From NCBI RefSeq assembly GCF_013280595.1, contig NZ_JAAATY010000047.1, positions 1 to 62,142 of the forward strand: 62,142 bases of DNA. The letters are read 5' to 3'. Made by a program: the position numbers and the translations under genes. The DNA is from Kibdelosporangium persicum (GTDB taxonomy: Bacteria > Actinomycetota > Actinomycetes > Mycobacteriales > Pseudonocardiaceae). Position 1 is the stretch's first letter, and the number at the start of each line of letters is the position of its first letter. The notes beneath the pieces were generated by a model. That model ran no database searches and was not told where the DNA came from. It was given only the letters and a program-made list of their open reading frames with translations. This document shows positions 1 to 62,142 of the stretch, piece by piece.

Positions 1-1
1 G

Positions 2-472
2 GTCGAGTTCTTCGCGTATGGCTGGGCGACGGGTTCGCGGTTGGATCTGGAGGTGTTCCGGATGCGGCAGGCGAACGAGAACATGCGGTGGCGGGCGACG
101 GTGTTGCGGTTGATCGTGGATGCGGAGGCTGCGGAGAAGGCGGCGCGGGAGGCGTCGGAGGAGACCAGGCAGCAGGCCAAGGACGCGGCGGCGCGGGCGT
201 GGCAGCAGGTGGGTGAGCAGACGCAGCCTGCCCGGTCGGGGTGGGGTGAGGCGCAGGCTTTCGCGGTGCGTCAGGCGGAGAACTGGCGTGTGGTGCTGGC
301 CGCGGCGCAGGCGGCGTTGGGTCCGAACTGGTCGTCGATTGTTGATCCGGCGAAGTCGTCGGAGGCGGCGTGGTTGGCTGAGCGGGATGCGGCGGCGCAG
401 CAGGCGGTGTATTGGAACGGGTTGTTGCAGCAGGCTCTGGACGGCGAACAGCGCGTCAGGAACACTCTCTGA
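2..472 (+). CDS. C-terminal end of an ALF-repeat exported protein (5' truncated by window)
   Basis: The reading frame is open from base 2 and ends at TGA 470-472, so only the last ~156 residues are visible and the true start lies outside the window. The sequence is Ala/Gln/Glu-rich and helical (EAAEKAAREA, RQQAKDAAARAWQQ), as in the long coiled segments that follow ALF repeats in actinomycete secreted proteins. Two further ALF-repeat genes follow in the same direction, which supports membership of the same family. The visible tail carries no recognisable enzyme or toxin motif. Function is unknown; a surface or secreted structural role is inferred only from the neighbours. Confidence 0.6.
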   Translation, partial: VEFFAYGWATGSRLDLEVFRMRQANENMRWRATVLRLIVDAEAAEKAAREASEETRQQAKDAAARAWQQVGEQTQPARSGWGEAQAFAVRQAENWRVVLAAAQAALGPNWSSIVDPAKSSEAAWLAERDAAAQQAVYWNGLLQQALDGEQRVRNTL

Positions 473-539
473 TTTTCACTGGTATCTCGCCGTAGGGCGA
501 TGGCTTTGCCATGCCACAAAAAAGAAAGGTGCTGGGGGT

Positions 540-2672
540 ATGCGAAGAACAGTAGTCCACAGTAGACGGATGGCGCGCGGGCTGGTGGCCGCCGCCGTCG
601 TCACCGGCCTGATGGCACCGATGACGGCACTGACCGCGAGCGCGGCACCGTCGTCCGACATCCCGCCCGCGGCGGCCGCCCGCAACTCCGAGGCGACCGC
701 GAACGCACCGGCCATCCCGCAGGAGGTCGTCGATCCGGCGGCCACCGACCTCCCCGAGTCCACCGAGGTGGAGAAGGTGCTCGCGGTGCGCGCGATCGGC
801 GTCGGTGAGGCGACCGACGAGTGGTTGATGTTGTCGGACAAGAACTTCGTGTTCCGGGTCTACGACCGGATCAGCCCGGACAAGTACCCGCTGACCAAGG
901 CCGAGGCTTACCGGGTCTACCGGGTCGTCGTGGACACGCCGGACGCTCCCGATGCGACCGCGTTCATCCGCACGTCGATTCACGACTTCGTCGACCGTGA
1001 CCAGATCGAGTACGCCCGGCGTACGGAAGAGGCCCGCCAGGCGCGGGAGGCGCGGCAGAACGCGGCGGCGTTCGCCGAGATCCCGGCGGATGCGGCGATG
1101 CTGGACGGCAACGACCAGAACTTCGTCTACCAGGTGTGGCGCCGCTCGACCGGCCCGAAGGTCAAGCAGGGCGCGGTGGACGCCTGGGGTGGTGACGCGG
1201 TGGCGTGGAAGACGTTCATCACCACCACGATCTACACCCTGCACATCGAGGACCAGCGCGACGCGATCGAGAAGGCCAAGCAGGAAAGCGAGGAGGCCGC
1301 GCGGATTCTGGCCGCCAAGCAGGCCAAGAAGAACGCCGCCGCGCTGCTGGGGATCATCGCGCCGGAAGGCTGGCTCGCCCTGTCGGACGACAACTTCATC
1401 CGCCAGTTGCTGACCACGCCGGAGCTGGCGCAACCGCGGCACATCGAGGTGAAGAACGCCGCGGACGCCGCGTTGCGCAGCACCAATCCGGCGGACTGGA
1501 AGGCGTTCATCGACACCGGCATGAAGGCGGCCGATGAGCTTGACGCCGCCCGCGAGAAGGCCATCCGCGAAGAAGCCGACCGGCAGAAGGTCCGCGAAAT
1601 CAAGGCCAAGGCCGAAGCAGGCCGGGTGCGGCCACGCCTGGTCGCCGCGGCCAACGCCGCGCTGGCGGGCACTGCGGCGGACGTCACGAAGTTCCTGTCG
1701 GAAACCCAGTACGCCGTGCTCAACCAGGCCCTGATGACCACCACGCCCGGCGTGAAGGCCTGGCACGTGCGCAGCGGTGGCGGCGACGCCGTGATCACCC
1801 CTGGCACGCAGAGCACCACCGCCGCCAACATACCGCTGGGCGAGGCGACCTGGAAGGTCGTCACCGGCCTGGCCGACGCGGCCTGCTACTCGTTCGAGTC
1901 GGCCACGAAGGTCGGCAGCTATCTGCGTCAGCAGGATCAGCGGGTGAAGCTGCACGCCAGTGACGGCAGTGACGTGTTCAAGAAGGACGCCACGTGGTGC
2001 CCGAAGCTGGGCCACTCCGGCTTCGGCGTGTCGTTGGAGTCCAAGGCGTTGCCCGGTCGTTTCCTGCGTCACTACGGCGCCGCGCTGTACGCCGCCAACG
2101 AAAGCGGCACCAATGTGTGGGACACCAACCAGCACGTGTTCAAGGCGGACACCACCTGGAACGTCGTCAACCCCGACCCGGCCGTCAGCACGCAGATCAC
2201 GCTGCGCTGGCACAACGATGACGCGTGGCGGACGTTCGTGGGCAACCCGAAGGCGGGCGAAGTGCTCGTCGACGGCATCCGGTACCGCGAGTTCGTCAAC
2301 AACGCCCGTGCCTACTGGGGCGCGGACACCGGGGTGCGCAGCATCTCCGGCCCGGCACTGACCAAGTACCTGGCCTCCGGCGGGCACAAGATGCGGATGC
2401 CGCTCATCGACACCACGCCGACGCCGGACGGCAAGGGCACGTACACCCACTTCGTCAGCGGGTTGTCGATCTACTGGACCCAGGCCACCGGCGCGCACCT
2501 GGTCTACGGCGCGATCCGGGACCGCTGGCAGGCGATGGACTGGGAGCGGTCGTACCTGGGCTACCCGACCACGGACGAGGAGCAGGTGGGCAACCTGCGC
2601 CGGAGCACCTTCCAGGGCGGCTACATCTACCACGATCCCGCGACCGGCAAGACCTGGGACACCAAGTTCTGA
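540..2672 (+). CDS. Exported ALF-repeat protein with AbfB-like and LGFP-repeat C-terminus
   Basis: 710 residues. The ATG at 540 is chosen because it follows a purine-rich stretch (GAAAGG, GGGGG) and begins a clear signal peptide: MRRTVVHSRR, a hydrophobic core LVAAAVVTGLMAPMTAL, then a probable A-x-A cut near residue 36. Three ALF-type repeats follow (roughly residues 75-160, 170-245, 260-340), each with an A/N-x-x-F/W-L-LSD/DGN-x-NF-V core and a helical tail. Residues ~445-550 (ACYSFESATKVGSYLR, then CP and VSLESKALPGRFLRHY) resemble the AbfB arabinose-binding beta-trefoil. The end (VYGAIRDRWQAMDWERSYLGYPTTDE) is an LGFP-type repeat. Inference: a secreted protein that binds arabinose-containing wall polymer. 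No catalytic domain is apparent. A strong hairpin follows the gene, so it is probably its own transcription unit. Confidence 0.85.
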   Translation: MRRTVVHSRRMARGLVAAAVVTGLMAPMTALTASAAPSSDIPPAAAARNSEATANAPAIPQEVVDPAATDLPESTEVEKVLAVRAIGVGEATDEWLMLSDKNFVFRVYDRISPDKYPLTKAEAYRVYRVVVDTPDAPDATAFIRTSIHDFVDRDQIEYARRTEEARQAREARQNAAAFAEIPADAAMLDGNDQNFVYQVWRRSTGPKVKQGAVDAWGGDAVAWKTFITTTIYTLHIEDQRDAIEKAKQESEEAARILAAKQAKKNAAALLGIIAPEGWLALSDDNFIRQLLTTPELAQPRHIEVKNAADAALRSTNPADWKAFIDTGMKAADELDAAREKAIREEADRQKVREIKAKAEAGRVRPRLVAAANAALAGTAADVTKFLSETQYAVLNQALMTTTPGVKAWHVRSGGGDAVITPGTQSTTAANIPLGEATWKVVTGLADAACYSFESATKVGSYLRQQDQRVKLHASDGSDVFKKDATWCPKLGHSGFGVSLESKALPGRFLRHYGAALYAANESGTNVWDTNQHVFKADTTWNVVNPDPAVSTQITLRWHNDDAWRTFVGNPKAGEVLVDGIRYREFVNNARAYWGADTGVRSISGPALTKYLASGGHKMRMPLIDTTPTPDGKGTYTHFVSGLSIYWTQATGAHLVYGAIRDRWQAMDWERSYLGYPTTDEEQVGNLRRSTFQGGYIYHDPATGKTWDTKF

Positions 2673-2689
2673 TCATCCAGTCCTGACAC

Positions 2690-2723
2690 CGGCCCGGCAC
2701 TCGGCTTGACGGGTGCCGGGCCG
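2690..2723 (+). terminator. Hairpin terminator after the ALF/AbfB gene
   Basis: An 11-bp perfect inverted repeat (CGGCCCGGCAC / GTGCCGGGCCG) with a 12-nt loop starts 18 bp after the TGA at 2672. Short T-containing sequence (CTTTCATT) follows. It separates the gene from the next ALF gene, which begins at 2750. Confidence 0.75.
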
Positions 2724-2749
2724 CTTTCATTCCAGGGGGTTCACCAGTA

Positions 2750-5700
2750 GTGAGACTCATCCGAAGAGCGTTGGCGGCATCGCTGACGGTCGCGGTGTTC
2801 GCGGGCCTGGCAAGCCCGCCGGACGTCGCGGTCGCGGCGCCCGCGATGACAGCGACAGCGGCCGTGGCGGAAACTCCGGCCCGGCCGATGCCCGCTGATC
2901 CGTACAAGGAGTGGGACGGCAAGACCGGTGTTCCGGACACCGGTGACCCTCGGTTGCGTCAGTTGGTGGCTGACAACGCCGAGTTGGCTGAGGATGTCGA
3001 GGTTCGTGATGCCGCGAGGGCCGCACTGGAGGGCGGCCGTACGGCGATCATGGCGTTCCTCAACACGGGTTTGCGGGAGGCGCAGAAGAGGGCCGCGGAT
3101 CGCAAGGCCGAGGTCGCCCGGCAGAACCGGGCGGCGATCGAGCCGTTGCGTGGTACCGGTGGGGCGTATCTGCGGGCCGAAGTGGACCGTGTGCTGGCCG
3201 GTACCGATCTGGACCGTGCACAGTTTTTGGCCTACGGCAAGGCTATCGCCGAGCAGCGGGACGCGGCGGCGACGCAGAGCGTCCAGCAGCGAGCGGTGGA
3301 GAACCGGGCTCGCGTGCAGATGCTCGTCGGCGTCGGCGGGCCGGAGGTCAAGCGGGCCGCGCAGACCGCGTTGGACGCCGGTGATGCGGCGGTCGAGCAG
3401 TTCCTGGCCAGCGGGTATTTGGAGGCGGCCGGGAAGGACGCCGAGGCGCGGGAGAAGTTCCTCGCTGACGAGGAGGCCCGGCAGAAGGCCGCGGAGGCGT
3501 TGTCGGAGCTGGCGAAGCGTTCGGCGCGGGCGAACGAGGCCCGGCGTGTTCTGCTGGTGGAGCACGGCATCGGTATCCGGGCGTTGCAGCGCTCGTCGAA
3601 TTCCCTGATCCTGGCGGGGAATGAGGCACGGAAGGCCGAGCAGATCCTGGCCGCGAACACCGCGGCCGGGCAGCACCCGGTCGATGCGTTCGACGGGGTG
3701 AAGGCGGAGGTCGCCCGCCAGTTGGCCGCTGCCCGTGCGGCGGCTGGCGATGCGCAGACCGCGGCGGTCAAGGCCCAGGTGCAGGCCGATGTGCTGGTGG
3801 AGACCGGTCTGCCGTATGGGGCGCAGTGGGCGCAGATGGCCTTCGGGATGTCCCAGGCGGCACGGGCTGCGGTGTCGGCGGTGGAAACGGCGTCGCATTC
3901 GATTGACGCGGCGGCGTTCACCGACCAGGCCCGTAACGCTCAGGAACGTGCCGAGCGGCATGCCGAGCAGGCCAAGAAGTGGCGTCAGACCGCCGAAGCG
4001 CACGCGCGTGCCGCGGCGGATCTGGCTGAGGCCGCGCGGGTGCAGATGGAGGCGGCCAAGGACGCCGCGGCCCGGACCAAGGCCGCCCGGCAGGCTGCTG
4101 AGGCTGCGGAAGCGCAGGCGTGGGCGGCGGCGGAGCGGACCCGTCAGCACCGCATCACCGCGGAGCGTGAGGCGGCGACAGCCGCGGCGCAGCGGGCGAT
4201 CGCGGAACGGGAGCGTGCCAACGCGGCCGCCGCACGCGTACGAGCCGAGCAGCAAGCGGCTGTCGCACGTGCGATGCGTGGCGAAGCGGAGGTCCAGGAA
4301 GGCATCGCGCGCGGTGCCCGTGACAGGGCCCAGGCGGCTGACGGTGTCGCGGCGCAAGCGGAAACCAACGCCCGCAATGAAGAACGCAACGCCAGCGCAG
4401 CTCGCGACAGGGCGTACGCGGCGGAGCGGGAACAGCGCGCGGCGGAAGCCCGTGCCGCGGCAATGGATGCGATGGCCGCGGCCAGCCGTGGTAGCGAACA
4501 CGAAAGGACTGCGTTCGACGCGGCGCTGCAAGCACGTGGGGAAGCCAACACGGCTATCGGCGCGGCTGGTGCGGCTCGTGCGGCAGCGAATGTCGCGACC
4601 GGCGCGGCAGCCGGAGCGCGAGGTGCCGCAACGGAAGCCACTCGTGCAGCCGCACGGGCTCGCGCTGCGGCGCAAGCCGCGCAGGCCGCCGCCGCTCGGG
4701 CGAACGCGGCGGCGACCAAGGCGGAAGCCGAGGCCGCGGCAACCCATGCGGCAGCGCAGCGAGCCAACTCCGCGGCTTCGGACGCGACGTTCAACGAGGC
4801 CAAGGCCGCTGAAGCCGCGCAGAACGCGGTGAACCTGGCCAACCAGGCGGCGGGCGAGGCGATGCAGTCGCAGATGTCCGCCGAGCGCACCAGGGCCGAG
4901 TCGGAAGCCGCCGCCCACGAGGCGGTGTCGGCCGCGACCCAGGCCGGTCTGGCCGTGCAGGCGGCGTCGGCGGCCAAGTCGTCGTCGCAAGCGATCACCG
5001 AACCGGCGAACACCGCCATCACCGTCGTGGCGCCGTTCACCGGCCAGGACATCGACGCCGACTTCGTCGTCCGAGTCGCCGAACAGGCCCGCGCGGTCGG
5101 CGCCGAGCAAGCCGCGGCCGCCGAACGACGCGCCGCCGAGGCCCTGGAGGCCGCACGCCTGGCCCAGGAAGCAGCCGACCGGGCCGCGGCCGAGGTCAAG
5201 CCCGCATACGACGCGGCGGCCGCAGCGGCCAAGTCCTCGGCTGCGGCAGCACGTTCCGCCGCGGATGCCCAGAAGGCAGCCGCCGAAGCAGCGGCGGACG
5301 GTGCGGCGGCACGGGCAGCGGCCGCACGAGCCAACCAGGCCGACGCCCAAGCGCGGGAAGACGCACGCAAAGCACGGGCAGCGGCCAACCAGGCAGCCGA
5401 CGACGCCGCTATCGCCGGACGGTCCGCGGCCGCGGCTGAGGGCGAGGCGGCGGCAGCACGGTCGGCGGCCAGCCAGGCCGAAGCCGACGCCGCGGCAGCA
5501 CAAGGTGCCGCGGGACGTGCCGAAACCCTCGCCGCGGAGGCCGGCGCGGCCGCGGACAGCGCGGAACAGCATGCCGCGGCGGCGGCGGAAGCGGCGAAGA
5601 ACGCCTACAACGCGGCCGTCGAAGCAGGTAAAGCGGCTGACCGGGCTGAGGAAGCGGCGCGCAAGGCCGAGGACGAGAAGCGTCGTCAGCAGGTGGCCTC

Positions 5701-6439
5701 CGGGGACGGCGATCCCGGCCTCACCGCGGAGGAAGAGGCCCAGTTCCTGCGGAACATGTCGCCTGAGGCGATCGCGGAGTACCGCAAGGCGGTCGACGAC
5801 GCCAAGAAGGGCATCATCGACTACATCATCGAGAACGGCGGGCAGGTTCTGCTCGACGTGATCGGGTACACCGACGCCAAGAAGTGCTTCGGTGAAGGCG
5901 ACGTCGCCGCGTGCCTATGGACGGTCGTCAACGTCGGGTCGTTGCTGCTGCTGGTGGCGAAACTGCCCGCGGTCTCCTCGGCCATCGCCAAACTCGTGGG
6001 CGGACTGACGAAGTTCCTTGAGGCGTCCTCGGCAGGCCGCAAGGTCCTGACCACGATCAGGGAGACCGCTGAACGGTTCCGCAAGCTCCCGTCGTGCCCG
6101 GTCGCCCGCGCGGGTGTGGCCGCCGGCTCCACAGCCGCCGGCTCCACAGCCGCCGGCTTCACGGCGGCGACCGACCCGGAGGAGTGCATCCCGAAGCCGC
6201 TGGGACGTGGCAACACCGGCCGTACCGAGGCGAACTCGTTGCACGAGAAGCTCGCCATGGACCAGGCGATGTCCAATCCCCAGGCGGGCAAGCAGTTGCA
6301 GAAGCCGGTGATGACCGATCCGCGATGGCGGCACGAGGAGGGATGGGTCAAGATGACCCAGAACGTCAACGGCGTGGAGATCCACTACGTGTACAACACG
6401 AAGACCCGTCAAGTCGACGATTACAAGTTCAAAGACTGA
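2750..6439 (+). CDS. Large exported ALF-repeat coiled-coil protein with C-terminal polymorphic-toxin-like domain
   Basis: 1229 residues from GTG 2750, preceded by GGGGG at 2735-2739. The N-terminal signal peptide (RRALAASLTVAVFAGLASPP) is followed by ALF-type repeats to about residue 300. Residues ~330-985 are an extremely Ala/Glu/Arg/Gln-rich helical rod. At residues ~1022-1075 there is a pretoxin-like hydrophobic segment with paired cysteines (DAKKCFGEGDVAACLW) and the helix VGSLLLLVAKL. Three 15-bp tandem repeats (6119-6163) encode an AAGST-type linker. The last ~75 residues form a compact charged domain: LHEKLAMDQAMSNP, PRWRHEEGWVKM, NGVEIHYVYN, VDDYKFKD. Long stalk, pretoxin segment and short variable tip with a small downstream gene is the polymorphic-toxin layout. 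A nuclease-type tip is possible, but I cannot assign a family. Confidence 0.8.
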   Translation: MRLIRRALAASLTVAVFAGLASPPDVAVAAPAMTATAAVAETPARPMPADPYKEWDGKTGVPDTGDPRLRQLVADNAELAEDVEVRDAARAALEGGRTAIMAFLNTGLREAQKRAADRKAEVARQNRAAIEPLRGTGGAYLRAEVDRVLAGTDLDRAQFLAYGKAIAEQRDAAATQSVQQRAVENRARVQMLVGVGGPEVKRAAQTALDAGDAAVEQFLASGYLEAAGKDAEAREKFLADEEARQKAAEALSELAKRSARANEARRVLLVEHGIGIRALQRSSNSLILAGNEARKAEQILAANTAAGQHPVDAFDGVKAEVARQLAAARAAAGDAQTAAVKAQVQADVLVETGLPYGAQWAQMAFGMSQAARAAVSAVETASHSIDAAAFTDQARNAQERAERHAEQAKKWRQTAEAHARAAADLAEAARVQMEAAKDAAARTKAARQAAEAAEAQAWAAAERTRQHRITAEREAATAAAQRAIAERERANAAAARVRAEQQAAVARAMRGEAEVQEGIARGARDRAQAADGVAAQAETNARNEERNASAARDRAYAAEREQRAAEARAAAMDAMAAASRGSEHERTAFDAALQARGEANTAIGAAGAARAAANVATGAAAGARGAATEATRAAARARAAAQAAQAAAARANAAATKAEAEAAATHAAAQRANSAASDATFNEAKAAEAAQNAVNLANQAAGEAMQSQMSAERTRAESEAAAHEAVSAATQAGLAVQAASAAKSSSQAITEPANTAITVVAPFTGQDIDADFVVRVAEQARAVGAEQAAAAERRAAEALEAARLAQEAADRAAAEVKPAYDAAAAAAKSSAAAARSAADAQKAAAEAAADGAAARAAAARANQADAQAREDARKARAAANQAADDAAIAGRSAAAAEGEAAAARSAASQAEADAAAAQGAAGRAETLAAEAGAAADSAEQHAAAAAEAAKNAYNAAVEAGKAADRAEEAARKAEDEKRRQQVASGDGDPGLTAEEEAQFLRNMSPEAIAEYRKAVDDAKKGIIDYIIENGGQVLLDVIGYTDAKKCFGEGDVAACLWTVVNVGSLLLLVAKLPAVSSAIAKLVGGLTKFLEASSAGRKVLTTIRETAERFRKLPSCPVARAGVAAGSTAAGSTAAGFTAATDPEECIPKPLGRGNTGRTEANSLHEKLAMDQAMSNPQAGKQLQKPVMTDPRWRHEEGWVKMTQNVNGVEIHYVYNTKTRQVDDYKFKD

Positions 6440-6447
6440 GGACCGCG

Positions 6448-6843
6448 ATGCTGGTGAAGTGCCTCCGGAACAAGGGGCTCCCCGAACCCGCCCACGGGCT
6501 CTACTACACGGAGCACACGGTCTTCGAGGTGACCGTGGGCGAGACCTATCCGGTGTACGGGATCTCGATGTTCAACCGTGGCCTGACGCTGTTGCTGCGG
6601 GACGACACGGGCAAACCGAACTGGCAGCCGATCGAACTGTTCGAAGTGGTCGACGGCCGGTTGCCGGACGGCTGGAAGTTCGCCACGCGCGACCAAGGCG
6701 AGGCCTACACCCAGGCGATCTTCGGCTATCCCCGACTGGTCGACGACGAGGGCCACGAGGAGGCGTTGATCGAGCGCGAGCCGGACGCGATGCGTGTCTT
6801 CCTGGACTACGTCGCCTCGGCCGCGAATGACGCGCCGGCCTGA
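6448..6843 (+). CDS. Probable immunity protein for the upstream toxin
   Basis: 131 residues. The ATG at 6448 lies 8 bp after the toxin stop, with TGAGGA at 6437-6442 (overlapping that stop) as ribosome binding site; this implies translational coupling. There is no signal peptide or membrane segment, so the product should be cytoplasmic. It is acidic and mixed alpha/beta in look (FEVTVGETYPVYGISMF, LTLLLRDDTG, PIELFEVVDGRLPDGWKF). I do not recognise a named domain. Small size, cytoplasmic nature, tight spacing and position after a C-terminal toxin domain are the usual signature of an immunity protein. The call is contextual, not motif-based. A perfect 16-bp hairpin terminates the unit at 6862-6903. 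Confidence 0.65.
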   Translation: MLVKCLRNKGLPEPAHGLYYTEHTVFEVTVGETYPVYGISMFNRGLTLLLRDDTGKPNWQPIELFEVVDGRLPDGWKFATRDQGEAYTQAIFGYPRLVDDEGHEEALIEREPDAMRVFLDYVASAANDAPA

Positions 6844-6861
6844 CAAGCGAACGCGGGCCTC

Positions 6862-6903
6862 CCGTCCGGGCAGTTCGACGGCAACGCCGAACTGCCCGGA
6901 CGG
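6862..6903. terminator. Bidirectional hairpin between convergent genes
   Basis: Perfect 16-bp arms (6862-6877 and 6888-6903; CCGTCCGGGCAGTTCG and its complement) with a 10-nt loop. It lies between the end of the immunity gene (6843) and the end of the converging crotonase gene (6964), so it can serve both strands. Confidence 0.8.
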
Positions 6904-6963
6904 AGCTGCTTCTCCGGCGGAACATGGTTCCCGCGGCGCTGTCCGCATCCTCGATCCGCCCTG

Positions 6964-7716
6964 CTAGAACTTCGGGGTGCGCTTCTCCAGAAACGCCCGC
7001 ACACCCTCCGCGTAGTCAGCGCTGTGCACGGCCTCGTCGTACAGGGCACGGATGCTGTCGTCCTCATGCTCACCGTCGGCGATGCGGTTGACGATGGTCT
7101 TGGCACCGCGCACGCTCACCTGGGCGCGGCTCGAGATCGTGCCCGCCAGTTCCTTCGCGCGGGTTTCCAGCGAACCGGCCGGGTGCAGCTCGTTGACCAG
7201 GCCGATGCGCAGTGCCGTGGCCGCGTCGATGATCTCGCCGGTGACCAGGATCTGCTTGGCCCACGCCTTGCCGACCGCGTCGACCAGCTGCTTGGTGGAC
7301 GTGAAGTTGTAGACGATGCCGAGCTTGGCCGGGGTGATCCCGAACCTGGCGTTGTCCGCGGCGATCCGCAGGTCGCAGGCCAGCGCGAGCTCGCAGCCGC
7401 CGCCGATGCAGAACCCGTTGATCACCGCGATCGTCGGCACCGGGAACCCGGCGATCGCCCGCTCGGCCGCGTGCACGGCGTCGCTGTAGCGCGTCGCGCC
7501 CTCAGCGCCTGACCGGAGCGTCTCGAACTCGGCGATGTCCGCGCCCGCCGAGAAGTGCTCGCCGCCCTGGATCAGCAGCACCCGGGTCGTGCTGTCCAGC
7601 GATCCGAGCAGGCCGGGGATCGCCGACCACATGTCGAAACTCAACGCGTTGCGCTTGTCCGGCCGGTCGATGGTCAGCGTCGCCACGGGCCCGGCCGTCT
7701 CCAACCTCAGATGCAC
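6964..7716 (-). CDS. Enoyl-CoA hydratase/isomerase family protein (crotonase fold)
   Basis: 250 residues, normal length for the family. GTG start at 7716 with GGTGAG upstream. Family features: the acyl-CoA oxyanion-hole motif HFSAGAD (residues 54-60) and CIGGGCELALACD (103-115). The first catalytic glutamate of crotonase is present (E109), but the position of the second (FGxPE in classic hydratases) reads FGITPAKLG, with Ala130. Canonical water addition across enoyl-CoA is therefore doubtful; isomerase, hydrolase or decarboxylase chemistry on an acyl-CoA is more likely. Cytoplasmic. It stands alone, divergent from the sugar dehydrogenase gene and convergent with the toxin-immunity unit, so the context gives no pathway. 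Confidence 0.85.
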   Translation of the reverse strand: MHLRLETAGPVATLTIDRPDKRNALSFDMWSAIPGLLGSLDSTTRVLLIQGGEHFSAGADIAEFETLRSGAEGATRYSDAVHAAERAIAGFPVPTIAVINGFCIGGGCELALACDLRIAADNARFGITPAKLGIVYNFTSTKQLVDAVGKAWAKQILVTGEIIDAATALRIGLVNELHPAGSLETRAKELAGTISSRAQVSVRGAKTIVNRIADGEHEDDSIRALYDEAVHSADYAEGVRAFLEKRTPKF

Positions 7717-7800
7717 GCTCTCACCTTGTCACGTCCGCGCGCGGCCGACACGTGCGTAACCACACACAAACCGGACAGTGATCGGCGCATGCTTGTCCCC

Positions 7801-9006
7801 ATGCGACGGATCGCCGTGCTCCTCGTCACACTTGCCGCCCTGACCGCCTGTACCGAGTCCAACGCGGGCAGAGTCCCGCCACCGGCCAGCGCGAACGGGC
7901 AAGCCAGCACGCCGCAGGAGGCGCCCGCCCCCGGCATGAGGATCGAGACGGTCGCCGGTGGCCTGGAGCACGGCTGGGACATCGCCTTCCTGCCGGACGG
8001 CAAGGCGCTGGTCAGCCAGCGTCCCGGCAAGCTCGCACTGCTGTCGTCGACCCGGCCGGGCGCGACCGTCACGCAGGTCCAGGCCGATTTCACCGACGTG
8101 CTCGCGGTCGGCGAAGGCGGGCTGATGGGCATGGTGCTCGACCCGGACTTCGCCACGAACCGCGAGTTCATCACGTGCCAGACGTACAAGGAGAACGGCG
8201 TCGGCGTGGACGTCCGGCTGGTCCGCTGGCGCCTCGCGGCCGACGGTTCGAGTGCGCAACGCGTCAACGTCATGCTGTCCGGCCTGCCGGTCGCCCGCAA
8301 CGGCAGGCACTCCGGCTGCCGTCCGGCGATCGCGCCGGATGGTGCCCTGATCGTCGGCACCGGTGACACCGCACGCGCGCCGATCTCGCAGGACCGCACG
8401 AACCTCGGCGGCAAGGTGTTGCGGCTGGACGTCAAGACCGGTGGCCCCGCCCAGGGCAATCCGTTCAGCTCCGCGCAGAACCCCAACGAGCAGCGGCTTT
8501 TCACCTACGGCCACCGCAACGTGCAGGGCGTCGCGATCCGCCCGGGCAGCGGTCAGATCATCACCGCCGAGCACGGCCCGGACAAGAACGACGAGATCAA
8601 CGTCGAACTGGCCGGCCGGAACTACGGCTGGGACCCGGCCAAAGGCGGCACCGAGACCAGCTACGACGAGGACGTCCCGATGACCGACCTGCAGCGGTTC
8701 CCCGACGCGGTGCCCGCGTTGTGGGAGTCGGGCGACCGCACCGAGGCGGTCTGCGCGGCGACGTTCCTCGACGGGCCGCAGTGGGGCACCATGAACGGTT
8801 CGCTCGTGGTGACCGCGTTGAAGGGCGCGAAACTCCTGCTGTTCAAGATGGACGACGCGGGCAAGATCCAGTCGGTGTCCGTGCCCCCGGAGTTCGACGA
8901 CGACTGGGGCAGGCTGCGCGCGGCGCGGCAGGGCCCCGACGGCGCCCTGTACGTCACGACTTCCAACGGCAACGACGACAAGCTGCTGCGAGTCACCCTA
9001 GGGTGA
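7801..9006 (+). CDS. PQQ-dependent glucose/sorbosone dehydrogenase family lipoprotein
   Basis: 401 residues from ATG 7801; an in-frame ATG at 7789 would add four residues, and neither has a clear Shine-Dalgarno. The N-terminus MRRIAVLLVTLAALTAC is a lipoprotein signal with a lipobox ending at Cys17, followed by a Pro/Ala-rich linker. The body is a six-bladed propeller of the soluble aldose dehydrogenase (Asd/GdhB) type: HGWDIAFLPDG, GEGGLMGMVLDPDF, NGRHSGCRPAIAPDG, TYGHRNVQGVAIRPGSG, AEHGPDKNDEIN and NYGWDPA are all family blocks. Expected role: PQQ-dependent oxidation of sugars on the outer face of the membrane. No PQQ biosynthesis genes are in this window. The acyl ligase starts 4 bp downstream, suggesting one transcript. 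Confidence 0.87.
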   Translation: MRRIAVLLVTLAALTACTESNAGRVPPPASANGQASTPQEAPAPGMRIETVAGGLEHGWDIAFLPDGKALVSQRPGKLALLSSTRPGATVTQVQADFTDVLAVGEGGLMGMVLDPDFATNREFITCQTYKENGVGVDVRLVRWRLAADGSSAQRVNVMLSGLPVARNGRHSGCRPAIAPDGALIVGTGDTARAPISQDRTNLGGKVLRLDVKTGGPAQGNPFSSAQNPNEQRLFTYGHRNVQGVAIRPGSGQIITAEHGPDKNDEINVELAGRNYGWDPAKGGTETSYDEDVPMTDLQRFPDAVPALWESGDRTEAVCAATFLDGPQWGTMNGSLVVTALKGAKLLLFKMDDAGKIQSVSVPPEFDDDWGRLRAARQGPDGALYVTTSNGNDDKLLRVTLG

Positions 9007-9010
9007 GCCC

Positions 9011-10432
9011 ATGTCCTTTCCCGACGCGGTTTTCGCCGCCCTGCGCACCGACCCGTCGAAGATCGCCGTGGAGCACGGGCAGCGCGCGGTCACCAAGACC
9101 GAGTTGCTCAACCTGACCAGCCGGATCGCCGCGGGAATGCGCGCGGCCGGTGTCAAACGCGGCTCCGGCGTGGCGATGACCACCGAGGTGACACCGGAGG
9201 CGTTGGCCGCGTACCTGGCCGCGTGGGCGTTGGGTGCCCGTGTCGTCGGGGTCCGGCCGGGGTTCAGCGCCAAGCAACTCGACCACATCCTCGGTGACGG
9301 GCTCGACCTGATCGTCACCGACGCGAAGCTGCCTGCCCTCGCGGACACCGAAGACGAGCCGTTGATCCTCACCTCGCGACCGGACCAGGTGGCCCGGTTG
9401 GTCTATACCAGCGGGAGCACCGGTCTACCGAAGGCGTGCGCACAGACATATCAGGCGCTCGCCGATCACTACACGTGGAATCCGGACACCTGGGATGCGC
9501 CGACCGCGGCGATGGCGGCGGCGTGCGACCGGTTCCTGTTGTTCGGCAGCCTGGCCAGCGCCGTGGTGCAGGACTTCCTCGCACTGTGCCTGCTGCACGG
9601 CGGAACCGCCGTCATCCCCACGCGGCTGAAGTTCCCCGACGTCCTCGCCGAGGAACAGATCAGCTTCAGCATCATGAACGTGCCTCGGCTGTACGCGATG
9701 CTGGATTCGTTACGGGACAACCCTCTCGACCTGAGCAGCCTGCGCGGCATGCTCGTCGCCGGCTCGCCGCTGGCGCCACACCGCCTGCAGGAGGCCATGG
9801 AGCGCATCGGCCCGGTGATCTACCACCAGTACGGCCAGAGCGAGACCGGCGGCCTGACCATCACCACTCCCGCCGAGATAGCGGCCGGACGCCTCGACAC
9901 CGTCGGGAAACCGCACCAGCGCGCGGAGATCGAGGTCCGGGACGGCGAGATCTGGGCCCGTACCCCGTGGATGATGCGGGACTACTGGGAAAACCCTTCG
10001 GAGACGCAGGAAGTGGTCGTCGACGGCTGGATCAGGACACGCGATCTCGGCGAGCTGCGGGACGGTTACCTGCACCTGACCGGACGCGCGCGGGACGTCG
10101 TGATCGTCAACGGTTACCCCGTCTACGCCGGGCCGATCGAGCGCGTGCTGGCCGGCCACGCCGACGTCGATCAGGCGTATGTCGTCGGCCCGGAAGAGGT
10201 TCTGCACGCGTTCGTGATCCCGATGCCCGGCAGGGAACCGTCCCGTGCGGAACTGTCCACTTTGGTCCGTGACGAGCTGGGGCCGGACAGCGTGCCCGCC
10301 ACGATCACGTTCATCGACTCGGTCCCGGTGGCTCCCAGCGGCAAGCCGGACAAGGCGGCGTTGCTGCGCCGTGACCGGTCTGGACCGGCACCACAACTCG
10401 TCACCGGAAGCCAGCATTCCCTTGACACGTGA
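9011..10432 (+). CDS. AMP-dependent acyl-CoA synthetase/ligase
   Basis: 473 residues, slightly short for the family. ATG 9011 is preceded by GGGTGAG and lies 4 bp after the dehydrogenase stop. Adenylate-forming motifs in order: the A3 P-loop VYTSGSTGLPKA, A5 YGQSETGG, A7/A8 region IRTRDLGELRDGYLHLTGRARDVVIVNGYPVY, and A10 PSGKPDKAAL with the catalytic lysine. It should activate a carboxylic acid as acyl-AMP and transfer it to CoA or another thiol. The substrate cannot be read from the sequence. An alternative is a stand-alone adenylation domain of secondary metabolism, but no carrier protein is nearby. Confidence 0.85.
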   Translation: MSFPDAVFAALRTDPSKIAVEHGQRAVTKTELLNLTSRIAAGMRAAGVKRGSGVAMTTEVTPEALAAYLAAWALGARVVGVRPGFSAKQLDHILGDGLDLIVTDAKLPALADTEDEPLILTSRPDQVARLVYTSGSTGLPKACAQTYQALADHYTWNPDTWDAPTAAMAAACDRFLLFGSLASAVVQDFLALCLLHGGTAVIPTRLKFPDVLAEEQISFSIMNVPRLYAMLDSLRDNPLDLSSLRGMLVAGSPLAPHRLQEAMERIGPVIYHQYGQSETGGLTITTPAEIAAGRLDTVGKPHQRAEIEVRDGEIWARTPWMMRDYWENPSETQEVVVDGWIRTRDLGELRDGYLHLTGRARDVVIVNGYPVYAGPIERVLAGHADVDQAYVVGPEEVLHAFVIPMPGREPSRAELSTLVRDELGPDSVPATITFIDSVPVAPSGKPDKAALLRRDRSGPAPQLVTGSQHSLDT

Positions 10433-10500
10433 CACTTTTCCGCCACCACCACGTTCGGCCGTCCGTGTCGGCGACTCACCCGGATGGGGTACGTTGAGGT

Positions 10501-10522
10501 CAGTTGATTCAAGCTTCAACTG
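10501..10522. promoter_or_regulatory. Palindrome upstream of the 50-residue gene
   Basis: CAGTTGA at 10501-10507 and TCAACTG at 10516-10522 form perfect 7-bp arms around TTCAAGCT. It sits 36 bp before the start of the small gene, in the position of a promoter or operator. It could be a transcription-factor site; no matching regulator is identified. Confidence 0.45.
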
Positions 10523-10558
10523 CTTCACAGGGATCGCACGCACGAGGGGATCACAGAA

Positions 10559-10711
10559 ATGGCCAAGCACGCAGCAGGACCAGGGGCACCCGCCTTCGAG
10601 ATCACGGACGCCGACCGCAACCACCCGCCGAAGCACAGCCAGGAAGAGCGCAGGCCGGACGCCCTGCGCCGCGTGCTGATCGACGTCAAGAACATCAGGA
10701 AGGCCGGCTGA
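10559..10711 (+). CDS. Small 50-residue hydrophilic protein of unknown function
   Basis: ATG 10559 to TGA 10709-10711, in a frame not occupied by any longer gene. A good ribosome binding site (GAGGGG, 10544-10549) precedes the start. The product begins MAKHAAGPGAPAFEITDADR and continues with KHSQEERRPDALRRVLIDVK. It is very polar with a short amphipathic helix at the end, and has no signal peptide, cysteine or membrane segment. Codons show the strong third-position G/C of real genes here. It sits between the acyl-CoA ligase and a TetR gene, with its own upstream palindrome and a terminator 18 bp after its stop, so it looks like a free-standing unit. I do not recognise the family. Confidence 0.6.
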   Translation: MAKHAAGPGAPAFEITDADRNHPPKHSQEERRPDALRRVLIDVKNIRKAG

Positions 10712-10729
10712 CCCCGCCCGCAGGTCCCT

Positions 10730-10775
10730 CTCGTGAGTGTTTATCAGGGTTAGAACACGGATAAACACTCACGAG
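10730..10775. terminator. Recurrent palindromic hairpin, copy 1
   Basis: Perfect 16-bp arms CTCGTGAGTGTTTATC (10730-10745) and the complement (10760-10775), with 14 nt between. It lies between the convergent small gene and tetR gene, 6 bp before the tetR stop. Nearly the same element recurs at 18391-18438 and 44827-44872, always between convergent genes. Probably a bidirectional terminator. Confidence 0.8.
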
Positions 10776-10781
10776 GTCTGT

Positions 10782-11417
10782 TCAGCGGCGGGGTTTCGGC
10801 TTGTGCTCCAGGTGGGACAACCCGTTCCACGCCAAGTTCACCAGATGCGCCACCACATCCGCCTTACGCGGCTTGCGCACGTCCAACCACCACTGCCCGG
10901 TCAACGCCACCATCCCCACCAACGCCTGCGCGTACAGACCGGCCAGCTTCGCGTCATAACCACGACTACTGAAATGCACACCCAGGATGTGCTCGACGTG
11001 ACTCGCGATGTCCGACAGCAGGCTCGAAAACGTGCCCGTCGCACTCGCCACCGGCGAATCCCGCACCAGAATCCGGAACCCGTCGGTCGACAAGTCCACA
11101 TAGTCCAGCAACGCCGTCGCCGCGTGCTCCAACAGCGTCCGCGGATGCATCTCCTCCGACAACGACGCCGTGATCGCCGACAGCAACTGGTCCATCTCGC
11201 GGTCCACCACCACCGCGTAGATGCCTTCCTTACCCCCGAAATGCTCGTACACCACCGGCTTGCTCACGCCGGCCCGGTGCGCGATCTCCTCGATCGACGC
11301 ACCGTCGAAGCCCTTCTCGGCGAACAGCGCACGGGCGACGTCCAGCAGTTGCCGCCGGCGTTGGGTCCCGGTCATCCGGACCCGCGCCGCCGGCGGCCCC
11401 GCCTCTTTACGTCTCAC
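10782..11417 (-). CDS. TetR family transcriptional regulator, probable fatty-acid regulator
   Basis: 211 residues from GTG 11417. The TetR N-terminal helix-turn-helix is clear: RRRQLLDVARALFAEKGFDGASIEEIAHRAGVSKPVVYEHFGGKEGIY (residues ~19-66). The C-terminal ligand domain ends LAWNGLSHLEHKPKPRR; this W-x-GLSH ending resembles mycobacterial FasR (Rv3208), from memory. It lies 18 bp downstream of the desaturase gene on the same strand, so the two may be cotranscribed. The desaturase promoter carries a 17-bp perfect TetR-type palindrome (12435-12451) that is the obvious candidate operator. Expected role: acyl-CoA-responsive control of membrane lipid synthesis. Ligand and sign of regulation are inference. 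Confidence 0.85.
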   Translation of the reverse strand: MRRKEAGPPAARVRMTGTQRRRQLLDVARALFAEKGFDGASIEEIAHRAGVSKPVVYEHFGGKEGIYAVVVDREMDQLLSAITASLSEEMHPRTLLEHAATALLDYVDLSTDGFRILVRDSPVASATGTFSSLLSDIASHVEHILGVHFSSRGYDAKLAGLYAQALVGMVALTGQWWLDVRKPRKADVVAHLVNLAWNGLSHLEHKPKPRR

Positions 11418-11435
11418 CCGGACACACTAGCCATC

Positions 11436-12395
11436 TCAGTCCTTGCCGACGGCCAGCCGGGCCAGCCGCTGCTCGGTCGGCCAGCGCACGTCGTACACCC
11501 AGCCGAACTTCTCGAAGATCCAGATCAGCCGCGCGGACGTGTCGATCTGGCCGCGCTGCACGCCGTGCCGGGCGCAGGTCGGGTCGGCGTGGTGCAGGTT
11601 GTGCCACGACTCGCCGAACGACAGGATCGCCAGCGGCCAGAAGTTCGCGGCCTTGTCACGGCTCTTGAACGGCCGCTCGCCGATCATGTGGCAGATCGAG
11701 TTGGTCGACCACGTCACGTGGTGCAGGATCGCCACCCGCACGAAACCGGCCCAGAAGAACGCGGTCAGCGCGCCCCACCAGGACCAGGTGATCAGTCCAC
11801 CGAGGACGGCGGGCAGCACGAAGGTCAGCGTGGTGAACAGCACGAAGAGCTTGTTGACCTTGACGATGTCCTTGTCGGCCATCAGGTCCGGGGCGAACCG
11901 CTGCTTGTTGGTGACGTCCCGCTCGAAGATCCAGCCCATGTGCGCGTGCCAGAAACCCTTGGCCAGCGCCCACGGCGAGGTGCCGAACAGCCACGGCGAG
12001 TGCGGGTCGCCCTCACGGTCGGAGAACGCGTGGTGCCTGCGGTGGTCGGCGACCCAGGTGATCGGCGGCGACTGCACCGCCATGCTGCCCATCACCGCCA
12101 GCATGATCCGCATCGGCCGCTTGGCCTTGAACGAGTTGTGCGTGAACAGCCGGTGGTAACCGACGGTCACGCCCAGGCCGCTGAAGTAGAAGAAGAACAG
12201 CGACAGGCCGACGTCAACCCAGCTCAACCCCCAACCCCACAACAGCGGAACGGCCGCGATGAGCGCCGCGAACGGCAGCAGGATGAACGCGTACACGGCG
12301 ATCTGCGTCGCCAGGTTCCGCCGGCCCTCGAAGAGCGGTTTCGGGCCCTGGTCACCCGCTGCCTGCTCCTCGGACTTGTCGAGGGTTGTCGTCAT
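11436..12395 (-). CDS. Acyl-CoA/fatty acid desaturase (membrane di-iron, delta-9 type)
   Basis: 319 residues from ATG 12395, with GAGG 5 bp upstream; a GTG six bases earlier is less likely. The three histidine boxes of membrane desaturases are present: HRLFTH, HRRHH and HNLHH, plus the extra DP-HSPW and NSICH blocks of the stearoyl-CoA desaturase group. Several hydrophobic helices flank them (IAVYAFILLPFAALIAAVPLLW, VGLSLFFFYFSGLGVTVGY, LFVLFTTLTFVLPAVLGGLI). The enzyme inserts a cis double bond into a saturated acyl chain at the membrane using O2 and a di-iron centre, and needs an electron donor that is not encoded nearby. Its promoter has an IdeR/DtxR-like box and a large palindrome, which suggests control by iron and by the adjacent TetR protein. 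Confidence 0.92.
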   Translation of the reverse strand: MTTTLDKSEEQAAGDQGPKPLFEGRRNLATQIAVYAFILLPFAALIAAVPLLWGWGLSWVDVGLSLFFFYFSGLGVTVGYHRLFTHNSFKAKRPMRIMLAVMGSMAVQSPPITWVADHRRHHAFSDREGDPHSPWLFGTSPWALAKGFWHAHMGWIFERDVTNKQRFAPDLMADKDIVKVNKLFVLFTTLTFVLPAVLGGLITWSWWGALTAFFWAGFVRVAILHHVTWSTNSICHMIGERPFKSRDKAANFWPLAILSFGESWHNLHHADPTCARHGVQRGQIDTSARLIWIFEKFGWVYDVRWPTEQRLARLAVGKD

Positions 12396-12413
12396 AAGCA
12401 CCTCACGTCTGAC

Positions 12414-12432
12414 TTAGGTCAGCCTTACCTAC
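12414..12432. promoter_or_regulatory. IdeR/DtxR-type iron box in the desaturase promoter
   Basis: TTAGGTCAGCCTTACCTAC matches the recalled consensus TWAGGTWAGSCTWACCTWA at 17 of 19 positions. It ends 19 bp upstream of the desaturase ATG (12395) and overlaps by 5 bp the larger palindrome at 12428-12458. Such boxes are bound by Fe(II)-loaded DtxR/IdeR repressors. The target gene encodes an iron enzyme, which fits. Confidence 0.65.
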
Positions 12433-12458
12433 GATGTCGTAACTTACGACAGGGTAGG
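12428..12458. promoter_or_regulatory. 31-bp palindromic operator, probable TetR site
   Basis: Perfect core TGTCGTAACTTACGACA (12435-12451; 8-bp arms around one C) extended by CCTAC at 12428-12432 and GTAGG at 12454-12458, all symmetric about 12443. Size and symmetry fit a TetR dimer (or dimer pair) site. The adjacent TetR gene (10782-11417) is the likely partner. Confidence 0.75.
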
Positions 12459-12648
12459 TTGCCCGAGCCGCCCGGCGCCACCCCGGCAGCCCCAGTTTCG
12501 GACCCCTAGCACACCTGGTAAGTACCCGCCTGTGACGCTCCTAACGCCCGTTCGGACCGTGCGCGAGAACAAATTCCACCGGGTGTCTGTCGCTCGGCCA
12601 CCCCACTCGTGCAACGATGTGCAACCGTGAGCCTTCACGGGCCCACAG

Positions 12649-12719
12649 TCCGCCGTGGTGTAAAGGCAGCACCTCAGATTTTGGTTCTGATGGTCCAGGT
12701 TCGATCCCTGGCGGCGGAG
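12649..12719 (+). tRNA. tRNA-Gln (anticodon TTG)
   Basis: Full cloverleaf by eye. Acceptor TCCGCCG (12649-12655) pairs with CGGCGGA (12712-12718), discriminator G at 12719. The anticodon stem TCAGA/TCTGA encloses loop TTTTGGT, giving anticodon TTG. The T arm is CCAGG-TTCGATC-CCTGG. CCA is not encoded. Confidence 0.95.
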
Positions 12720-12845
12720 CGGTCGAGCTGAACACCGGGTGTTGGACGGGCAGGGGGTGCACCGCTGCGCAACGAGTCGGACGAGGAGCACCCGCCCGCG
12801 CTGGATAAGAAGTCCGACGCGTGGCTGGTCAGTCGTGCCAGCGAG

Positions 12846-14489
12846 TTGCTGGCGATCACGCAGAGCGCTGGACGTGACACACAGGTCCAGAACGTTCACG
12901 AGGTCGACAGCATGTTGGCCGAAGCACAACACCGGGGCGAACCGCGCATGGTCGCCCAGCTCCTGCGTTCCGCCGTCGCCATCCGCCTGGTGACCAACGG
13001 TGAGCAGAGCACCGCGCAGCCGTACCTCGACGAGATGATGGCGCACACCCGCAGGCACGGCCTGCTGGTGCTGGAAGCCGACACGCACGCGCTCAAAGGG
13101 CGCTTCATGTTGATGCTGGGCGCCGAGGACACCGCGCTGACCGAGGCGGCTATCGCGCTCGCCATGCTCGACGACGACCTGCCGTTGGACACCACGCTCA
13201 ACCGCCGTACGTGGAACATGATGCTGGCGTCCACCCTGATGGACATCGGCCTGGTGCTCACCCAGCTCGGCGTGTACGAGGAAGCCGACCAGGTGATGAA
13301 CCGGGCCAGCAGGTACATCCGGGACAGCCCGGTCCCGCACCAGATCTCGGTGCACCTGATCAACCGGATCCGGATGCTCGTCGGCTGGGGCCTGCGGCTG
13401 GAGCGCGTGGACCAGTCGCGGATCGCGCGGGAGAAGTTCGAGACCGCCGCGGCGATAGCCGAGGCCGTCGAAGGGCCGTTCCGTGAGTCGCTGTTCCCCC
13501 GGCAGGCCGACAAGTCCGCGGCCGAGCAGGTGCCGGTCGTGGCCGCCGCGCTCGCGCTGGCGAATCCGTCGTCCGCGCACGTCGAGCGGTTGTTCGAGAT
13601 CAAACCGACCGCGAAGTACGCCCGTGAGCTGATCATCACCGCCATCGCGCTGGCCCGGTGCCTCGAACAGACCGGCCTGGTGCACGAGGCCGTCGACGTG
13701 CTGGCCGAATCCCGCCGGGCGCTGGAGGACGACCCGTCCGAGCCGACGCTGCGGCTGTGCCTGATCCGTGAGTTCGCCCGGCTGTCCGGGCCGAACGGCG
13801 GCGAGCGCACGTTGAGCGCACTGGAGAGCTACGCGCAGGAGCTCGAAACCCAGCTGTGGGAGATGCGCGAGTCGCGGATCGCGACGCTTAACACCCGCCG
13901 CGAACACGAACGGCTGACCCGTAAGCACGGCGAGACCGAGCGAAAGGCGATGCAGGACCCGTTGACGGGCCTGCCGAACCGGCGTGCGCTGGACGAGCGC
14001 CTCGAAGCGCTGTCCGCGTCGGCCGACAACCACCCGATGGCGCTCGCGCTCGTGGACCTCGACGGGTTCAAGGAGGTGAACGACCAGTATTCACACGCCG
14101 ACGGCGACGACGTCCTGCGTGTGGTCGCAAGCACGGTGCGTGACGCGTTGCGTGGCGGCGACATGGTCGCGCGGTATGGCGGCGACGAGTTCGTGGTGCT
14201 GCTGCCGGGCGCGCCGCTGCACGCCGCCGAAGCCGCGCTCAACCGTGCGGTCAAGGCGGTCTCCAAGCTGCCCCATGACCTTTCCCACGGTGTGACGTTG
14301 TCAGTCGGCGTGGTCGCACTGCGTCAGAACGAGACCGCGGCGCGTGCGCTCGCCCGGGCGGACGCGGCGATGTACGAAGCGAAACGCAGCGGCGGCAACG
14401 GAGTCGCGGCCGTCACCATGAGCACCGAAACCGCACAGTCCGGGCGACTTGTGGACGACCCCGCGTGGGCGCTGCCGGAGGCAACGTAG
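12846..14489 (+). CDS. GGDEF diguanylate cyclase with helical-repeat N-terminus
   Basis: 547 residues from TTG 12846, but the true start is probably earlier. The frame is open from 12732, and a CTG at 12765 has AGGGGG 8 bp upstream and would restore a helix (SDAWLVSRASELLAI) that the TTG start cuts. Residues ~20-350 are TPR-like helices (NVHEVDSMLAEAQ, LTQLGVYEEADQVMNRAS). A short coiled coil (LETQLWEMRESRIATLNTRREHERL) leads into a complete GGDEF domain: DPLTGLPNRRALDERL, DLDGFKEVND, RYGGDEFVVLLPG. The inhibitory I-site RxxD is present (RGGD five residues before GGDEF). It should make c-di-GMP and be feedback-inhibited. No phosphodiesterase is nearby. Confidence 0.9.
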   Translation: MLAITQSAGRDTQVQNVHEVDSMLAEAQHRGEPRMVAQLLRSAVAIRLVTNGEQSTAQPYLDEMMAHTRRHGLLVLEADTHALKGRFMLMLGAEDTALTEAAIALAMLDDDLPLDTTLNRRTWNMMLASTLMDIGLVLTQLGVYEEADQVMNRASRYIRDSPVPHQISVHLINRIRMLVGWGLRLERVDQSRIAREKFETAAAIAEAVEGPFRESLFPRQADKSAAEQVPVVAAALALANPSSAHVERLFEIKPTAKYARELIITAIALARCLEQTGLVHEAVDVLAESRRALEDDPSEPTLRLCLIREFARLSGPNGGERTLSALESYAQELETQLWEMRESRIATLNTRREHERLTRKHGETERKAMQDPLTGLPNRRALDERLEALSASADNHPMALALVDLDGFKEVNDQYSHADGDDVLRVVASTVRDALRGGDMVARYGGDEFVVLLPGAPLHAAEAALNRAVKAVSKLPHDLSHGVTLSVGVVALRQNETAARALARADAAMYEAKRSGGNGVAAVTMSTETAQSGRLVDDPAWALPEAT

Positions 14490-14536
14490 GATCGTTACCT
14501 GGTGTTATCCGTACGGATTCGGCAGGGAGATCGCTG

Positions 14537-16000
14537 ATGCCCCAGGGTGGGAACGCCCAGCTCAGCACCGTTGTACTCGCCGCTGGCGAGGGCACGCGGA
14601 TGCGCTCGTCGACCCCCAAGGTGCTCCACCCGATCGCCGGCCGGCCGCTCGTCGAGCACGCCGTCCGTGCGGTAGCCGGACTCGACCCCGACCACCTCGT
14701 GGTCGTCGTCGGGCACGGCCGCGCCGCGGTCACCGAGCACCTCGAAGGTCTCACGAACGCGCTGGAGCGCAAGGTGACCACGGCCGTGCAGGCCGAGCAG
14801 AAGGGCACCGGGCACGCCGTGTCGTGCGGCCTTGCCGAACTGCCGGGCACCCTGAGCGGGACGGTCATCGTCACTTACGGCGACGTGCCGTTGCTCGAGA
14901 CGGAGACGCTTTCGGCCTTGCTGGCCGAGCACTCGTCCTCCGGCAACGCGGTGACGGTGCTGACGGCGGTGGTCGGAGACCCCACCGGCTACGGCCGGAT
15001 CGTGCGGGACAGCGACGGCGCGGTGACCGCGATCGTCGAGCACAAGGACGCCGACGAGGACCAACTGACGATCACCGAGATCAACTCCGGGATCTACGCG
15101 TTCGACGCCGAGGTGCTCGTCGACGGCCTGTCGCGGCTGAGCACCGACAACGCCCAGGGCGAGCTGTACCTGACCGACGTGCTGGGCATCGCACGCGGCG
15201 ACGGCCGCCGGGTCGGCGCGTTGGCGTGCGTCGACCCGTGGCAGGTCGAAGGCGTGAACGACCGGGTTCAGCTGGCGCGTCTGGGTGCCGAACTGAACCG
15301 CAGGCTGCTGGAGCGCTGGATGCGGTCCGGGGTGTCGGTGATCGACACCAACAGCGTGTGGCTGGACGCCGGGGTGACGCTGGCCCGGGACGTCCTGATC
15401 GAGCCGAACGTCCAGCTGCGCGGGTCGACCAGCGTCGGCGAGGGCGCCACCATCGGTCCCGACACGACGCTGACCAACGTGACCGTGGCCGAGGGCGCGA
15501 CGGTCATCCGTACGCACGGTTCGGACTCGACCATCGGCGCGGGCGCGTCGGTGGGCCCGTTCGCCTACCTGCGGCCCGGCACCTCGCTCGGCGAGAAGGG
15601 CAAGATCGGCACGTTCGTCGAGGTCAAGAACTCCGAGATCGGGACGGGCACGAAGGTCCCGCACCTGTCGTACATCGGCGACGCGACCATCGGCGAGTAC
15701 AGCAACATCGGCGCCGCAAGCGTCACAGTGAACTACGACGGTGTGACCAAGCACCGCACCACCATCGGCTCGCACGCCCGGACCGGTTGCGACAACATGT
15801 TCGTCGCCCCGGTCACGATCGGCGACGGCGCCTACAGCGGCGCCGGCACCGTGATCCGGCGGGACGTCCCGCCGGGCGCGCTCGCAGTCTCCGGCGGTCC
15901 GCAGCGCAACCTCGAGGGCTGGGTGGTCAACCGCCGCCCCGGCACCGCGGCGGCCGCGGCGGCACTGGCCGCACAAGAAGTCGAGGAGCAGCAACCATGA
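14537..16000 (+). CDS. glmU: Bifunctional UDP-GlcNAc pyrophosphorylase / glucosamine-1-phosphate acetyltransferase GlmU
   Basis: 487 residues, normal for actinobacterial GlmU. ATG 14537 is chosen for its GGGAG site and the N-terminal MPQGGNAQLSTVVLAAGEGTRM. The N-terminal uridylyltransferase has the LAAGEGTRMRSSTPKVLH loop, and YGDVPLL and GYGRIVRD blocks. The C-terminal left-handed beta-helix acetyltransferase has hexapeptide repeats (VGEGATIGPDTTL) and SYIGDATIGEYSNIGAASVTVNYDG. It makes UDP-GlcNAc for peptidoglycan, in the cytoplasm. The stop overlaps the prs start (ATGA), so the two genes are translationally coupled, as in many actinobacteria. Confidence 0.97.
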   Translation: MPQGGNAQLSTVVLAAGEGTRMRSSTPKVLHPIAGRPLVEHAVRAVAGLDPDHLVVVVGHGRAAVTEHLEGLTNALERKVTTAVQAEQKGTGHAVSCGLAELPGTLSGTVIVTYGDVPLLETETLSALLAEHSSSGNAVTVLTAVVGDPTGYGRIVRDSDGAVTAIVEHKDADEDQLTITEINSGIYAFDAEVLVDGLSRLSTDNAQGELYLTDVLGIARGDGRRVGALACVDPWQVEGVNDRVQLARLGAELNRRLLERWMRSGVSVIDTNSVWLDAGVTLARDVLIEPNVQLRGSTSVGEGATIGPDTTLTNVTVAEGATVIRTHGSDSTIGAGASVGPFAYLRPGTSLGEKGKIGTFVEVKNSEIGTGTKVPHLSYIGDATIGEYSNIGAASVTVNYDGVTKHRTTIGSHARTGCDNMFVAPVTIGDGAYSGAGTVIRRDVPPGALAVSGGPQRNLEGWVVNRRPGTAAAAAALAAQEVEEQQP

Positions 16001-16977
16001 ACGCCAAGTCCGGGACCCCGAAGAAGCACCTGATGCTCTTCTCCGGCCGTGCTCACCCGGAGCTGGCCGAGGAGGTGGCGCGCGAGCTGAACGTGGAGAT
16101 CACCCCGCAGGCGGCGTACGACTTCGCCAACGGTGAGATCTTCGTGCGGTTCAACGAGTCGGTGCGCGGCACGGACGCGTTCGTGATCCAGGCGCACACC
16201 AGCCCGATCAACCAGTGGATCATGGAACAGCTGCTGATGGTCGACGCGCTGAAGCGCGCGTCGGCCAAGCGGATCACCGTGATCATGCCGTTCTACGGCT
16301 ACGCCCGGCAGGACAAGAAGCACAAGGGCCGGGAGCCGATCTCGGCCCGGCTGATCGCGGACATGTTCAAGACGGCGGGCGCGGACCGGATCATGACGGT
16401 CGACCTGCACACCGCGCAGATCCAGGGCTTCTTCGACGGCCCGGTCGACCACCTGTTCGCCCAGAACATCCTGGCCGACCACATCTCCGAGACGTACGGT
16501 TCGGCGGACATCACCGTGGTCTCCCCGGACTCGGGCCGCGTGCGGCTGGCCGAGAAGTGGGCGTCCCAGCTGGGTGACCGGCCGATCGCCTTCATCCACA
16601 AGACCCGCGACCCGCTGAAGCCCAACGAGGCCGTGGCGAACCGGGTCGTCGGCGAGGTGGCGGGCCGGTTGTGCGTGCTGGTCGACGACATGATCGACAC
16701 CGGCGGCACGATCGTGAAAGCCTGCGACGCCCTGATCAACGCGGGCGCCTCGGACGTGGTGATCGCGGCGACGCACGGCATCCTGTCCGACCCGGCGTCG
16801 GAGCGCCTGGCCAACTGCAAGGCACGGGAAGTGATCTTCACCAACACGCTGCCGATCCCGGACGAGAAGCGCTTCCCCGGCCTGACCGTGCTGTCCATCG
16901 CCCCCCTGCTGGCCCGCGCGATCCAGGAGGTCTTCGAAGACGGTTCGGTCACGAGCCTCTTCGACGGCAACGCCTGA
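15997..16977 (+). CDS. prs: Ribose-phosphate pyrophosphokinase (PRPP synthetase)
   Basis: 326 residues. The start ATG 15997 overlaps the glmU TGA by ATGA. Family blocks: SGRAHPELAEEVA, NGEIFVRFNESVRGTD (ribose-5-phosphate/ATP region), MPFYGYARQDKKHKGREPISARL (flexible catalytic loop with the KhkgRep motif), TVDLHTAQIQGFF, and the PRPP-binding VLVDDMIDTGGTIVKA. It makes PRPP from ribose-5-phosphate and ATP for nucleotides, His, Trp and decaprenyl-phosphoryl-arabinose, the arabinose donor of the cell wall. It follows glmU and precedes rplY-pth, the conserved actinobacterial order. Confidence 0.97.
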   Translation: MNAKSGTPKKHLMLFSGRAHPELAEEVARELNVEITPQAAYDFANGEIFVRFNESVRGTDAFVIQAHTSPINQWIMEQLLMVDALKRASAKRITVIMPFYGYARQDKKHKGREPISARLIADMFKTAGADRIMTVDLHTAQIQGFFDGPVDHLFAQNILADHISETYGSADITVVSPDSGRVRLAEKWASQLGDRPIAFIHKTRDPLKPNEAVANRVVGEVAGRLCVLVDDMIDTGGTIVKACDALINAGASDVVIAATHGILSDPASERLANCKAREVIFTNTLPIPDEKRFPGLTVLSIAPLLARAIQEVFEDGSVTSLFDGNA

Positions 16978-17067
16978 CACCCCGAAGCGGCATCGGGGCC
17001 CTTGTCGGTGCCCCCCGGGAGTCGCCGGGTTGAAGCTGACGTAAACTATCCGGGTTGTCTCGGCGAG

Positions 17068-17119
17068 GCCGGGCTCTTCGTAGAGCCTGGCGTGATCGAC
17101 GCGGCTGGTTGGGTAGCCG
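17068..17119 (+). promoter_or_regulatory. Structured 5' leader of rplY (two hairpins)
   Basis: In the 213-bp gap between prs and rplY, GCC-G-GGCTC / GAGCC-T-GGC (17068-17091) and CGGCT / AGCCG (17102-17119) form adjacent stem-loops about 70 bp before the rplY start. A TAAACT-type -10 candidate lies at 17042-17047. This looks like a structured leader, possibly autoregulatory for L25. It is not matched to a named RNA family. Confidence 0.4.
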
Positions 17120-17190
17120 TGTGTCCTCACGCCTGCCTCCGCCGCGGTGACGACCCCACTTAGCCTTTTGTGTTGAAGGAGAGCATCACC

Positions 17191-17799
17191 GTGTCCGAGG
17201 TCCGTCTTGCCGCCGAGTCGCGTACCGAATTCGGCAAGGGCGCCGCGCGCCGTACCCGCCGCGCCGGCAAGATCCCCGCGGTGCTCTACGGCCACGGTTC
17301 CGACCCGAAGCACCTGGCTCTGCCGGCGCTCGAGTTCGCCCGTGTCGTCCGTGAGCACGGCCAGAACGCCGTACTGACGCTGGATGTCGACTCGAAGTCC
17401 GAGCTGGCCCTGACCAAGACCGTCACCACGCACCCGATCAAGAACTACATCGAGCACGTGGACCTGCTGCTGGTGCAGCGCGGCGAGAAGGTCAGCGTCG
17501 AGGTCCCGATCGTGCTGACCGGCGACCCGGCCGCGGCCACCCTGGTCACCCAGGACCTGACCGCGATCACCGTCGAGGTCGAGGCGCTGCACATCCCCGA
17601 GCAGATCGAGCTGTCGATCGAGGGCGCCGGAGCGGGCACCCTGATCACCGCCGCCGACATCAAGCTGCCGCAGGGCGCCACCCTGGTGACCGACCCGGAG
17701 TCGCTGGTCGTCGCCGTGAACCCGGCGCCGACCGCCCAGCAGCTCGAGGGCGACACCGGCGAGGCCCCGGCCGAAGAGGCCACCGAAGAAGAGGCCTGA
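17191..17799 (+). CDS. rplY: 50S ribosomal protein L25/general stress protein Ctc
   Basis: 202 residues from GTG 17191, chosen over TTG 17170 because GAAGGAGAG lies at the right distance and the product then starts [21 protein letters not shown]. The N-terminal L25 domain (5S rRNA binding; [37 protein letters not shown]) is followed by the beta-rich TL5/CTC extension. An acidic tail ([13 protein letters not shown]) is typical of actinobacterial members. Ribosomal, cytoplasmic. It is 6 bp upstream of pth and likely cotranscribed with it. Its own promoter and structured leader probably lie in the gap upstream. Confidence 0.95.
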
Positions 17800-17805
17800 T
17801 CTTCG

Positions 17806-18390
17806 ATGGGCGAAGGGCCGGGAACCGTGGTCGTCGTCGGCCTCGGCAATCCCGGCCCTCGCTATGCCGCCAACCGGCACAACGTCGGCGCGATGGTGCT
17901 CGACGAACTGGGCGACCGGGTAGGCGGGAAGTTCAAGGCCCACAAAGGCCTCGCCGACGTCCTGGAAGGACGGCTGGGCCCGCGGCGCGCCGTGCTGATG
18001 AAGCCCCGCTCGTTCATGAACGTCTCCGGCGGGCCCGTCTCCGGTGTCGCCAAGTTCTTCAAGGTCCAGCCCGCTGACATCGTCGTGCTCTACGACGAGC
18101 TGGACCTGCCGTTCGGCACCGTCCGGCTCAAGCTCGGCGGCGGGGAGAACGGCCACAACGGCCTCCGGTCGATCTCCAAGTCCCTGGGCACCAAGGACTA
18201 CCACCGCATCCGGGTCGGCATCGGCCGTCCGCCCGGCCGGATGGACCCGGCCGACTACGTGCTCAAGGACTTCTCGGCGATCGAACGCAAGGAACTGCCG
18301 TTCATCCTCGACCGCGCGGCCGACGCCACCGAAGCCCTGATCACCCACGGCCTGGAAGCCGCCCAGAACACCTTCCACGCCCTGAACTGA
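17806..18390 (+). CDS. pth: Peptidyl-tRNA hydrolase
   Basis: 194 residues, usual size. ATG 17806, 6 bp after rplY. Family motifs: VVGLGNPGPRYAANRHNVG (catalytic His25), KPRSFMNVSG, LYDELDLPFGTVRLKLGGGENGHNGLRSI and DYHRIRVGIGRPPG. It cleaves peptidyl-tRNA released from stalled ribosomes. It ends the glmU-prs-rplY-pth run, and the stop codon is immediately followed by a strong hairpin shared with the convergent acyl ligase gene. Confidence 0.97.
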   Translation: MGEGPGTVVVVGLGNPGPRYAANRHNVGAMVLDELGDRVGGKFKAHKGLADVLEGRLGPRRAVLMKPRSFMNVSGGPVSGVAKFFKVQPADIVVLYDELDLPFGTVRLKLGGGENGHNGLRSISKSLGTKDYHRIRVGIGRPPGRMDPADYVLKDFSAIERKELPFILDRAADATEALITHGLEAAQNTFHALN

Positions 18391-18438
18391 CCTCGTGAGT
18401 GTTTATCAGGGTTCTAACCCCGATAAACACTCACGAGG
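18391..18438. terminator. Recurrent palindromic hairpin, copy 2
   Basis: Arms CCTCGTGAGTGTTTATC (18391-18407) and complement (18422-18438), 17 bp. Inside them GGGTT (18409-18413) pairs with AACCC (18416-18420), so almost the whole 48-bp element folds. It begins directly after the pth stop and ends 5 bp before the converging acyl ligase stop. Confidence 0.85.
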
Positions 18439-18443
18439 GGGTT

Positions 18444-20108
18444 CTAGGACTCGTTCTTGCGGATGCTGTCGGCGAGCTGCTCTCCTGCCGCGGCACGGCG
18501 GAGCTTGCCGGACGGCGTCTTGGGCAGCGATCCGGGCGACAGCACGAGGACAGCCACCGGCCGTGCCTCGACCGCCTCGAACACGCGGCCGGCGACCTCC
18601 TTGCGCAGCCGTGCCTCCTCGGCCGCGTCACCGGCCAGTTTGGACTCCACGACCACCGCGAAGCGTTCCCGCCTGCTGCCCGCGTCCAGCCGGACCGCGA
18701 CCGCGTTGCCCGCCCGGACGCCGTCCACGCCGGTCGCGGCGCGCTCGATGTCGGTCGGGTAGATGTTCCGGCCGCCGAGGATGATCACGTCCTTCTCCCG
18801 GCCGCACACCACGATCTCGCCGTCGATCAGGTAACCGATGTCCCCTGTGGACATCCAGCCGTCCTCGTCCTTGATGGACCTCGGGCCGTCGACGGTCAGA
18901 TAACCCGCCGTCACCGACGATCCGCGCAGCTGGATCTCGCCGACCTCACGGTCGCCGCGGATCTCGCCCTCCGGTGACATGATCCGTGCCTCGATGCCCG
19001 GCAAAGGCTTGCCCAGGATGGCGAACGACCGCGCCTCGTCGGATTTCCCGACCGGCACGGCACGCCGGTCGACCTCGAGCGCGTGCGCGTCGATGTAGTC
19101 CAGCGTCAATCCGGTGAACAGCGGCGCGAACGACACCGCCAGGGTGCACTCTGCCATGCCGTACGCGGGAAACACGCACTCCGCGGGCATCTTGAACCGC
19201 GCACCGGCGTCGGTGAAGGTCCGCACGGCGGTCGCGTCGATCGGTTCGGCGCCGTTCAGGGCCAACCGCAGTGTCGACAGGTCGTAGTCGCCGTCGTTCG
19301 CGTTGGCCATCCGGCGTCCGACCATGGCGTACGCGAAGTTCGGCGCCGCGGTGATGGTCGCGCGGTGCCGGCTGATCAGCTCCATCCACAACAGCGGCGC
19401 ACGCAGGAAGTCCGGCGGCGTGACCTTCACCAGCTCGATGCCCAGCGTCATCGGCGTGGTCAGGAAGCCGACCATGCCCATGTCGTGGAACAGCGGGAGC
19501 CACGACACCATCGTGTCGTTCTCCCAGTCCAGCGCGGCCTTCTCGGCCATGGCCTCGATGTTGGACATCAGGTTGCCGTGAGTGATCCGGACCGCCTTCG
19601 GGTCCGCCGTCGAGCCGCTTGTCAGCTGCAGCAACGCATGCACGTCCTCGCCGACCGGGACCGGCTCGCCGATCGGCTCACCGTCGACCAGATCGGTCAG
19701 CAGCCGGTACGGGATGCCGTGCTCGGTGAGCACCGGCGCCAGTTGGTCGAACGGCGCGCCGAGCAGCACCAGCTTGGAATCGATCATGCTGAGGACGCGC
19801 AACGTGTCCTCGGCCCACACCGCCAGATCCGTGCGGGGTGTCGGCTGATGCAGCATCGTCACGCTGCCCCCGGACAGCCACACCGCCTGGATCGCCGGGG
19901 CGATCAGCACGGGATCAGCGGCGAGCACAGCGACCGCGCTCTGCGGCGTCAGACCGCCTTCTACCAACGCGCCCGCCATCTTGCGGGCTTCCTGGTGCAC
20001 CTGCGCCCACGTCCGGCGAACGGGGTCACCGGGTTCACCGGTGGTGATCCCCTTGACCTGGCCGCGGGTGGCGGCATTGCCCAGCAGGGCGTCCACGAAC
20101 CGACTCAT
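18444..20108 (-). CDS. Fatty-acyl adenylate-forming ligase (FadD/Pks16-like)
   Basis: 554 residues from ATG 20108. Adenylate-forming motifs: LLQLTSGSTADPKAVRITHGN, SWLPLFHDMGMVGFL (typical of fatty-acyl-AMP ligase/FadD proteins), AYGMAECTLAVSF, GWMSTGDIGYLIDGEIVVCGREKDVIILGGRNIYPTDIERA, and the lysine motif PKTPSGKLRR. Sequence and position next to pth match mycobacterial Rv1013 (pks16), despite that name not a polyketide synthase. It should activate a long-chain acid as acyl-AMP; the final acceptor (CoA or carrier protein) is unknown. It is 47 bp downstream of the ABC-F gene and probably cotranscribed with it. Confidence 0.9.
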   Translation of the reverse strand: MSRFVDALLGNAATRGQVKGITTGEPGDPVRRTWAQVHQEARKMAGALVEGGLTPQSAVAVLAADPVLIAPAIQAVWLSGGSVTMLHQPTPRTDLAVWAEDTLRVLSMIDSKLVLLGAPFDQLAPVLTEHGIPYRLLTDLVDGEPIGEPVPVGEDVHALLQLTSGSTADPKAVRITHGNLMSNIEAMAEKAALDWENDTMVSWLPLFHDMGMVGFLTTPMTLGIELVKVTPPDFLRAPLLWMELISRHRATITAAPNFAYAMVGRRMANANDGDYDLSTLRLALNGAEPIDATAVRTFTDAGARFKMPAECVFPAYGMAECTLAVSFAPLFTGLTLDYIDAHALEVDRRAVPVGKSDEARSFAILGKPLPGIEARIMSPEGEIRGDREVGEIQLRGSSVTAGYLTVDGPRSIKDEDGWMSTGDIGYLIDGEIVVCGREKDVIILGGRNIYPTDIERAATGVDGVRAGNAVAVRLDAGSRRERFAVVVESKLAGDAAEEARLRKEVAGRVFEAVEARPVAVLVLSPGSLPKTPSGKLRRAAAGEQLADSIRKNES

Positions 20109-20155
20109 AGCGCCGACTTTAAATGGTCCCGGCTGACGACCAGTGACACAATCCG

Positions 20156-21919
20156 CTACTCGGCACTATCGGCGATCTCCAACCACCGCTCCTCGACCTC
20201 GCTCTTCTCCTTGAGCAAGTCCCTGAGCTGCGCATCCAGCTCCAGCAGCCGGTCGGGGTCGGTCGCCGCCTCGGCGAGCGCGGTGTGCAGTTCCGTCTCC
20301 CGCTTCGAGAGTTTGTCGAGCGTTCGCTCCAGGCGGGCCAGTTCCTTGCCCGCCGCCCGCTGGTCGGCGGCGCTGGACTTCGGCTTCGGCGCCTTGACCG
20401 GAGCCGCGGCGGGCGCGGTCATCGTGGCGCGGCGCGAAAGGTACTCGTCGATCCCGCCGGGCAGGTGCTTCGCGCGGCCGTCGCCAAACAGCGCGTACAC
20501 CTCGTCGCAGACACGTTCGACCAGGTAACGGTCGTGCGAGACGACCACGAGCGTGCCCGGCCACGAGTCCAGCAGGTCTTCCAGCTGCTGCAACGTGTCG
20601 ATGTCCAGGTCGTTCGTCGGCTCGTCGAGCAGCAGCACGTTCGGCTCGGCCATCAACAGGCGCGACAGCTGCAACCGGCGCCGCTCGCCACCGGACAGGT
20701 CCGAGACCGGCGTCCACTGCCGGTTGGCCGGGAACCCGAACTTCTCGGCCAGCTGTGACGCGGAGAGCTCCTGCTTGCCCAACGTGACCCGGCGCGCGAT
20801 CTCCTCGACCGCCTCCAGCACCCGCAGCTCACCGGGAAGGTCGGCCAGTTCCTGGCTGAGGTACCCGAGCCGGACGGTCTGGCCCTGGATCCGTTTGCCG
20901 GTCTCCGGTTCGGTCTCACCGGCCAGCAGCCGCAGCAACGTCGTCTTGCCCGACCCGTTCACGCCGACGAGGCCGATCCGGTCACCCGGCCCGATCCGCC
21001 ACGTCACGTGGTCGAGCAGGGTCCGGCCGGGCACGCTGAGGCTGGCGTCCTCCAGCTCGATCACGGTCTTGCCCAGCCTGCGCTTGGCGAACGCCGTCAG
21101 CTCGACGGAATCCCGGGGCGGCGGCACGTTCGCGATCAGCGCCTCGGCGGCCTCGATGCGGTAACGCGGCTTGGACGTCCGCGCCGGAGCACCCCGGCGC
21201 AGCCACGCGAGCTCCTTCGCCGCGAGATTGCGGCGCTTCTCCTCCAGCGTCTCCGCCAGCCGCGCCCGCTCGGCCCGCGCGAACACCCAGTCCGCGTAAC
21301 CGCCTTCGTACTGCTCGACGCGTCCGTTCTGGACTTCCCAGGTCCGCGAGCAGACCGTGTCCAGGAACCACCGGTCGTGCGTCACGACCACAAGCGCGGT
21401 CCGCCGGGCCAGCAGGTGGTCCGCCAACCACCGCACACCCTCGATGTCCAGGTGGTTCGTCGGCTCGTCGAGGATGACCAGGTCCAGTTCCCGCACCAGC
21501 GCGGCGGCCAGTGCGACGCGGCGCCGTTCCCCGCCGGACATCCGGTCGAGCGGCGCGTCCAGGCCCAACGCCGAAATGCCGATCCCGTCGAGCACCGCAC
21601 GGACCTTCGCGTCCGCGGCCCACTCGTGGTCGGCGTCGAACCCCAACGGGTCCAGCACGGCGTTGCGCACAGTCCCGCCCGGCGGCAGGTCCGTGCGCTG
21701 GGTGACCACGGCCATCCGCAGATCCCGCGCGCGGCTCACCCGCCCGCTGTCCGCAGGCTCGATGCCCGCGAGCACCTCCAGCAGCGTCGTCTTGCCGCCG
21801 CCGTTCAACCCGACGACCCCGATCCGGTCGCCCTCACCGACACCCAGCGAGACGGCGTCCAGCAACGGACGGACCCCGTAGGACTTGCTCACCGACTCCA
21901 GATTGACCAGATTGGCCAT
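20156..21919 (-). CDS. ABC-F family ATPase (ribosome-associated type)
   Basis: 587 residues, ATG 21919. Two nucleotide-binding domains and no membrane segment. The first has GLNGGGKTT, LDRMSGGERRRVALA and LDLVILDEPTNHLD; the second has GVNGSGKTT, SDLSGGERRRLQLSRLL and VLLLDEPTNDLD. The inter-domain linker is helical (LAETLEEKRRNLAAKELAWLRRGAPART). A C-terminal coiled coil (ARLERTLDKLSKRETELHTAL, LLKEKSEVEERWLEIADS) gives the Uup/ABC-F plan. Such proteins act on the ribosomal E site in translation quality control or antibiotic resistance. Chromosomal placement next to ispE favours housekeeping use, but resistance cannot be excluded. Confidence 0.93.
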   Translation of the reverse strand: MANLVNLESVSKSYGVRPLLDAVSLGVGEGDRIGVVGLNGGGKTTLLEVLAGIEPADSGRVSRARDLRMAVVTQRTDLPPGGTVRNAVLDPLGFDADHEWAADAKVRAVLDGIGISALGLDAPLDRMSGGERRRVALAAALVRELDLVILDEPTNHLDIEGVRWLADHLLARRTALVVVTHDRWFLDTVCSRTWEVQNGRVEQYEGGYADWVFARAERARLAETLEEKRRNLAAKELAWLRRGAPARTSKPRYRIEAAEALIANVPPPRDSVELTAFAKRRLGKTVIELEDASLSVPGRTLLDHVTWRIGPGDRIGLVGVNGSGKTTLLRLLAGETEPETGKRIQGQTVRLGYLSQELADLPGELRVLEAVEEIARRVTLGKQELSASQLAEKFGFPANRQWTPVSDLSGGERRRLQLSRLLMAEPNVLLLDEPTNDLDIDTLQQLEDLLDSWPGTLVVVSHDRYLVERVCDEVYALFGDGRAKHLPGGIDEYLSRRATMTAPAAAPVKAPKPKSSAADQRAAGKELARLERTLDKLSKRETELHTALAEAATDPDRLLELDAQLRDLLKEKSEVEERWLEIADSAE

Positions 21920-21968
21920 CTACCCGCGCTTCCCTCGTGACTGCATCTGACAACGAGGGTATTAGGCC

Positions 21969-22101
21969 CCCGCGTGTCCACCGTTCCGGCACGGTGTGTC
22001 CACCATTGCGGCACCCCGAAATTCCCCGGACAAACCGGGGTCCGGGCATGTCGGGGTGCCGGAATGTGCATTTCATGGTGCCGGAAAGGTGGACACGCGG
22101 G
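21969..22101. repeat. 133-bp nested palindromic element (MITE-like)
   Basis: Outer arms CCCGCGTGTCCACC... (21969-21991) and complement (22079-22101) match at 22 of 23 positions. A middle pair GGCACCCCGA / TCGGGGTGCC and an inner CCCCGG / CCGGGG make the element fold almost end to end. A second, tandem copy of the left half-site (GTGTCCACCATTGCGGCAC) starts at 21996. It occupies the space between ispE and the ABC-F gene, 13 bp after the ispE stop. It may be a small non-autonomous insertion or an elaborate processing site. Confidence 0.65.
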
Positions 22102-22114
22102 TGAGGGCCTGGGA

Positions 22115-23080
22115 TCAGGCGTGCACCTCCGGCGGGGCCGGACGGGGTGATTCGTCGCCGCCGATCACACGGGCGCCCGGGACGGGGCCATGGGCGACGC
22201 GGACGGTGCGGCACACACCGGCCCCGGCGAGTTCCGCGGCCACCCGCAGCGCGGATTCGCCGTCGGCGCACAGGAAAGCGCACGTCGGGCCGGAGCCGGA
22301 GACGGTCCCGGCCAGCGCGCCCGCGTTGACGCCGGCCCGCAGCGTGCGGCGCAGGCCGGGACGCAGCGAGATCGCCGCCGACTGCAGGTCGTTGCCCAGC
22401 AGCAGCGCCAGTTGACGGGGGTCGCCGGAGGCCAGCGCCTCCAGCACGGGCTCGACCGCGCCGATCCGGGGCGGGTCGCCTTCCGCGCGCAGCCGGTCGA
22501 GCTCCTCGAAGACCTTGGGGGTGGACAGGCCACGCCGGTCGAACGCGATCACCCAGTGGAACGTGTGCCTGGTCAGCACCGGGATCAGGTTCTCACCGCG
22601 GCCGGTGCCCAGCGCCGTCCCGCCCTGCAGGACAAAAGGGACGTCACTGCCGACCTTGGCGGCCACCGTGAGCAGCTCGTCCCGGCCGATGTCCAGCCGC
22701 CACAACGCGGCCAGGCCCACCAGGGCGGCGGCCGCGTCGGCGCTGCCGCCTGCCATGCCCCCGGCCACCGGGATGCCCTTGCGGATCACCACCCGGATCT
22801 TCGGCTCGGTGTGGTCCTTGCCGACGTGTTCGGCCAGCGCCTGGACGGCCTGCCAGGCCAGGTTGCTGGGCCCGGTGGGCACCTCGTCCTGGCCTTCGCC
22901 GACCACCTCGACGCCGGGTTCGTCGGTCACCGCGACGGTGACCTCGTCCGTCAGTGACAGCGCCTGGAAAACAGTGTTGAGCTCGTGATAACCGTCCGGC
23001 CGCACGTCGCCGACGGCGAGGTGCAGGTTGACCTTCGACGGCACACGTACGGTGACAGGCGGGGGAACGACAGCGAGCAC
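22115..23080 (-). CDS. ispE: 4-diphosphocytidyl-2-C-methyl-D-erythritol kinase
   Basis: 321 residues from GTG 23080. The frame extends further upstream, but the product from 23080 ([34 protein letters not shown]) starts as family members do. GHMP kinase motifs: VPSKVNLHL, the ATP loop [17 protein letters not shown], and [13 protein letters not shown] near the C-terminus. It phosphorylates CDP-methylerythritol in the MEP isoprenoid pathway. In most actinobacteria it directly follows rsmA; here a metN-like gene intervenes, with a 50-bp gap between that gene and ispE. A large palindrome follows the stop. Confidence 0.95.
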
Positions 23081-23130
23081 GTGTGCCAGCCTACGTGTCC
23101 TTGTACCCACCGTCGTTCGCGTGGCCTCGT

Positions 23131-24135
23131 TTACGCCGCCACTCCTTGCGGTCCGGTCAGCGGCTGGTGCACGATGCCGCCCCGGTCGTCGATCCACGCC
23201 AGTGCGCCGTCCGAACGCTCACCGCGCAGTCCGATCCGGAATCGGGCGACCGGGGTCTCACCAAGCCTGGTCAGGCCGCCGCCGAGCACCGACACCTGCA
23301 CGCCGAACCGGGACGCGGCCTCCGGCAGCAAGGCGCCGACAGCCGCGAAACCGATCAGCACGATGTCGGCCACACGGTCCTGGCCGACCGACGGTGTGGC
23401 GTCGATGACCGGCAGAAGCTCCCGCACAGCACGGCTTTCCGGGTGACGCAGCAATTCGAACAGGTTGCCGTGCTCCAGCAGCCTGCCCGCTTCCAGCAGG
23501 GCGATGTCGTCGCAGATACGGCGGACCACGCCGGTGTCCTTGGTGGCGACCAACAACGTCACACCCAGTTCGGCGCGGGCACGGTCCAGCACGGCCAGTA
23601 CGCCTGCCGCGCCGTCGGTGTCGAGGTTCGCCGTCGGGTCGTCGGCCAGCAGCAGGCCTGGCTCCCCCACGAGCGCACGAGCGACCGCGACCCGCCGTCG
23701 CTGCCCCTCGGACAGGTCGTCGGGATACGCGGCTGCCTTGTCGGTCAGGCCGATCAGGTCGAGCAACCGGCCGACCCGCGCCCTGCGCCGCGGACCGTCC
23801 ACACCGGACTGCTCAAGCGGCAGCGCGATGTTGCCCGCGGCGGTGCGCTGCCGGAAAAGCTGGGACTCCCCTGTCACGAAACCGATCTGGCGCCGGGTGG
23901 CACGCAGGGTGCGGGTGTCCAGGGTCGCGGTGTTCAGACCGTCCAACCGGACCGCACCGGCGTCCGGCCGCTCCTGCAACGACACCACACGGGCCAAAGT
24001 GGACTTGCCGGAGCCCTCGGGCCCGACGACGCCGAGGGCGGCACCCGCCGCCACCTCCAGGGAAACGCCGTCGAGCGCGACGACGCTGCCTGTTCGGCTC
24101 CGGAACGACTTGCTGACATTCTCTACGGTGATCAC
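23131..24135 (-). CDS. MetN-like ABC ATPase with NIL-type domain and degenerate catalytic motifs
   Basis: 334 residues. GTG 24135 is chosen because GGAG lies 5 bp upstream and the product then starts [11 protein letters not shown]. Walker A is intact (GPEGSGKST, residues 38-46). Other ATPase motifs deviate: the signature is LSEGQ, Walker B reads [12 protein letters not shown] (catalytic Glu to Asp), and the switch-histidine position reads ATKDTGVV, with Lys where MetN proteins have His. The C-terminal ~80 residues resemble the NIL methionine-binding domain. No MetI or MetQ gene is adjacent. A SAM-I riboswitch lies upstream on the same strand. Alternatives: the ATPase of a split methionine importer, or a non-transport regulator. 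Confidence 0.82.
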
Positions 24136-24329
24136 AGTAACTCCAGCGCAGCACACGGCCCGGCCATGGTGGTGGCCGACCGACGTCCGTCAGGGACCGT
24201 CCTCATGGGACGGAGGCGATTTCGGGTGAGCGAGAGGAATCAGGCAGTGTGGCTACGACACGCGGTGACTGACCGCCTGCCCTGGTCTATCACCCGGCGC
24301 TGGGTCAACATCGTGGCGATCACGGATTC

Positions 24330-24415
24330 CTCCATCGCTCCTGGCGGTAGCACCTGCCCTCTCGGGTGGTTGCTGCGGCGTCGCTGAGCCAGGTCTCTCG
24401 GCCGCTCGGGATGGA
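24330..24415 (-). promoter_or_regulatory. SAM-I (S-box) riboswitch
   Basis: On the minus strand, P1 is formed by CCATC (24414-24410) and GATGG (24335-24331). Core segments follow the S-box order: CCGAGCGGCCGAGAGACC, TGGCTC, GCAGCAACC, AGGTGCTACCGCC and GGAGCGATGG. It points towards the metN-like gene, whose start is ~195 bp downstream. In the leader, CCGTCC/GGACGG can pair as part of an expression platform. The rest of the 24136-24504 gap shows no gene. Confidence 0.87.
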
Positions 24416-24504
24416 TGCACTTGCATTCAAACCGACAGCACGGCCGTCACGCAAGTCCTTGGCAACACATCACACCGACGGCGCAGCGCAGTTGGCCCGC
24501 ACGT

Positions 24505-25347
24505 TCACGGATGGTGGTCGGCGGCTTTCAGAATGCGAGAAAAGTCCCCGACGGTGAGCTGTTCGCCACGTTGCCCGGGATCGACGCCCGCCGCGGTGAG
24601 GATCTCGGCGGCCTTCGACGGTGATCCCGCCCACGTCCCCAGTGCGGCCCGCAGCGTCTTGCGGCGCTGCGCGAAGGCCGCGTCGACGAGCCGGAAAAGC
24701 CGCTCCCGGTCGACGTCGGACGGCGGCGGCCGCCGGATCAGCCGGACGAGCGCCGAATCGACGTTGGGCACCGGCCAGAACACCGACCGGGACACTGTCG
24801 CGGCGCGCCTCGCCTCGGCGTACCACGCGACTTTCACGCTCGGGACGCCGTAGACCCGGCTGCCCGGACCGGCCGCCATCCGGTCGGCGACCTCGGCCTG
24901 GACCATCACCAGGCCGGACTTCAGGCTCGGCAGGATGGCCAGCAGGTGCAGCACGACCGGCACGGCCACGTTGTAGGGCAGATTGGCCACGAGCGCGGTC
25001 GGCTCGCCGATCTGCTCCTGGGTCACTCTGAGCGCGTCGGCCTGGACCACCCTGAGATCACCCTCCGGCGCGCGTTCGGCGGCCGTCTGCGGCAGTTTCC
25101 GGGCCAGCACGGGGTCGATCTCCACCGCGACCACCTCGCGGCACGCGGGCAACAGGGCGAGCGTGAGGGAACCGAGGCCGGGCCCGACCTCGAGCACGAC
25201 GTCGTCCGGGCTCAACTCGGCGGCCGTGACGATCCGCCGGACCGTGTTGGGGTCGTGCACGAAGTTCTGGCCGAGCCTCTTGGTCGGCCGCACGTCCAGC
25301 TCACCGGCCAGCCGCCGAACCTCAGCGGGGCCAAGGAGCGAAGTCAC
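24505..25347 (-). CDS. rsmA: 16S rRNA dimethyladenosine transferase RsmA/KsgA
   Basis: 280 residues from GTG 25347. Family features: [21 protein letters not shown] near the start, the SAM-binding [16 protein letters not shown] with acidic EID loop, the catalytic [10 protein letters not shown], and a C-terminal [12 protein letters not shown] helix. It dimethylates A1518 and A1519 of 16S rRNA during 30S assembly. In the minus-strand order tatD-rpfB-rsmA it follows the rpfB terminator, so it is probably separately transcribed. Unusually, ispE is not the next gene. Confidence 0.96.
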
Positions 25348-25374
25348 CCGGAAAGCTTACGCAAGAGGCCATGA

Positions 25375-25411
25375 AGGCCACCTCACGGGCATCGTATGCC
25401 CGGGGTGGCCT
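25375..25411 (-). terminator. Terminator after rpfB
   Basis: AGGCCACC (25375-25382) pairs with GGTGGCCT (25404-25411), and CGGGCAT (25386-25392) pairs with ATGCCCG (25396-25402) around a CGT loop. It lies between the rpfB stop (25428) and the rsmA start (25347). Confidence 0.75.
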
Positions 25412-25427
25412 GCACGGCGATCGGGAG

Positions 25428-26963
<1,536 letters not shown>

Positions 26964-27123
26964 CTACGGGCCTGGCTGTTCCTCCGTGTACGTCCGGCGC
27001 CCGAGGCGCGCCTTGTCGTTCAGTCCGACTCCCTTAGCCACCACCGACGCTTTCCGGGAAAGTCCCGGCCCCGACGCACGCTGGCTCTGACTGCGGGTTG
27101 CACCCGGCTTGACGCCCACCGGG

Positions 27124-27144
27124 TACGGTCACGGGACCGTAACG
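27124..27144. promoter_or_regulatory. Inverted/direct repeat in the rpfB promoter region (MtrA-like)
   Basis: In the 335-bp tatD-rpfB gap (26898-27232), TACGGTC and GACCGTA (27124-27141) form a palindrome. The same bases contain a direct repeat GTCACG-GGACC-GTAACG (27128-27144), similar to MtrA boxes known at rpf genes. On the minus strand a TTGCGC/TACGGT promoter pair with 17-bp spacing overlaps the site. No further gene or riboswitch is seen in this gap. Confidence 0.4.
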
Positions 27145-27232
27145 GGTCCGGCGAGGTTGCGCAAACACCCCGAGACATCTTGTGAGTCGCACCACAGCTC
27201 GAAAGACGCATCCGTTAGGCCGATCAGGTGGT

Positions 27233-28084
27233 TCAACCACCGCCCGAATCGTGGGATGTCACGGAGGGGAGCCGGAAGACCCGGTCCGCCGTGTCCCGGA
27301 CGGCCGCGGCGACGTCACCCACATCCTCACCGCGGAGTTCGGCCAGGTCGCGAAGGGTGTAGGCGGCGCAGTACGGCTCGTTCGGACGGCCGCGGAACGG
27401 GTGCGGGGTAAGGAAGGGCGCGTCCGTCTCGACCAGCATCTGATCAAGGGGAACGAGCTGCGCGGCGGCCCTGAGCTCCTTCGCGTTGCGGAAGGTGACC
27501 GATCCCGCGAACGACAGCACATAGCCCGCGTCGACGCACTTCCGAGCGAACTCGGCATCCCCGGAGAAACAGTGGAAGATCACACGTTCGGGCGCGCCTT
27601 CCTCATGCAGGATGCGCATGATGTCGTCGTGCGCGTCCCGGTCGTGGATCATCAGCGGCTTGCCGACGCGCTTGGCCAGATCGATGTGCCACCGGAAGGC
27701 CTCGTGCTGCGCTTCGGGCGGCGAGTAGTCCCAGTAGTAGTCAAGCCCGGTCTCCCCGATCGCGACCACACGCGGCCGCAGGGCGAGCTCCTCCAGAACC
27801 GCCTTGTCCTCATCGGTGAACTTGGCGGTGCGCGTCGGATGCACGGCCGTCGCGGCGAACACGCGGTCGTCCCACTCGGAGGCGTCCGCGGCCCAGACGG
27901 CGGCGGCGAGATCGTCGGCGACCGTGATGACACGCCCGATCCCGACCGACTCGGCCCGATCAACCACTGTGGACACGCCGGCCGCGTCCTTGGCGCCGCA
28001 GGCGTCCAGATGCGTGTGCGCGTCGACCGTGGGCACCGGCAACGGCTCGGGCAGCGGCGGCCGCTCACCTTTTCGTGGGGTCAC
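27233..28084 (-). CDS. tatD: TatD family metal-dependent hydrolase
   Basis: 283 residues, GTG 28084. Metal-ligand blocks of the amidohydrolase-like TatD fold: VDAHTHLDACG, AVHPTR, AIGETGLDYYWDYSP, MIHDRDAHDD, IFHCFSGD and LVETDAPFLTPHPFRGRPNEP. TatD proteins are Mg-dependent 3'-5' exonucleases linked to DNA repair or oxidative-stress cleanup. It is the first gene of the minus-strand run towards rpfB. It is divergent from the padR gene across an 18-bp space, so promoters must overlap coding sequence. Confidence 0.94.
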   Translation of the reverse strand: MTPRKGERPPLPEPLPVPTVDAHTHLDACGAKDAAGVSTVVDRAESVGIGRVITVADDLAAAVWAADASEWDDRVFAATAVHPTRTAKFTDEDKAVLEELALRPRVVAIGETGLDYYWDYSPPEAQHEAFRWHIDLAKRVGKPLMIHDRDAHDDIMRILHEEGAPERVIFHCFSGDAEFARKCVDAGYVLSFAGSVTFRNAKELRAAAQLVPLDQMLVETDAPFLTPHPFRGRPNEPYCAAYTLRDLAELRGEDVGDVAAAVRDTADRVFRLPSVTSHDSGGG

Positions 28085-28102
28085 TGGACATAGCCTAATG
28101 AC

Positions 28103-28705
28103 GTGTCAGCGACGCGATTGCTAGTCCTCGGTGCGGTCCGGACGCGCGGTGAGGCGCACGGCTACCAGGTGCGCCAGGACCTGTTGCTGTGGGCGGCCGA
28201 CCAGTGGGCGAACGTCAAACCCGGCTCGATCTACCACGCGCTGAAAAAACTGGCGGCCGACCACCTCCTCGAAGAGGTCACGACCCAGGAGAGCGAACTG
28301 GGCCCCGACCGCGTGGTCTACCGGATCACCCAGCAAGGCGAAGGAGAGTTCTTCTTCCTGCTCAACAAGGCCCTGAGCGACCCGGAAACCGGCCCCGCGA
28401 TGTTCAACGCGGCACTGCCGTTCATCACCACGCTCGACCGCGGAAACCTGATCTTCCTGCTGAAGAGCCGCATCCAGCACACCAAGGCAGGAGCCGACAG
28501 CACCCGGCTGCTGATCGACAACACCGTGGCCCCGGAGAACGGCCAGCCGGGCAAACCGCCGCACGTCCGGGAGATGTTCACGTACTGGCTCGTCACGATC
28601 CAGGCGGAAGTGCGCTGGCTGGAAGACCTCGTGGCGCGGCTCGAAGCAGGCGAGTACGTGTTCGCCGACGACAGCCCCGCCGCCTTCGGCAACCCCCCGC
28701 ACTGA
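28103..28705 (+). CDS. PadR family transcriptional regulator
   Basis: 200 residues from GTG 28103. The N-terminal winged helix is typical: LLVLGAVRTRGEAHGYQVRQDLLLWAADQWANVKPGSIYHALKKLAADHLLEEV, then RVVYRITQQGE. The C-terminal helical dimerisation domain (Vir-like) follows. It precedes a DrrAB-type exporter whose promoter carries two PadR-type palindromes, so it is probably the drug-responsive repressor of that exporter. The gap of 389 bp to the exporter contains a dispersed repeat, which suggests separate transcription. Confidence 0.9.
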   Translation: MSATRLLVLGAVRTRGEAHGYQVRQDLLLWAADQWANVKPGSIYHALKKLAADHLLEEVTTQESELGPDRVVYRITQQGEGEFFFLLNKALSDPETGPAMFNAALPFITTLDRGNLIFLLKSRIQHTKAGADSTRLLIDNTVAPENGQPGKPPHVREMFTYWLVTIQAEVRWLEDLVARLEAGEYVFADDSPAAFGNPPH

Positions 28706-28752
28706 GTCCGCACGCGCCGAAATCGCCTGCGAACACGCCAAAAGCGGCACCT

Positions 28753-28820
28753 CAAGCCGCCCCAGGTCGTGCCTCAAGCGGTCCCAGTTCACGCCGAATC
28801 AAGCCGCCCCAGGTCGTGCC
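28753..28820 (+). repeat. 21-bp direct repeat pair downstream of padR
   Basis: The same 21 bp, beginning CAAGCCGCCCCAGG, occurs at 28753-28773 and 28800-28820, 47 bp apart. A weaker partial copy (CTCAAGCGGTCCCAG) sits between them. The stretch is C-rich, has no plausible gene, and precedes the dispersed repeat at 28883. Confidence 0.7.
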
Positions 28821-28882
28821 GGGGCCAGGGTCCGCATCCAGCCATCGACGCCCACCCCAGACATGCCCGCGCCCCCAAACAT

Positions 28883-28986
28883 GCCCCCACCACTCCCGGG
28901 GGGGCGACCCCGGACCCATTCTACCGCTGATAATGCCTGGTCAAAGGGGTTACCGGCGGGTTGTGGACAAGGCGAGCCGCGAACGG
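28883..28986 (+). repeat. Dispersed ~104-bp repeat, copy A
   Basis: Starts GCCCCCACCACTCCC, includes GCCTGGT and GTTGTGGACAA (complement TTGTCCACAA, an actinobacterial DnaA-box type sequence), and ends GAACGG. An inverted copy lies at 35401-35503, with about 80% identity by eye. It is downstream of padR, as copy B is downstream of pmt. Confidence 0.75.
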
Positions 28987-29016
28987 AACATCCGCACGAC
29001 CATCACCCGTCCGGAA

Positions 29017-29079
29017 GCTAGTCAAGTTTGACTAGCGCTCGAACGCCTGACACACTCCGGCTAGTCAAACTTGACTAGC
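29017..29079. promoter_or_regulatory. Twin PadR-type operators flanking the exporter promoter
   Basis: CTAGTCAAGTTTGACTAG (29018-29035) and CTAGTCAAACTTGACTAG (29061-29078) are perfect palindromes differing only in the two central bases, which are complementary. TTGACT within the first (29028-29033) can act as a -35, with a 17-bp spacer to CACACT. The second site lies before the ribosome binding site. This suits repression by the PadR protein encoded at 28103-28705. Confidence 0.85.
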
Positions 29080-29094
29080 CAAGGGAGGATTCCC

Positions 29095-30042
29095 GTGATC
29101 AAGGCACGCGGTCTCGCGCGCCGATTCCGGACGCGCGGCCACACGGTCGATGCCGTCCAGGGCGTGGACATCGATGTCGCGCCCGGTGAGCTCGTCGGCT
29201 TCCTGGGCCCCAACGGCGCAGGCAAGAGCACGACCCTGCGAATGCTCACCACTCTTCTCACGCCCACCGCGGGCGAGGCCATCGTGGCCGGGTGCGATCT
29301 GCTGACCGACCCGGCCGGTGTGCGCAAGCGGATCGGGTATGTGGCGCAAGGCCACGGTTCCGGCGAGAGCCAGAAAGTCGTCGAGGAAGCCGAACTGCAG
29401 GGCCGGTTCTACGGCCTGTCCGCCGCCGAGGCGAAACGCCGGACCGCCGAACTGTTCCAGCGCCTCGAACTGACGGAGTTGGCGGACCGGACGGCAGGTG
29501 CGTTGTCCGGTGGGCAGAAGCGCCGCCTCGACATCACGATGGGGGTCCTGCACAAGCCTGAACTGCTTTTCCTCGACGAGCCGTCCGCCGGTCTCGATCC
29601 GCAGAGCCGCAGCAACCTGTGGGACCACATCCGCGCGCTGCACCGGGATGGCACCACGATCTTCCTGACCACTCACTACCTGGACGAGGCCGACGCGCTG
29701 TGCGACCGGATCCTGGTCATCGACCACGGCAGGATCGTCGCCGAGGGCAGCCCGGACGGGCTCAAGAGCCAGGTCGCGGGCGACCTTGTGCGGTTCGAGA
29801 CGGACATGCCGTCGGTCGCCGCCGAGATCGCGGGGAAAGTCGAAGGCGCACAAGAGCTTCACGTGGACGGCAACACTGTGCGGTTCCGCGTTCCCAGGGG
29901 TGACACGGAACTGCCCGCACTGCTTCGCGCACTCGACCAGGCGGACGTGGCGCTGATGTCGGTCCAGGTGCAGCGGCCGACGCTGGACGACGTCTTCCTG
30001 ACGATGACCGGCCGCTCACTTCGGGAGGACGCGCATGCGTGA
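29095..30042 (+). CDS. DrrA-type ABC exporter ATP-binding protein
   Basis: 315 residues. GTG 29095 is chosen for GGGAGG 7 bp upstream. Motifs: Walker A LGPNGAGKSTT, a Q-loop in YVAQGHGSG, signature LSGGQKRRLD, Walker B LLFLDEPSAGLDPQSR, and H-loop TTHYLDEAD. The C-terminal extension (DDVFLTMTGRSLRED) is typical of the daunorubicin-resistance ATPase subfamily. It energises the permease encoded next, with an 8-bp overlap. Substrate unknown; drug or lipid export is expected. Regulation by the adjacent PadR protein is supported by the twin operators. Confidence 0.93.
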   Translation: MIKARGLARRFRTRGHTVDAVQGVDIDVAPGELVGFLGPNGAGKSTTLRMLTTLLTPTAGEAIVAGCDLLTDPAGVRKRIGYVAQGHGSGESQKVVEEAELQGRFYGLSAAEAKRRTAELFQRLELTELADRTAGALSGGQKRRLDITMGVLHKPELLFLDEPSAGLDPQSRSNLWDHIRALHRDGTTIFLTTHYLDEADALCDRILVIDHGRIVAEGSPDGLKSQVAGDLVRFETDMPSVAAEIAGKVEGAQELHVDGNTVRFRVPRGDTELPALLRALDQADVALMSVQVQRPTLDDVFLTMTGRSLREDAHA

Positions 30043-30760
30043 CATCTGGCTGGTCTTCCTGCGCTGCGTACGGCCGACGTTGCGCAGCCCGTTCGTCATC
30101 GTCTTCGGCGTGACACAGCCGCTGCTGTTCCTCGTCCTTTTCGGACCGCTGCTCGGCGGCTCCGGCTCGTGGCAGTGGTTCGTCCCCGGCCTGATCATCC
30201 AAATGGGACTGTTCTCCACCGCGTACGCCGGTTTCACCCTGATCCCGGAAATCCGCTCCGGCGCGCTGGAACGGATGCGGGTCACGCCGGTCAGCCGGGT
30301 CGCGCTGTTGCTCGGTCGTGTTCTGCACGACGTCGTCCTGCTGGTCCTGCAGTGCGCGCTGCTGCTGGGTCTGTCGACGATCTTCGGCTTCCGCGCGTCG
30401 ATCGGCCACGTCCTGGCCGGGCTGGTGTTCGCGGTGCTGATGGGCGTCTCGATCGGCTCGGCCTCGTACACCTTGGCGCTGAAGCTCAAGCACGAGTACC
30501 TGTTCGCGCCCGTGCTCAGCTCGACCGTCATGCCTTTGCTGCTGTTGTCCGGCGTGCTGCTGCCGATGGACCAAGGACCGGACTGGTTGTACACACTGTC
30601 GCGGATCAACCCGTTCAGCCACATCGCGGACGGCATCCGCGCGGTGATCGCCGGGAACTTCGGTACCAGTTCGGTGCTGGTAGGCGGCATCGTGGCCGTG
30701 GTGCTCGCCGTGGTGGCGTTGGCGTGGGGAACACGTTCGTTCCGCCGCGCCAACGCCTGA
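30035..30760 (+). CDS. DrrB-type ABC-2 transporter permease
   Basis: 241 residues from ATG 30035, overlapping the ATPase gene by 8 bp. About six hydrophobic helices: PFVIVFGVTQPLLFLVLFGPLL, LIIQMGLFSTAYAGF, VVLLVLQCALLLGLSTIFGF, VLAGLVFAVLMGVSIGSA, MPLLLLSGVLLPM and VGGIVAVVLAVVALAWGTRSF. The ABC-2 signature region PEIRSGALERMRVTPVSR is present, as is the NPFSHIADGIRAV block. It forms the membrane part of the exporter with the preceding ATPase. Confidence 0.92.
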   Translation: MRDIWLVFLRCVRPTLRSPFVIVFGVTQPLLFLVLFGPLLGGSGSWQWFVPGLIIQMGLFSTAYAGFTLIPEIRSGALERMRVTPVSRVALLLGRVLHDVVLLVLQCALLLGLSTIFGFRASIGHVLAGLVFAVLMGVSIGSASYTLALKLKHEYLFAPVLSSTVMPLLLLSGVLLPMDQGPDWLYTLSRINPFSHIADGIRAVIAGNFGTSSVLVGGIVAVVLAVVALAWGTRSFRRANA

Positions 30761-30768
30761 CCACACTG

Positions 30769-31857
30769 TCAGGGCCGGTTTCGGCCGGCCCTGCGCATCT
30801 CCTTGTGGATCACCTTCCACCGGCGGCCGCGCTCGGCGCGCAGGCGTGCGTCCGTGCGGCTGGCGATCCACTCGGCTTCCCGGTTGAGCTTGAACCAGCT
30901 GTCCAGCCTGCGTTGTGGCAGCTCGCCGGCCTCGATCGCCTCAAGCACCGCACATCCGGGCTCACCGGTGTGCGCGCAGTCGTCGAAGCGGCAGTTCTCC
31001 GCGAGCTCCTCGATGTCGGTGAACACCGACTCCAGGCCCTCACCGCCGCTGGCCAGCGAGACCCGGCGGAGGCCAGGCGTGTCGATGATCAGCCCGCCGC
31101 GCGGCAGGACGAGCAGTTCCCGGTGCACGGTCGTGTGCCTGCCGCGACCGTCGGACGCACGAACCTGTTGCGTCTCCATCACGTCCGTCCCGGCCAACGC
31201 GTTGACCAAAGTGGACTTGCCGGCACCGGACGGCCCGACGAGGACAGCAGTGCGGCCGACGCCCAGATAGGAGGCGACGATGTCGACGCCGTCACCGGTC
31301 ATCGAGCAGACCGCGTGCACGTCGACGCCTGGTGTCGCACCCATCACGTCGGAAATGATCTCGCCGATGCGTTCGCCGACGAGGTCCGATTTGGTCAGCA
31401 GCACGACCGGCGTCGCACCGCTTTCCCAAGCCAGCGCGAGCAATCGCTCGATCCGGCCCAGGTTCGGGTCGTCCCTGCGGCCTTCCAGCGAGGACGGCTC
31501 GACGACAAAAACAACGTCCACATTGGAGGCCAAGGTCTGACTGAGCGAGTCTTCGGCCACGCCGCCGCGCACCAAGGCCGTGCGGCGCGGCAGCACCGTG
31601 ACGATGGTGCCGTCGTGCACCGCCACCCAGTCGCCGACACACGGCAACGTGATGCGTGACGAGTACTCGATGTGCTGCTCTTGGCCATCGACGATGACCA
31701 CCGCGCCACTGGAGTGGACACGGGCGATCTTGCCGGGGACCGATCCGGCGGGCAGTTCGGCGGCGAAAGTGTCGTCCCAGCCGAGCGTGGTCAGGTCAAG
31801 CGAGGTCAACGTGGGTGAACCCTTCGAGAGAGGAAGCGGGGTACAGGCGTGCGGCAT
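30769..31857 (-). CDS. rsgA: Ribosome small subunit GTPase RsgA (circularly permuted)
   Basis: 362 residues from ATG 31857; TTG 31809 is a serious alternative, because family similarity starts at LDLTTLGWDDTFAAEL. OB-like N-domain, then permuted G motifs in order G4 (LLTKSDLV), G1 (LVGPSGAGKSTLVNALAG), G3 (IDTPGLRRV), and a zinc domain CRFDDCAHTGEPGCAV. It acts in 30S maturation. The start region is overlapped in another frame by a 25-codon leader ORF with the better ribosome binding site, so translation initiation may be coupled to that ORF. It converges with the exporter operon across 8 bp. Confidence 0.92.
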   Translation of the reverse strand: MPHACTPLPLSKGSPTLTSLDLTTLGWDDTFAAELPAGSVPGKIARVHSSGAVVIVDGQEQHIEYSSRITLPCVGDWVAVHDGTIVTVLPRRTALVRGGVAEDSLSQTLASNVDVVFVVEPSSLEGRRDDPNLGRIERLLALAWESGATPVVLLTKSDLVGERIGEIISDVMGATPGVDVHAVCSMTGDGVDIVASYLGVGRTAVLVGPSGAGKSTLVNALAGTDVMETQQVRASDGRGRHTTVHRELLVLPRGGLIIDTPGLRRVSLASGGEGLESVFTDIEELAENCRFDDCAHTGEPGCAVLEAIEAGELPQRRLDSWFKLNREAEWIASRTDARLRAERGRRWKVIHKEMRRAGRNRP

Positions 31858-31873
31858 CGACAAAGACAGCCAT
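31796..31873 (-). CDS. 25-codon leader ORF overlapping the rsgA start
   Basis: ATG 31873 to TGA 31796-31798, with GGGGAGG 9 bp upstream, a stronger site than rsgA has. The peptide starts MAVFVDAARLYPASSLEGFT. Its stop overlaps the TTG/Leu region where rsgA similarity begins, which fits translational coupling. A 9-bp inverted repeat (31822-31830 with 31892-31900, CTTCGAGAG type) would enclose its ribosome binding site and start codon in a stem. Whether it is translated is unknown. Confidence 0.4.
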   Translation of the reverse strand: MAVFVDAARLYPASSLEGFTHVDLA

Positions 31874-31926
31874 GCCCAGTCACCTCCCCTTCTCTCGAAG
31901 TCAGCGCCACCTTAGAGGAGGTCGCG

Positions 31927-32913
31927 CTACGGCGCATCCGATTTAAGTCGCGTCCGCATCAGCTTGACGTTGTACGGGCCCCACTGCGACAACGTGAAGT
32001 AGATGTCCTCGCCGTCGTTGGCCCATGGATGGAGGTAACCGCCGTAGGGCGCCGGGTAGTCCTTGGCGTCCACCACGACCTGGCCTTCGGCCCACGGCCC
32101 GGTCAGTCGCGGCGCCCACCGCAGCACGATCGCGGCCCGCTCCTCGTCCAGGTGCAACGCGATCCATTGGCCGAAGTGCGTGTTGTACTCCACCGACAGC
32201 TCGCCGACCGGACCGCTCATCACCGGGGTCGCCCGGAACGGGTCCGGCACCCACTCCCCGTCCGCGAAGTAGCGGTACGAGGACGGGCTCAGCACGTCAT
32301 AACGGCCGCATCTGCCCAGGTAGGCAGGGCCGAACCGGCCGTTTGTCGTACCCATGAGATAGACATGGTTCTGGTCGGCAGCGAAGGCACAGATCTGAAA
32401 GGGGTGATCGCCTTTGGGTGAGTTAGGCCAGCGTGCGCCTGGCGGCTTGGTCCAGGTGTCACCCCCGTCGACGGACACCGCGATCCCCGCGTAGTTCGTG
32501 TCCCACCTGCCTGCGGGTCCCCACTTCCGCACGGACATGTAGTGCAGATAGTTGTAGCCGCCGACGGCGATACCGGAGTTCGGGATGACGGTGTTCTCGT
32601 CCACGTCACGGTCCCGCTCCAGGATCTGCGCCGCCATGCCGTCACGCCTCGGCACAACTGAATCCAGCCGCAGCCCGGTCGCCAGGTCCCGGTTGCCGGC
32701 GAACGCGAGGACGTTGCACCGCCAGTCGGAGCCTTCCGGCGGTCCGGCACCGTGCCCGCCCCATCCGACGCCGTAGGTGTCCCCGAACGCGACGAGCAGC
32801 CGCCCCTGCCCGTTGTCCCAGAGGATGCCCAAGTCGGTGGCATGGATGCCGAACCTGCGCGTGACGGCGCCGGTGACCGGCCCGACCTCCTCCGTCGCCA
32901 GCACATGAACCAT
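31927..32913 (-). CDS. DUF4185 (GH183-like) protein, predicted endo-D-arabinanase
   Basis: 328 residues from ATG 32911-32913. The beta-propeller-like DUF4185 pattern is seen: GIHATDLGILWDNGQGRLLVAFGDTYG near the start, SGIAVGGYNYLHYMSVRKWG, VSVDGGDTW, FQICAFAADQNHVYLMGTTNGR, GELSVEYNTHFGQWIALHL and YGGYLHPWANDGEDIYFTLSQWGPYNVKLM. From memory, this family includes the D-arabinan-cleaving GH183 enzymes. No signal peptide is visible, which is odd for a wall hydrolase; either export uses another route or the start is misjudged. It stands between rsgA and rsmI on the same strand, without obvious partners. Confidence 0.75.
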   Translation of the reverse strand: MVHVLATEEVGPVTGAVTRRFGIHATDLGILWDNGQGRLLVAFGDTYGVGWGGHGAGPPEGSDWRCNVLAFAGNRDLATGLRLDSVVPRRDGMAAQILERDRDVDENTVIPNSGIAVGGYNYLHYMSVRKWGPAGRWDTNYAGIAVSVDGGDTWTKPPGARWPNSPKGDHPFQICAFAADQNHVYLMGTTNGRFGPAYLGRCGRYDVLSPSSYRYFADGEWVPDPFRATPVMSGPVGELSVEYNTHFGQWIALHLDEERAAIVLRWAPRLTGPWAEGQVVVDAKDYPAPYGGYLHPWANDGEDIYFTLSQWGPYNVKLMRTRLKSDAP

Positions 32914-32950
32914 GCAGCCAAGTTACGGGCGACGGCGCCGGTGTGCAGCG

Positions 32951-33793
32951 TCAGAGGCTGGCGTCGTACAGGACCTTCTTGCTCACGCCGGCGGACTCGG
33001 CGATCTCGGCGACCACGGTCTTCAGGCGCTCGCCTTGGTCCACCCGCGCCCGCACCTGCGCGACCAGGGACGGGATGTCGGTGGCCGCGGGCAGGGCGGG
33101 GCCGACGACGACGGTGATTTCGCCACGGACGCCGTCGGCTGCCCACTCGGCGAGTTCGGCCAGCCCGCCGCGGCGGACCTCCTCGTAGGTCTTGGTCAGC
33201 TCACGGCACACGGCCGCCGGGCGCTCGCCGCCGAGCATCTCGGCGGCCTGGGCCAGGGTTTCGGCCAGGCGGTGCGGTGACTCGAAGAAGACCGCCGTGC
33301 GGCGTTCGCCGACGAGCTCGCCGAGCCAGCGGCCGCGTTCGCCCGTCTTGCGGGGTGCGAAGCCCTCGAACGTGAACCGGTCGCAGGGCAGGCCGGACAC
33401 GGCCAACGCCGTGGTCACCGCGGACGGGCCGGGCAGGCACGTCACCGGCAGGTCCTCGGCGATGCACGCGGTCACCAGCCGGTAGCCCGGGTCCGAGACG
33501 CTCGGCATGCCCGCGTCCGTGACGAGCAGCACGGTCGAGCCGTCCCGCATCGCCTCGATCAGGCCGGGGATCCGGCCGGTCTCGACCGCGTCGTAGAAGC
33601 TGACGACCCGGCCGGACGGCGACACGCCGAGGGCGGTGGCGAGCGCTCGCAACCGCCGGGTGTCCTCGGCGGCGATGACGTCTGCCCCGGCCAGGGCCTC
33701 GATCAGGCGTGGTGAGGCGTCCCGCGAGTCACCGAGCGGGGTGGCCGCGAGCACCAGTCGGCCGGAACCGGATACGGGGTTCACATCGCTCAC
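32951..33793 (-). CDS. rsmI: 16S rRNA 2'-O-ribose C1402 methyltransferase RsmI
   Basis: 280 residues. GTG 33793 is chosen (33784 is possible) because the product then starts MSDVNPVSGSGRLVLAATPLGD, as in the family. Motifs: ATPLGDSRDASPRLIEAL, AEDTRRLRAL, LVTDAGMPSVSDPGYRLV, PGPSAVTTALAVSGLP, F-EGFAPRKTGER, and ESPHRLAETL. It methylates the ribose of C1402 in the ribosomal P site. It is divergent from pmt with only 15 bp between start codons, a conserved actinobacterial arrangement, so the two promoters must lie within each other's coding region or be leaderless. Confidence 0.95.
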   Translation of the reverse strand: MSDVNPVSGSGRLVLAATPLGDSRDASPRLIEALAGADVIAAEDTRRLRALATALGVSPSGRVVSFYDAVETGRIPGLIEAMRDGSTVLLVTDAGMPSVSDPGYRLVTACIAEDLPVTCLPGPSAVTTALAVSGLPCDRFTFEGFAPRKTGERGRWLGELVGERRTAVFFESPHRLAETLAQAAEMLGGERPAAVCRELTKTYEEVRRGGLAELAEWAADGVRGEITVVVGPALPAATDIPSLVAQVRARVDQGERLKTVVAEIAESAGVSKKVLYDASL

Positions 33794-33808
33794 CCTACGA
33801 TCGGGCGC

Positions 33809-35368
33809 GTGACTGCCCTCGTGACCGGGTCCGACCGCCGGTCGGACGACCATGCGGAGGAGGAGGTTCCCCGGACGACAACTCCGGGTGCCGACCCGGC
33901 CGAGACCCTGCTCGGCAGGCCGATGCCGACCGACCGGCTGCGCGGCTGGGTGGTCGCGATCGTGCTGGCCGTCATCGGCGGGATCGTCCGGCTGCAGAAC
34001 CTCGGCTTCCCGACACACAACGGCACCCCGGTCTTCGACGAGAAGCACTACACACCCCAGGCGTGGCAGATGCTGCGCAACGGCTGGTACGAGGACAACC
34101 CCGGCTACGAGCTGACCGTCCACCCGCCGCTGGCCAAGCAGTTGATCGCGGTCGGCGAGTGGATCTTCGGCTACAACGGCTGGGGCTGGCGGTTCTCCGC
34201 GGCCGTGCTCGGCACACTGATGGTGCTGCTGATCGTGCGGATCGCCCGCCGGCTGACCCGCTCAACCCTGCTCGGCGCGGTCGCCGGAATCCTGCTGATC
34301 TGCGACGGCGTGCTGCACCTGATGAGCCGCACCGGCATGCTCGACATCTTCATCGCCTTCTTCGTGCTCGCCGCGTTCGGCTGCGTCCTGCTCGACCGCG
34401 ACCAGATGCGCCAACGCCTGGCCATCAGCCTGCGTGAAGGCTGGGTCAACGACTCCATCTACGGCCCCCGCCTGGGATTCCGTTGGTGGCGGTTCGCCGC
34501 CGGGATCAACCTCGGCCTGGCCTGCGCCTGCAAATGGGGCGGGCTGTACTGGGTCGCCGCGTTCGGGCTGCTGACCGTGATCTGGGACGCCACCGCCCGC
34601 CGATCCGCCGGCGTCGCCCACCCCTGGATCGGCGCCATCCGGCGCGACCTGCTGCCCGGCCTCTGGGCCCTGCTACTGGTCCCGATCCTGGTCTACCTGG
34701 CCACCTGGTGGGCCTGGTTCGCCAGCGAAACCGCCATCGACCGCCACCTGGTCACCACCTGGTGGGGTCCTTTCGGCCCCGCGTTGCGCTCGTTGTTCGA
34801 ATACTCCGGCAACGTCCTGAACTTCCACGAATCGCTCGTGACCAAGCCCAACGAGCCGCATCCATGGGAATCCAAACCCTGGACATGGCCGATGGGCCTG
34901 CGCCCCATGCTCTACTACTGGGACAACACGACCACCGGCTGCGGCGAATCCCAGTGTGTCAGCGCGACCATGCTGATCGGCACGCCCGCGATGTGGTGGC
35001 TGGCGTTCCCCATGCTGGCGTGGGGCCTGTGGCGGATGATCGGCAGGCTCGACTGGCGCTACACCGCCGTGATCGTGGCCTACCTCGCCGGCCTGCTGCC
35101 CTGGTTTCTCAACCTCGACCGGCAGATGTACTTCTTCTACATGACACCGGTCTCGGCCTTCCTGATCCTCGGCCTGGTCCTGCCACTCGGTCAGATCCTC
35201 GGCAGGGCCAAGGACGGCTACGAACGAAGAGGCACCGGCCTGCTGGTCGTGGCCATCTACGTCGGCCTGGTGGTGGCCAACTTCATCTGGCTGTGGCCGA
35301 TCCTCAACGGCGACTCGATCACCAACGCCCGCTGGCAGGCCGAACTCTGGCTGCCATCCTGGCGCTGA
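33809..35368 (+). CDS. pmt: Polyprenyl-phosphate-mannose--protein O-mannosyltransferase (GT39)
   Basis: 519 residues from GTG 33809. A cytoplasmic N-terminus of ~45 residues precedes a polytopic membrane protein with about ten helices. The first outer loop carries the acidic catalytic pair in VFDEKHYTPQAW (D77, E78), and the WRFSAAVLG and HLMSRTGMLDIFIAFF blocks are typical of Pmt. The late loop has NLDRQMYFFYMTPVSAF. It transfers mannose from polyprenyl-phosphate-mannose to Ser/Thr of exported proteins, coupled to Sec export. Heavily Thr/Pro-linked exported proteins here, such as the beta-lactamase at 57075, are plausible substrates. No second glycosylation gene is nearby. Confidence 0.95.
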   Translation: MTALVTGSDRRSDDHAEEEVPRTTTPGADPAETLLGRPMPTDRLRGWVVAIVLAVIGGIVRLQNLGFPTHNGTPVFDEKHYTPQAWQMLRNGWYEDNPGYELTVHPPLAKQLIAVGEWIFGYNGWGWRFSAAVLGTLMVLLIVRIARRLTRSTLLGAVAGILLICDGVLHLMSRTGMLDIFIAFFVLAAFGCVLLDRDQMRQRLAISLREGWVNDSIYGPRLGFRWWRFAAGINLGLACACKWGGLYWVAAFGLLTVIWDATARRSAGVAHPWIGAIRRDLLPGLWALLLVPILVYLATWWAWFASETAIDRHLVTTWWGPFGPALRSLFEYSGNVLNFHESLVTKPNEPHPWESKPWTWPMGLRPMLYYWDNTTTGCGESQCVSATMLIGTPAMWWLAFPMLAWGLWRMIGRLDWRYTAVIVAYLAGLLPWFLNLDRQMYFFYMTPVSAFLILGLVLPLGQILGRAKDGYERRGTGLLVVAIYVGLVVANFIWLWPILNGDSITNARWQAELWLPSWR

Positions 35369-35400
35369 CCTGTCCGCACGCGGCGGATTCGCGAACGGTT

Positions 35401-35503
35401 CCGTTCGCGAAACTGGTTGTCCACAACCGGCCAGTAACCCTTCTACCAGGCATTACCCGCCGATAGACTGGGCTCGGGGTCGCCCCCCGGGAGTGGTGGG
35501 GGC
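35401..35503 (-). repeat. Dispersed ~104-bp repeat, copy B (inverted)
   Basis: Inverted counterpart of 28883-28986. It contains GGTTGTCCACAACC (35415-35428), a perfect palindrome including a TTGTCCACA DnaA-box type site, and ends in a GC-rich hairpin-forming run (GGGGTCGCCCCCCGGG). It lies just after pmt; the two copies face each other across 6.4 kb. Confidence 0.75.
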
Positions 35504-35548
35504 TGCCTGGGCGCTGTGGTGATGGATTCCTGGCGAACGGATACCGCA

Positions 35549-35778
35549 CTAGGCGCTGTCGCGTGAGTGACCTGCAGGACAGCGCCTAGGCCGTGTTTCA
35601 AATGCCCGATCGCGATAGCCGGGCCGGATGCGGCCCCTGACGCCACCGCGGGACCGCCCAAAGACAACCAGTATTCGCGGCGATCCCGCGGCGACGCCAG
35701 GAACCGCCCCACCGAGCCGATTCCGGCCTCCGGCCGGGGCAGACTCTCATCGACCGGGACATTCGAAACACGACCTAG
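35549..35778. mobile_element. Nested MITE-like inverted-repeat elements
   Basis: Element 1: CTAGGCGCTGTC (35549-35560) and its exact complement (35578-35589) around 17 nt. Element 2: CTAGGCCGTGTTTCAAATG (35586-35604) and CATTCGAAACACGACCTAG (35760-35778), matching at 17 of 19 positions. TAG is repeated at both outer edges as a likely target duplication. The two elements share CTAG. The ~150 bp interior has no convincing transposase gene. These look like non-autonomous remnants of an IS5-like family; the rest of the 35369-35885 gap holds repeat copy B and nothing else recognisable. Confidence 0.6.
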
Positions 35779-35885
35779 TAGCGTCACTCTGATCGAGCGG
35801 CGGGCGAGTCGCCAACGCGATCCGTCAGATGGATCCTGGTTCAGTGCGGAGCGAGACGAATCAGTACCAGGTCAGGACCTGGATG

Positions 35886-36377
35886 CTAACCCAGAATGCA
35901 TCCGTTGGACAGCCTGTCCAGATAGGACTGGCTGATAGTGGTGATTTCCGACCAGTCGAAGTTCCAGCGGTTGAACGCAGCTTCACTTGCGATGTAGTGC
36001 TTTCTGCCTCCTTCCGGCCTGACGAGATATACGTGCGCGCTGGCGCCCTTGGCAAGGAATGCGCCTTGCAGACCTGCCCCTTCGCGAATGGAATCCACGT
36101 CCGACATCAGTACGATGCCGCTCCAGTCCCGGAAAAGGCCGTTGTACGTGGCCTCGTTGGGGATGTTCGCGCGCTGTCCACACAAGACCAACCAGACCTT
36201 GGGGTCTCCGGCTTCCTTGATGCGCTTCCCGTCGTAGGAGGCCAACGAGCCGACTGAGCCAGTCGGATCTGCGCTGGCCGGGGACGCCATGCCCTGCGGG
36301 CCTGTGGCCAGCGCGGCGACGCCCGACAGGACCAGGACCAGCATGCCCGCACGAATACGCCGTGCGAAGGTAACCAT
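35886..36377 (-). CDS. Exported two-repeat protein of unknown function
   Basis: 163 residues from ATG 36377, with GGAGGG just upstream. Signal peptide: RRIRAGMLVLVLSGVAALATGPQGMASPASA. The mature part consists of two related ~50-residue units: KVWLVLCGQRANIPNEATYNGLFRDWSGIVLMSDVDSI, and VYLVRPEGGRKHYIASEAAFNRWNFDWSEITTISQSYLDRL. The V-x-L-V...K/R-x-x-I-x-x-x-x-x-F/Y-N-x-x-x-x-DW-x-x-I pattern recurs in many actinomycete exported proteins. I cannot name the family. It borders the MITE-containing gap and a decayed region, so the locus appears plastic. A surface role is inferred from the signal peptide only. Confidence 0.75.
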   Translation of the reverse strand: MVTFARRIRAGMLVLVLSGVAALATGPQGMASPASADPTGSVGSLASYDGKRIKEAGDPKVWLVLCGQRANIPNEATYNGLFRDWSGIVLMSDVDSIREGAGLQGAFLAKGASAHVYLVRPEGGRKHYIASEAAFNRWNFDWSEITTISQSYLDRLSNGCILG

Positions 36378-37112
36378 GTTCCCTCCGTCATTTCGCAGTA
36401 GAGTTGATTCCCCTTGCTTCGCCTCAACGCCACGGTCACCCGTACCGCTGTGCGCTCTTCCAACCTTGACGGTGTCCAGGGGGGACCGGTCCCGGCCGGG
36501 CGACAACCTCAAGGAAGTCACAGGTGGCGCCGTCGTATTCGCAGACCCATCCTCGGCGGGCGGACAGCACGTAGACATCGGGCCCGACGGTGCCCGAGCT
36601 TGTGCCAGCCCCTGTTATGTGCTCGGTGATGTAGCGCGCCCTTGCTGGCGGCAGTGCGGATGGCGTCGACCGCGTCGGCGTTGAAAGCGATCAGGTTTCG
36701 TCCGGCGTTCGGGTGCCTGTCCGTTGGCGCCGGCAGGCGGCCGGTGCTGATCGGCGGGGCATCGCGTTGTGCGTGCTCGCGATCCCGGCCTACCTGCTGA
36801 TGCGCACGGGCGTGGGCGGCACGTGGGTCGGCGGACTCGCGCCCGGTGTGGTGCTTTCGGCGATCCTGGGCACCTACGCGGTGTGGTCCGCCGAAATCTT
36901 CTCGACCCGGACCCGCCAGGGTGGTGATGGTGGCGGCCGTGGTCGGCCTGGTCGCCACCTTCTCGCTGCGGAAGACCGCGGGCACCTCGCTGCTGCGGGC
37001 CGAGGACATTCCCGGCGATCTCTTACCTCCGATGTAATCGACGGGATGACCGATCGTTGCGAGGCTTTCGCCCGACGGGCAGGACCACTGCCCCGACAGC
37101 TGGGAGAGCACC
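36378..37112. other. 735-bp gap with decayed coding sequence
   Basis: No intact gene. On the plus strand, 36713-36920 encodes two membrane-like helices (LCVLAIPAYLLMRTG, GGLAPGVVLSAILGTYAV). After a frame change, 36924-37037 encodes VVMVAAVVGLVATFSLRKTA ending in TAA, as in the C-terminus of an MFS-type transporter. On the minus strand, 36500-36700 reads ITGAGTSSGTVGPDVYVLSA and WVCEYDGATCDFLEVV, then shifts frame into LIAFNADAVDAIRTAA. Both look like frameshifted remnants. Family assignment is tentative. Confidence 0.4.
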
Positions 37113-38057
37113 TTGCGCGCATGGGTCAGTGCGTTCGCCGCGACCGCCGCACTCGCCGTTCTGGCGACGCCCGCCGTGGCGTCGAGCCGGTTCGAGGAAC
37201 TGCCCGAGAACGTCCGCACGTTCATGACCGCGTACACGGCCTGGGGCGACAACCCGCGGGACGTGGACGCGTACCTGGATCTGTTCGTTTCGGACGGTTC
37301 GGCCCGGTTGTGGGACAGCGGGCTGGCGAAGCCGATCGACACGACGGCGGGCATCCGCGCGCAGATCGAAGGGGTCAACCGGCTGGTGCCGGATTACCGG
37401 TTCGTGCCGGAGAGAGCCACGGCGAGCCCGGACGGCAAGGTCGCCTTCGTCGAAGCGACCAACACCGGGACCATCAACGGGACACCGGTCGCCTTCCGGA
37501 CCATGCACCGCCTGGTCTTCGGCGATCCGGAGACGACCAGGGTGCAGGACGGCAGGCGTTCCTGGGACCAGGTGAACCTGTTCGCCCCGGTGGCCGACGC
37601 GCAGCACCCGCTGCCGAACCTCTTCGAGGGGATCACCTCGACGCCGGTGGACTCGCTGCCCGGCGTCGATCTGCCCCTGTACCTCCGGGAAAAGCTCTGG
37701 CGGCACGAGCAGAGCGATGCGTTGGTGGCCGGTCGCCCGGGCACGGCGAGCCTGAGTGGCCCGGGTCTCGGGACGCCGCTCACCGGCCGGAAAGCGGTGA
37801 CGGCGTACCTGGACCGGTTCTTCGGCGCGGTGAGTGACCTGCGCCTGGAGCCCGGGATCACTGTGCGGTCCGGTGGCACGACCTACCAGGAATGGCTTGG
37901 CACTACCACCGCTCACGGCGGCGGTGACGCCAGGCCGGTCCCGTTCTCCATGGTCGAGCGCATCGAACCGCAGCGGTGGTCGCTGCACTTCGACACGCTG
38001 GACCTGGTCGCCTCCCGGGAGACGGTCGCGGTACTCCGCCAGCGGATCTTCGGCTAG
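37113..38057 (+). CDS. Exported protein with two NTF2/SnoaL-like domains
   Basis: 314 residues from TTG 37113, which has GGGAGAG at ideal distance and begins a signal peptide (MRAWVSAFAATAALAVLATPAVA). Two similar alpha+beta halves follow. Residues ~28-150 (FMTAYTAWGDNPRDVDAYLDLFVSDGSARLWD, ...HRLVFGDPETTRVQDGRRSWDQVNLF) and ~175-310 (LTGRKAVTAYLDRFFGAVSDLRLEPGITV, ...WSLHFDTLDLVASRETVAVLRQRIFG) resemble cone-shaped NTF2-like domains that bind small ligands or act as simple lyases. No catalytic assignment is possible. Its TAG stop and the stop of the converging kinase gene share the palindrome CTAG at 38054-38057. Confidence 0.78.
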   Translation: MRAWVSAFAATAALAVLATPAVASSRFEELPENVRTFMTAYTAWGDNPRDVDAYLDLFVSDGSARLWDSGLAKPIDTTAGIRAQIEGVNRLVPDYRFVPERATASPDGKVAFVEATNTGTINGTPVAFRTMHRLVFGDPETTRVQDGRRSWDQVNLFAPVADAQHPLPNLFEGITSTPVDSLPGVDLPLYLREKLWRHEQSDALVAGRPGTASLSGPGLGTPLTGRKAVTAYLDRFFGAVSDLRLEPGITVRSGGTTYQEWLGTTTAHGGGDARPVPFSMVERIEPQRWSLHFDTLDLVASRETVAVLRQRIFG

Positions 38058-40171
38058 GTGCCGAAGCGGCGGGTGGGGTTGTGGCCCTTCTGCGTCGGGC
38101 GCGTGCGTTCTGGGTCGGGTGGCTGCGGTTGCTGGCCCACGGGCGGGCGCGGCGGGTTGGTCGACTCGGTGCGCTCCGGGTCGAACGACGTGCTCTCCGG
38201 GCCTGTCACCTTTGTCTCGTCGCCGGTTGCCGGCGCCGTGACCTTCGTGCGGTCGAGTGCGGCGATGTCGTCGCGTTTGACGACCTTCGTGACCGGGCCG
38301 TCCTCGGCGTGGCCGCCCTTGCTGAGCCAGCCGCCGGTCTGCCGGATCACGGTGTCCAGCGTGGGCCTGCCTGCGGGGTCGGGCCCCAGCGCCGCGGTGA
38401 GCAACCGCAGGTGCACGCTGTTGGTCGGCAGGTGCGTGATGCGCTCCGCCTTCGCGGCGGCCATCAACGCGGCCATCGGGTTGTCGCGGGTGCCGCGAGG
38501 CGGTTCGCCGGTCAGCGCGTACGAGACCGTGGCGGCGAGCTGCCATGCGTCGGAGGCAGGCGTGGCGGGTGCCCCGGCCGCGGTCTCCGGGGCGAGGAAG
38601 TCCGGGGTGCCGACCATCATCCCGGTCTTGGTCAGCGTCGAGTCGCCCTTCGACCGGGCGATGCCGAAGTCGATCAGGTGTGGCATGCCGGACGGGTCGA
38701 TCATGACGTTCGACGGCTTGATGTCCCGGTGCAGCACGCCCTTCGCGTGCGCCGCGGACAGTGCGCCCGCCATCGTCACCCACAGGCGGGCCGCGGCGAG
38801 GTCGTCGAGCTTGCCCATGTCGTGCACGGCGTCGGCGAGCGGTTTGCCCTCGATGTACTCCATCACGATGCCGAGGCCGTCCTCGTCCTCGACGATGTCG
38901 TAGACGCGCACGCAGTTCGGGTGGCGCACGGCGGCGAGCGCCCGTGCTTCACGCAGCATGCGCTGCTCGGTCTCGGCGTCCGGCGCGTGGGCGATCTTCA
39001 CCGCGACCGTGCGGTCGAGCTGGGTGTCCATCGCCAGCCACACCGTGCCGAAGCCGCCGTGGCCGAGCGCCTTGATCTTCTGGAACCGGCCGCCGCTGCG
39101 CGTCCACATGCTGCTCGCGCCGGTCATCGCCCTCGTGGGCGGCTTGGGTGCGCCCGACGGCGGCGGGCCGCCGAGCGGGAACGGCATCGGGCCGGGTGTG
39201 TCGGCGAGCTTCCCGGGCTCCTGACGTCCGCTCAGCAACTCCTGACCGGGCGCCTGGCCCGACAACAGCGCGGGCGGCATGCCATCCGGCCGGTACGGCG
39301 GAGGCGGCGGCTCAGGCACGTACGGCGGCGGCTTCTGCTGGCTCATCTGCTGCGCCGGGTGCTGCTGGGACGGTTGCCGTGGCGGGACCTGCTGCTGGTT
39401 CTGGGCCGACATCTGCTGCTGTTGGGCCGACATCTGCTGCTGGGCCGGTGCGGGCGGCTGTTTCTCCTGCACCGAACGGTTGATCGTGGCCCAGCTCGGC
39501 GCGCCGATCACCAGGATCGGGATCAGGCCGAGCACGGTGGCCGGCACCATGCCGATCCACAGCAGGAACGCGACGTTGGCCTCGATCGACACGCTGAACA
39601 CCCCGAACGCGACGAACGACAGCCAGATCAGCCGGCCGGGCCACGTCGGGCCACGCCGGAACGCCGCACGCGCCTGCAGGATCACGAACAACGCGCAGAC
39701 CGCGGGCAGCACCACGAGTTTGGCGATGTTCAGCACGAAGTCGACACCGTCGCCGGGCCTGGTCAGCACGTCGTAGACGATCGGGCCCCTGCCGAGGAAC
39801 TCGGCCTGCGTGCCGATGATCGCGTGCGACTCCTGGGTGAAGGACGGCCCGAAGCCGATCCCGAACGTGGAACCGTCGCCGGTCGCGGCCGCGCGGAAGA
39901 TCGTGGAGATCCCGTTGGCCATCAGCCACGGCAGCAGGCACGCGAGCACGAAGCCGATCACCGCGAAGACGCTGATCGTGACCGAGTTGTAAGCGTTGCC
40001 GGTGCCTTTGCGGATCAGCGCGACGCTGAACGAGGCGAGGATCGGGAAGAAGGCGATCAGGAACCCGGCCGCCATGGTCGCCCACACCCAGTCGCCTGGC
40101 CAGAACCCAGGTCCAAAGACGGTATGCGCGAACGACAACAAGTCAGCTGCCATTCGTACGAACCCGTCCAC
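38054..40171 (-). CDS. Serine/threonine protein kinase with N-terminal polytopic membrane domain
   Basis: 705 residues from GTG 40171, with GGAGGG upstream. Residues 1-230 contain five or six membrane helices (TMAAGFLIAFFPILASFSVAL, VTISVFAVIGFVLACLLPWLM, LVVLPAVCALFVILQA, LIWLSFVAFGVFSVSI, ATVLGLIPILVIGA). Residues 235-345 are a Gln/Pro-rich linker. The Hanks kinase (about 362-625) is complete: G-loop GHGGFGTVW, K392, HRDIKPSNV (481-489), DFG (501-503), TPDFLAPE. A disordered Thr/Pro-rich tail follows. This order is the reverse of PknB-type kinases, where the kinase precedes one membrane helix. It should phosphorylate cytoplasmic targets in response to a membrane signal, unknown here. Confidence 0.92.
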   Translation of the reverse strand: MDGFVRMAADLLSFAHTVFGPGFWPGDWVWATMAAGFLIAFFPILASFSVALIRKGTGNAYNSVTISVFAVIGFVLACLLPWLMANGISTIFRAAATGDGSTFGIGFGPSFTQESHAIIGTQAEFLGRGPIVYDVLTRPGDGVDFVLNIAKLVVLPAVCALFVILQARAAFRRGPTWPGRLIWLSFVAFGVFSVSIEANVAFLLWIGMVPATVLGLIPILVIGAPSWATINRSVQEKQPPAPAQQQMSAQQQQMSAQNQQQVPPRQPSQQHPAQQMSQQKPPPYVPEPPPPPYRPDGMPPALLSGQAPGQELLSGRQEPGKLADTPGPMPFPLGGPPPSGAPKPPTRAMTGASSMWTRSGGRFQKIKALGHGGFGTVWLAMDTQLDRTVAVKIAHAPDAETEQRMLREARALAAVRHPNCVRVYDIVEDEDGLGIVMEYIEGKPLADAVHDMGKLDDLAAARLWVTMAGALSAAHAKGVLHRDIKPSNVMIDPSGMPHLIDFGIARSKGDSTLTKTGMMVGTPDFLAPETAAGAPATPASDAWQLAATVSYALTGEPPRGTRDNPMAALMAAAKAERITHLPTNSVHLRLLTAALGPDPAGRPTLDTVIRQTGGWLSKGGHAEDGPVTKVVKRDDIAALDRTKVTAPATGDETKVTGPESTSFDPERTESTNPPRPPVGQQPQPPDPERTRPTQKGHNPTRRFGT

Positions 40172-40317
40172 GGTTTCCCTCCTCGTGCTTACTCACCCGA
40201 TGTGAGCACTAACCCACCATATGTCCAGCGGCACTGGAGCGGTTAGGCAACCGTGGCCCCCCGCTCTTCCAGACGCGCCCATGGGCACCGAGGTTGCTCC
40301 AGTGGCAAAGTGACTCC

Positions 40318-42183
40318 ATGGGTGACTACCGGGACGCACACCACCTCAGCCTGACCGATCCGGATGCCTTCTGGCTCGACGCGGCCGAGGCGATCGACTG
40401 GGCGAAACCACCGGTCACAGCTCTGGACGCGAGCAACCCGCCCTTCTACCGCTGGTTCGCGGGCGCGGAGCTGAACACCTGCTTCAACGCGCTCGACCGG
40501 CACGCCGGCGGCGACCGGGTCGCGTTGATCTACGACTCGCCGGTGACGGGCAGCAAGGCTTCGTACACGTACCGCGAACTTCTGGACGAGGTCGCGGTGT
40601 TCGCGGGAGCGCTCGCGGGCCTTGGCGTCGGCAGGGGCGACCGGGTGATCATCTATATGCCCATGGTGCCACGGGCCGTGGTGGCGATGCTGGCCTGTGC
40701 CCGGCTGGGCGCGGTGCACTCCGTGGTATTCGGCGGGTTCGCGCCGAAGGAGCTGGCGAGCCGGATCGAGGACGCCCGGCCGAAGGTGATCGTGGCGGCT
40801 TCGTGCGGCATCGAGCCGACCAGGGTGGTCGCCTACAAGCCGATCATCGACGAGGCGCTGTCGATGACCCAGCACCAGCCCGACCACGTCGTGGTCACGC
40901 AACGGCCGCAGCAACTCGCCGAACTGGGCGCACGGGACGTCGACTGGGACACCCTTGTCGCTTCCGCCGAGCCGCATGACTGCGTGAATGTAAGCGCCAC
41001 AGATCCGCTGTACATCCTGTATACGTCCGGTACAACAGGCCGTCCGAAGGGCGTGGTGCGCGACAACGGCGGGCACGCGGTCGCGCTCGCGTGGTCTCTC
41101 AAGGCGATCTACGACATCGGCCCCGGTGACGTGTTCTGGACGGCGTCCGACGTCGGTTGGGTGGTCGGGCACTCGTACATCGTCTACGCACCGCTGCTCG
41201 TCGGCGCGACAACGCTTCTGTACGAAGGCAAGCCCGTAGGCACGCCGGACGCGGGCGCGTTCTGGCGCGTGATCAGCGAATACGGCGTGAAGGCGCTGTT
41301 CACCGCACCGACGGCGTTCCGCGCGATCAAGCGCGTCGACCCGGACGGGCACCTGATGAAGCAGTACGACCTGTCCCATTTCCGCACGTTGTTCCTGGCA
41401 GGCGAGCGCCTGGACCCGGAGACGTACCACTGGGCGACGGAGAAGCTCGGCGTACCGGTGATCGACCACTGGTGGCAGACCGAAACCGGCTGGCCGATCT
41501 GTGCCAACCCGCGCGGGCTGGAACCGATGCCGATCAAGCCGGGTTCGCCGACCGTGCCCGTGCCCGGCTACGACGTGCAGATCCTCGACGCGTCGGGAAA
41601 CCAGGTGCCTGCCGGGCAAGAAGGCGCGATCGCGATCAGACTTCCCTTGCCGCCAGGCACTCTGCCCACGTTGTGGGGCGACGACGAACGCTATGTGCAG
41701 TCCTACCTGTCCACGTACGACGGCTACTACCTCACCGGCGACGGCGGCTTCATCGACGAGGACGGCTACGTGTACGTGATGGGCCGCACCGACGATGTGA
41801 TCAACGTGGCCGGACACCGCCTGTCCACGGGCGCGATGGAGGCTGTGCTGGCCGCGCACCCGGCTGTCGCCGAGTGTGCCGTGATCGGCGTGCACGATCC
41901 GCTCAAAGGCCAGCTGCCACGGGGTTTCGTGGTCTTGAAGGCGGGTGTGGAGGTCCACGAGAACGTCCTGCGCGACGAGCTCATCGCCGCCGTCCGCCGC
42001 GACATCGGCCCGGTCGCGGCCTTCCGTGACGTCTCGATCGTCGCGGGCCTGCCGAAGACCCGCTCCGGCAAGATCCTGCGCAAGACCATGCGCGGGATCG
42101 CGAACGGCCGCGACGAACCCGTGCCGTCGACCATCGAGGACGCGGCCGTGCTCGACGCGCTGCGGCCGATCCTCAGGCCTTAG
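40318..42183 (+). CDS. prpE: Propionyl-CoA synthetase (PrpE-type acyl-CoA synthetase)
   Basis: 621 residues from ATG 40318; an upstream in-frame TTG (40294) is less likely. Motifs: A3 LYTSGTTGRPKGVVRDNGGH, WTASDVGWVVGHSYIVYAPL (typical of PrpE/acetyl-CoA synthetase), A5 HWWQTETGWPI, A8 GDGGFIDEDGYVYVMGRTDDVINVAGHRLSTG, and C-terminal PKTRSGKILRKTMR with the acetylatable catalytic lysine. It converts propionate (or acetate) to the CoA thioester via an acyl-AMP. The N-terminus DYRDAHHLSLTDPDAFW is the PrpE type. It overlaps the 3' end of the converging lipoprotein gene by 11 bp. No methylcitrate genes are nearby. Confidence 0.92.
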   Translation: MGDYRDAHHLSLTDPDAFWLDAAEAIDWAKPPVTALDASNPPFYRWFAGAELNTCFNALDRHAGGDRVALIYDSPVTGSKASYTYRELLDEVAVFAGALAGLGVGRGDRVIIYMPMVPRAVVAMLACARLGAVHSVVFGGFAPKELASRIEDARPKVIVAASCGIEPTRVVAYKPIIDEALSMTQHQPDHVVVTQRPQQLAELGARDVDWDTLVASAEPHDCVNVSATDPLYILYTSGTTGRPKGVVRDNGGHAVALAWSLKAIYDIGPGDVFWTASDVGWVVGHSYIVYAPLLVGATTLLYEGKPVGTPDAGAFWRVISEYGVKALFTAPTAFRAIKRVDPDGHLMKQYDLSHFRTLFLAGERLDPETYHWATEKLGVPVIDHWWQTETGWPICANPRGLEPMPIKPGSPTVPVPGYDVQILDASGNQVPAGQEGAIAIRLPLPPGTLPTLWGDDERYVQSYLSTYDGYYLTGDGGFIDEDGYVYVMGRTDDVINVAGHRLSTGAMEAVLAAHPAVAECAVIGVHDPLKGQLPRGFVVLKAGVEVHENVLRDELIAAVRRDIGPVAAFRDVSIVAGLPKTRSGKILRKTMRGIANGRDEPVPSTIEDAAVLDALRPILRP

Positions 42184-43141
42184 TCAGCGGAATCTGCTTG
42201 GGCGCGGGTTTCCGCGACCACTTCGCGGTGCTGCCGGACGGAAACTCGGGAGCGACCGTCAACGTGCCGCCGGCGAACGACTCGGGCACGGAGAACAGCA
42301 GGCCGGAGGCCGACTGCCGAGGTGACACCTTGGTCCCGCCTGGCAGCGCCAGCGCGACGCTGCGGCCGAGGTCGACCTTCAGGTCCGGGTCGTCGGTGCT
42401 GATCTTCGCGCCCGGCAGCCGTAACCAGACCTGCTTGGCGGCCGCTGCACCGACACCGGGCAGGGAATCCGCCAGCTCCGCACGGGAGCCCAGGTCCAGC
42501 GTGACGGTCAGCGGCCCGGAAGTCCGGACGCCCTGGTAGGCGCCCTGTTCCGTGTACTTCCCGTCCTGCCATCGGATCTGATCGGCGCCGGGGTTCGACG
42601 GTGCGCCGTCGGTAGGCGAAGAAGACGCGCTGCCGAGGCCGTTGCGCACGCTGTACTGGTAAGGCCGGTCGTCGGTCACTTCGAGCGTGGCGTCACCGCC
42701 GAGCGGAACGCTGACAATCAGCGCAGTCCCCCGTTCCAAAGGTTTGGGCAAGCGCTTGCGCACGTCGCCGACCACGACCTCGACGGTCAGCGGCTGCTGG
42801 GGAAGCGGCGCGAATGTGTCGTCGCCTTGCAGGCGGTAGAGCACGAGGAACTCATGGCCGGCGGCCGCGCGTGCCGGTCCGCCCTCCAGCGCGCCGCTGG
42901 TCTCGTCGATGTCCGGGCGCACAGCCAGCGCGCCGAACTGGTAGGAGAAGTGCGGGCCCTTGAAGGTCGCCGACAACGGCCGCGCGCCTGCTGGAACGCC
43001 TTGTGACCACGTGAAGACGTCCAGGTGGTCTGCGGGCTTGACGGGCAGTTCGGCCGGTTCGGCCGGCGAAACCGGCCGGGCACCGCACCCGGTCACCACC
43101 AGCAGAACGATCAACAGACAAGCGCGCACCACGCGCCACAC
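42173..43141 (-). CDS. Lipoprotein of unknown function
   Basis: 322 residues from GTG 43141 with GGGG upstream; a TTG at 43168 would add nine residues. Lipoprotein signal VWRVVRACLLIVLLVVTGC with the lipobox cysteine at about residue 18, then a Pro/Ala-rich linker. The mature protein is beta-rich and divides into two or three Ig-like modules (HEFLVLYRLQGDDTFAPLPQQPLTVEVVVGD, LTVTLDLGSRAELADSLPGV, FAGGTLTVAPEFPSGSTAKWSRKP). It is an extracytoplasmic membrane-anchored protein. No enzymatic motif seen. It is divergent from the GH20 gene with ~100 bp between starts, and may share its DasR-like control region. Confidence 0.75.
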   Translation of the reverse strand: MWRVVRACLLIVLLVVTGCGARPVSPAEPAELPVKPADHLDVFTWSQGVPAGARPLSATFKGPHFSYQFGALAVRPDIDETSGALEGGPARAAAGHEFLVLYRLQGDDTFAPLPQQPLTVEVVVGDVRKRLPKPLERGTALIVSVPLGGDATLEVTDDRPYQYSVRNGLGSASSSPTDGAPSNPGADQIRWQDGKYTEQGAYQGVRTSGPLTVTLDLGSRAELADSLPGVGAAAAKQVWLRLPGAKISTDDPDLKVDLGRSVALALPGGTKVSPRQSASGLLFSVPESFAGGTLTVAPEFPSGSTAKWSRKPAPKQIPLTKA

Positions 43142-43191
43142 TGTCGCACCCCGCGATGGGCAAGACAATCGGCCGTTGTGACGGGTGGGTG

Positions 43192-43207
43192 AGTGGTCTA
43201 TACCTGA
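43192..43207. promoter_or_regulatory. DasR-responsive element-like site before the GH20 gene
   Basis: AGTGGTCTATACCTGA matches the recalled dre consensus AGTGGTCTAGACCACT at 12 of 16 positions, including the whole left half. It lies 38 bp upstream of the hexosaminidase start and 50 bp from the divergent lipoprotein start. GlcNAc-regulon control fits a hexosaminidase. Confidence 0.55.
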
Positions 43208-43245
43208 ATTGTCGCCGCCTGCTGGAGTTACGTTCGGGAGGGCCC

Positions 43246-44820
43246 GTGCACGTACGTCGATTCCTCACGGTCATGGCGGTGACGACCGCCACTGCCGCCA
43301 CATTCTCGGCACCCACGACCGCAGCGCAGGCGGGCAAGAGCCTCACCAGTGTCATCCCGGCGCCCGCGGAGGCGTGGCCCGATGCACGTCAGGCATTCCG
43401 GCTGAACTGGGGCACCGTCATCTTCACCGAGGCCGGCTCGCGCGAGGCCATGGCGGTCGGCAGGCAGCTGGCCGACGTCCTGCGGCCGTCCACCGGATAT
43501 CCGCTGCCGGTGCTGCCCGCGCTGGCCCGTGGGCACGGCATCTCCCTGCTGCTCGGCGGCGCTGACGCCCGCGTCGGCCAGGAGGGCTACCAGCTGGCGG
43601 TCGAACGCGACCAGATCGTCATCCGGGCCAACACCCCGGCGGGCCTGTACGCGGGCACGCAGACGCTGCGCCAGCTGCTGCCCGCGCAGGTCGAGAGCAA
43701 GACCCGGCACCAGGGACCCTGGGTGGTGCCCGGCGGCAGGATCGTCGACTACCCCCGGTTCGCCCACCGCGGCGCGATGCTGGACGTGGCCCGGCACTTC
43801 TTCGGCGTCGACGAGGTCAAGCGCTACATCGACCAGATCGCCCAGTACAAGATCAACCGGCTGCACCTGCACCTGTCCGACGACCAGGGCTGGCGCATCG
43901 AGATCCCCGGCTGGCCGCGGCTGACCAGCCACGGCGGCAGCACCGAGGTCGGCGGCGGGCCCGGCGGCTTCTACACCCGCAGCCAGTACCTCGAATTGGT
44001 CGCGTACGCGAAGGCCAGGTACATCACGGTCATCCCGGAGATCGACATGCCGGGGCACACCAACGCGGCGCTCGCCTCGTACGCCGAGCTGAACTGCAAC
44101 GGCATCGCGCCGCCGTTGTACACCGGCACCAGCGTGGGTTTCAGCTCGCTGTGCATCGACAAGGAGATCACGTACAAGTTCGTCGAGGACGTCATCCGTG
44201 AACTGGCCGCGCTCACGCCGGGCGAGTACATCCACATCGGCGGCGACGAGACGCACGCGACCAAGCCCGCCGACTACGTGAAGTTCATGCAGCGGGTGAC
44301 TCCGATCGTGGCCAAGTACGGCAAGAAGGCCGCCGGCTGGCACGAGATCGCCAAGACGCAGTCGGACCCGTCGGTGCTCCCGCAGTACTGGGGCACGGAC
44401 GACGTCGACGAGGAGGTCGTCGCCGCGACCCAGCGCGGCAGCAAGGTTCTGCTCTCCCCCGCTCACAAGTCCTATTTGGACATGAAGTACGACCGGAGCA
44501 CCCCGCTCGGCCTGACCTGGGCCGGACTGATCGAGGTGGACACCGCGTACGGCTGGAATCCTGGTTCGTTCATCAGGAACGTGCCCGAGTCGAGTGTGCT
44601 GGGCGTCGAGGCACCGCTGTGGTCGGAGACCCTGGAGAACAGCGACCACATCGAGTTCATGGCGTTCCCGAGGCTTCCGGCGATCGCCGAACTGGGCTGG
44701 TCGCCGTGGTCGACGCACGACTGGGCGTCGTTCAGCCGGCGCCTGGCCCTGCAGGGTGACCGGTGGGTCCACCAGGGCGTGAACTTCTACCGCTCCCCCA
44801 CAATCGCCTGGACCAGCTAA
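43246..44820 (+). CDS. Exported beta-N-acetylhexosaminidase (GH20)
   Basis: 524 residues from GTG 43246, chosen for GGGAGG upstream and the signal peptide that follows (RRFLTVMAVTTATAATFSAPTTAAQA). The GH20b N-domain (SVIPAPAEAWPDARQAFRL) precedes the catalytic barrel: HRGAMLDVARHFFGVDEVKRYID, RLHLHLSDDQGWRIEIPGWP, VIPEIDMPGHTNAAL, and the catalytic pair D334-E335 in HIGGDETH. It removes terminal GlcNAc/GalNAc from chitin or muropeptide oligomers outside the cell. A DasR-like site in the promoter suggests induction by GlcNAc-derived signals. It ends just before recurrent hairpin copy 3. Confidence 0.93.
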   Translation: MHVRRFLTVMAVTTATAATFSAPTTAAQAGKSLTSVIPAPAEAWPDARQAFRLNWGTVIFTEAGSREAMAVGRQLADVLRPSTGYPLPVLPALARGHGISLLLGGADARVGQEGYQLAVERDQIVIRANTPAGLYAGTQTLRQLLPAQVESKTRHQGPWVVPGGRIVDYPRFAHRGAMLDVARHFFGVDEVKRYIDQIAQYKINRLHLHLSDDQGWRIEIPGWPRLTSHGGSTEVGGGPGGFYTRSQYLELVAYAKARYITVIPEIDMPGHTNAALASYAELNCNGIAPPLYTGTSVGFSSLCIDKEITYKFVEDVIRELAALTPGEYIHIGGDETHATKPADYVKFMQRVTPIVAKYGKKAAGWHEIAKTQSDPSVLPQYWGTDDVDEEVVAATQRGSKVLLSPAHKSYLDMKYDRSTPLGLTWAGLIEVDTAYGWNPGSFIRNVPESSVLGVEAPLWSETLENSDHIEFMAFPRLPAIAELGWSPWSTHDWASFSRRLALQGDRWVHQGVNFYRSPTIAWTS

Positions 44821-44826
44821 AACCCC

Positions 44827-44872
44827 CTCGTGAGTGGTTATCGGGGTTAGAACCCGGATAACCACTCACGAG
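44827..44872. terminator. Recurrent palindromic hairpin, copy 3
   Basis: Arms CTCGTGAGTGGTTATC (44827-44842) and complement (44857-44872), with an inner GGGTT/AACCC stem. Relative to copies 1 and 2, one base pair has changed on both arms (T-A to G-C), preserving pairing. The right arm overlaps the stop codon of the converging aldehyde dehydrogenase-like gene (44866-44868). Confidence 0.85.
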
Positions 44873-46173
44873 TAGTTGACCAGGAGGCGCTTCTCGCGCC
44901 AGTAGCCGGCGAGCAGGCTGTTGCGGTTCTCCCGGCCGAAGGCCGCTTCCGCGGGGTGTACGCGGTCGCTGTTGACCCACACCCTGGTCGCGTGGATCGC
45001 CCGGCCGGCACGGTATCCGGCGCCGGTGTCCCGCGCCCAGACCGAGACGCCGGAACTCTGCGGGATGTCGTTGACGAGCTTCACCGCGTCGTCGAAGTCG
45101 CTGAAGCCGGCCACCGAGATCACCGGCGCACCCGCCAGAGCGTGGTTCCTGTCGCCCTCGATCACGGTCGGCTCAAGGAAGAAGCCCTCGGTCAGTTCGC
45201 CGCTCAGCGAGGCCTGGCCGCCGCCCGCCAGGACCCGTCCGCCCGCGCGTACGGCGTTGTCGATGTGCCACAAGGCTTTCACCCATTCGTCCGCGCTGGC
45301 CATCGCGCCGACGGTGGTGCCGGTGTCGAGTGGGTGGCCGGTGACGAGTTCCCCGACGCGCCCCAACGCCGCGTCAAGGAATCGCTCGTACCGGCCGTGC
45401 TGGACGAAGGCCGCCGACGTCCCGGTCGCGAAACCCTCGACCGCCCGGTCGTGCAACGTCCCTTCGAGATCGGCGAAGAACACCGCCGGTCCCAGGCCGA
45501 TCGGCGGCGTCCCCGGGAAACCGTTGACCACATTGATCACACCGGGCGGCACGAGGTCGTTGATCACGCTCAGCAGCACGTGCACCGACGCCGGTGTCTG
45601 CATCGCCGGCTTGAGCACCACGGTGTTGCCGGCCGCGAGCGCGGGCGCGAGGTGCCACGCCGCGCCCAGCAACGGGAAGTCCCAGCCCAGCGAGCGCTCG
45701 ATGACCCCGATCGGCTCACGGAACCCGTGCACCACGATGTCACCGTCGATCTCGGACCGGACACCCTCCTTGGCCCGGATCGCACCGGCGAAGTACCGGA
45801 AATGATCCGAGGCCAACGGCACGTCCGCGCCCAGCGTCTGCCGGATCGGCTTTCCCGTGTCCCAGCTCTCGGCCACCGCGAGCGCTTCGAGGTTGTCCTC
45901 GATCCGGTCGGCTATCTCGCTGAGGATGACGGCCCGTTCGGCCAGCGCCGTCTTGGACCAGCCCGCCGCACCCCTGGCCTCGTCACCCGCCCGCCGCAGG
46001 TCGTCGGCGGTCCCTTCGGCGATCTCGGTGAAGACCTGACCGGTGACGGGCGTCGGGTTGTGGTAGTACGTGCCGCCCGCGGGCGGCACGTACTCGCCGC
46101 CGATGAAGTGGTCGTAGCGGTCGGCGAATTGCACCTCGCTGCCCGGTTGTCCTGGTGCGGCGTATCTACTCAT
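44866..46173 (-). CDS. Aldehyde dehydrogenase-fold pseudoenzyme (no catalytic residues)
   Basis: 435 residues from ATG 46173, against ~500 for the AldB/ExaC-type dehydrogenases it clearly resembles (YVPPAGGTYYHNPTPVTGQVFTEI, AESWDTGKPIRQTL, FRYFAGAIRAKEG, LAPALAAGNTVVLKPA). The usual catalytic Asn motif (PWNFP) reads GWDFPLL (D165). About 40 residues, including the G-x-x-x-G cofactor segment and the LELGGK catalytic Glu, are deleted near residues 221-229. The catalytic-Cys motif is replaced (FATGTSAAFVQHG), and the protein has no cysteine at all. The EEIFGP block reads ALAGAPVIS, and FGGYKxSGxGRE is cut to FGRENRNS. The ORF is intact with normal codon use, so selection for a non-catalytic role is likely. 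It is divergent from the GAF regulator. Confidence 0.88.
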   Translation of the reverse strand: MSRYAAPGQPGSEVQFADRYDHFIGGEYVPPAGGTYYHNPTPVTGQVFTEIAEGTADDLRRAGDEARGAAGWSKTALAERAVILSEIADRIEDNLEALAVAESWDTGKPIRQTLGADVPLASDHFRYFAGAIRAKEGVRSEIDGDIVVHGFREPIGVIERSLGWDFPLLGAAWHLAPALAAGNTVVLKPAMQTPASVHVLLSVINDLVPPGVINVVNGFPGTPPIGLGPAVFFADLEGTLHDRAVEGFATGTSAAFVQHGRYERFLDAALGRVGELVTGHPLDTGTTVGAMASADEWVKALWHIDNAVRAGGRVLAGGGQASLSGELTEGFFLEPTVIEGDRNHALAGAPVISVAGFSDFDDAVKLVNDIPQSSGVSVWARDTGAGYRAGRAIHATRVWVNSDRVHPAEAAFGRENRNSLLAGYWREKRLLVNYS

Positions 46174-46256
46174 GCTCCACGCCTCTCCGGCATGCTTTCA
46201 TGGGTACAAGTGGCGGACGGTAGAAGACACTGGGTTGCAGTGACGTTGCACAGTGC

Positions 46257-46274
46257 GTTCCAAGGGCGTGGAAC
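46257..46274. promoter_or_regulatory. Palindrome between the pseudoenzyme and the GAF regulator
   Basis: GTTCCA (46257-46262) and TGGAAC (46269-46274) flank 6 bp, immediately before the regulator start. A direct repeat of TTGCAnnG-type sequence (46234-46255) precedes it. The 104-bp divergent promoter region is short, so a site here could control both genes. Confidence 0.4.
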
Positions 46275-46277
46275 AAG

Positions 46278-47726
46278 ATGAACGACGCGAGCGCGTACGC
46301 ATTCCTGGTCAGCCAGTTGCGGCACGGGCTGCCCGACGGGCGCCCGGCAGGTGAGCCGCGGGCGCTGGTCTCCGCATCGTGGCAGCGTTCGTTGGCCGCG
46401 TGCATCGATCCGGAGCACGGCCTGCCGGACGTTGTCTATCCCGAAAACGACATTCCCGACCTGCGCGCGGACCATCCGCTGGCGCCGGTGATGCCCTCCT
46501 TGCGGGCGATGCTGGTGAGCATCGCCGACGAGGCCAAGCACATCATGCTGATCACCGACGCCGCCGGGCACGTGCTCTGGCGGGAAGGCAACGCGTCCGT
46601 TCGCAGACTCGCGGACAAGGTGCTGCTGACCGAAGGCACCCGCTGGACGGAGGACTCCATCGGCACGAACGCGATGGGCACCGCGCTGGCGGTCGACGGC
46701 CCGGTGATGATCCACGCGGAAGAGCACCTGGTCCGCCGCTACCACCCCTGGACCTGCGCGGCGGCCCCGGTGCACGATCCGGACACCGGCGTGGTGCTCG
46801 GCGTCATCGACGTCACCGGTCCACTGTCGACGATGCACCCGTCGACGCTCGCCCTGGTCTCCGCGGCGGCGCAGCTGGCCGAAGGCCAGTTGCGGACAAG
46901 GATGAACCTGCACGACGAACGGTTCAGGCAGCGCTACATGCGCCACCTGGCCGGACTGCGCGGCGAGCCCGGCGCGCTGGTCACCGCGACCGGCCGGGTG
47001 GTCGCCACGGAGTCCTGCGACTGTCTGCCGTCCAGAGTGGACGTCACGGCCGAGCAGGGCAGGTTGTGGCTGCCGGACGGCCGCGAGGCGTGCATCGAAC
47101 CGCTCGCCGAGGGATACCTGCTGCGCGTCGCCCCTGGCCGGATACACCGCCGCCGCCAGTTGCTGACGATGCCGTTCCTCGGCGTCGAGGATCCCCGCGC
47201 GCTGCTCGACGGCCAGGAGATCGCGCTCACCCTGCGGCACGCCGAGATCCTGACGCTACTCGCCCTGCACCCCAGAGGGATGACCGCGGAACAGCTCGCG
47301 CTGGAGCTGTACGGGGAATCCGGCAACCCGGTGACCGCACGCGCCGAGATCCATCGGTTGCGCACGCAACTGGGCGCGTCCGCGATCAGCACCAAGCCGT
47401 ACCGGTTGGAGACCGACGTCGACGCGGACTTCATCAGTATCCGCGAACCGTTGCGCGGACGCAGAGTCCGCGAGGCGGTGGCGTGGTGGCGCGGTCCGTT
47501 GCTGCCCCGGTCCAACGCGCCGGGCGTGCAGGTGGAACGGGAGCAGACGCTGAACCAGTTGCGCAGGCTCGTGCTGGAACGCCGTGACCTGGACGCGCTG
47601 TACTCGTTCGTGCGCGGGACGACGGACCAGGAAGCACTGGAAGTCCTGGTGCGAGGCCTGCCACCGGACGATTCACGTCAGACGTGGGTGCAGTCGCAGC
47701 TACGGCTGTGTATCACGGACGAATAA
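46278..47726 (+). CDS. GAF-domain transcriptional regulator with winged-helix C-terminus
   Basis: 482 residues from ATG 46278. The N-terminal part follows the AcoR/GAF activator pattern: ALVSASWQRSLAACIDPEHG, LRAMLVSIADEAKHIMLITDAAGHVLWREG, LTEGTRWTEDSIGTNAMGTALAVDGPVMIHAEEHLVRRYHPWTCAAAPVHDPDTGVVLGVIDVTG (GAF, residues ~70-200). There is no AAA+ sigma-54 domain. The C-terminal part (~325-410) is an OmpR/BTAD-like winged helix (LTLRHAEILTLLALHPRGMTAEQLALELYGE, ARAEIHRLRTQLGA). In actinobacteria such proteins control aldehyde or alcohol dehydrogenase genes. Here the divergent neighbour is the catalytically dead aldehyde dehydrogenase homologue, which may serve it as a sensor partner. Confidence 0.87.
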   Translation: MNDASAYAFLVSQLRHGLPDGRPAGEPRALVSASWQRSLAACIDPEHGLPDVVYPENDIPDLRADHPLAPVMPSLRAMLVSIADEAKHIMLITDAAGHVLWREGNASVRRLADKVLLTEGTRWTEDSIGTNAMGTALAVDGPVMIHAEEHLVRRYHPWTCAAAPVHDPDTGVVLGVIDVTGPLSTMHPSTLALVSAAAQLAEGQLRTRMNLHDERFRQRYMRHLAGLRGEPGALVTATGRVVATESCDCLPSRVDVTAEQGRLWLPDGREACIEPLAEGYLLRVAPGRIHRRRQLLTMPFLGVEDPRALLDGQEIALTLRHAEILTLLALHPRGMTAEQLALELYGESGNPVTARAEIHRLRTQLGASAISTKPYRLETDVDADFISIREPLRGRRVREAVAWWRGPLLPRSNAPGVQVEREQTLNQLRRLVLERRDLDALYSFVRGTTDQEALEVLVRGLPPDDSRQTWVQSQLRLCITDE

Positions 47727-47780
47727 GCTCCCGGAGCCAGCGGCATGGTCACGGGTTCCCGGTAACGCCGGTTACTGATC

Positions 47781-47981
47781 GTGCTGGCGCTCGAACCCGA
47801 CCGGGTGGTCTCGGTCAGCCGTTTGATCGACGTCGACGTGGCCAGCTTCGAACGCCTGATGGCCAGGACACGCCGCCCGGGGGCGAGTCGCCGGGCGACC
47901 ATCGAACTTTCCGCGGCCCGGCTGCGCATGATGGCGGGCAGGATCGGCGCCACCGATTGCATCCGGCTGAGCGGTCGGTGA
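47781..47981 (+). CDS. Small protein of unknown function (66 residues)
   Basis: GTG 47781 to TGA 47979-47981. Third codon positions are strongly G/C, as in real genes here. The product (LALEPDRVVSVSRLIDVDV, FERLMARTRRPGASRRATIELSAARLRMMAGRIGATDCIR) is basic, helical and soluble, with no signal peptide. No ribosome binding site is visible, so it may be leaderless or a decayed fragment. It fills most of the 315-bp gap between the GAF regulator and the next operon; nothing else is seen there apart from GTAAC-rich sequence at 47760-47775. Confidence 0.35.
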   Translation: MLALEPDRVVSVSRLIDVDVASFERLMARTRRPGASRRATIELSAARLRMMAGRIGATDCIRLSGR

Positions 47982-48041
47982 CGCGGCCTTACAGAACCCG
48001 AACATTCGCCGGACCTCATGCTCATGCCCGGCCGTCAGAGT

Positions 48042-48410
48042 ATGGACATGAACTGGACACACCGCATCGCCGCCGCGGGCGGCGCGACTGTCATGGGTCT
48101 CGCCCTGCTGACCTCCACCGCCGCCGCTCAGCCGCCCACCGCGCCGAGCTTCGACGTCAAGAAGGTCTGCGAGCAGCGCATCCCGAAGCTGGAGGCCCGC
48201 GCGAACAAGCTGCTGACCAGGATCAACGGCGGCGCCGACGTGCGTGGTTCGGTCGCCGCCCTGCGGGCACGCGCCGAGCGCGCGACCAACCCGGCGCAGA
48301 AGGACTGGCTCAACGGCAAGGCCGACCACCGCGCCGAACGAGCCCAGACGCTCAGGAAGGCCCAGGAGCGGCTGAACGCCTACAAGCAGAAGCACTGCGG
48401 CGCGAAATGA
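48042..48410 (+). CDS. Small exported helical protein, first gene of a two-component operon
   Basis: 122 residues from ATG 48042; ATG 48018 and 48048 are in frame alternatives. Signal peptide HRIAAAGGATVMGLALLTSTAAAQ, then a soluble ~90-residue helical protein (KKVCEQRIPKLEARANKLLTRI, GSVAALRARAERA, KAQERLNAYKQKHCGAK) with two cysteines that could form one disulfide bridge joining its ends. It overlaps the following lipoprotein gene by ATGA, and the chain of overlaps continues into the response regulator. Exported partner of a sensor kinase is the contextual inference; the family is not recognised. Confidence 0.75.
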   Translation: MDMNWTHRIAAAGGATVMGLALLTSTAAAQPPTAPSFDVKKVCEQRIPKLEARANKLLTRINGGADVRGSVAALRARAERATNPAQKDWLNGKADHRAERAQTLRKAQERLNAYKQKHCGAK

Positions 48411-48547
48411 GACGCTCACTGGCCGTGCTCGCCGCGTGCGCGTTCTTGTTCGCCGGGTGTCAGAGGCAGCAGGACCCGCCCGCAGGTGACCTAGACTCCG
48501 TCGAGTCCACACTCAACAGTGTCGAGTCGGAGCTGGATGAGCCCTAG
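48407..48547 (+). CDS. 46-residue lipoprotein
   Basis: ATG 48407 overlaps the upstream TGA (ATGA). The product MRRSLAVLAACAFLFAGC has a lipobox with Cys18, leaving a mature lipopeptide of only ~28 residues: QRQQDPPAGD, then SVESTLNSVESELDEP. That tail repeats a SVES(T/E)L motif, acidic and helix-prone. It is too short to be enzymatic and could be a membrane-anchored partner for the exported protein or the kinase sensor domain. Its stop overlaps the response regulator start by 11 bp. Confidence 0.7.
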   Translation: MRRSLAVLAACAFLFAGCQRQQDPPAGDLDSVESTLNSVESELDEP

Positions 48548-49208
48548 AGGACTCGTTCTCGTGGCCGAGGACGAACGGTCGATCGCCGACCTGGTCGCGA
48601 TGTACCTGCGCCGGGACGGGTTCGGCGTGCACGTGGAGACGGACGGGCCGGGCGCGCTGGCGGCTGTCCGCCGGTTGCGCCCGGTCGCCGTGGTGCTCGA
48701 CATCGGCCTGCCGGGGATGGACGGCATCGAGGTGTGCCGGTCGCTGCGGGCCGCCGAGGACTGGACGCCGGTGCTGTTCGTGACCGCCCGCGACGACGAG
48801 ATCGACCGGATCCTCGGCTTGGAGATGGGCGCCGACGACTACGTGACCAAGCCGTTCAGCCCGCGTGAGCTGGTCGCGCGGGTGCGTGCGGTGTTACGTC
48901 GCGGGGCGCCCGCCAGTGACGTGTTGCGCGTCGGGACCGTGGAGGTGAACGTCGAACAGCGCCGGGCCTGGGCGGGCGGTCAGGAGATCGACCTGACGGC
49001 CACCGAGTTCCAGCTCCTTGAGCATTTGATGCGGACGCCTGGCCGGGTGTACGCACGCGACCAGCTGCTCAGCGCGGTCTGGGGTTACCAGGCGGCGGCC
49101 GGGACCCGGACGGTCGACGTGCACATCGCGCAGCTGCGGGCCAAACTCGGCGACAGCAGTCCTATTAGGACAGTTCGGGGCGTCGGGTACTCGGTGGAGT
49201 CGCGGTGA
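48537..49208 (+). CDS. OmpR-family response regulator
   Basis: 223 residues from ATG 48537, inside the 3' end of the lipoprotein gene. Receiver domain: acidic pair in VAEDERS, phospho-acceptor D55 (VVLDIGLPGMDG), VTARDDE and conserved Lys in YVTKPFSPREL. The DNA-binding domain is a winged helix (EIDLTATEFQLLEHLMRTPGRVYARDQLLSAVWGY, RTVDVHIAQLRAKLG, IRTVRGVGY). The TGA overlaps the kinase start (GTGA), giving tight coupling. The targets are unknown; the operon itself is an obvious candidate. Confidence 0.95.
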   Translation: MSPRGLVLVAEDERSIADLVAMYLRRDGFGVHVETDGPGALAAVRRLRPVAVVLDIGLPGMDGIEVCRSLRAAEDWTPVLFVTARDDEIDRILGLEMGADDYVTKPFSPRELVARVRAVLRRGAPASDVLRVGTVEVNVEQRRAWAGGQEIDLTATEFQLLEHLMRTPGRVYARDQLLSAVWGYQAAAGTRTVDVHIAQLRAKLGDSSPIRTVRGVGYSVESR

Positions 49209-50539
49209 TCCGTTCGCTCGCCGGCCGGGTGATCATCGTGTGCCTCGCGGTCGCGGGGATCTCCGCCCTCGTCGCCGGGCTTGTGTTGTTCCGGCTGGTG
49301 TCCACGACCTCATTGGACGTCACCCGGCGTGTGCTGGCCGACCAGGCCGACGTGCTGTCGGCGCAGCTGTTCGAGACCAACGGAGCGGTGACCGGTCGCC
49401 GCCGAGTGGTGGATATCCTTGAAGGACAAGGGATATCCGTGGTCTCGGTCAGCCAGCGCGGCGTGGTCCTCGGTGAGGCCAGTGCGGTCGCCGCGGCCGA
49501 ACAGGCCGACGCGGTCGACGGTGGCACTGTGTCGAAGACCGTGGAAACCGCAGGCCGTACGTACCTCGTCGAGGCGCGTGACGCCCCTCGCGGCAGTTTC
49601 GCCCTCGTGTTGCGACCGTCTTCGGACCGTTCGACGATCCGGCGGCTGGTCGGGAACATCCTGCTGGCCCTGGGAATCGGACTGCTGGTGGCCGCGGCGG
49701 CCGGTGTCGTGTTCGGCCGGCTGCTGGCGCGTCCGTTGCGGCGCACCGCCCAGGTCGCCCACACCATGCGGGAGGGCCGGCGCGATCTGCGGGTCCCCGT
49801 CGAAGGCCCACGTGAGGTCGCCGACGTCGCCGGATCGGTCAACTCACTGGCCGACGCCCTGCAACGCAGCGAAGCCCGGCAACGGGACTTCCTGCTTTCG
49901 GTGTCCCACGAGCTGCGCACGCCCCTGACCGCCGTTCGTGGCTTCGCCGAATCCCTGGCGGACGGTGTGGTGACCGGCCCGCAGGCCGCCGAGGCCGGCC
50001 GAACCATCTCCCACGAGTCCCAGCGGCTGGAGCGGCTGGTCGGCGACCTGCTCGACCTGGCCAGGCTGTCGGCCGACGACTTCCGGCTGGACCTCACGTC
50101 CGTCGACCTGTCGGGAGTGCTGCGGGAGACGGCGGACGTGTGGTCCGCGCGATGTTCCCGGGAAGGCGTGGAGTTCCGGTTGATCAACGCCGAGCACCCG
50201 GTGTTCGTGCACACCGACCCGCGCAGGCTGCGCCAGGCGCTCGACGGGTTGATGGAGAACGCGCTGCGGGTCACGCCGTCCGGCCGTCCGATCGTGCTCG
50301 CGCAGCCTGCCGGACGGGTGCTGCAAGTGCGCGACGGCGGGCCGGGATTGTCCGATGAGGACTACAGAGTGGCGTTCGATCGCGGCGCGCTGCACCGGCG
50401 TTACCAAGGCATTCGGCCGGTCGGAACCGGTCTGGGCCTGGCGATCGTGCACGGGCTCGTGACGCGGATGGGCGGTACGATCGAGGCGGGGCCCGCGCCC
50501 GAAGGCGGAGCCTGTTTCACGATCACGTTGCCGGGGTAG
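49205..50539 (+). CDS. Sensor histidine kinase (HAMP-HisKA-HATPase)
   Basis: 444 residues from GTG 49205. First membrane helix VIIVCLAVAGISALVAGLVLF, a ~125-residue extracytoplasmic sensor region, second helix ILLALGIGLLVAAAAGVVFG, HAMP (RPLRRTAQVAHTMREGRRDLRVPV), then HisKA with the phospho-accepting His in LLSVSHELRTPLTAVRGFAESLADGV. The ATPase has a short N box (GLMENALRVTP), G1 DGGPGLSDED and G2 GTGLGLAIVHGLV. The sensor region faces the exported protein and lipoprotein encoded upstream, which may modulate it. Confidence 0.94.
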   Translation: MIRSLAGRVIIVCLAVAGISALVAGLVLFRLVSTTSLDVTRRVLADQADVLSAQLFETNGAVTGRRRVVDILEGQGISVVSVSQRGVVLGEASAVAAAEQADAVDGGTVSKTVETAGRTYLVEARDAPRGSFALVLRPSSDRSTIRRLVGNILLALGIGLLVAAAAGVVFGRLLARPLRRTAQVAHTMREGRRDLRVPVEGPREVADVAGSVNSLADALQRSEARQRDFLLSVSHELRTPLTAVRGFAESLADGVVTGPQAAEAGRTISHESQRLERLVGDLLDLARLSADDFRLDLTSVDLSGVLRETADVWSARCSREGVEFRLINAEHPVFVHTDPRRLRQALDGLMENALRVTPSGRPIVLAQPAGRVLQVRDGGPGLSDEDYRVAFDRGALHRRYQGIRPVGTGLGLAIVHGLVTRMGGTIEAGPAPEGGACFTITLPG

Positions 50540-50548
50540 GTGATTGGA

Positions 50549-51931
50549 ATGCGGACCCAACGGGAAGTCGAGCGCAAGTACGAAGCCGAGCCGGAGGCCG
50601 AGCTGCCCGAACTGCCCGGCGTCGTCTCCGGGCCGCAGCACGAGACGCTTGACGCGGTGTACTACGACACCGCCGACCTCCGGCTGATCCGCGGCGGGCT
50701 GACGCTGCGCCGCCGGGAGGGCGGTGCGGACGAAGGCTGGCACCTCAAGGTGCCGGTCGGCGAGGACACCCGCGACGAGATCCACATTCCGCTCAACGGC
50801 AAGGACACCCCGCCCAAGCAGTTCTCGGACCTGACGCTCGGCTACACCCGGGGTGCCGAACTGCGCCCGGTCGCCCGGATCCAGACCGACCGCACGCGCT
50901 GGGAGATCGTGGGCGGCAAGGGAAAGCTGCTCGCCGAGCTGACCGACGACCGGGTCACCGCGTCCCGGCCGGACGCGGAAACCAAGACCTGGCGCGAGAT
51001 CGAGGTCGAGGGCGACCCGGACGTGATCGAGCGGACAGACGAGCCACTGCGGTCGGCGGGCTTCCAGCGGTCCTCGCTGCCGTCCAAACTCGCCAGGGCG
51101 CTGGAGACCGAGCGGGTCGTGCGCGAACCCGGCAAGACCGCGGGTGAGGTCGTGCTGGCGTACGTCGCGGCCCAGGTGGAGAAGATCAAGTACTACGACA
51201 TCCTGGTCCGCCAGGACGTCGACGACTCCGTGCACCAGATGCGCGTCGCGACCCGCCGCCTGCGCAGTGCGTTGCGCGTGTACCGGAAGGTGCTGCCGAG
51301 CGAGGACATCGCCGCCGAATTGCAGTGGCTGGGCAGGCAACTGAGCGCGGCGCGTGACCTGGAGGTGCAGGCCGCACGGCTGACCGGCGCGGTGTCCGCA
51401 CTGCCGCCGGAGCTCGTCGTCGGGCCCGTGCAGGCCCGGCTGACCCGGCACTTCGCCCCCGAGCAGGAAAAAGCCCGCAAGGACGTGCTGCGGACGCTGC
51501 GCGGCAAGCGTTATCTGCGGTTGCTCGACCGGCTGGACGCGCTCGTCGCCGACCCGCCCACGTCACCGAAGGCCGGCCGCAAGGCTCGTCAGGAACTCCC
51601 GAAACACCTCGACCGGGCGGCCGGCAAGATCAGCCCGCGGCTGGCGGCCGGCGAGATCCACCGGGCCCGCAAAGCGGCCAAACGGTTGCGGTACGCGTTC
51701 GAGGTCGCCCTTCCCGCGTTGGGCGAACCGGCCGACAAGGCCCGTAAGCGGGCGAAGGCGTTCACCAAGGAAGGCGGCGAGTACCAGGACAGCGTGGTCG
51801 CTCAGCCGCTCCTGCGCACGCTCGCCATGCAGGCGCATGCCGCGGGCGAGAACGGGTTCACGTTCGGCCTGCTGTACGCCCGCGAGGAGGCGAACGCGGA
51901 GCGCCTGCGCGGTTCGCTCAGGTGGGGTTAG
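50549..51931 (+). CDS. CYTH-CHAD domain protein (polyphosphate-related)
   Basis: 460 residues from ATG 50549 (GTG 50540 is possible), 9 bp after the kinase stop. Residues 1-195 are a CYTH/triphosphate tunnel domain: the metal-binding ExExK motif is E6-V-E8-R-K10, followed by LDAVYYDTADLRLIRGGLTLRRREGG and WREIEVEGD. Residues ~210-455 are a CHAD helical domain with its conserved histidines and basic residues (DSVHQMRVATRRLRSALRVYRKVL, EIHRARKAAKRLRYAFEVALP, FTKEGGEYQDSVV). CYTH domains hydrolyse triphosphate or inorganic polyphosphate, and CHAD domains bind polyphosphate. Place at the end of a two-component operon suggests phosphate or polyphosphate signalling. Confidence 0.93.
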   Translation: MRTQREVERKYEAEPEAELPELPGVVSGPQHETLDAVYYDTADLRLIRGGLTLRRREGGADEGWHLKVPVGEDTRDEIHIPLNGKDTPPKQFSDLTLGYTRGAELRPVARIQTDRTRWEIVGGKGKLLAELTDDRVTASRPDAETKTWREIEVEGDPDVIERTDEPLRSAGFQRSSLPSKLARALETERVVREPGKTAGEVVLAYVAAQVEKIKYYDILVRQDVDDSVHQMRVATRRLRSALRVYRKVLPSEDIAAELQWLGRQLSAARDLEVQAARLTGAVSALPPELVVGPVQARLTRHFAPEQEKARKDVLRTLRGKRYLRLLDRLDALVADPPTSPKAGRKARQELPKHLDRAAGKISPRLAAGEIHRARKAAKRLRYAFEVALPALGEPADKARKRAKAFTKEGGEYQDSVVAQPLLRTLAMQAHAAGENGFTFGLLYAREEANAERLRGSLRWG

Positions 51932-52011
51932 GCCCACCCGAGGGTTAGGGCTGCGAGCACTGCGCGTCCCCGCCGGGGTCGGTCACACTGTGGGTGACCT
52001 CGGGAGGGCGG

Positions 52012-53706
52012 ATGCGGCAGATCAAGGCGATGGGGCAGAGCGTGGCCCGGCTCGGCATCGCCCTGTTCGGCCTGCCGATGTTCGTCTGGCTGGTCGCCAA
52101 CTTCTCGATCGTGGTGACCGCCCCCATGATGATCAAGGGCTCCCGCTGGCTGCCCGACCTGGCCCGGCGGCTGGCCGGCGTGCCGATCGAGGGCGTCTAC
52201 TGGCCGCCGCCCCCGCCGCCGACCCCCGACGAGGACGGTCTGTACAAGGTCGGCGACACGCTGGTGAAAAAACCCTCGTGGTGGCACGAGTTCGACCGCC
52301 TGCTCGACTGGGCGACCGACGACCCGGGGACCCGCCGGGACCTCAACTGGCTGGTGGCGAATCCGGTTGTCGGCGGTGTGCTGGCCGGGGCCGCGCCGGG
52401 CTTGGCCGGTCTGGGCGTCTGGTTGTTCTTCACACCGTGGTGGCCTTGGGCCGCGGTGTGCGTACTCGCGGGGTTCGTGGCCGCGCCGTGGCTGGTCAGG
52501 GTGCACGACCGGTGGTCGTTCGTGATGCTACGGGCCAAGCACGACGGCGTGATGTTCCGGTTCTGGGCTCGCGTGCGTCGACGGATCAAGCTGCTGTGGT
52601 TCGTGACCGCACACACTCTGCTGGCGTCAGGCACGTTGACGGTGTCGACGGTGTTCTTCGTACTCGGAGTGCCCACGCACATCTGGGGCCTGTGGGTGTT
52701 CCTGTGGCCTCCCATGGTGATGACGGTCCGTGCGGTCACCGAGTTCCGACGGCGCATGATCCGCGAGTGGACCGGCACAGTGATCGCTTCCCCGTACATG
52801 CCCACGCCCGTCGCTCCACCACCGCGCCCGGACGGCATGTACCGATACGGCAGCCAGCTTTACAAGACACCCACGGCTTTGCTGCGTGCCGCCCGCTACA
52901 GCTGGGTGATGAAGGACCCAGCGACTTGGCGTGACTATGCGTCTTGTGCTGTGGACAGCGTTTTCGGCTTGGTCGCCGTCCCGATGGCGTTGTTCGCTCC
53001 TTCGTGGACACTTCGCCTGCAGGCACGGATATCCCGCCTCTTGCTCGCGCCGACCGTGAACGCCGTTCTGGCCCAACGCGTCCGGCAACTGACCGAGACC
53101 CGCGCCGACGCGACCGACGCGCAGGCCGCGGAACTGCGCCGGATCGAACGCGACCTGCACGACGGCGCCCAGGCCAGGCTGGTGGCGATGGGCCTGCACC
53201 TCGGGGCGGTCGAGCGCTTGATCGACCAGGACCCCCAGGCAGCCAAGTCCCTGGTGGCGAAGACCAAGGCTGCCTCGGCTGAGGCGTTGACGGAGTTGCG
53301 CGACCTGGTGCGCGGAATCCACCCGCCGGTACTCGCTGAACGTGGCCTGACGGACGCGCTACGCGCCCTTGCCCTGGACAGTCCGCTGCAAGTGACTGTG
53401 CATGGCGAGGTGAACGGCCGCGTGGCTTCGCCTGTCGAGTCGGCGGTCTACTTCGCCGTGAACGAGCTTCTCACCAACGTCGCCAAGCATGCTTCGGCCA
53501 GCCGGGTGATCGTCCACATTCGACATGTCGCGGATGTGCTGGAGGTTTCGGTGATCGATGACGGCCAGGGTGGGGCCTGCGCGGATCGAGGGACCGGGTT
53601 GCGCGGCCTGCATCGCCGGCTCGCCACGTTTGACGGGACGTTCGAGCTGACGAGCCCCGTTGGCGGGCCTACCATCGCCACGCTCAAGATTCCCGCCGGT
53701 CGGTGA
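52012..53706 (+). CDS. Orphan NarL/DesK-type sensor histidine kinase with duplicated sensor region
   Basis: 564 residues. ATG 52012 has GGGAGG upstream; the frame extends to 51994. The N-terminal half has several membrane helices and two related units, LYKVGDTLVKKPSWWHEF...DPGTRRDLNWLVANPVVGGVLAG and MYRYGSQLYKTPTALLRA...DPATWRDYASCAVDSVFGLVA, so the sensor region looks like an internal duplication. HisKA_3 follows (RRIERDLHDGAQARLVAMGLHL, phospho-His in LHDG), then a HATPase (NELLTNVAKHASAS, DDGQGGA, GTGLRGLHRRL). No response regulator is adjacent. Signals could be membrane-related, but this is not readable. Terminators follow. Confidence 0.88.
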   Translation: MRQIKAMGQSVARLGIALFGLPMFVWLVANFSIVVTAPMMIKGSRWLPDLARRLAGVPIEGVYWPPPPPPTPDEDGLYKVGDTLVKKPSWWHEFDRLLDWATDDPGTRRDLNWLVANPVVGGVLAGAAPGLAGLGVWLFFTPWWPWAAVCVLAGFVAAPWLVRVHDRWSFVMLRAKHDGVMFRFWARVRRRIKLLWFVTAHTLLASGTLTVSTVFFVLGVPTHIWGLWVFLWPPMVMTVRAVTEFRRRMIREWTGTVIASPYMPTPVAPPPRPDGMYRYGSQLYKTPTALLRAARYSWVMKDPATWRDYASCAVDSVFGLVAVPMALFAPSWTLRLQARISRLLLAPTVNAVLAQRVRQLTETRADATDAQAAELRRIERDLHDGAQARLVAMGLHLGAVERLIDQDPQAAKSLVAKTKAASAEALTELRDLVRGIHPPVLAERGLTDALRALALDSPLQVTVHGEVNGRVASPVESAVYFAVNELLTNVAKHASASRVIVHIRHVADVLEVSVIDDGQGGACADRGTGLRGLHRRLATFDGTFELTSPVGGPTIATLKIPAGR

Positions 53707-53710
53707 CGAT

Positions 53711-53765
53711 CCGGGTCCTCAGGACCCGGTGTGCCCCTCCCGTACGACCGGCCGGTACGGGAGGG
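53711..53765. terminator. Double hairpin terminator between convergent genes
   Basis: CCGGGTCC / GGACCCGG (53711-53729) and CCCTCCCGTAC (53735-53745) / GTACGGGAGGG (53755-53765) are two adjacent perfect stems. They lie between the orphan kinase (ends 53706) and the converging SDR gene (ends 53781). Confidence 0.8.
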
Positions 53766-53780
53766 AACAGAAGCCGCGGG

Positions 53781-54626
53781 TCAGGCGGTGAAATCGGCCT
53801 TGTGGTCAGCGACCCACTCGGCGAAGGGGCGGGCGGGGCGGCCGAGGACCTTCTCGACGGCGTCGCTCAGGCCGGCGGGCCTGCCCACGGTGGCTTCCTG
53901 CATGCCAAGCAGGGACTCGATCATCTTGTCGTTCGCGAAGTCACCGAACTGTTCACGCAGTGCCGCTTTGGCTTCGGCGCGGTCCTGGACGACAACCGTG
54001 ATCTCTCGGCCGATGGCGGCCGCGATCACCTCGACCTGACGGCGTTGTGTGATCGACTCGGGGCCTGTCAGCTCGTATGCCGCGCCGGCGTGGCCGTCCT
54101 CCAGCAACGCCTTGACCGCCACGGCCGCGATGTCGGCTTCGTGGATCGAGTTGGCCTCGGACTCCGGGAACGGCATCCGGACCTCGCCGCGCTCCACGAT
54201 CGACGGCGCCCAGGCGAGGGTGTTGGCCGCGAACCCGCCCGGACGCAGGAACGTCCAGTCGATGCCGGACTTCGCCACGGCCTGCTCGACCGCGAGGTGC
54301 ATGGTTCGGATCGGCGAGTCGCCGAACTCCTCGTGCGCGGCGGCCTGGGAGGACAGCAGCACGATCTGCTTGACGCCCTTGGCCTTGGCGAGTTCGGCGA
54401 AGCCGGACGCGCCCGCCGGGTTCGGGAACAGGAACACCTTCTCGACGCCGGTCAGCGCGGCGTCGAACGAGCCGGGGTCGCCGAGGTCAGCCGCGTGGAC
54501 TTCGACGGGCAGATCGGCGGTCTGGGGATTGCGTGAGGTCGCGCGCACCGACACGCCCGCCTCCAGCAGCTGGGACACGACTGCGCGGCCGACGTTGCCG
54601 GTCGCTCCGGTTACCAGGATGGTCAT
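53781..54626 (-). CDS. NmrA-like NAD(P)-binding oxidoreductase
   Basis: 281 residues, ATG 54626. The dinucleotide-binding GATGNVGRAVVSQLL motif is at residues 7-21, followed by RATSRNP, VEKVFLFPNPAG and LRPGGFAANTL. It lacks the classical YxxxK catalytic pair of SDR enzymes, as in NmrA/QOR2-like proteins that sense NAD(P) or reduce quinones. Divergent from a TetR gene with 63 bp between the starts, the typical layout for a regulator and its target. Cytoplasmic. The substrate is unknown. Confidence 0.88.
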   Translation of the reverse strand: MTILVTGATGNVGRAVVSQLLEAGVSVRATSRNPQTADLPVEVHAADLGDPGSFDAALTGVEKVFLFPNPAGASGFAELAKAKGVKQIVLLSSQAAAHEEFGDSPIRTMHLAVEQAVAKSGIDWTFLRPGGFAANTLAWAPSIVERGEVRMPFPESEANSIHEADIAAVAVKALLEDGHAGAAYELTGPESITQRRQVEVIAAAIGREITVVVQDRAEAKAALREQFGDFANDKMIESLLGMQEATVGRPAGLSDAVEKVLGRPARPFAEWVADHKADFTA

Positions 54627-54689
54627 GCCACCAGTTTCAACCAGTTGTCAAACGGCGTCAACCAAATAGCTGACTGATACCATCCCGCC

Positions 54690-55307
54690 ATGCGCGAACC
54701 AGCGAGGCCAAGGCGCTCACCAGCACCGGAGGAGCGTCAGGCGGACGCCGACCGAACCAGGCGAGTCCTGCTGGCGGCGGCGTACGACGAGTTCGCCGAG
54801 AAGGGGTACGCGGGCGCCCGCGTGCACGAGATCGCGGCCCGGGCCAACGTGAACAAGCAGTTGATCAACTACTACTTCGGCGGCAAGGAAGGCCTGTACC
54901 GGACCTTGCAGAGCCAGTGGTTGAAGCACGAGGCGACGTTCCACGATCCCGGGCGGTCCGCGGCCGACGTCGCGACCTCCTACCTGCACGACTGCCTGGA
55001 CGATCCCCGCGGCATCCGGCTGCTGGTCTGGCGTGGCCTCAGCTACGCCCAGGGCGAGGAAACCCCCGACGAGGAACCCGTCCAGGACCTGAGCGGGATC
55101 ACCGAGCGCCAGCGCGACGGCGAGATCGACCCGGACCTCGATCCGGCCGCGCTGCTGCTCGCCGTGATGGCCATGACCTCGGCCCCGATGGTGATGCCGG
55201 ACATGGTGAAGAAGGCCTTCGGCGTGGAGGCGACCGATCCGGCGTTCCGCGAGCGCTACACGGCCTTCATCCGCGACATGATCGCCAGGCTGGGGCCGCG
55301 TCCGTAA
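54690..55307 (+). CDS. TetR family transcriptional regulator
   Basis: 205 residues from ATG 54690. N-terminal HTH: ADRTRRVLLAAAYDEFAEKGYAGARVHEIAARANVNKQLINYYFGGKEGLYRTL. The C-terminal ligand domain contains ALLLAVMAMTSAPMVMPDMVKKAFG. It most likely controls the divergent NmrA-like gene. Its stop overlaps the start of the following LysR gene (TAATG), so two unrelated types of regulator are translationally coupled, which is unusual. Confidence 0.9.
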   Translation: MREPARPRRSPAPEERQADADRTRRVLLAAAYDEFAEKGYAGARVHEIAARANVNKQLINYYFGGKEGLYRTLQSQWLKHEATFHDPGRSAADVATSYLHDCLDDPRGIRLLVWRGLSYAQGEETPDEEPVQDLSGITERQRDGEIDPDLDPAALLLAVMAMTSAPMVMPDMVKKAFGVEATDPAFRERYTAFIRDMIARLGPRP

Positions 55308-56119
55308 TGGACCTGTTGCGGCACCTCGGTTTTTTCGTCGCCGTCGCGGAGGAAGGGCATTTCGGCCGGGCCGCCGAACGGCTCGGGATGACCCAGCCAC
55401 CGGTTTCCCAAGGCGTGCAACGGCTGGAGCGCAAGCTCGGCGTCCAGCTGTTGAGCCGCGGGTCCCGTGGAGTCGGATTGACGCCCGCGGGTGCGGAACT
55501 CCTGCCGCAGGCGTACGCCCTGCTCGGGGACGCCGAGCGGTTCGTCGCCGAAGCAGGGCGGTTGCGTGACCGCGCTGCCCGGGTCGGCGTGATCCCGCAG
55601 CTGAGCTCGTGGCACGTCGCCGCGTTGGCGTCCAGCACTCCGGTCACCGTCACCACGGCGTCCACAGTGGAGCTTGTCGACGCGGTGACGTCCGGCGAGC
55701 TCGACTGCGCGGTCGTGCACCATCCGGCCTTGGTGAACTCGTTGGAATGCGGTCCGGTCATCAAGGTTCCGACGTGGTTCCTGGTACCTGACGGGCACGA
55801 CGTTTCCGCCGTCACCGACATGCGTGGACTGCCGTTCGCCACCGCGCCTCGGAGCCACGGCACGGCCGCGTTCGACTTGTTCGCCGACCGGCTGCGCGCC
55901 GCGGGCCTCGATCCCAGCTTCCTGCCTGCCGTGGACGACCGGGAGATCGTCGCCGCGGTCGCCGCCGGGCGCGCGTTCGGCGTTACCTGCGATCCGCATC
56001 TGCGGGCGCCTGGCGTGGTTCGAGTCGCCCTCGACGAGGAGTTCTCTCTGCGCGTCAGGCTGGTGTGGCGCGTGCTCCCGCCTTCGGTCCGTGACGCGAT
56101 AACGGCGGCCCTCACGTGA
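55307..56119 (+). CDS. LysR family transcriptional regulator
   Basis: 270 residues from ATG 55307, which overlaps the tetR stop (TAATG). N-terminal winged helix: MDLLRHLGFFVAVAEEGHFGRAAERLGMTQPPVSQGVQRLERKLGVQLLSRGSRGVGLTPAGAELLP. The effector domain is slightly short (VGVIPQLSSWHVAALASS onwards). Its stop overlaps the start of the serine hydrolase gene (GTGA). LysR proteins next to beta-lactamase genes are usually divergent (AmpR-like); here all genes run in one direction, so this is probably an autoregulated operon. Confidence 0.9.
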   Translation: MDLLRHLGFFVAVAEEGHFGRAAERLGMTQPPVSQGVQRLERKLGVQLLSRGSRGVGLTPAGAELLPQAYALLGDAERFVAEAGRLRDRAARVGVIPQLSSWHVAALASSTPVTVTTASTVELVDAVTSGELDCAVVHHPALVNSLECGPVIKVPTWFLVPDGHDVSAVTDMRGLPFATAPRSHGTAAFDLFADRLRAAGLDPSFLPAVDDREIVAAVAAGRAFGVTCDPHLRAPGVVRVALDEEFSLRVRLVWRVLPPSVRDAITAALT

Positions 56120-57003
56120 TCGAGAAGCAGGTCCGTTCGGTCTTCCAAGACGCGGGTACGGCAGGCTGGCTGCACGCGATCCCCTTGGCCGGCACCAGCC
56201 GGGAAGTCGACGTCGACGCGGACGAACCCGTTGTGATGGCGTCGGTTTACAAGCTTCCGCTGCTGGTCGCCCTGTGCCGCGAGTTCGACCGGGGACGCGT
56301 CGATCCCCAGTCGGCGGTCCGGATCAACCCGGCCTCGTGCACCCCGGGACCGACCGGGATCTCCACGTTCCTCGATCCGATCACGATGTCCTGGCGCGAT
56401 CTCGCGGCCTCGATGATGACCGTGTCGGACAGCGCCGCCGCGGACGTGATCCTCGGCGAGGTCGGTTTGGACGCCGTCCGGGACGTGGTGGCGGACTTGG
56501 AGTTGCCCGGCACCCGGATCGTCGGCGGGACGGCCGACGTCGAGGCGACACTGATGCGCGAGACCGGGACTTCGACCACCGCACAAGCGTTTGCTCTCAT
56601 CAGCGACAACGACCAGGTCCGTACGGTCAGCGCCTACGACCCCGCGTACACGAGCGCGACGACACCACGGGACATGACCCGGTTGTTGTCGCTGATCTGG
56701 TCGGATTCCGTGGCGTCCGCCGAACAGTGCGCGTTCATCCGGCGGTTGATGGGCATGCAGGTCTGGCCGCATCGCATCCGCGCGGGGTTCCCGTTCGGCG
56801 CTGTCCGCGTGTCCGGCAAGACCGGCACGATCGGCGCGGTCCGCAACGAGGTCGCCGTGGTCGAGTACGCCGGCGAGATCCCCATCGCGGTCGCCGTGTT
56901 CACGTTCGCCGCGCGTGCGGATCTCGCCTTGCCCGCGGTCGACGCGGCGATCGCGGAGTCGGCCCGGATAGCCGTCACGGACCTCCGGTCCGGACGACTC
57001 TGA
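56116..57003 (+). CDS. Cytoplasmic serine hydrolase of the class A beta-lactamase fold
   Basis: 295 residues from GTG 56116, overlapping the LysR stop by GTGA. Beta-lactamase-fold motifs: SxxK is S43-V-Y-K46, the SDN-like motif is SDS (104-106), and KTG is in VSGKTGTIGAVRNEV. The omega-loop ExxLN glutamate of class A enzymes is not seen (the region reads LPGTRIVGGTADVEATL). There is no signal peptide, although true beta-lactamases act outside the membrane. A cytoplasmic esterase or amidase, possibly acting on a ligand sensed by the LysR protein, is more likely than resistance. Confidence 0.82.
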   Translation: MIEKQVRSVFQDAGTAGWLHAIPLAGTSREVDVDADEPVVMASVYKLPLLVALCREFDRGRVDPQSAVRINPASCTPGPTGISTFLDPITMSWRDLAASMMTVSDSAAADVILGEVGLDAVRDVVADLELPGTRIVGGTADVEATLMRETGTSTTAQAFALISDNDQVRTVSAYDPAYTSATTPRDMTRLLSLIWSDSVASAEQCAFIRRLMGMQVWPHRIRAGFPFGAVRVSGKTGTIGAVRNEVAVVEYAGEIPIAVAVFTFAARADLALPAVDAAIAESARIAVTDLRSGRL

Positions 57004-57074
57004 TAGTGATCTGCTATCGAGAGGCCGATGAATTCGTATTGGCGCTATCGCCGTGCCGGTGATTCGGTAGAACC

Positions 57075-57977
57075 ATGAAGATCAACCGCCGAACCGTGCT
57101 CGCCGCTCTCGTCACCGCTCCTCTGGCGGGCTGCGCCAGCACCACGACGGCAACGCCACCCACGACGACCCCGACAACCACTACGCCTCCGCCGTCCCGC
57201 GCCGCCGACTTCCAGGCGCTGGAAACCCGCTTCGACGCGCGTCTCGGTGTGTACGCAGTGGACGTGACGACCGGCGAAACCGTGGCGTACCGGGAGAACG
57301 AGCGGTTCGCGATCTGTTCGGTCTTCAAGGGCTACGCCGCCGGAGCGCTGCTCAAGGCGCACCCGTTGAGCTCGGGTTTCTTCAGCCAGACCATTCGCTT
57401 CACGCAGGCCGAGATCGTCGCGAACTCCCCGGTGACGAGCACTCGCGTGGCGAGCGGCATGACCGTGGCCGAACTCTGTGAGGCCGCGATCACCAAAAGC
57501 GACAACACAGCAGGCAACCAGCTGCTCAAACTCCTTGGCGGGCCGTCGAAACTGACGGAGTTCGCGCGGTCCATCGGCGACCCAGTGACCCGCCTGGACC
57601 GCTGGGAGACCGAACTGAACGTGGTCCCCCGCGGAACCGAACAGGACACCACGACACCGCTGGCGATCACCAACGCCTATCGCGACCTGGTCGTCGGCAA
57701 CGTCCTCGGCGACCCGGAACGCAAGCAGCTGACCGACTGGCTGCTGGCCAACACCACCGGCGCGACACGCATCCGCGCCGGGCTTCCAGCCGACTGGAAG
57801 ACAGGCGACAAAACGGGAACCGGCAGCTTCGGCGCGGCCAACGACGTCGCCGTCACGTGGCCGTCGCCCGACAAGCCCATCGTGATCGCGGTCCTGACCG
57901 ACAAGGCGACCGAGGACGCGAAGTACGACAACGCCCTGCTGGCCGAGGCCACCAAGGTCGTCGTCGGAGCACTCTGA
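57075..57977 (+). CDS. Class A beta-lactamase, lipoprotein form
   Basis: 300 residues from ATG 57075. Signal [16 protein letters not shown] ends in a lipobox (Cys20), followed by a Thr/Pro linker of ~20 residues, a possible O-mannosylation target. Catalytic motifs are complete: S82-V-F-K85 (S70 of standard numbering), SDN 142-144, Glu178 in RWETELN (E166), and KTG 246-248 in GDKTGTG. It should hydrolyse penicillins and early cephalosporins at the outer face of the membrane. A 5-bp inverted repeat (GATAG...CTATC, 57002-57018) lies in the 71-bp gap after the serine hydrolase. The co-directional LysR protein may regulate it. Confidence 0.93.
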
Positions 57978-57996
57978 CCTCGGCGGCCCCGGGTTC

Positions 57997-58212
57997 TCAG
58001 GTGTTCTGGCAGAGGATGTGCTCGCGGTCAGGCCCCTCGCACACCCCCGTGATCCGCACACTGTCCGAAACGGACGTGATCCGGACGCTGTCCGAAACGG
58101 ACGTGATCCGGACGCTGTCGGCGACCGCGGTGGCAGGCGCCAGCACGGCCAGGGTGGAGACGAATCCCGCGAGCAGAACCCCTGCTCCCACGCGGCGGAA
58201 AGAGATCTTCAT
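57997..58212 (-). CDS. Tiny exported protein with three tandem repeats
   Basis: 71 residues, ATG 58212. Signal peptide: RRVGAGVLLAGFVSTLAVLAPATAVA. The mature part is about 40 residues: three near-identical nine-residue repeats (DSVRITSVS, DSVRITSVS, DSVRITGVC) and a tail with two cysteines (CEGPDREHILCQ) that could form a disulfide loop. The repeats are 27-bp tandem copies at DNA level, so their number may vary between strains. No ribosome binding site is obvious. It converges with the beta-lactamase gene (20 bp apart) and follows the PARG gene. It resembles no family known to me; a secreted peptide or surface factor is possible. Confidence 0.65.
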   Translation of the reverse strand: MKISFRRVGAGVLLAGFVSTLAVLAPATAVADSVRITSVSDSVRITSVSDSVRITGVCEGPDREHILCQNT

Positions 58213-58257
58213 GCGGCCAGACTGCAGCGGGCCGGCTTCAGCCCGGCTTCAGCCCGG

Positions 58258-59076
58258 TTACCGCCCTTCAGCCACACCGGAAACCGCCAGCTCGGCGAAC
58301 GCGGCGAACGTCGGGGAATTCGTCCGACGTTCAAGCACGGCGAAAACCACGTGCTCGAACCGCGGCACCGCCCGCAGCGCCGACGCGAAGGCCTGAGCGA
58401 CCACGGCCGGGTCGTTGCCGAAGACGCCACAACCCCACGCGCCGAGCACCAACCGCCGATGCCCGTGCGCGGCCGCCACTTCAAGGACACGAGCAGCTCG
58501 CCGACGCAGCACGCCCGTGATCTCGGCGACCGCGCCGGGCTGGTTGCGCAGGATCGCCGACCGGTTCGGCGCCGCCGCGGTCAGGAACGACACCGGATAC
58601 GGCCCGGGTAGCAAAGTGCCCTTGTCGTCCCGGAACACCGGGACTTCCGGCGAGTAGATCACCCGGTCGCTGTACAGCAGCGACGGTTCCGCCCGATGGT
58701 GGTCGTAGAACTCCCTGGCCGCCAACAGGCAGTGGTACAGGCCGGACGACCGCGCGACCGACTCCTCCTGCGCCTGGGCTCCGTTGAGAAACCCACCGCC
58801 GGGATTGCGAGCCGAAGCGAAGACCAGGCACGCGACGTCCCCACCCAGCCGCCGGGCCGCGGCGAGACTCGACTCCCTGGTCACTTCCACCCTGGCCGGG
58901 CCGGTCTCGTCCACCGCGTACGTCAGGGCCTCATCCGGCAGGTGCAGCTTCGTCCCCGCCACGGCCCTGGTCATCGCGTCGCCGACAGCGACCGCCTGAC
59001 CATCCGGCGCTCGGTAGGAACCAGCCTTCACAATGGCCACCGTCTCGCTGGCCATCCCCCTCAACCTGCTACTCAC
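58258..59076 (-). CDS. Macro-domain poly(ADP-ribose) glycohydrolase (bacterial PARG type)
   Basis: 272 residues from GTG 59076 (the frame reaches 59112; ATG 59055 is an alternative). It carries the bacterial PARG signature ARNPGGGFLNGAQAQEESVARSSGLY with the catalytic adjacent glutamates, preceded by VEVTRESSLAAARRL. It continues LYSDRVIYSPEVPVFRDDKG, FLTAAAPNRSA, and the macro-domain LVLGAWGCGVFGNDP loop. It should remove ADP-ribose from proteins in DNA-damage or toxin-related signalling. No ADP-ribosyltransferase or phage gene is adjacent. Tandem GCTTCAGCCCG repeats follow the gene (58228-58252) and may form part of its terminator. Confidence 0.92.
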   Translation of the reverse strand: MSSRLRGMASETVAIVKAGSYRAPDGQAVAVGDAMTRAVAGTKLHLPDEALTYAVDETGPARVEVTRESSLAAARRLGGDVACLVFASARNPGGGFLNGAQAQEESVARSSGLYHCLLAAREFYDHHRAEPSLLYSDRVIYSPEVPVFRDDKGTLLPGPYPVSFLTAAAPNRSAILRNQPGAVAEITGVLRRRAARVLEVAAAHGHRRLVLGAWGCGVFGNDPAVVAQAFASALRAVPRFEHVVFAVLERRTNSPTFAAFAELAVSGVAEGR

Positions 59077-59136
59077 GCCGGAATCGTCCCCGGCTCCGGC
59101 ACCGTCCGGCAATCGATTTGGCGGTGGGGATTCTGG

Positions 59137-59622
59137 TCACTGTTTCATCCTGGGATCGTGCGAGGGGTCGGCGTACATGGGCGGGCAGCCGTGCTCGATG
59201 GCCTCGGGGCGCAGTTCGAAGTGCCAGGGTTCGTTGCGGTAGATCTGGCACAGGCCGTACCGGGCGCCGTGCACCGACAGCCACGCCCGGGCGTCGAAGC
59301 CGATGTCGATCGCGTTCCCGGACACATGCGGAGACGTGCCGGGGGTGGCGACCCATCGGGCGGCTTCCTCTTCGGACCCGTACCTGGTCACGGCCTCATG
59401 GAGTAACTGTGCCTGGTACTCCGGCGAACGCCACCCGCCGTTGACGATGAACTCGACCCCGTCGTCCGCGGCGTCGGTCGCGGCCCGGCGCAGGGCGCCG
59501 AGCAGAGTGGGTTCCAGGTTGGCCACGGCCGGGATCTCGTCATCGAAGACCGTCACGGTGCCGGGGACAGCGCCGTGTGCCTTGCCGAGTGCGCGCCGGA
59601 CGGCCGATTCGCTGTGGGGCAT
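59137..59622 (-). CDS. M15-family D,D-carboxypeptidase (VanY-like)
   Basis: 161 residues from ATG 59622; GGAGG lies very close, so TTG 59634 cannot be excluded. M15 zinc-site motifs: SPHVSGNAIDIGFD (the SxHxxGxAxD pattern, supplying His and Asp) and EPWHFEL (catalytic Glu and third zinc His). The core GGWRSPEYQAQLLHEAV is also typical. It should cleave the terminal D-Ala from muropeptide precursors. No signal peptide or membrane anchor is seen, so it may act on cytoplasmic precursors or be exported otherwise. It is divergent from vanR, consistent with a Van-type response. Confidence 0.85.
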   Translation of the reverse strand: MPHSESAVRRALGKAHGAVPGTVTVFDDEIPAVANLEPTLLGALRRAATDAADDGVEFIVNGGWRSPEYQAQLLHEAVTRYGSEEEAARWVATPGTSPHVSGNAIDIGFDARAWLSVHGARYGLCQIYRNEPWHFELRPEAIEHGCPPMYADPSHDPRMKQ

Positions 59623-59708
59623 GCCTCCACTCAAGGCAAGGCGGTGTTGCCAGCACGTATGTGGTTTTTGATATGCGGACGATATGGTTCAGCTCGTAGC
59701 GTCGTAGT

Positions 59709-60392
59709 GTGCGTGTGTTGATCGTCGAGGACGAGCCCTATCTGGCCGAAGCCATCCGCGATGGCCTGCGCCTGGAAGCGATCGCGGCCGACATCGCCGG
59801 TGACGGCGACACCGCCCTGGAATTACTGAGCGTCAACACCTACGACATCGCTGTGCTCGACCGCGACATCCCCGGCCCGTCCGGTGACGAGATCGCCAAA
59901 CGCATCGTCGCCTCCGGCAGCGGCATGCCGATCCTCATGCTCACCGCTGCCGACCGGCTCGACGACAAGGCCACCGGGTTCGAACTCGGCGCCGACGACT
60001 ACCTCACGAAGCCCTTCGAGCTCCGTGAGCTCGTGCTGCGTCTCCGGGCACTCGACCGCAGGCGCGGCTACAGCAGGCCACCCGTACGGGAGATCGCAGG
60101 CCTGCGGCTCGATCCGTTCCGCCGCGAGGTCTACCGCGACGGCCGCTACGTCGCGCTCACCCGCAAGCAGTTCGCCGTGCTCGAAGTCCTCGTCGCCGCC
60201 GAAGGCGGTGTCGTCAGCGCCGAAGAGCTCCTGGAGCGAGCATGGGACGAGAACGCCGACCCCTTCACCAACGCCGTGCGCATCACCGTCTCGGCCCTGC
60301 GCAAACGCCTCGGTGAGCCCGGGATCATCGCGACCGTGCCCGGCGTCGGCTACCGCATCGACACCGGGGCTGAGGGAGTGGACCGTGAATAG
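59709..60392 (+). CDS. vanR: VanR-type response regulator
   Basis: 227 residues from GTG 59709. Strongly similar, from memory, to Streptomyces coelicolor VanR, including VEDEPYLAEAIRDGLRLEAI, IAVLDRDIPGPSGDEIA (phospho-acceptor D51), MLTAADRLDDKATGFELGADDYLTKPFELRELVLRLRALDRR, and the winged helix ALTRKQFAVLEVLVAAEGGVVSAEELLERAWDENADPFTNAVRITVSALRKRLGEPG. It activates glycopeptide resistance genes when phosphorylated by VanS. It overlaps vanS by 8 bp. The divergent VanY-like gene (87 bp away) and vanX are likely targets. Confidence 0.95.
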   Translation: MRVLIVEDEPYLAEAIRDGLRLEAIAADIAGDGDTALELLSVNTYDIAVLDRDIPGPSGDEIAKRIVASGSGMPILMLTAADRLDDKATGFELGADDYLTKPFELRELVLRLRALDRRRGYSRPPVREIAGLRLDPFRREVYRDGRYVALTRKQFAVLEVLVAAEGGVVSAEELLERAWDENADPFTNAVRITVSALRKRLGEPGIIATVPGVGYRIDTGAEGVDRE

Positions 60393-61482
60393 AGCGCCGG
60401 GCTTGAGCGTTCGCCTCAAACTCACCCTCAGCTACGCCGGGTTCCTCATGGTCGCCGGTGCCCTGCTGATCGCGGTCATGTGGGTGTTCGTCCTGCGTCA
60501 CCTGCCCGACGTGGCAGACGTCCCCGGGGGAATCCTGGTCCGTGCCTTCCTTGTGCGCGGCTTCACGCAGGCCGCCGCCGCGGCGATGGTGTGCCTGCTG
60601 GTGTTCGGTCTCGTGGGAGGGTGGATTCTCGCCGGCCGCATGCTCGCCCCACTGGCTCGCATCAGAGACGCCACCCGCCTGGCCGAGAACGGGTCGCTCT
60701 CCCACCGGATCTGGCTGCCGGGCCGCAGGGACGAGTTCCGTGAACTCGCCGACGCCTTCGACACCATGCTCGCGCAGCTCGAAGCGCACGTCGCCGAACA
60801 GCGCAGATTCGCGGCCAACGCCTCCCACGAACTGCGCACCCCACTGGCGGTCACGCAGACGCTTCTGGAAGTGGCACGCAGCGATCCGAGCCACATCAAC
60901 CGCGAACTCGTCGACCGCCTCCACTTCGTCAACACCCGGGCGATCGACCTCACCGAGGCACTTCTCCTGCTCAGCCGCGCCGACCAACGAGCCTTCGCCC
61001 GGGAACACGTCGACCTGTCCCTCATCGCGGAAGAGGCCACCGAAACGCTGCTGCCGCTGGCGGAGAAACGCGGTGTCACCATCGAGACCTCCGGCGACAT
61101 CGCCCCCACTGTCGGCTCGCACGCGCTGTTGCTGCAGCTGACCACGAACCTCCTGCACAACGCCATCGGGCACAACCTGCCTGACCAGGGCTCCGTCTGG
61201 ATCACCACCAGCGTCCAGCCCAATACTGTGGTGCTCACTGTCGAGAACACCGGCGAGCAGCTCACTCCACAACTGGTCGCCACGCTCGCCGAGCCGTTTC
61301 AGCGCGGCACCAGACGGATACGCACCGACCACGCGGGAGTCGGCCTCGGCCTGGCGATCGTCAAAAGCATCACCAACGCACACGACGGAACCGTCACGCT
61401 GACTCCCCGCCCCACCGGCGGCCTGCGTGTCACGGTGGAACTCCCCGCCGCGCCATCGCACACCGCAGGTTGGTCAACCTGA
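60385..61482 (+). CDS. vanS: VanS-type sensor histidine kinase
   Basis: 365 residues from GTG 60385, with GGGAG upstream, overlapping vanR by 8 bp. The product starts MNRAPGLSVRLKLTLSYAGFLM, as in Streptomyces VanS. Two membrane helices (LTLSYAGFLMVAGALLIAVMWVFVL; AAAMVCLLVFGLVGGWILAG) enclose a short outer loop (RHLPDVADVPGGILVRAFLVRGF), which in VanS-type kinases is the glycopeptide-sensing part. HAMP, HisKA (FAANASHELRTPLAVTQTLLEVA) and HATPase (NLLHNAIGHN, GVGLGLAIVKSI) follow. It overlaps the converging GNAT gene by 9 bp. Confidence 0.94.
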   Translation: MNRAPGLSVRLKLTLSYAGFLMVAGALLIAVMWVFVLRHLPDVADVPGGILVRAFLVRGFTQAAAAAMVCLLVFGLVGGWILAGRMLAPLARIRDATRLAENGSLSHRIWLPGRRDEFRELADAFDTMLAQLEAHVAEQRRFAANASHELRTPLAVTQTLLEVARSDPSHINRELVDRLHFVNTRAIDLTEALLLLSRADQRAFAREHVDLSLIAEEATETLLPLAEKRGVTIETSGDIAPTVGSHALLLQLTTNLLHNAIGHNLPDQGSVWITTSVQPNTVVLTVENTGEQLTPQLVATLAEPFQRGTRRIRTDHAGVGLGLAIVKSITNAHDGTVTLTPRPTGGLRVTVELPAAPSHTAGWST

Positions 61483-61929
61483 CGGGCTGGTGTCCTTGAA
61501 GTCGAGCAGGAATCGGGACGACCTTCCGGTTTGGTCGACGTAGCCGCGCCGCTTGTAGAAGCTGTGCGCGTCATCGCGGCGGTCCGCGCTGGTGACCTCC
61601 ATGCGTACGCATCCACGACTCGTGGCGAACGATTCCGCCGCTGCCACCAGCTGACCGCCGACGCCCTGACGGCGTGCTTGGTCGGAGACGACCAGAGCCA
61701 CGATCCGGGCCCACGAGCCGGTCCGTTCGAAGAACGGGCAGACGTGGACCGCGACAAGACCGAGAAGGTCGCCGTCGGCATCGGCCACATAGGCCGCGCT
61801 GGACGGGTCGTCGCCCCAGATCTGGATTCTGGTGGCTGTTGTCGCGACGCCATCCTGGGGATAACCCAACTGGTGAAGCAGTTCATTGACGGCCGCGGCG
61901 TCATTGGCGTGTGCCAGTCGTATTCGCAC
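61474..61929 (-). CDS. GNAT family N-acetyltransferase
   Basis: 151 residues from GTG 61929, preferred over ATG 61944 because AGGGGGA lies upstream and the fold starts MRIRLAHANDAAAVNELL. GNAT motif A: VALVVSDQARRQGVGGQLVAAAE (acetyl-CoA loop RRQGVG), then motif B SADRRDDAHSFYKRRGYV. Substrate not deducible. It overlaps the 3' end of vanS (9 bp, opposite strand) and lies between vanS and vanX. It is not a standard van gene, but may act on the antibiotic or a wall precursor. Confidence 0.88.
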   Translation of the reverse strand: MRIRLAHANDAAAVNELLHQLGYPQDGVATTATRIQIWGDDPSSAAYVADADGDLLGLVAVHVCPFFERTGSWARIVALVVSDQARRQGVGGQLVAAAESFATSRGCVRMEVTSADRRDDAHSFYKRRGYVDQTGRSSRFLLDFKDTSPSG

Positions 61930-61970
61930 GCATCCCCCTGTCATTTCCTGTACGGCGCTTCAGCATCCCA

Positions 61971-62142
61971 CTAGGCGATGGGGAAGTCGAAGTAGGTGTC
62001 GGGGTAGGGTTCGTTTTCGAGTGTGTAGTGCCACCATTCGCGGTCGTATCGGCGGAAGCCGCAGGCTTCCATGATGGCGCAGAGGTGGTGGCGGTTTTCG
62101 GTTTCGGTGGGGGTGATTCCGGGTGCGCCGTGGTGGGAGATG
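61971..62142 (-). CDS. vanX: VanX D-Ala-D-Ala dipeptidase, C-terminal end (truncated by window)
   Basis: Only the last 56 codons are in the window; the stop TAG is at 61971-61973 on the minus strand and the start lies beyond the right edge. The visible end (AIMEACGFRRYDREWWHYTL, then ENEPYPDTYFDFPIA) is the characteristic VanX C-terminus, with the EWWH motif carrying the catalytic Glu and zinc-binding His. VanX removes normal D-Ala-D-Ala so that D-Ala-D-Lac replaces it, giving glycopeptide resistance. vanH and vanA would be expected upstream, outside this window. Confidence 0.9.
   Translation of the reverse strand, partial: ISHHGAPGITPTETENRHHLCAIMEACGFRRYDREWWHYTLENEPYPDTYFDFPIA

What the first reader, a model, noticed from the sequence alone, without database searches (positions are those of the whole stretch)
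44866..47726. Cysteine-free aldehyde dehydrogenase pseudoenzyme paired with a GAF regulator
Seen: the ORF is intact, well expressed-looking and clearly an AldB/ExaC homologue, yet the catalytic Asn, Glu and Cys, the cofactor glycine segment and the EEIFGP block are all altered or deleted. The protein contains no cysteine. It is divergent from an AcoR-like GAF regulator with a palindrome in the 104-bp promoter. Inference: the dead enzyme is a ligand- or NAD-sensing partner, or a regulator of oligomeric aldehyde dehydrogenases. I know no described system of this type.
Basis: partly seen in the sequence, partly recalled or inferred. Interest (0 to 1): 0.75.

Follow-up and report, generated by a model that had tools for sequence, protein, structure and literature searches.

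The report
Dead aldehyde dehydrogenase kept with regulator
A soil bacterium and its relatives keep, under strong selection, an acetaldehyde-dehydrogenase-like protein that has lost its catalytic and NAD-binding parts, beside the same regulator gene and its likely DNA site, which suggests that the dead enzyme now works as a partner of that regulator.

Summary
The 435-aa ORF (44866-46173, -) is an ExaC-type aldehyde dehydrogenase whose Asn, Glu, Cys, NAD loop, EEIFGP and GGYKQSG blocks are changed or deleted. It is not isolated decay: orthologues lie at the same locus in 8 of 8 held genomes of its genus (Kibdelosporangium) and 24 of 24 of a second genus (g8); in a third (g22) 12 of 22 loci are altered, beside 10 intact. 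Coding is under purifying selection (omega 0.12, 0.065, 0.135). The divergent GAF regulator and an exact repeat TGCAAC-N5-TGCAAC are kept at these 44 altered loci; two more distant altered copies (f5) lack that layout. The repeat also precedes most intact ExaC genes, so it predates the loss. Three of three g22 genomes without ExaC lack the regulator; genus g5 is an exception. Kibdelosporangium shows no second ExaC and no DUF779. The regulator's sensor half resembles DhaR, which is controlled by binding its own enzyme. Best reading: an ExaC that kept only a regulatory contact. The contact is inferred, not shown.

The parts
44866..46173 (-). ExaC-derived pseudo-aldehyde dehydrogenase, 435 aa, no Cys, catalytic and NAD-loop segments missing
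46174..46277 (.). 104-bp divergent promoter region
46234..46250 (-). direct repeat TGCAAC-N5-TGCAAC (11-bp period), putative operator of the divergent regulator; the one exact copy found in the held genome G000
46278..47726 (+). divergent transcriptional regulator, 482 aa
46554..46886 (+). GAF sensor domain of the regulator (aa 93-203), related to the DhaR sensor region
47211..47381 (+). OmpR-type winged helix of the regulator (aa 312-368), below Pfam's cut-off (20.1 of 26.2 bits)
43156..44820 (+). convergent neighbour (beta-N-acetylhexosaminidase-like by eye, no family search made), marks the ancestral ExaC locus in relatives; start uncertain

Best explanation
A selected, non-catalytic derivative of ExaC. 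Shown by sequence: relatives have regulator - repeat - ExaC - DUF779; here DUF779 is gone, the catalytic and NAD-binding segments of ExaC are changed and cut out in frame, and the rest of the ALDH, the divergent regulator and the repeat are kept under constraint. Inferred: intact ExaC in these bacteria already contacted the GAF domain of its own regulator (as dihydroxyacetone kinase does with DhaR), and in these lineages only that contact is still selected. The pseudo-ALDH is then a protein co-regulator in a small feedback loop: the regulator binds the tandem TGCAAC sites in the shared promoter through its winged helix, and the pseudo-ALDH, perhaps with a ligand in what remains of its pocket, switches or tunes it. 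Which signal is sensed, and the sign of control, are unknown.
For: Purifying selection: omega 0.120 (8 of 8 rows of the genus; lnL -6171.1 against -6648.1 at omega 1), 0.065 (23 of 24 g8 rows), 0.135 (7 of 12 altered g22 rows). No stop inside the matches of the altered copies. Regulator divergent at 8/8, 24/24 and 22/22 loci; exact repeat at 44 of 44 altered loci of these three genera, 9 of 10 intact g22 loci, 13 of 14 other intact loci with a divergent gap under 600 bp (16 such loci, 2 set aside). Regulator not found at E 1e-90 in the 3 g22 genomes without ExaC. Omega of the regulator (0.102, 0.059, 0.101) is close to that of its pseudo-ALDH. Partial correlation of ALDH and regulator distances given the third gene 0.75, of ALDH and third gene given the regulator -0.07 (55 of 79 loci). 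Sensor half matches DhaR (NF008485 E 2.7e-18, below its cut-off; PDB 4lrx E 7.7e-8); [quoted passage not shown] An OmpR-type helix fits an 11-bp direct repeat (recalled).
Against: No direct evidence of contact. Similarity to the DhaR sensor is of one domain and does not show the same partner mode. The repeat is shared with intact ExaC loci, so it could be kept for autoregulation of the regulator alone. In genus g5, 22 of 26 genomes without ExaC keep a regulator homologue at E 1e-140; and some genomes with an ExaC-like match have no regulator at E 1e-90 (for example G079, G023, G024, G035, G008), so the two are not strictly bound. The two altered f5 copies lack the divergent layout, and G039 has no exact repeat anywhere. 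The reversed control pattern occurs as often as the repeat in whole genomes, so 'only one copy' is a weak point by itself. The pseudo-ALDH is less constrained than the neighbour gene in the genus (0.120 against 0.066). No structure could be predicted.
Confidence: 0.5

Rival explanations
1. Regulated binding protein: the pseudo-ALDH is the output, a non-catalytic binder or scavenger of aldehydes or another small molecule, expressed under the regulator but not touching it.
For: The N-terminal part is well kept (residues 1-140: 84-94% of ExaC-invariant positions kept in Kibdelosporangium, g8, L141 and the g22 clade of nine; 74-80% in L076 and L156); regulator and repeat kept; ALDH16 is proposed to be a binding protein (review PMC8160307, passages).
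Against: A covalent aldehyde trap would want the Cys, which is lost in all altered rows but L141 and L156; does not by itself predict the ALDH-regulator correlation or joint loss, though co-regulation could.
Confidence: 0.22
2. Hetero-oligomer partner that modulates active ALDHs.
For: Parts of the oligomerisation regions can still be aligned; 23 of 24 g8 genomes hold a full-span ExaC as well (7 of these 23 were read and are intact).
Against: The 8 Kibdelosporangium genomes and G284 show no second ExaC; the arm hairpin region is kept worse than the N-terminal part (0.65 and 0.50 of invariant positions in Kibdelosporangium and g8); does not explain retention beside the regulator.
Confidence: 0.1
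3. New catalytic activity with another active site.
For: Strong constraint.
Against: Lineages replaced the active-site residues differently (Asn by D, T/A, H/R and others; Cys deleted or replaced by S, A, T, P or G), so no common new site is visible.
Confidence: 0.08
4. Open but decaying pseudogene.
For: Looser than intact ExaC (omega 0.065-0.135 against 0.025-0.039); some copies diverge fast (L156).
Against: Omega far below 1, with lnL gaps of 477, 1303 and 271 in the three pseudo sets; no stops inside matches; real decay looks different: G318 has an ExaC in two frames with a stop.
Confidence: 0.03

Closest known systems
ExaC / AldB NAD-dependent acetaldehyde dehydrogenase (NF050026; PDB 9koi)
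   Same: Common descent, same locus, same regulator and repeat; 55-58% identity to the 8 intact relatives in alignment A2
   Different: Lacks catalytic Asn/Glu/Cys, NAD loop, EEIFGP, GGYKQSG; no DUF779 gene beside it
ALDH16 / ALDH16A1 (vertebrate ALDH pseudoenzyme)
   Same: ALDH family member without catalytic Cys, thought to be a binding protein (review PMC8160307, passages)
   Different: ALDH16 carries a large extra C-terminal domain; this protein is shorter than ExaC, derived separately, bacterial, and sits beside a regulator
DhaR with dihydroxyacetone kinase (E. coli)
   Same: Sensor region related in sequence; dhaR lies divergent from dhaKLM (table passage of PMC8743547); regulator controlled by binding the enzyme (title)
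   Different: DhaR is a sigma-54 enhancer protein of the TyrR family (passage of PMC8743547); here an OmpR-type winged helix; the enzyme families differ; contact not shown here
PutA and other trigger enzymes
   Same: Metabolic enzyme that also regulates its own genes (recalled)
   Different: PutA keeps catalysis and binds DNA itself (recalled); here catalysis is gone and DNA binding would be in a separate protein

Membership tests
ALDH superfamily (PF00171) | Pfam gathering score | tested here: met
   236.4 bits, cut-off 23
ExaC acetaldehyde dehydrogenase (NF050026) | curated score | tested here: not met
   452 bits, cut-off 900
ExaC acetaldehyde dehydrogenase (NF050026) | catalytic Cys, Glu, Asn and NAD glycine loop | tested here: not met
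   all lost in the window protein
ExaC acetaldehyde dehydrogenase (NF050026) | aldehyde oxidation | not testable with these tools
   needs an assay
Pseudoenzyme | homologue of an enzyme without conserved catalytic motifs (definition as in the abstract of PMC10211241) | tested here: met
   motifs lost; maintained, omega 0.12
ALDH16 | long protein with an extra C-terminal ALDH-like domain | tested here: not met
   435 aa, single ALDH part
AcoR regulators | AAA+ sigma-54 domain and Fis helix (recalled) | tested here: not met
   Pfam finds only GAF (16 of 16 rows) and Trans_reg_C (2 of 16) at E 0.001
DhaR-type enzyme-controlled regulators | related sensor region | tested here: met
   PDB 4lrx E 7.7e-8
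DhaR-type enzyme-controlled regulators | direct binding of the neighbouring enzyme | not testable with these tools
   needs a binding assay; only correlated evolution seen

The most novel reading that the evidence does not exclude
A recurrent evolutionary route: at one locus, at least four times in related actinobacterial lineages, an NAD-dependent enzyme was stripped of cofactor site and catalysis but kept with its own transcription factor and operator, leaving a two-protein sensor made from a former enzyme and its regulator. This would imply that ordinary ExaC of these actinobacteria is itself a hidden co-regulator of its promoter.
Probability: 0.42. Interest if true: 0.8.

Novelty: new variant of a known kind. 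Interest (0 to 1): 0.62.

Why it matters
Here one enzyme is caught losing catalysis repeatedly, with intact, half-stripped and fully stripped copies at one locus in living relatives, while regulator and repeat stay. That makes a general question testable: do metabolic enzymes carry a selected regulatory contact that outlives catalysis? It also points to a likely regulator-operator pair (TGCAAC-N5-TGCAAC) for ExaC in this family, and links loss of DUF779 with loss of ExaC catalysis. No bacterial ALDH pseudoenzyme of this kind appeared in the listings, which cover only open-licence papers and only the top rows.

Tried and rejected
No fold search was made; statements on structure rest on alignment only.

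Number of origins from the ALDH tree: AU tests do not reject one clade of all 46 altered rows (p 0.299), nor altered g22 plus Kibdelosporangium (p 0.557; the held tree was 2.85 lnL better), nor altered g22 alone (p 0.432). Two of these tests needed a second run (searches did not finish). The f5 rows beside Kibdelosporangium may be long-branch attraction. The regulator tree (57 of 79 rows: 11 of 24 g8 rows, no second-copy g8 and no f5 rows; quick method, no bootstrap) was used instead; it counts four events only if altered copies do not revert.

Second regulon target: a one-mismatch scan in 5 genomes gave fewer hits than the reversed-pattern control in each. One shared hit before a sugar-transporter-like operon was looked at and left open.

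First tries that had to be redone: loci read on the wrong strand; redone; omega not read from the output; found, run in full.

Considered and rejected: chance ORF (codon constraint, orthologues), strain-specific decay, sequencing error (8 genomes agree), NAD sensor (NAD loop deleted).

Papers: the DhaR-contact paper PMC545809 is not held; only its title was seen. A search for OmpR-type direct repeats gave nothing, so that point is recalled.
Full report
What is there. ORF 44866-46173 (-) encodes 435 aa. By descent it is an ExaC-type aldehyde dehydrogenase: NF050026 E 2.5e-135 but half its cut-off score; the best solved relatives are ExaC 9koi and 9fm9. Beside 33 intact 507-aa rows the window protein lacks the catalytic Asn, Glu and Cys, the NAD loop FTGETTTGR, the EEIFGP block and GGYKQSG.

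Not isolated decay. One search (60 relatives) found a full-span 68-83% orthologue in all 7 other held genomes of the genus, and more distant ones in G014 and G039. A profile search of 390 family genomes and genus searches showed: genus g8, 24 of 24 genomes with a short-span copy (1314 bp; 1326 in G284), and a 1500-bp full-span ExaC elsewhere in 23 of 24 (7 of the 23 were read: all intact); genus g22, 22 of 25 genomes with a copy, 10 intact (507 aa) and 12 altered at one or more catalytic places; f5, two genomes (G039, G414; G414 is 74% complete and its row L164 aligns poorly). In total 46 altered rows of 79 examined; none keeps Asn, Glu, Cys and NAD loop together. They form a graded series: L120 (505 aa) keeps the Asn motif but has the Cys replaced and the loop degraded; L141 keeps Asn and Cys but lost the NAD loop and Glu; L156 keeps a Cys; the eight rows of the window's genus lost all. 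Deleted ExaC residues nearly coincide in three genera: 225-263 (Kibdelosporangium), 224-258 and 261-263 (g8; seven g22 rows).

Selection. Codon models (IQ-TREE GY+F3X4): omega 0.120 for 8 of 8 rows of the genus (first half 0.098, second half 0.131), 0.065 for 23 of 24 g8 rows (L141 left out), 0.135 for 7 of 12 altered g22 rows; fixing omega at 1 costs 477, 1303 and 271 lnL units. Intact ExaC: 0.025 (7 g8 second copies) and 0.039 (6 of 10 intact g22 rows). Regulator: 0.102, 0.059 (23 rows) and 0.101 (7 rows). Neighbour hexosaminidase-like gene in the genus: 0.066. So constraint is looser than for the enzyme but near that of the regulator. Frames were taken stop to stop; the searches report no stop inside the matches of altered copies. 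A truly broken ExaC in G318 lies in two frames with a stop.

Locus history. In relatives the order is regulator <- -> ExaC - DUF779 - convergent hexosaminidase-like gene (for example L083, L087, L121). In Kibdelosporangium, g8 and g22 the altered ALDH sits in that slot without DUF779. PF05610 is absent from 8 of 8 genomes of the window's genus, present in 23 of 24 g8 genomes (beside their second ExaC), and in g22 only in G028, G115, G125 and G137, all with intact ExaC; it is absent from the 12 g22 genomes with altered ExaC and from 6 with intact ExaC, so DUF779 loss seems to come first. The regulator tree (57 of 79 rows) sets Kibdelosporangium (SH-aLRT 100) and g8 (100) apart and interleaves altered and intact g22 loci, with well-supported branches forcing at least two changes within g22: at least four inactivations if intact is ancestral and altered copies do not revert. 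The ALDH tree alone does not decide this.

Regulator and repeat. The regulator is divergent at 8/8, 24/24 and 22/22 loci of the three genera; at the two f5 loci it lies on the same strand instead. The gap holds an exact TGCAAC-N5-TGCAAC in 8/8 Kibdelosporangium, 24/24 g8, 12/12 altered and 9/10 intact g22, and 13 of 14 other intact loci with a gap under 600 bp (2 of 16 set aside for longer gaps); 0 of 7 second-copy g8 ExaC loci have it; 1 of 160,000 mononucleotide shuffles of the Kibdelosporangium gaps has it. In whole genomes the exact pattern occurs once in G000, G001, G002, G004, G005 and G007, each time at this promoter, twice in G003, three times in G006, not at all in G039; the reversed control pattern occurs 0-2 times in these eight genomes, so stray copies are expected at that rate. 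One-mismatch hits stay below the control count in 5 of 5 genomes. A GAF domain is found in 16 of 16 regulator rows; in the PDB the sensor half matches DhaR (E 7.7e-8) and the C part OmpR-type winged helices (E 6.7e-4). Tandem 11-bp repeats are what OmpR-type helices bind (recalled).

Coupling. The three g22 genomes without ExaC (G118, G129, G133) also have no regulator at E 1e-90. Outside genus g5, of 101 family genomes without an ExaC-like match (E above 1e-100), 2 (G072, G392) have a regulator at E 1e-140 or better (sorted by eye, list length checked); in g5 it is 22 of 26, so there the regulator family has other uses. The converse also has exceptions: G079, G023, G024, G035 and G008, among others, have an ExaC-like match but no regulator at E 1e-90. 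Distances of ALDH and regulator correlate (0.86), with partial correlation 0.75 given the hexosaminidase-like gene, against -0.07 for ALDH and that gene given the regulator (55 of 79 loci; 0 of 500 permutations as high); shared ancestry inflates such values.

How it most likely works. Shown: retained scaffold, regulator and repeat after loss of the catalytic residues. Inferred: contact between pseudo-ALDH and the GAF regulator. The closest precedent is DhaR, encoded divergent from dihydroxyacetone kinase (passage) and controlled by binding of that enzyme (title of Bachler 2005 in the reference list of PMC6643234; the paper was not available). The pseudo-ALDH would be the part of an ordinary ExaC that talks to its regulator. 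NAD sensing is unlikely without the NAD loop; binding of an aldehyde or other ligand remains possible. Pairing with ExaC cannot be the general role, since no second ExaC was seen in Kibdelosporangium.

What is known. ALDH16A1 is a known ALDH pseudoenzyme (PMC8160307, passages; PMC10211241, passages, for pseudoenzymes in general). No bacterial counterpart of the present kind appeared in the listings. I rate it a new variant of a known kind.

Noticed in passing
G318:C48:24510-26029: An ExaC gene of genus g5 that lies in two frames with a stop: what ordinary decay of this gene looks like, in contrast to the open pseudoenzymes.
   Followed up: partly
L195-L199, about position 2000 of each: In five genomes of the window's genus a DasR-like site TTGGTACAGACCAA (name recalled) is directly followed by a copy of the repeat (one mismatch in four genomes, exact in G006) before what looks by eye like a sugar ABC transporter operon: a possible second target of the regulator.
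   Followed up: partly
L078, L143-L148: The second, intact ExaC of genus g8 has its own shorter (375-393 aa) divergent regulator homologue and a different intergenic sequence without the exact repeat, with DUF779 downstream.
   Followed up: no
L076, L164 (family f5): Two genomes of another family carry an altered ExaC on the same strand as a regulator homologue: a possible separate origin.
   Followed up: partly
L060, L062: Records titled Rhodococcus rhodnii NRRL B-16535 and Actinosynnema sp. ALI-1.44 coincide with G003 and G002, which share the window's genus code: the names look wrong or outdated.
   Followed up: no
g22 genomes: DUF779 is missing in 6 g22 genomes with intact ExaC and in all 12 with an altered one: loss of DUF779 seems to precede loss of ExaC catalysis.
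   Followed up: partly
L125 (G120): The regulator beside an intact ExaC in G120 is only 329 aa in its open frame and scores lower than its relatives: perhaps truncated or frame-shifted.
   Followed up: no
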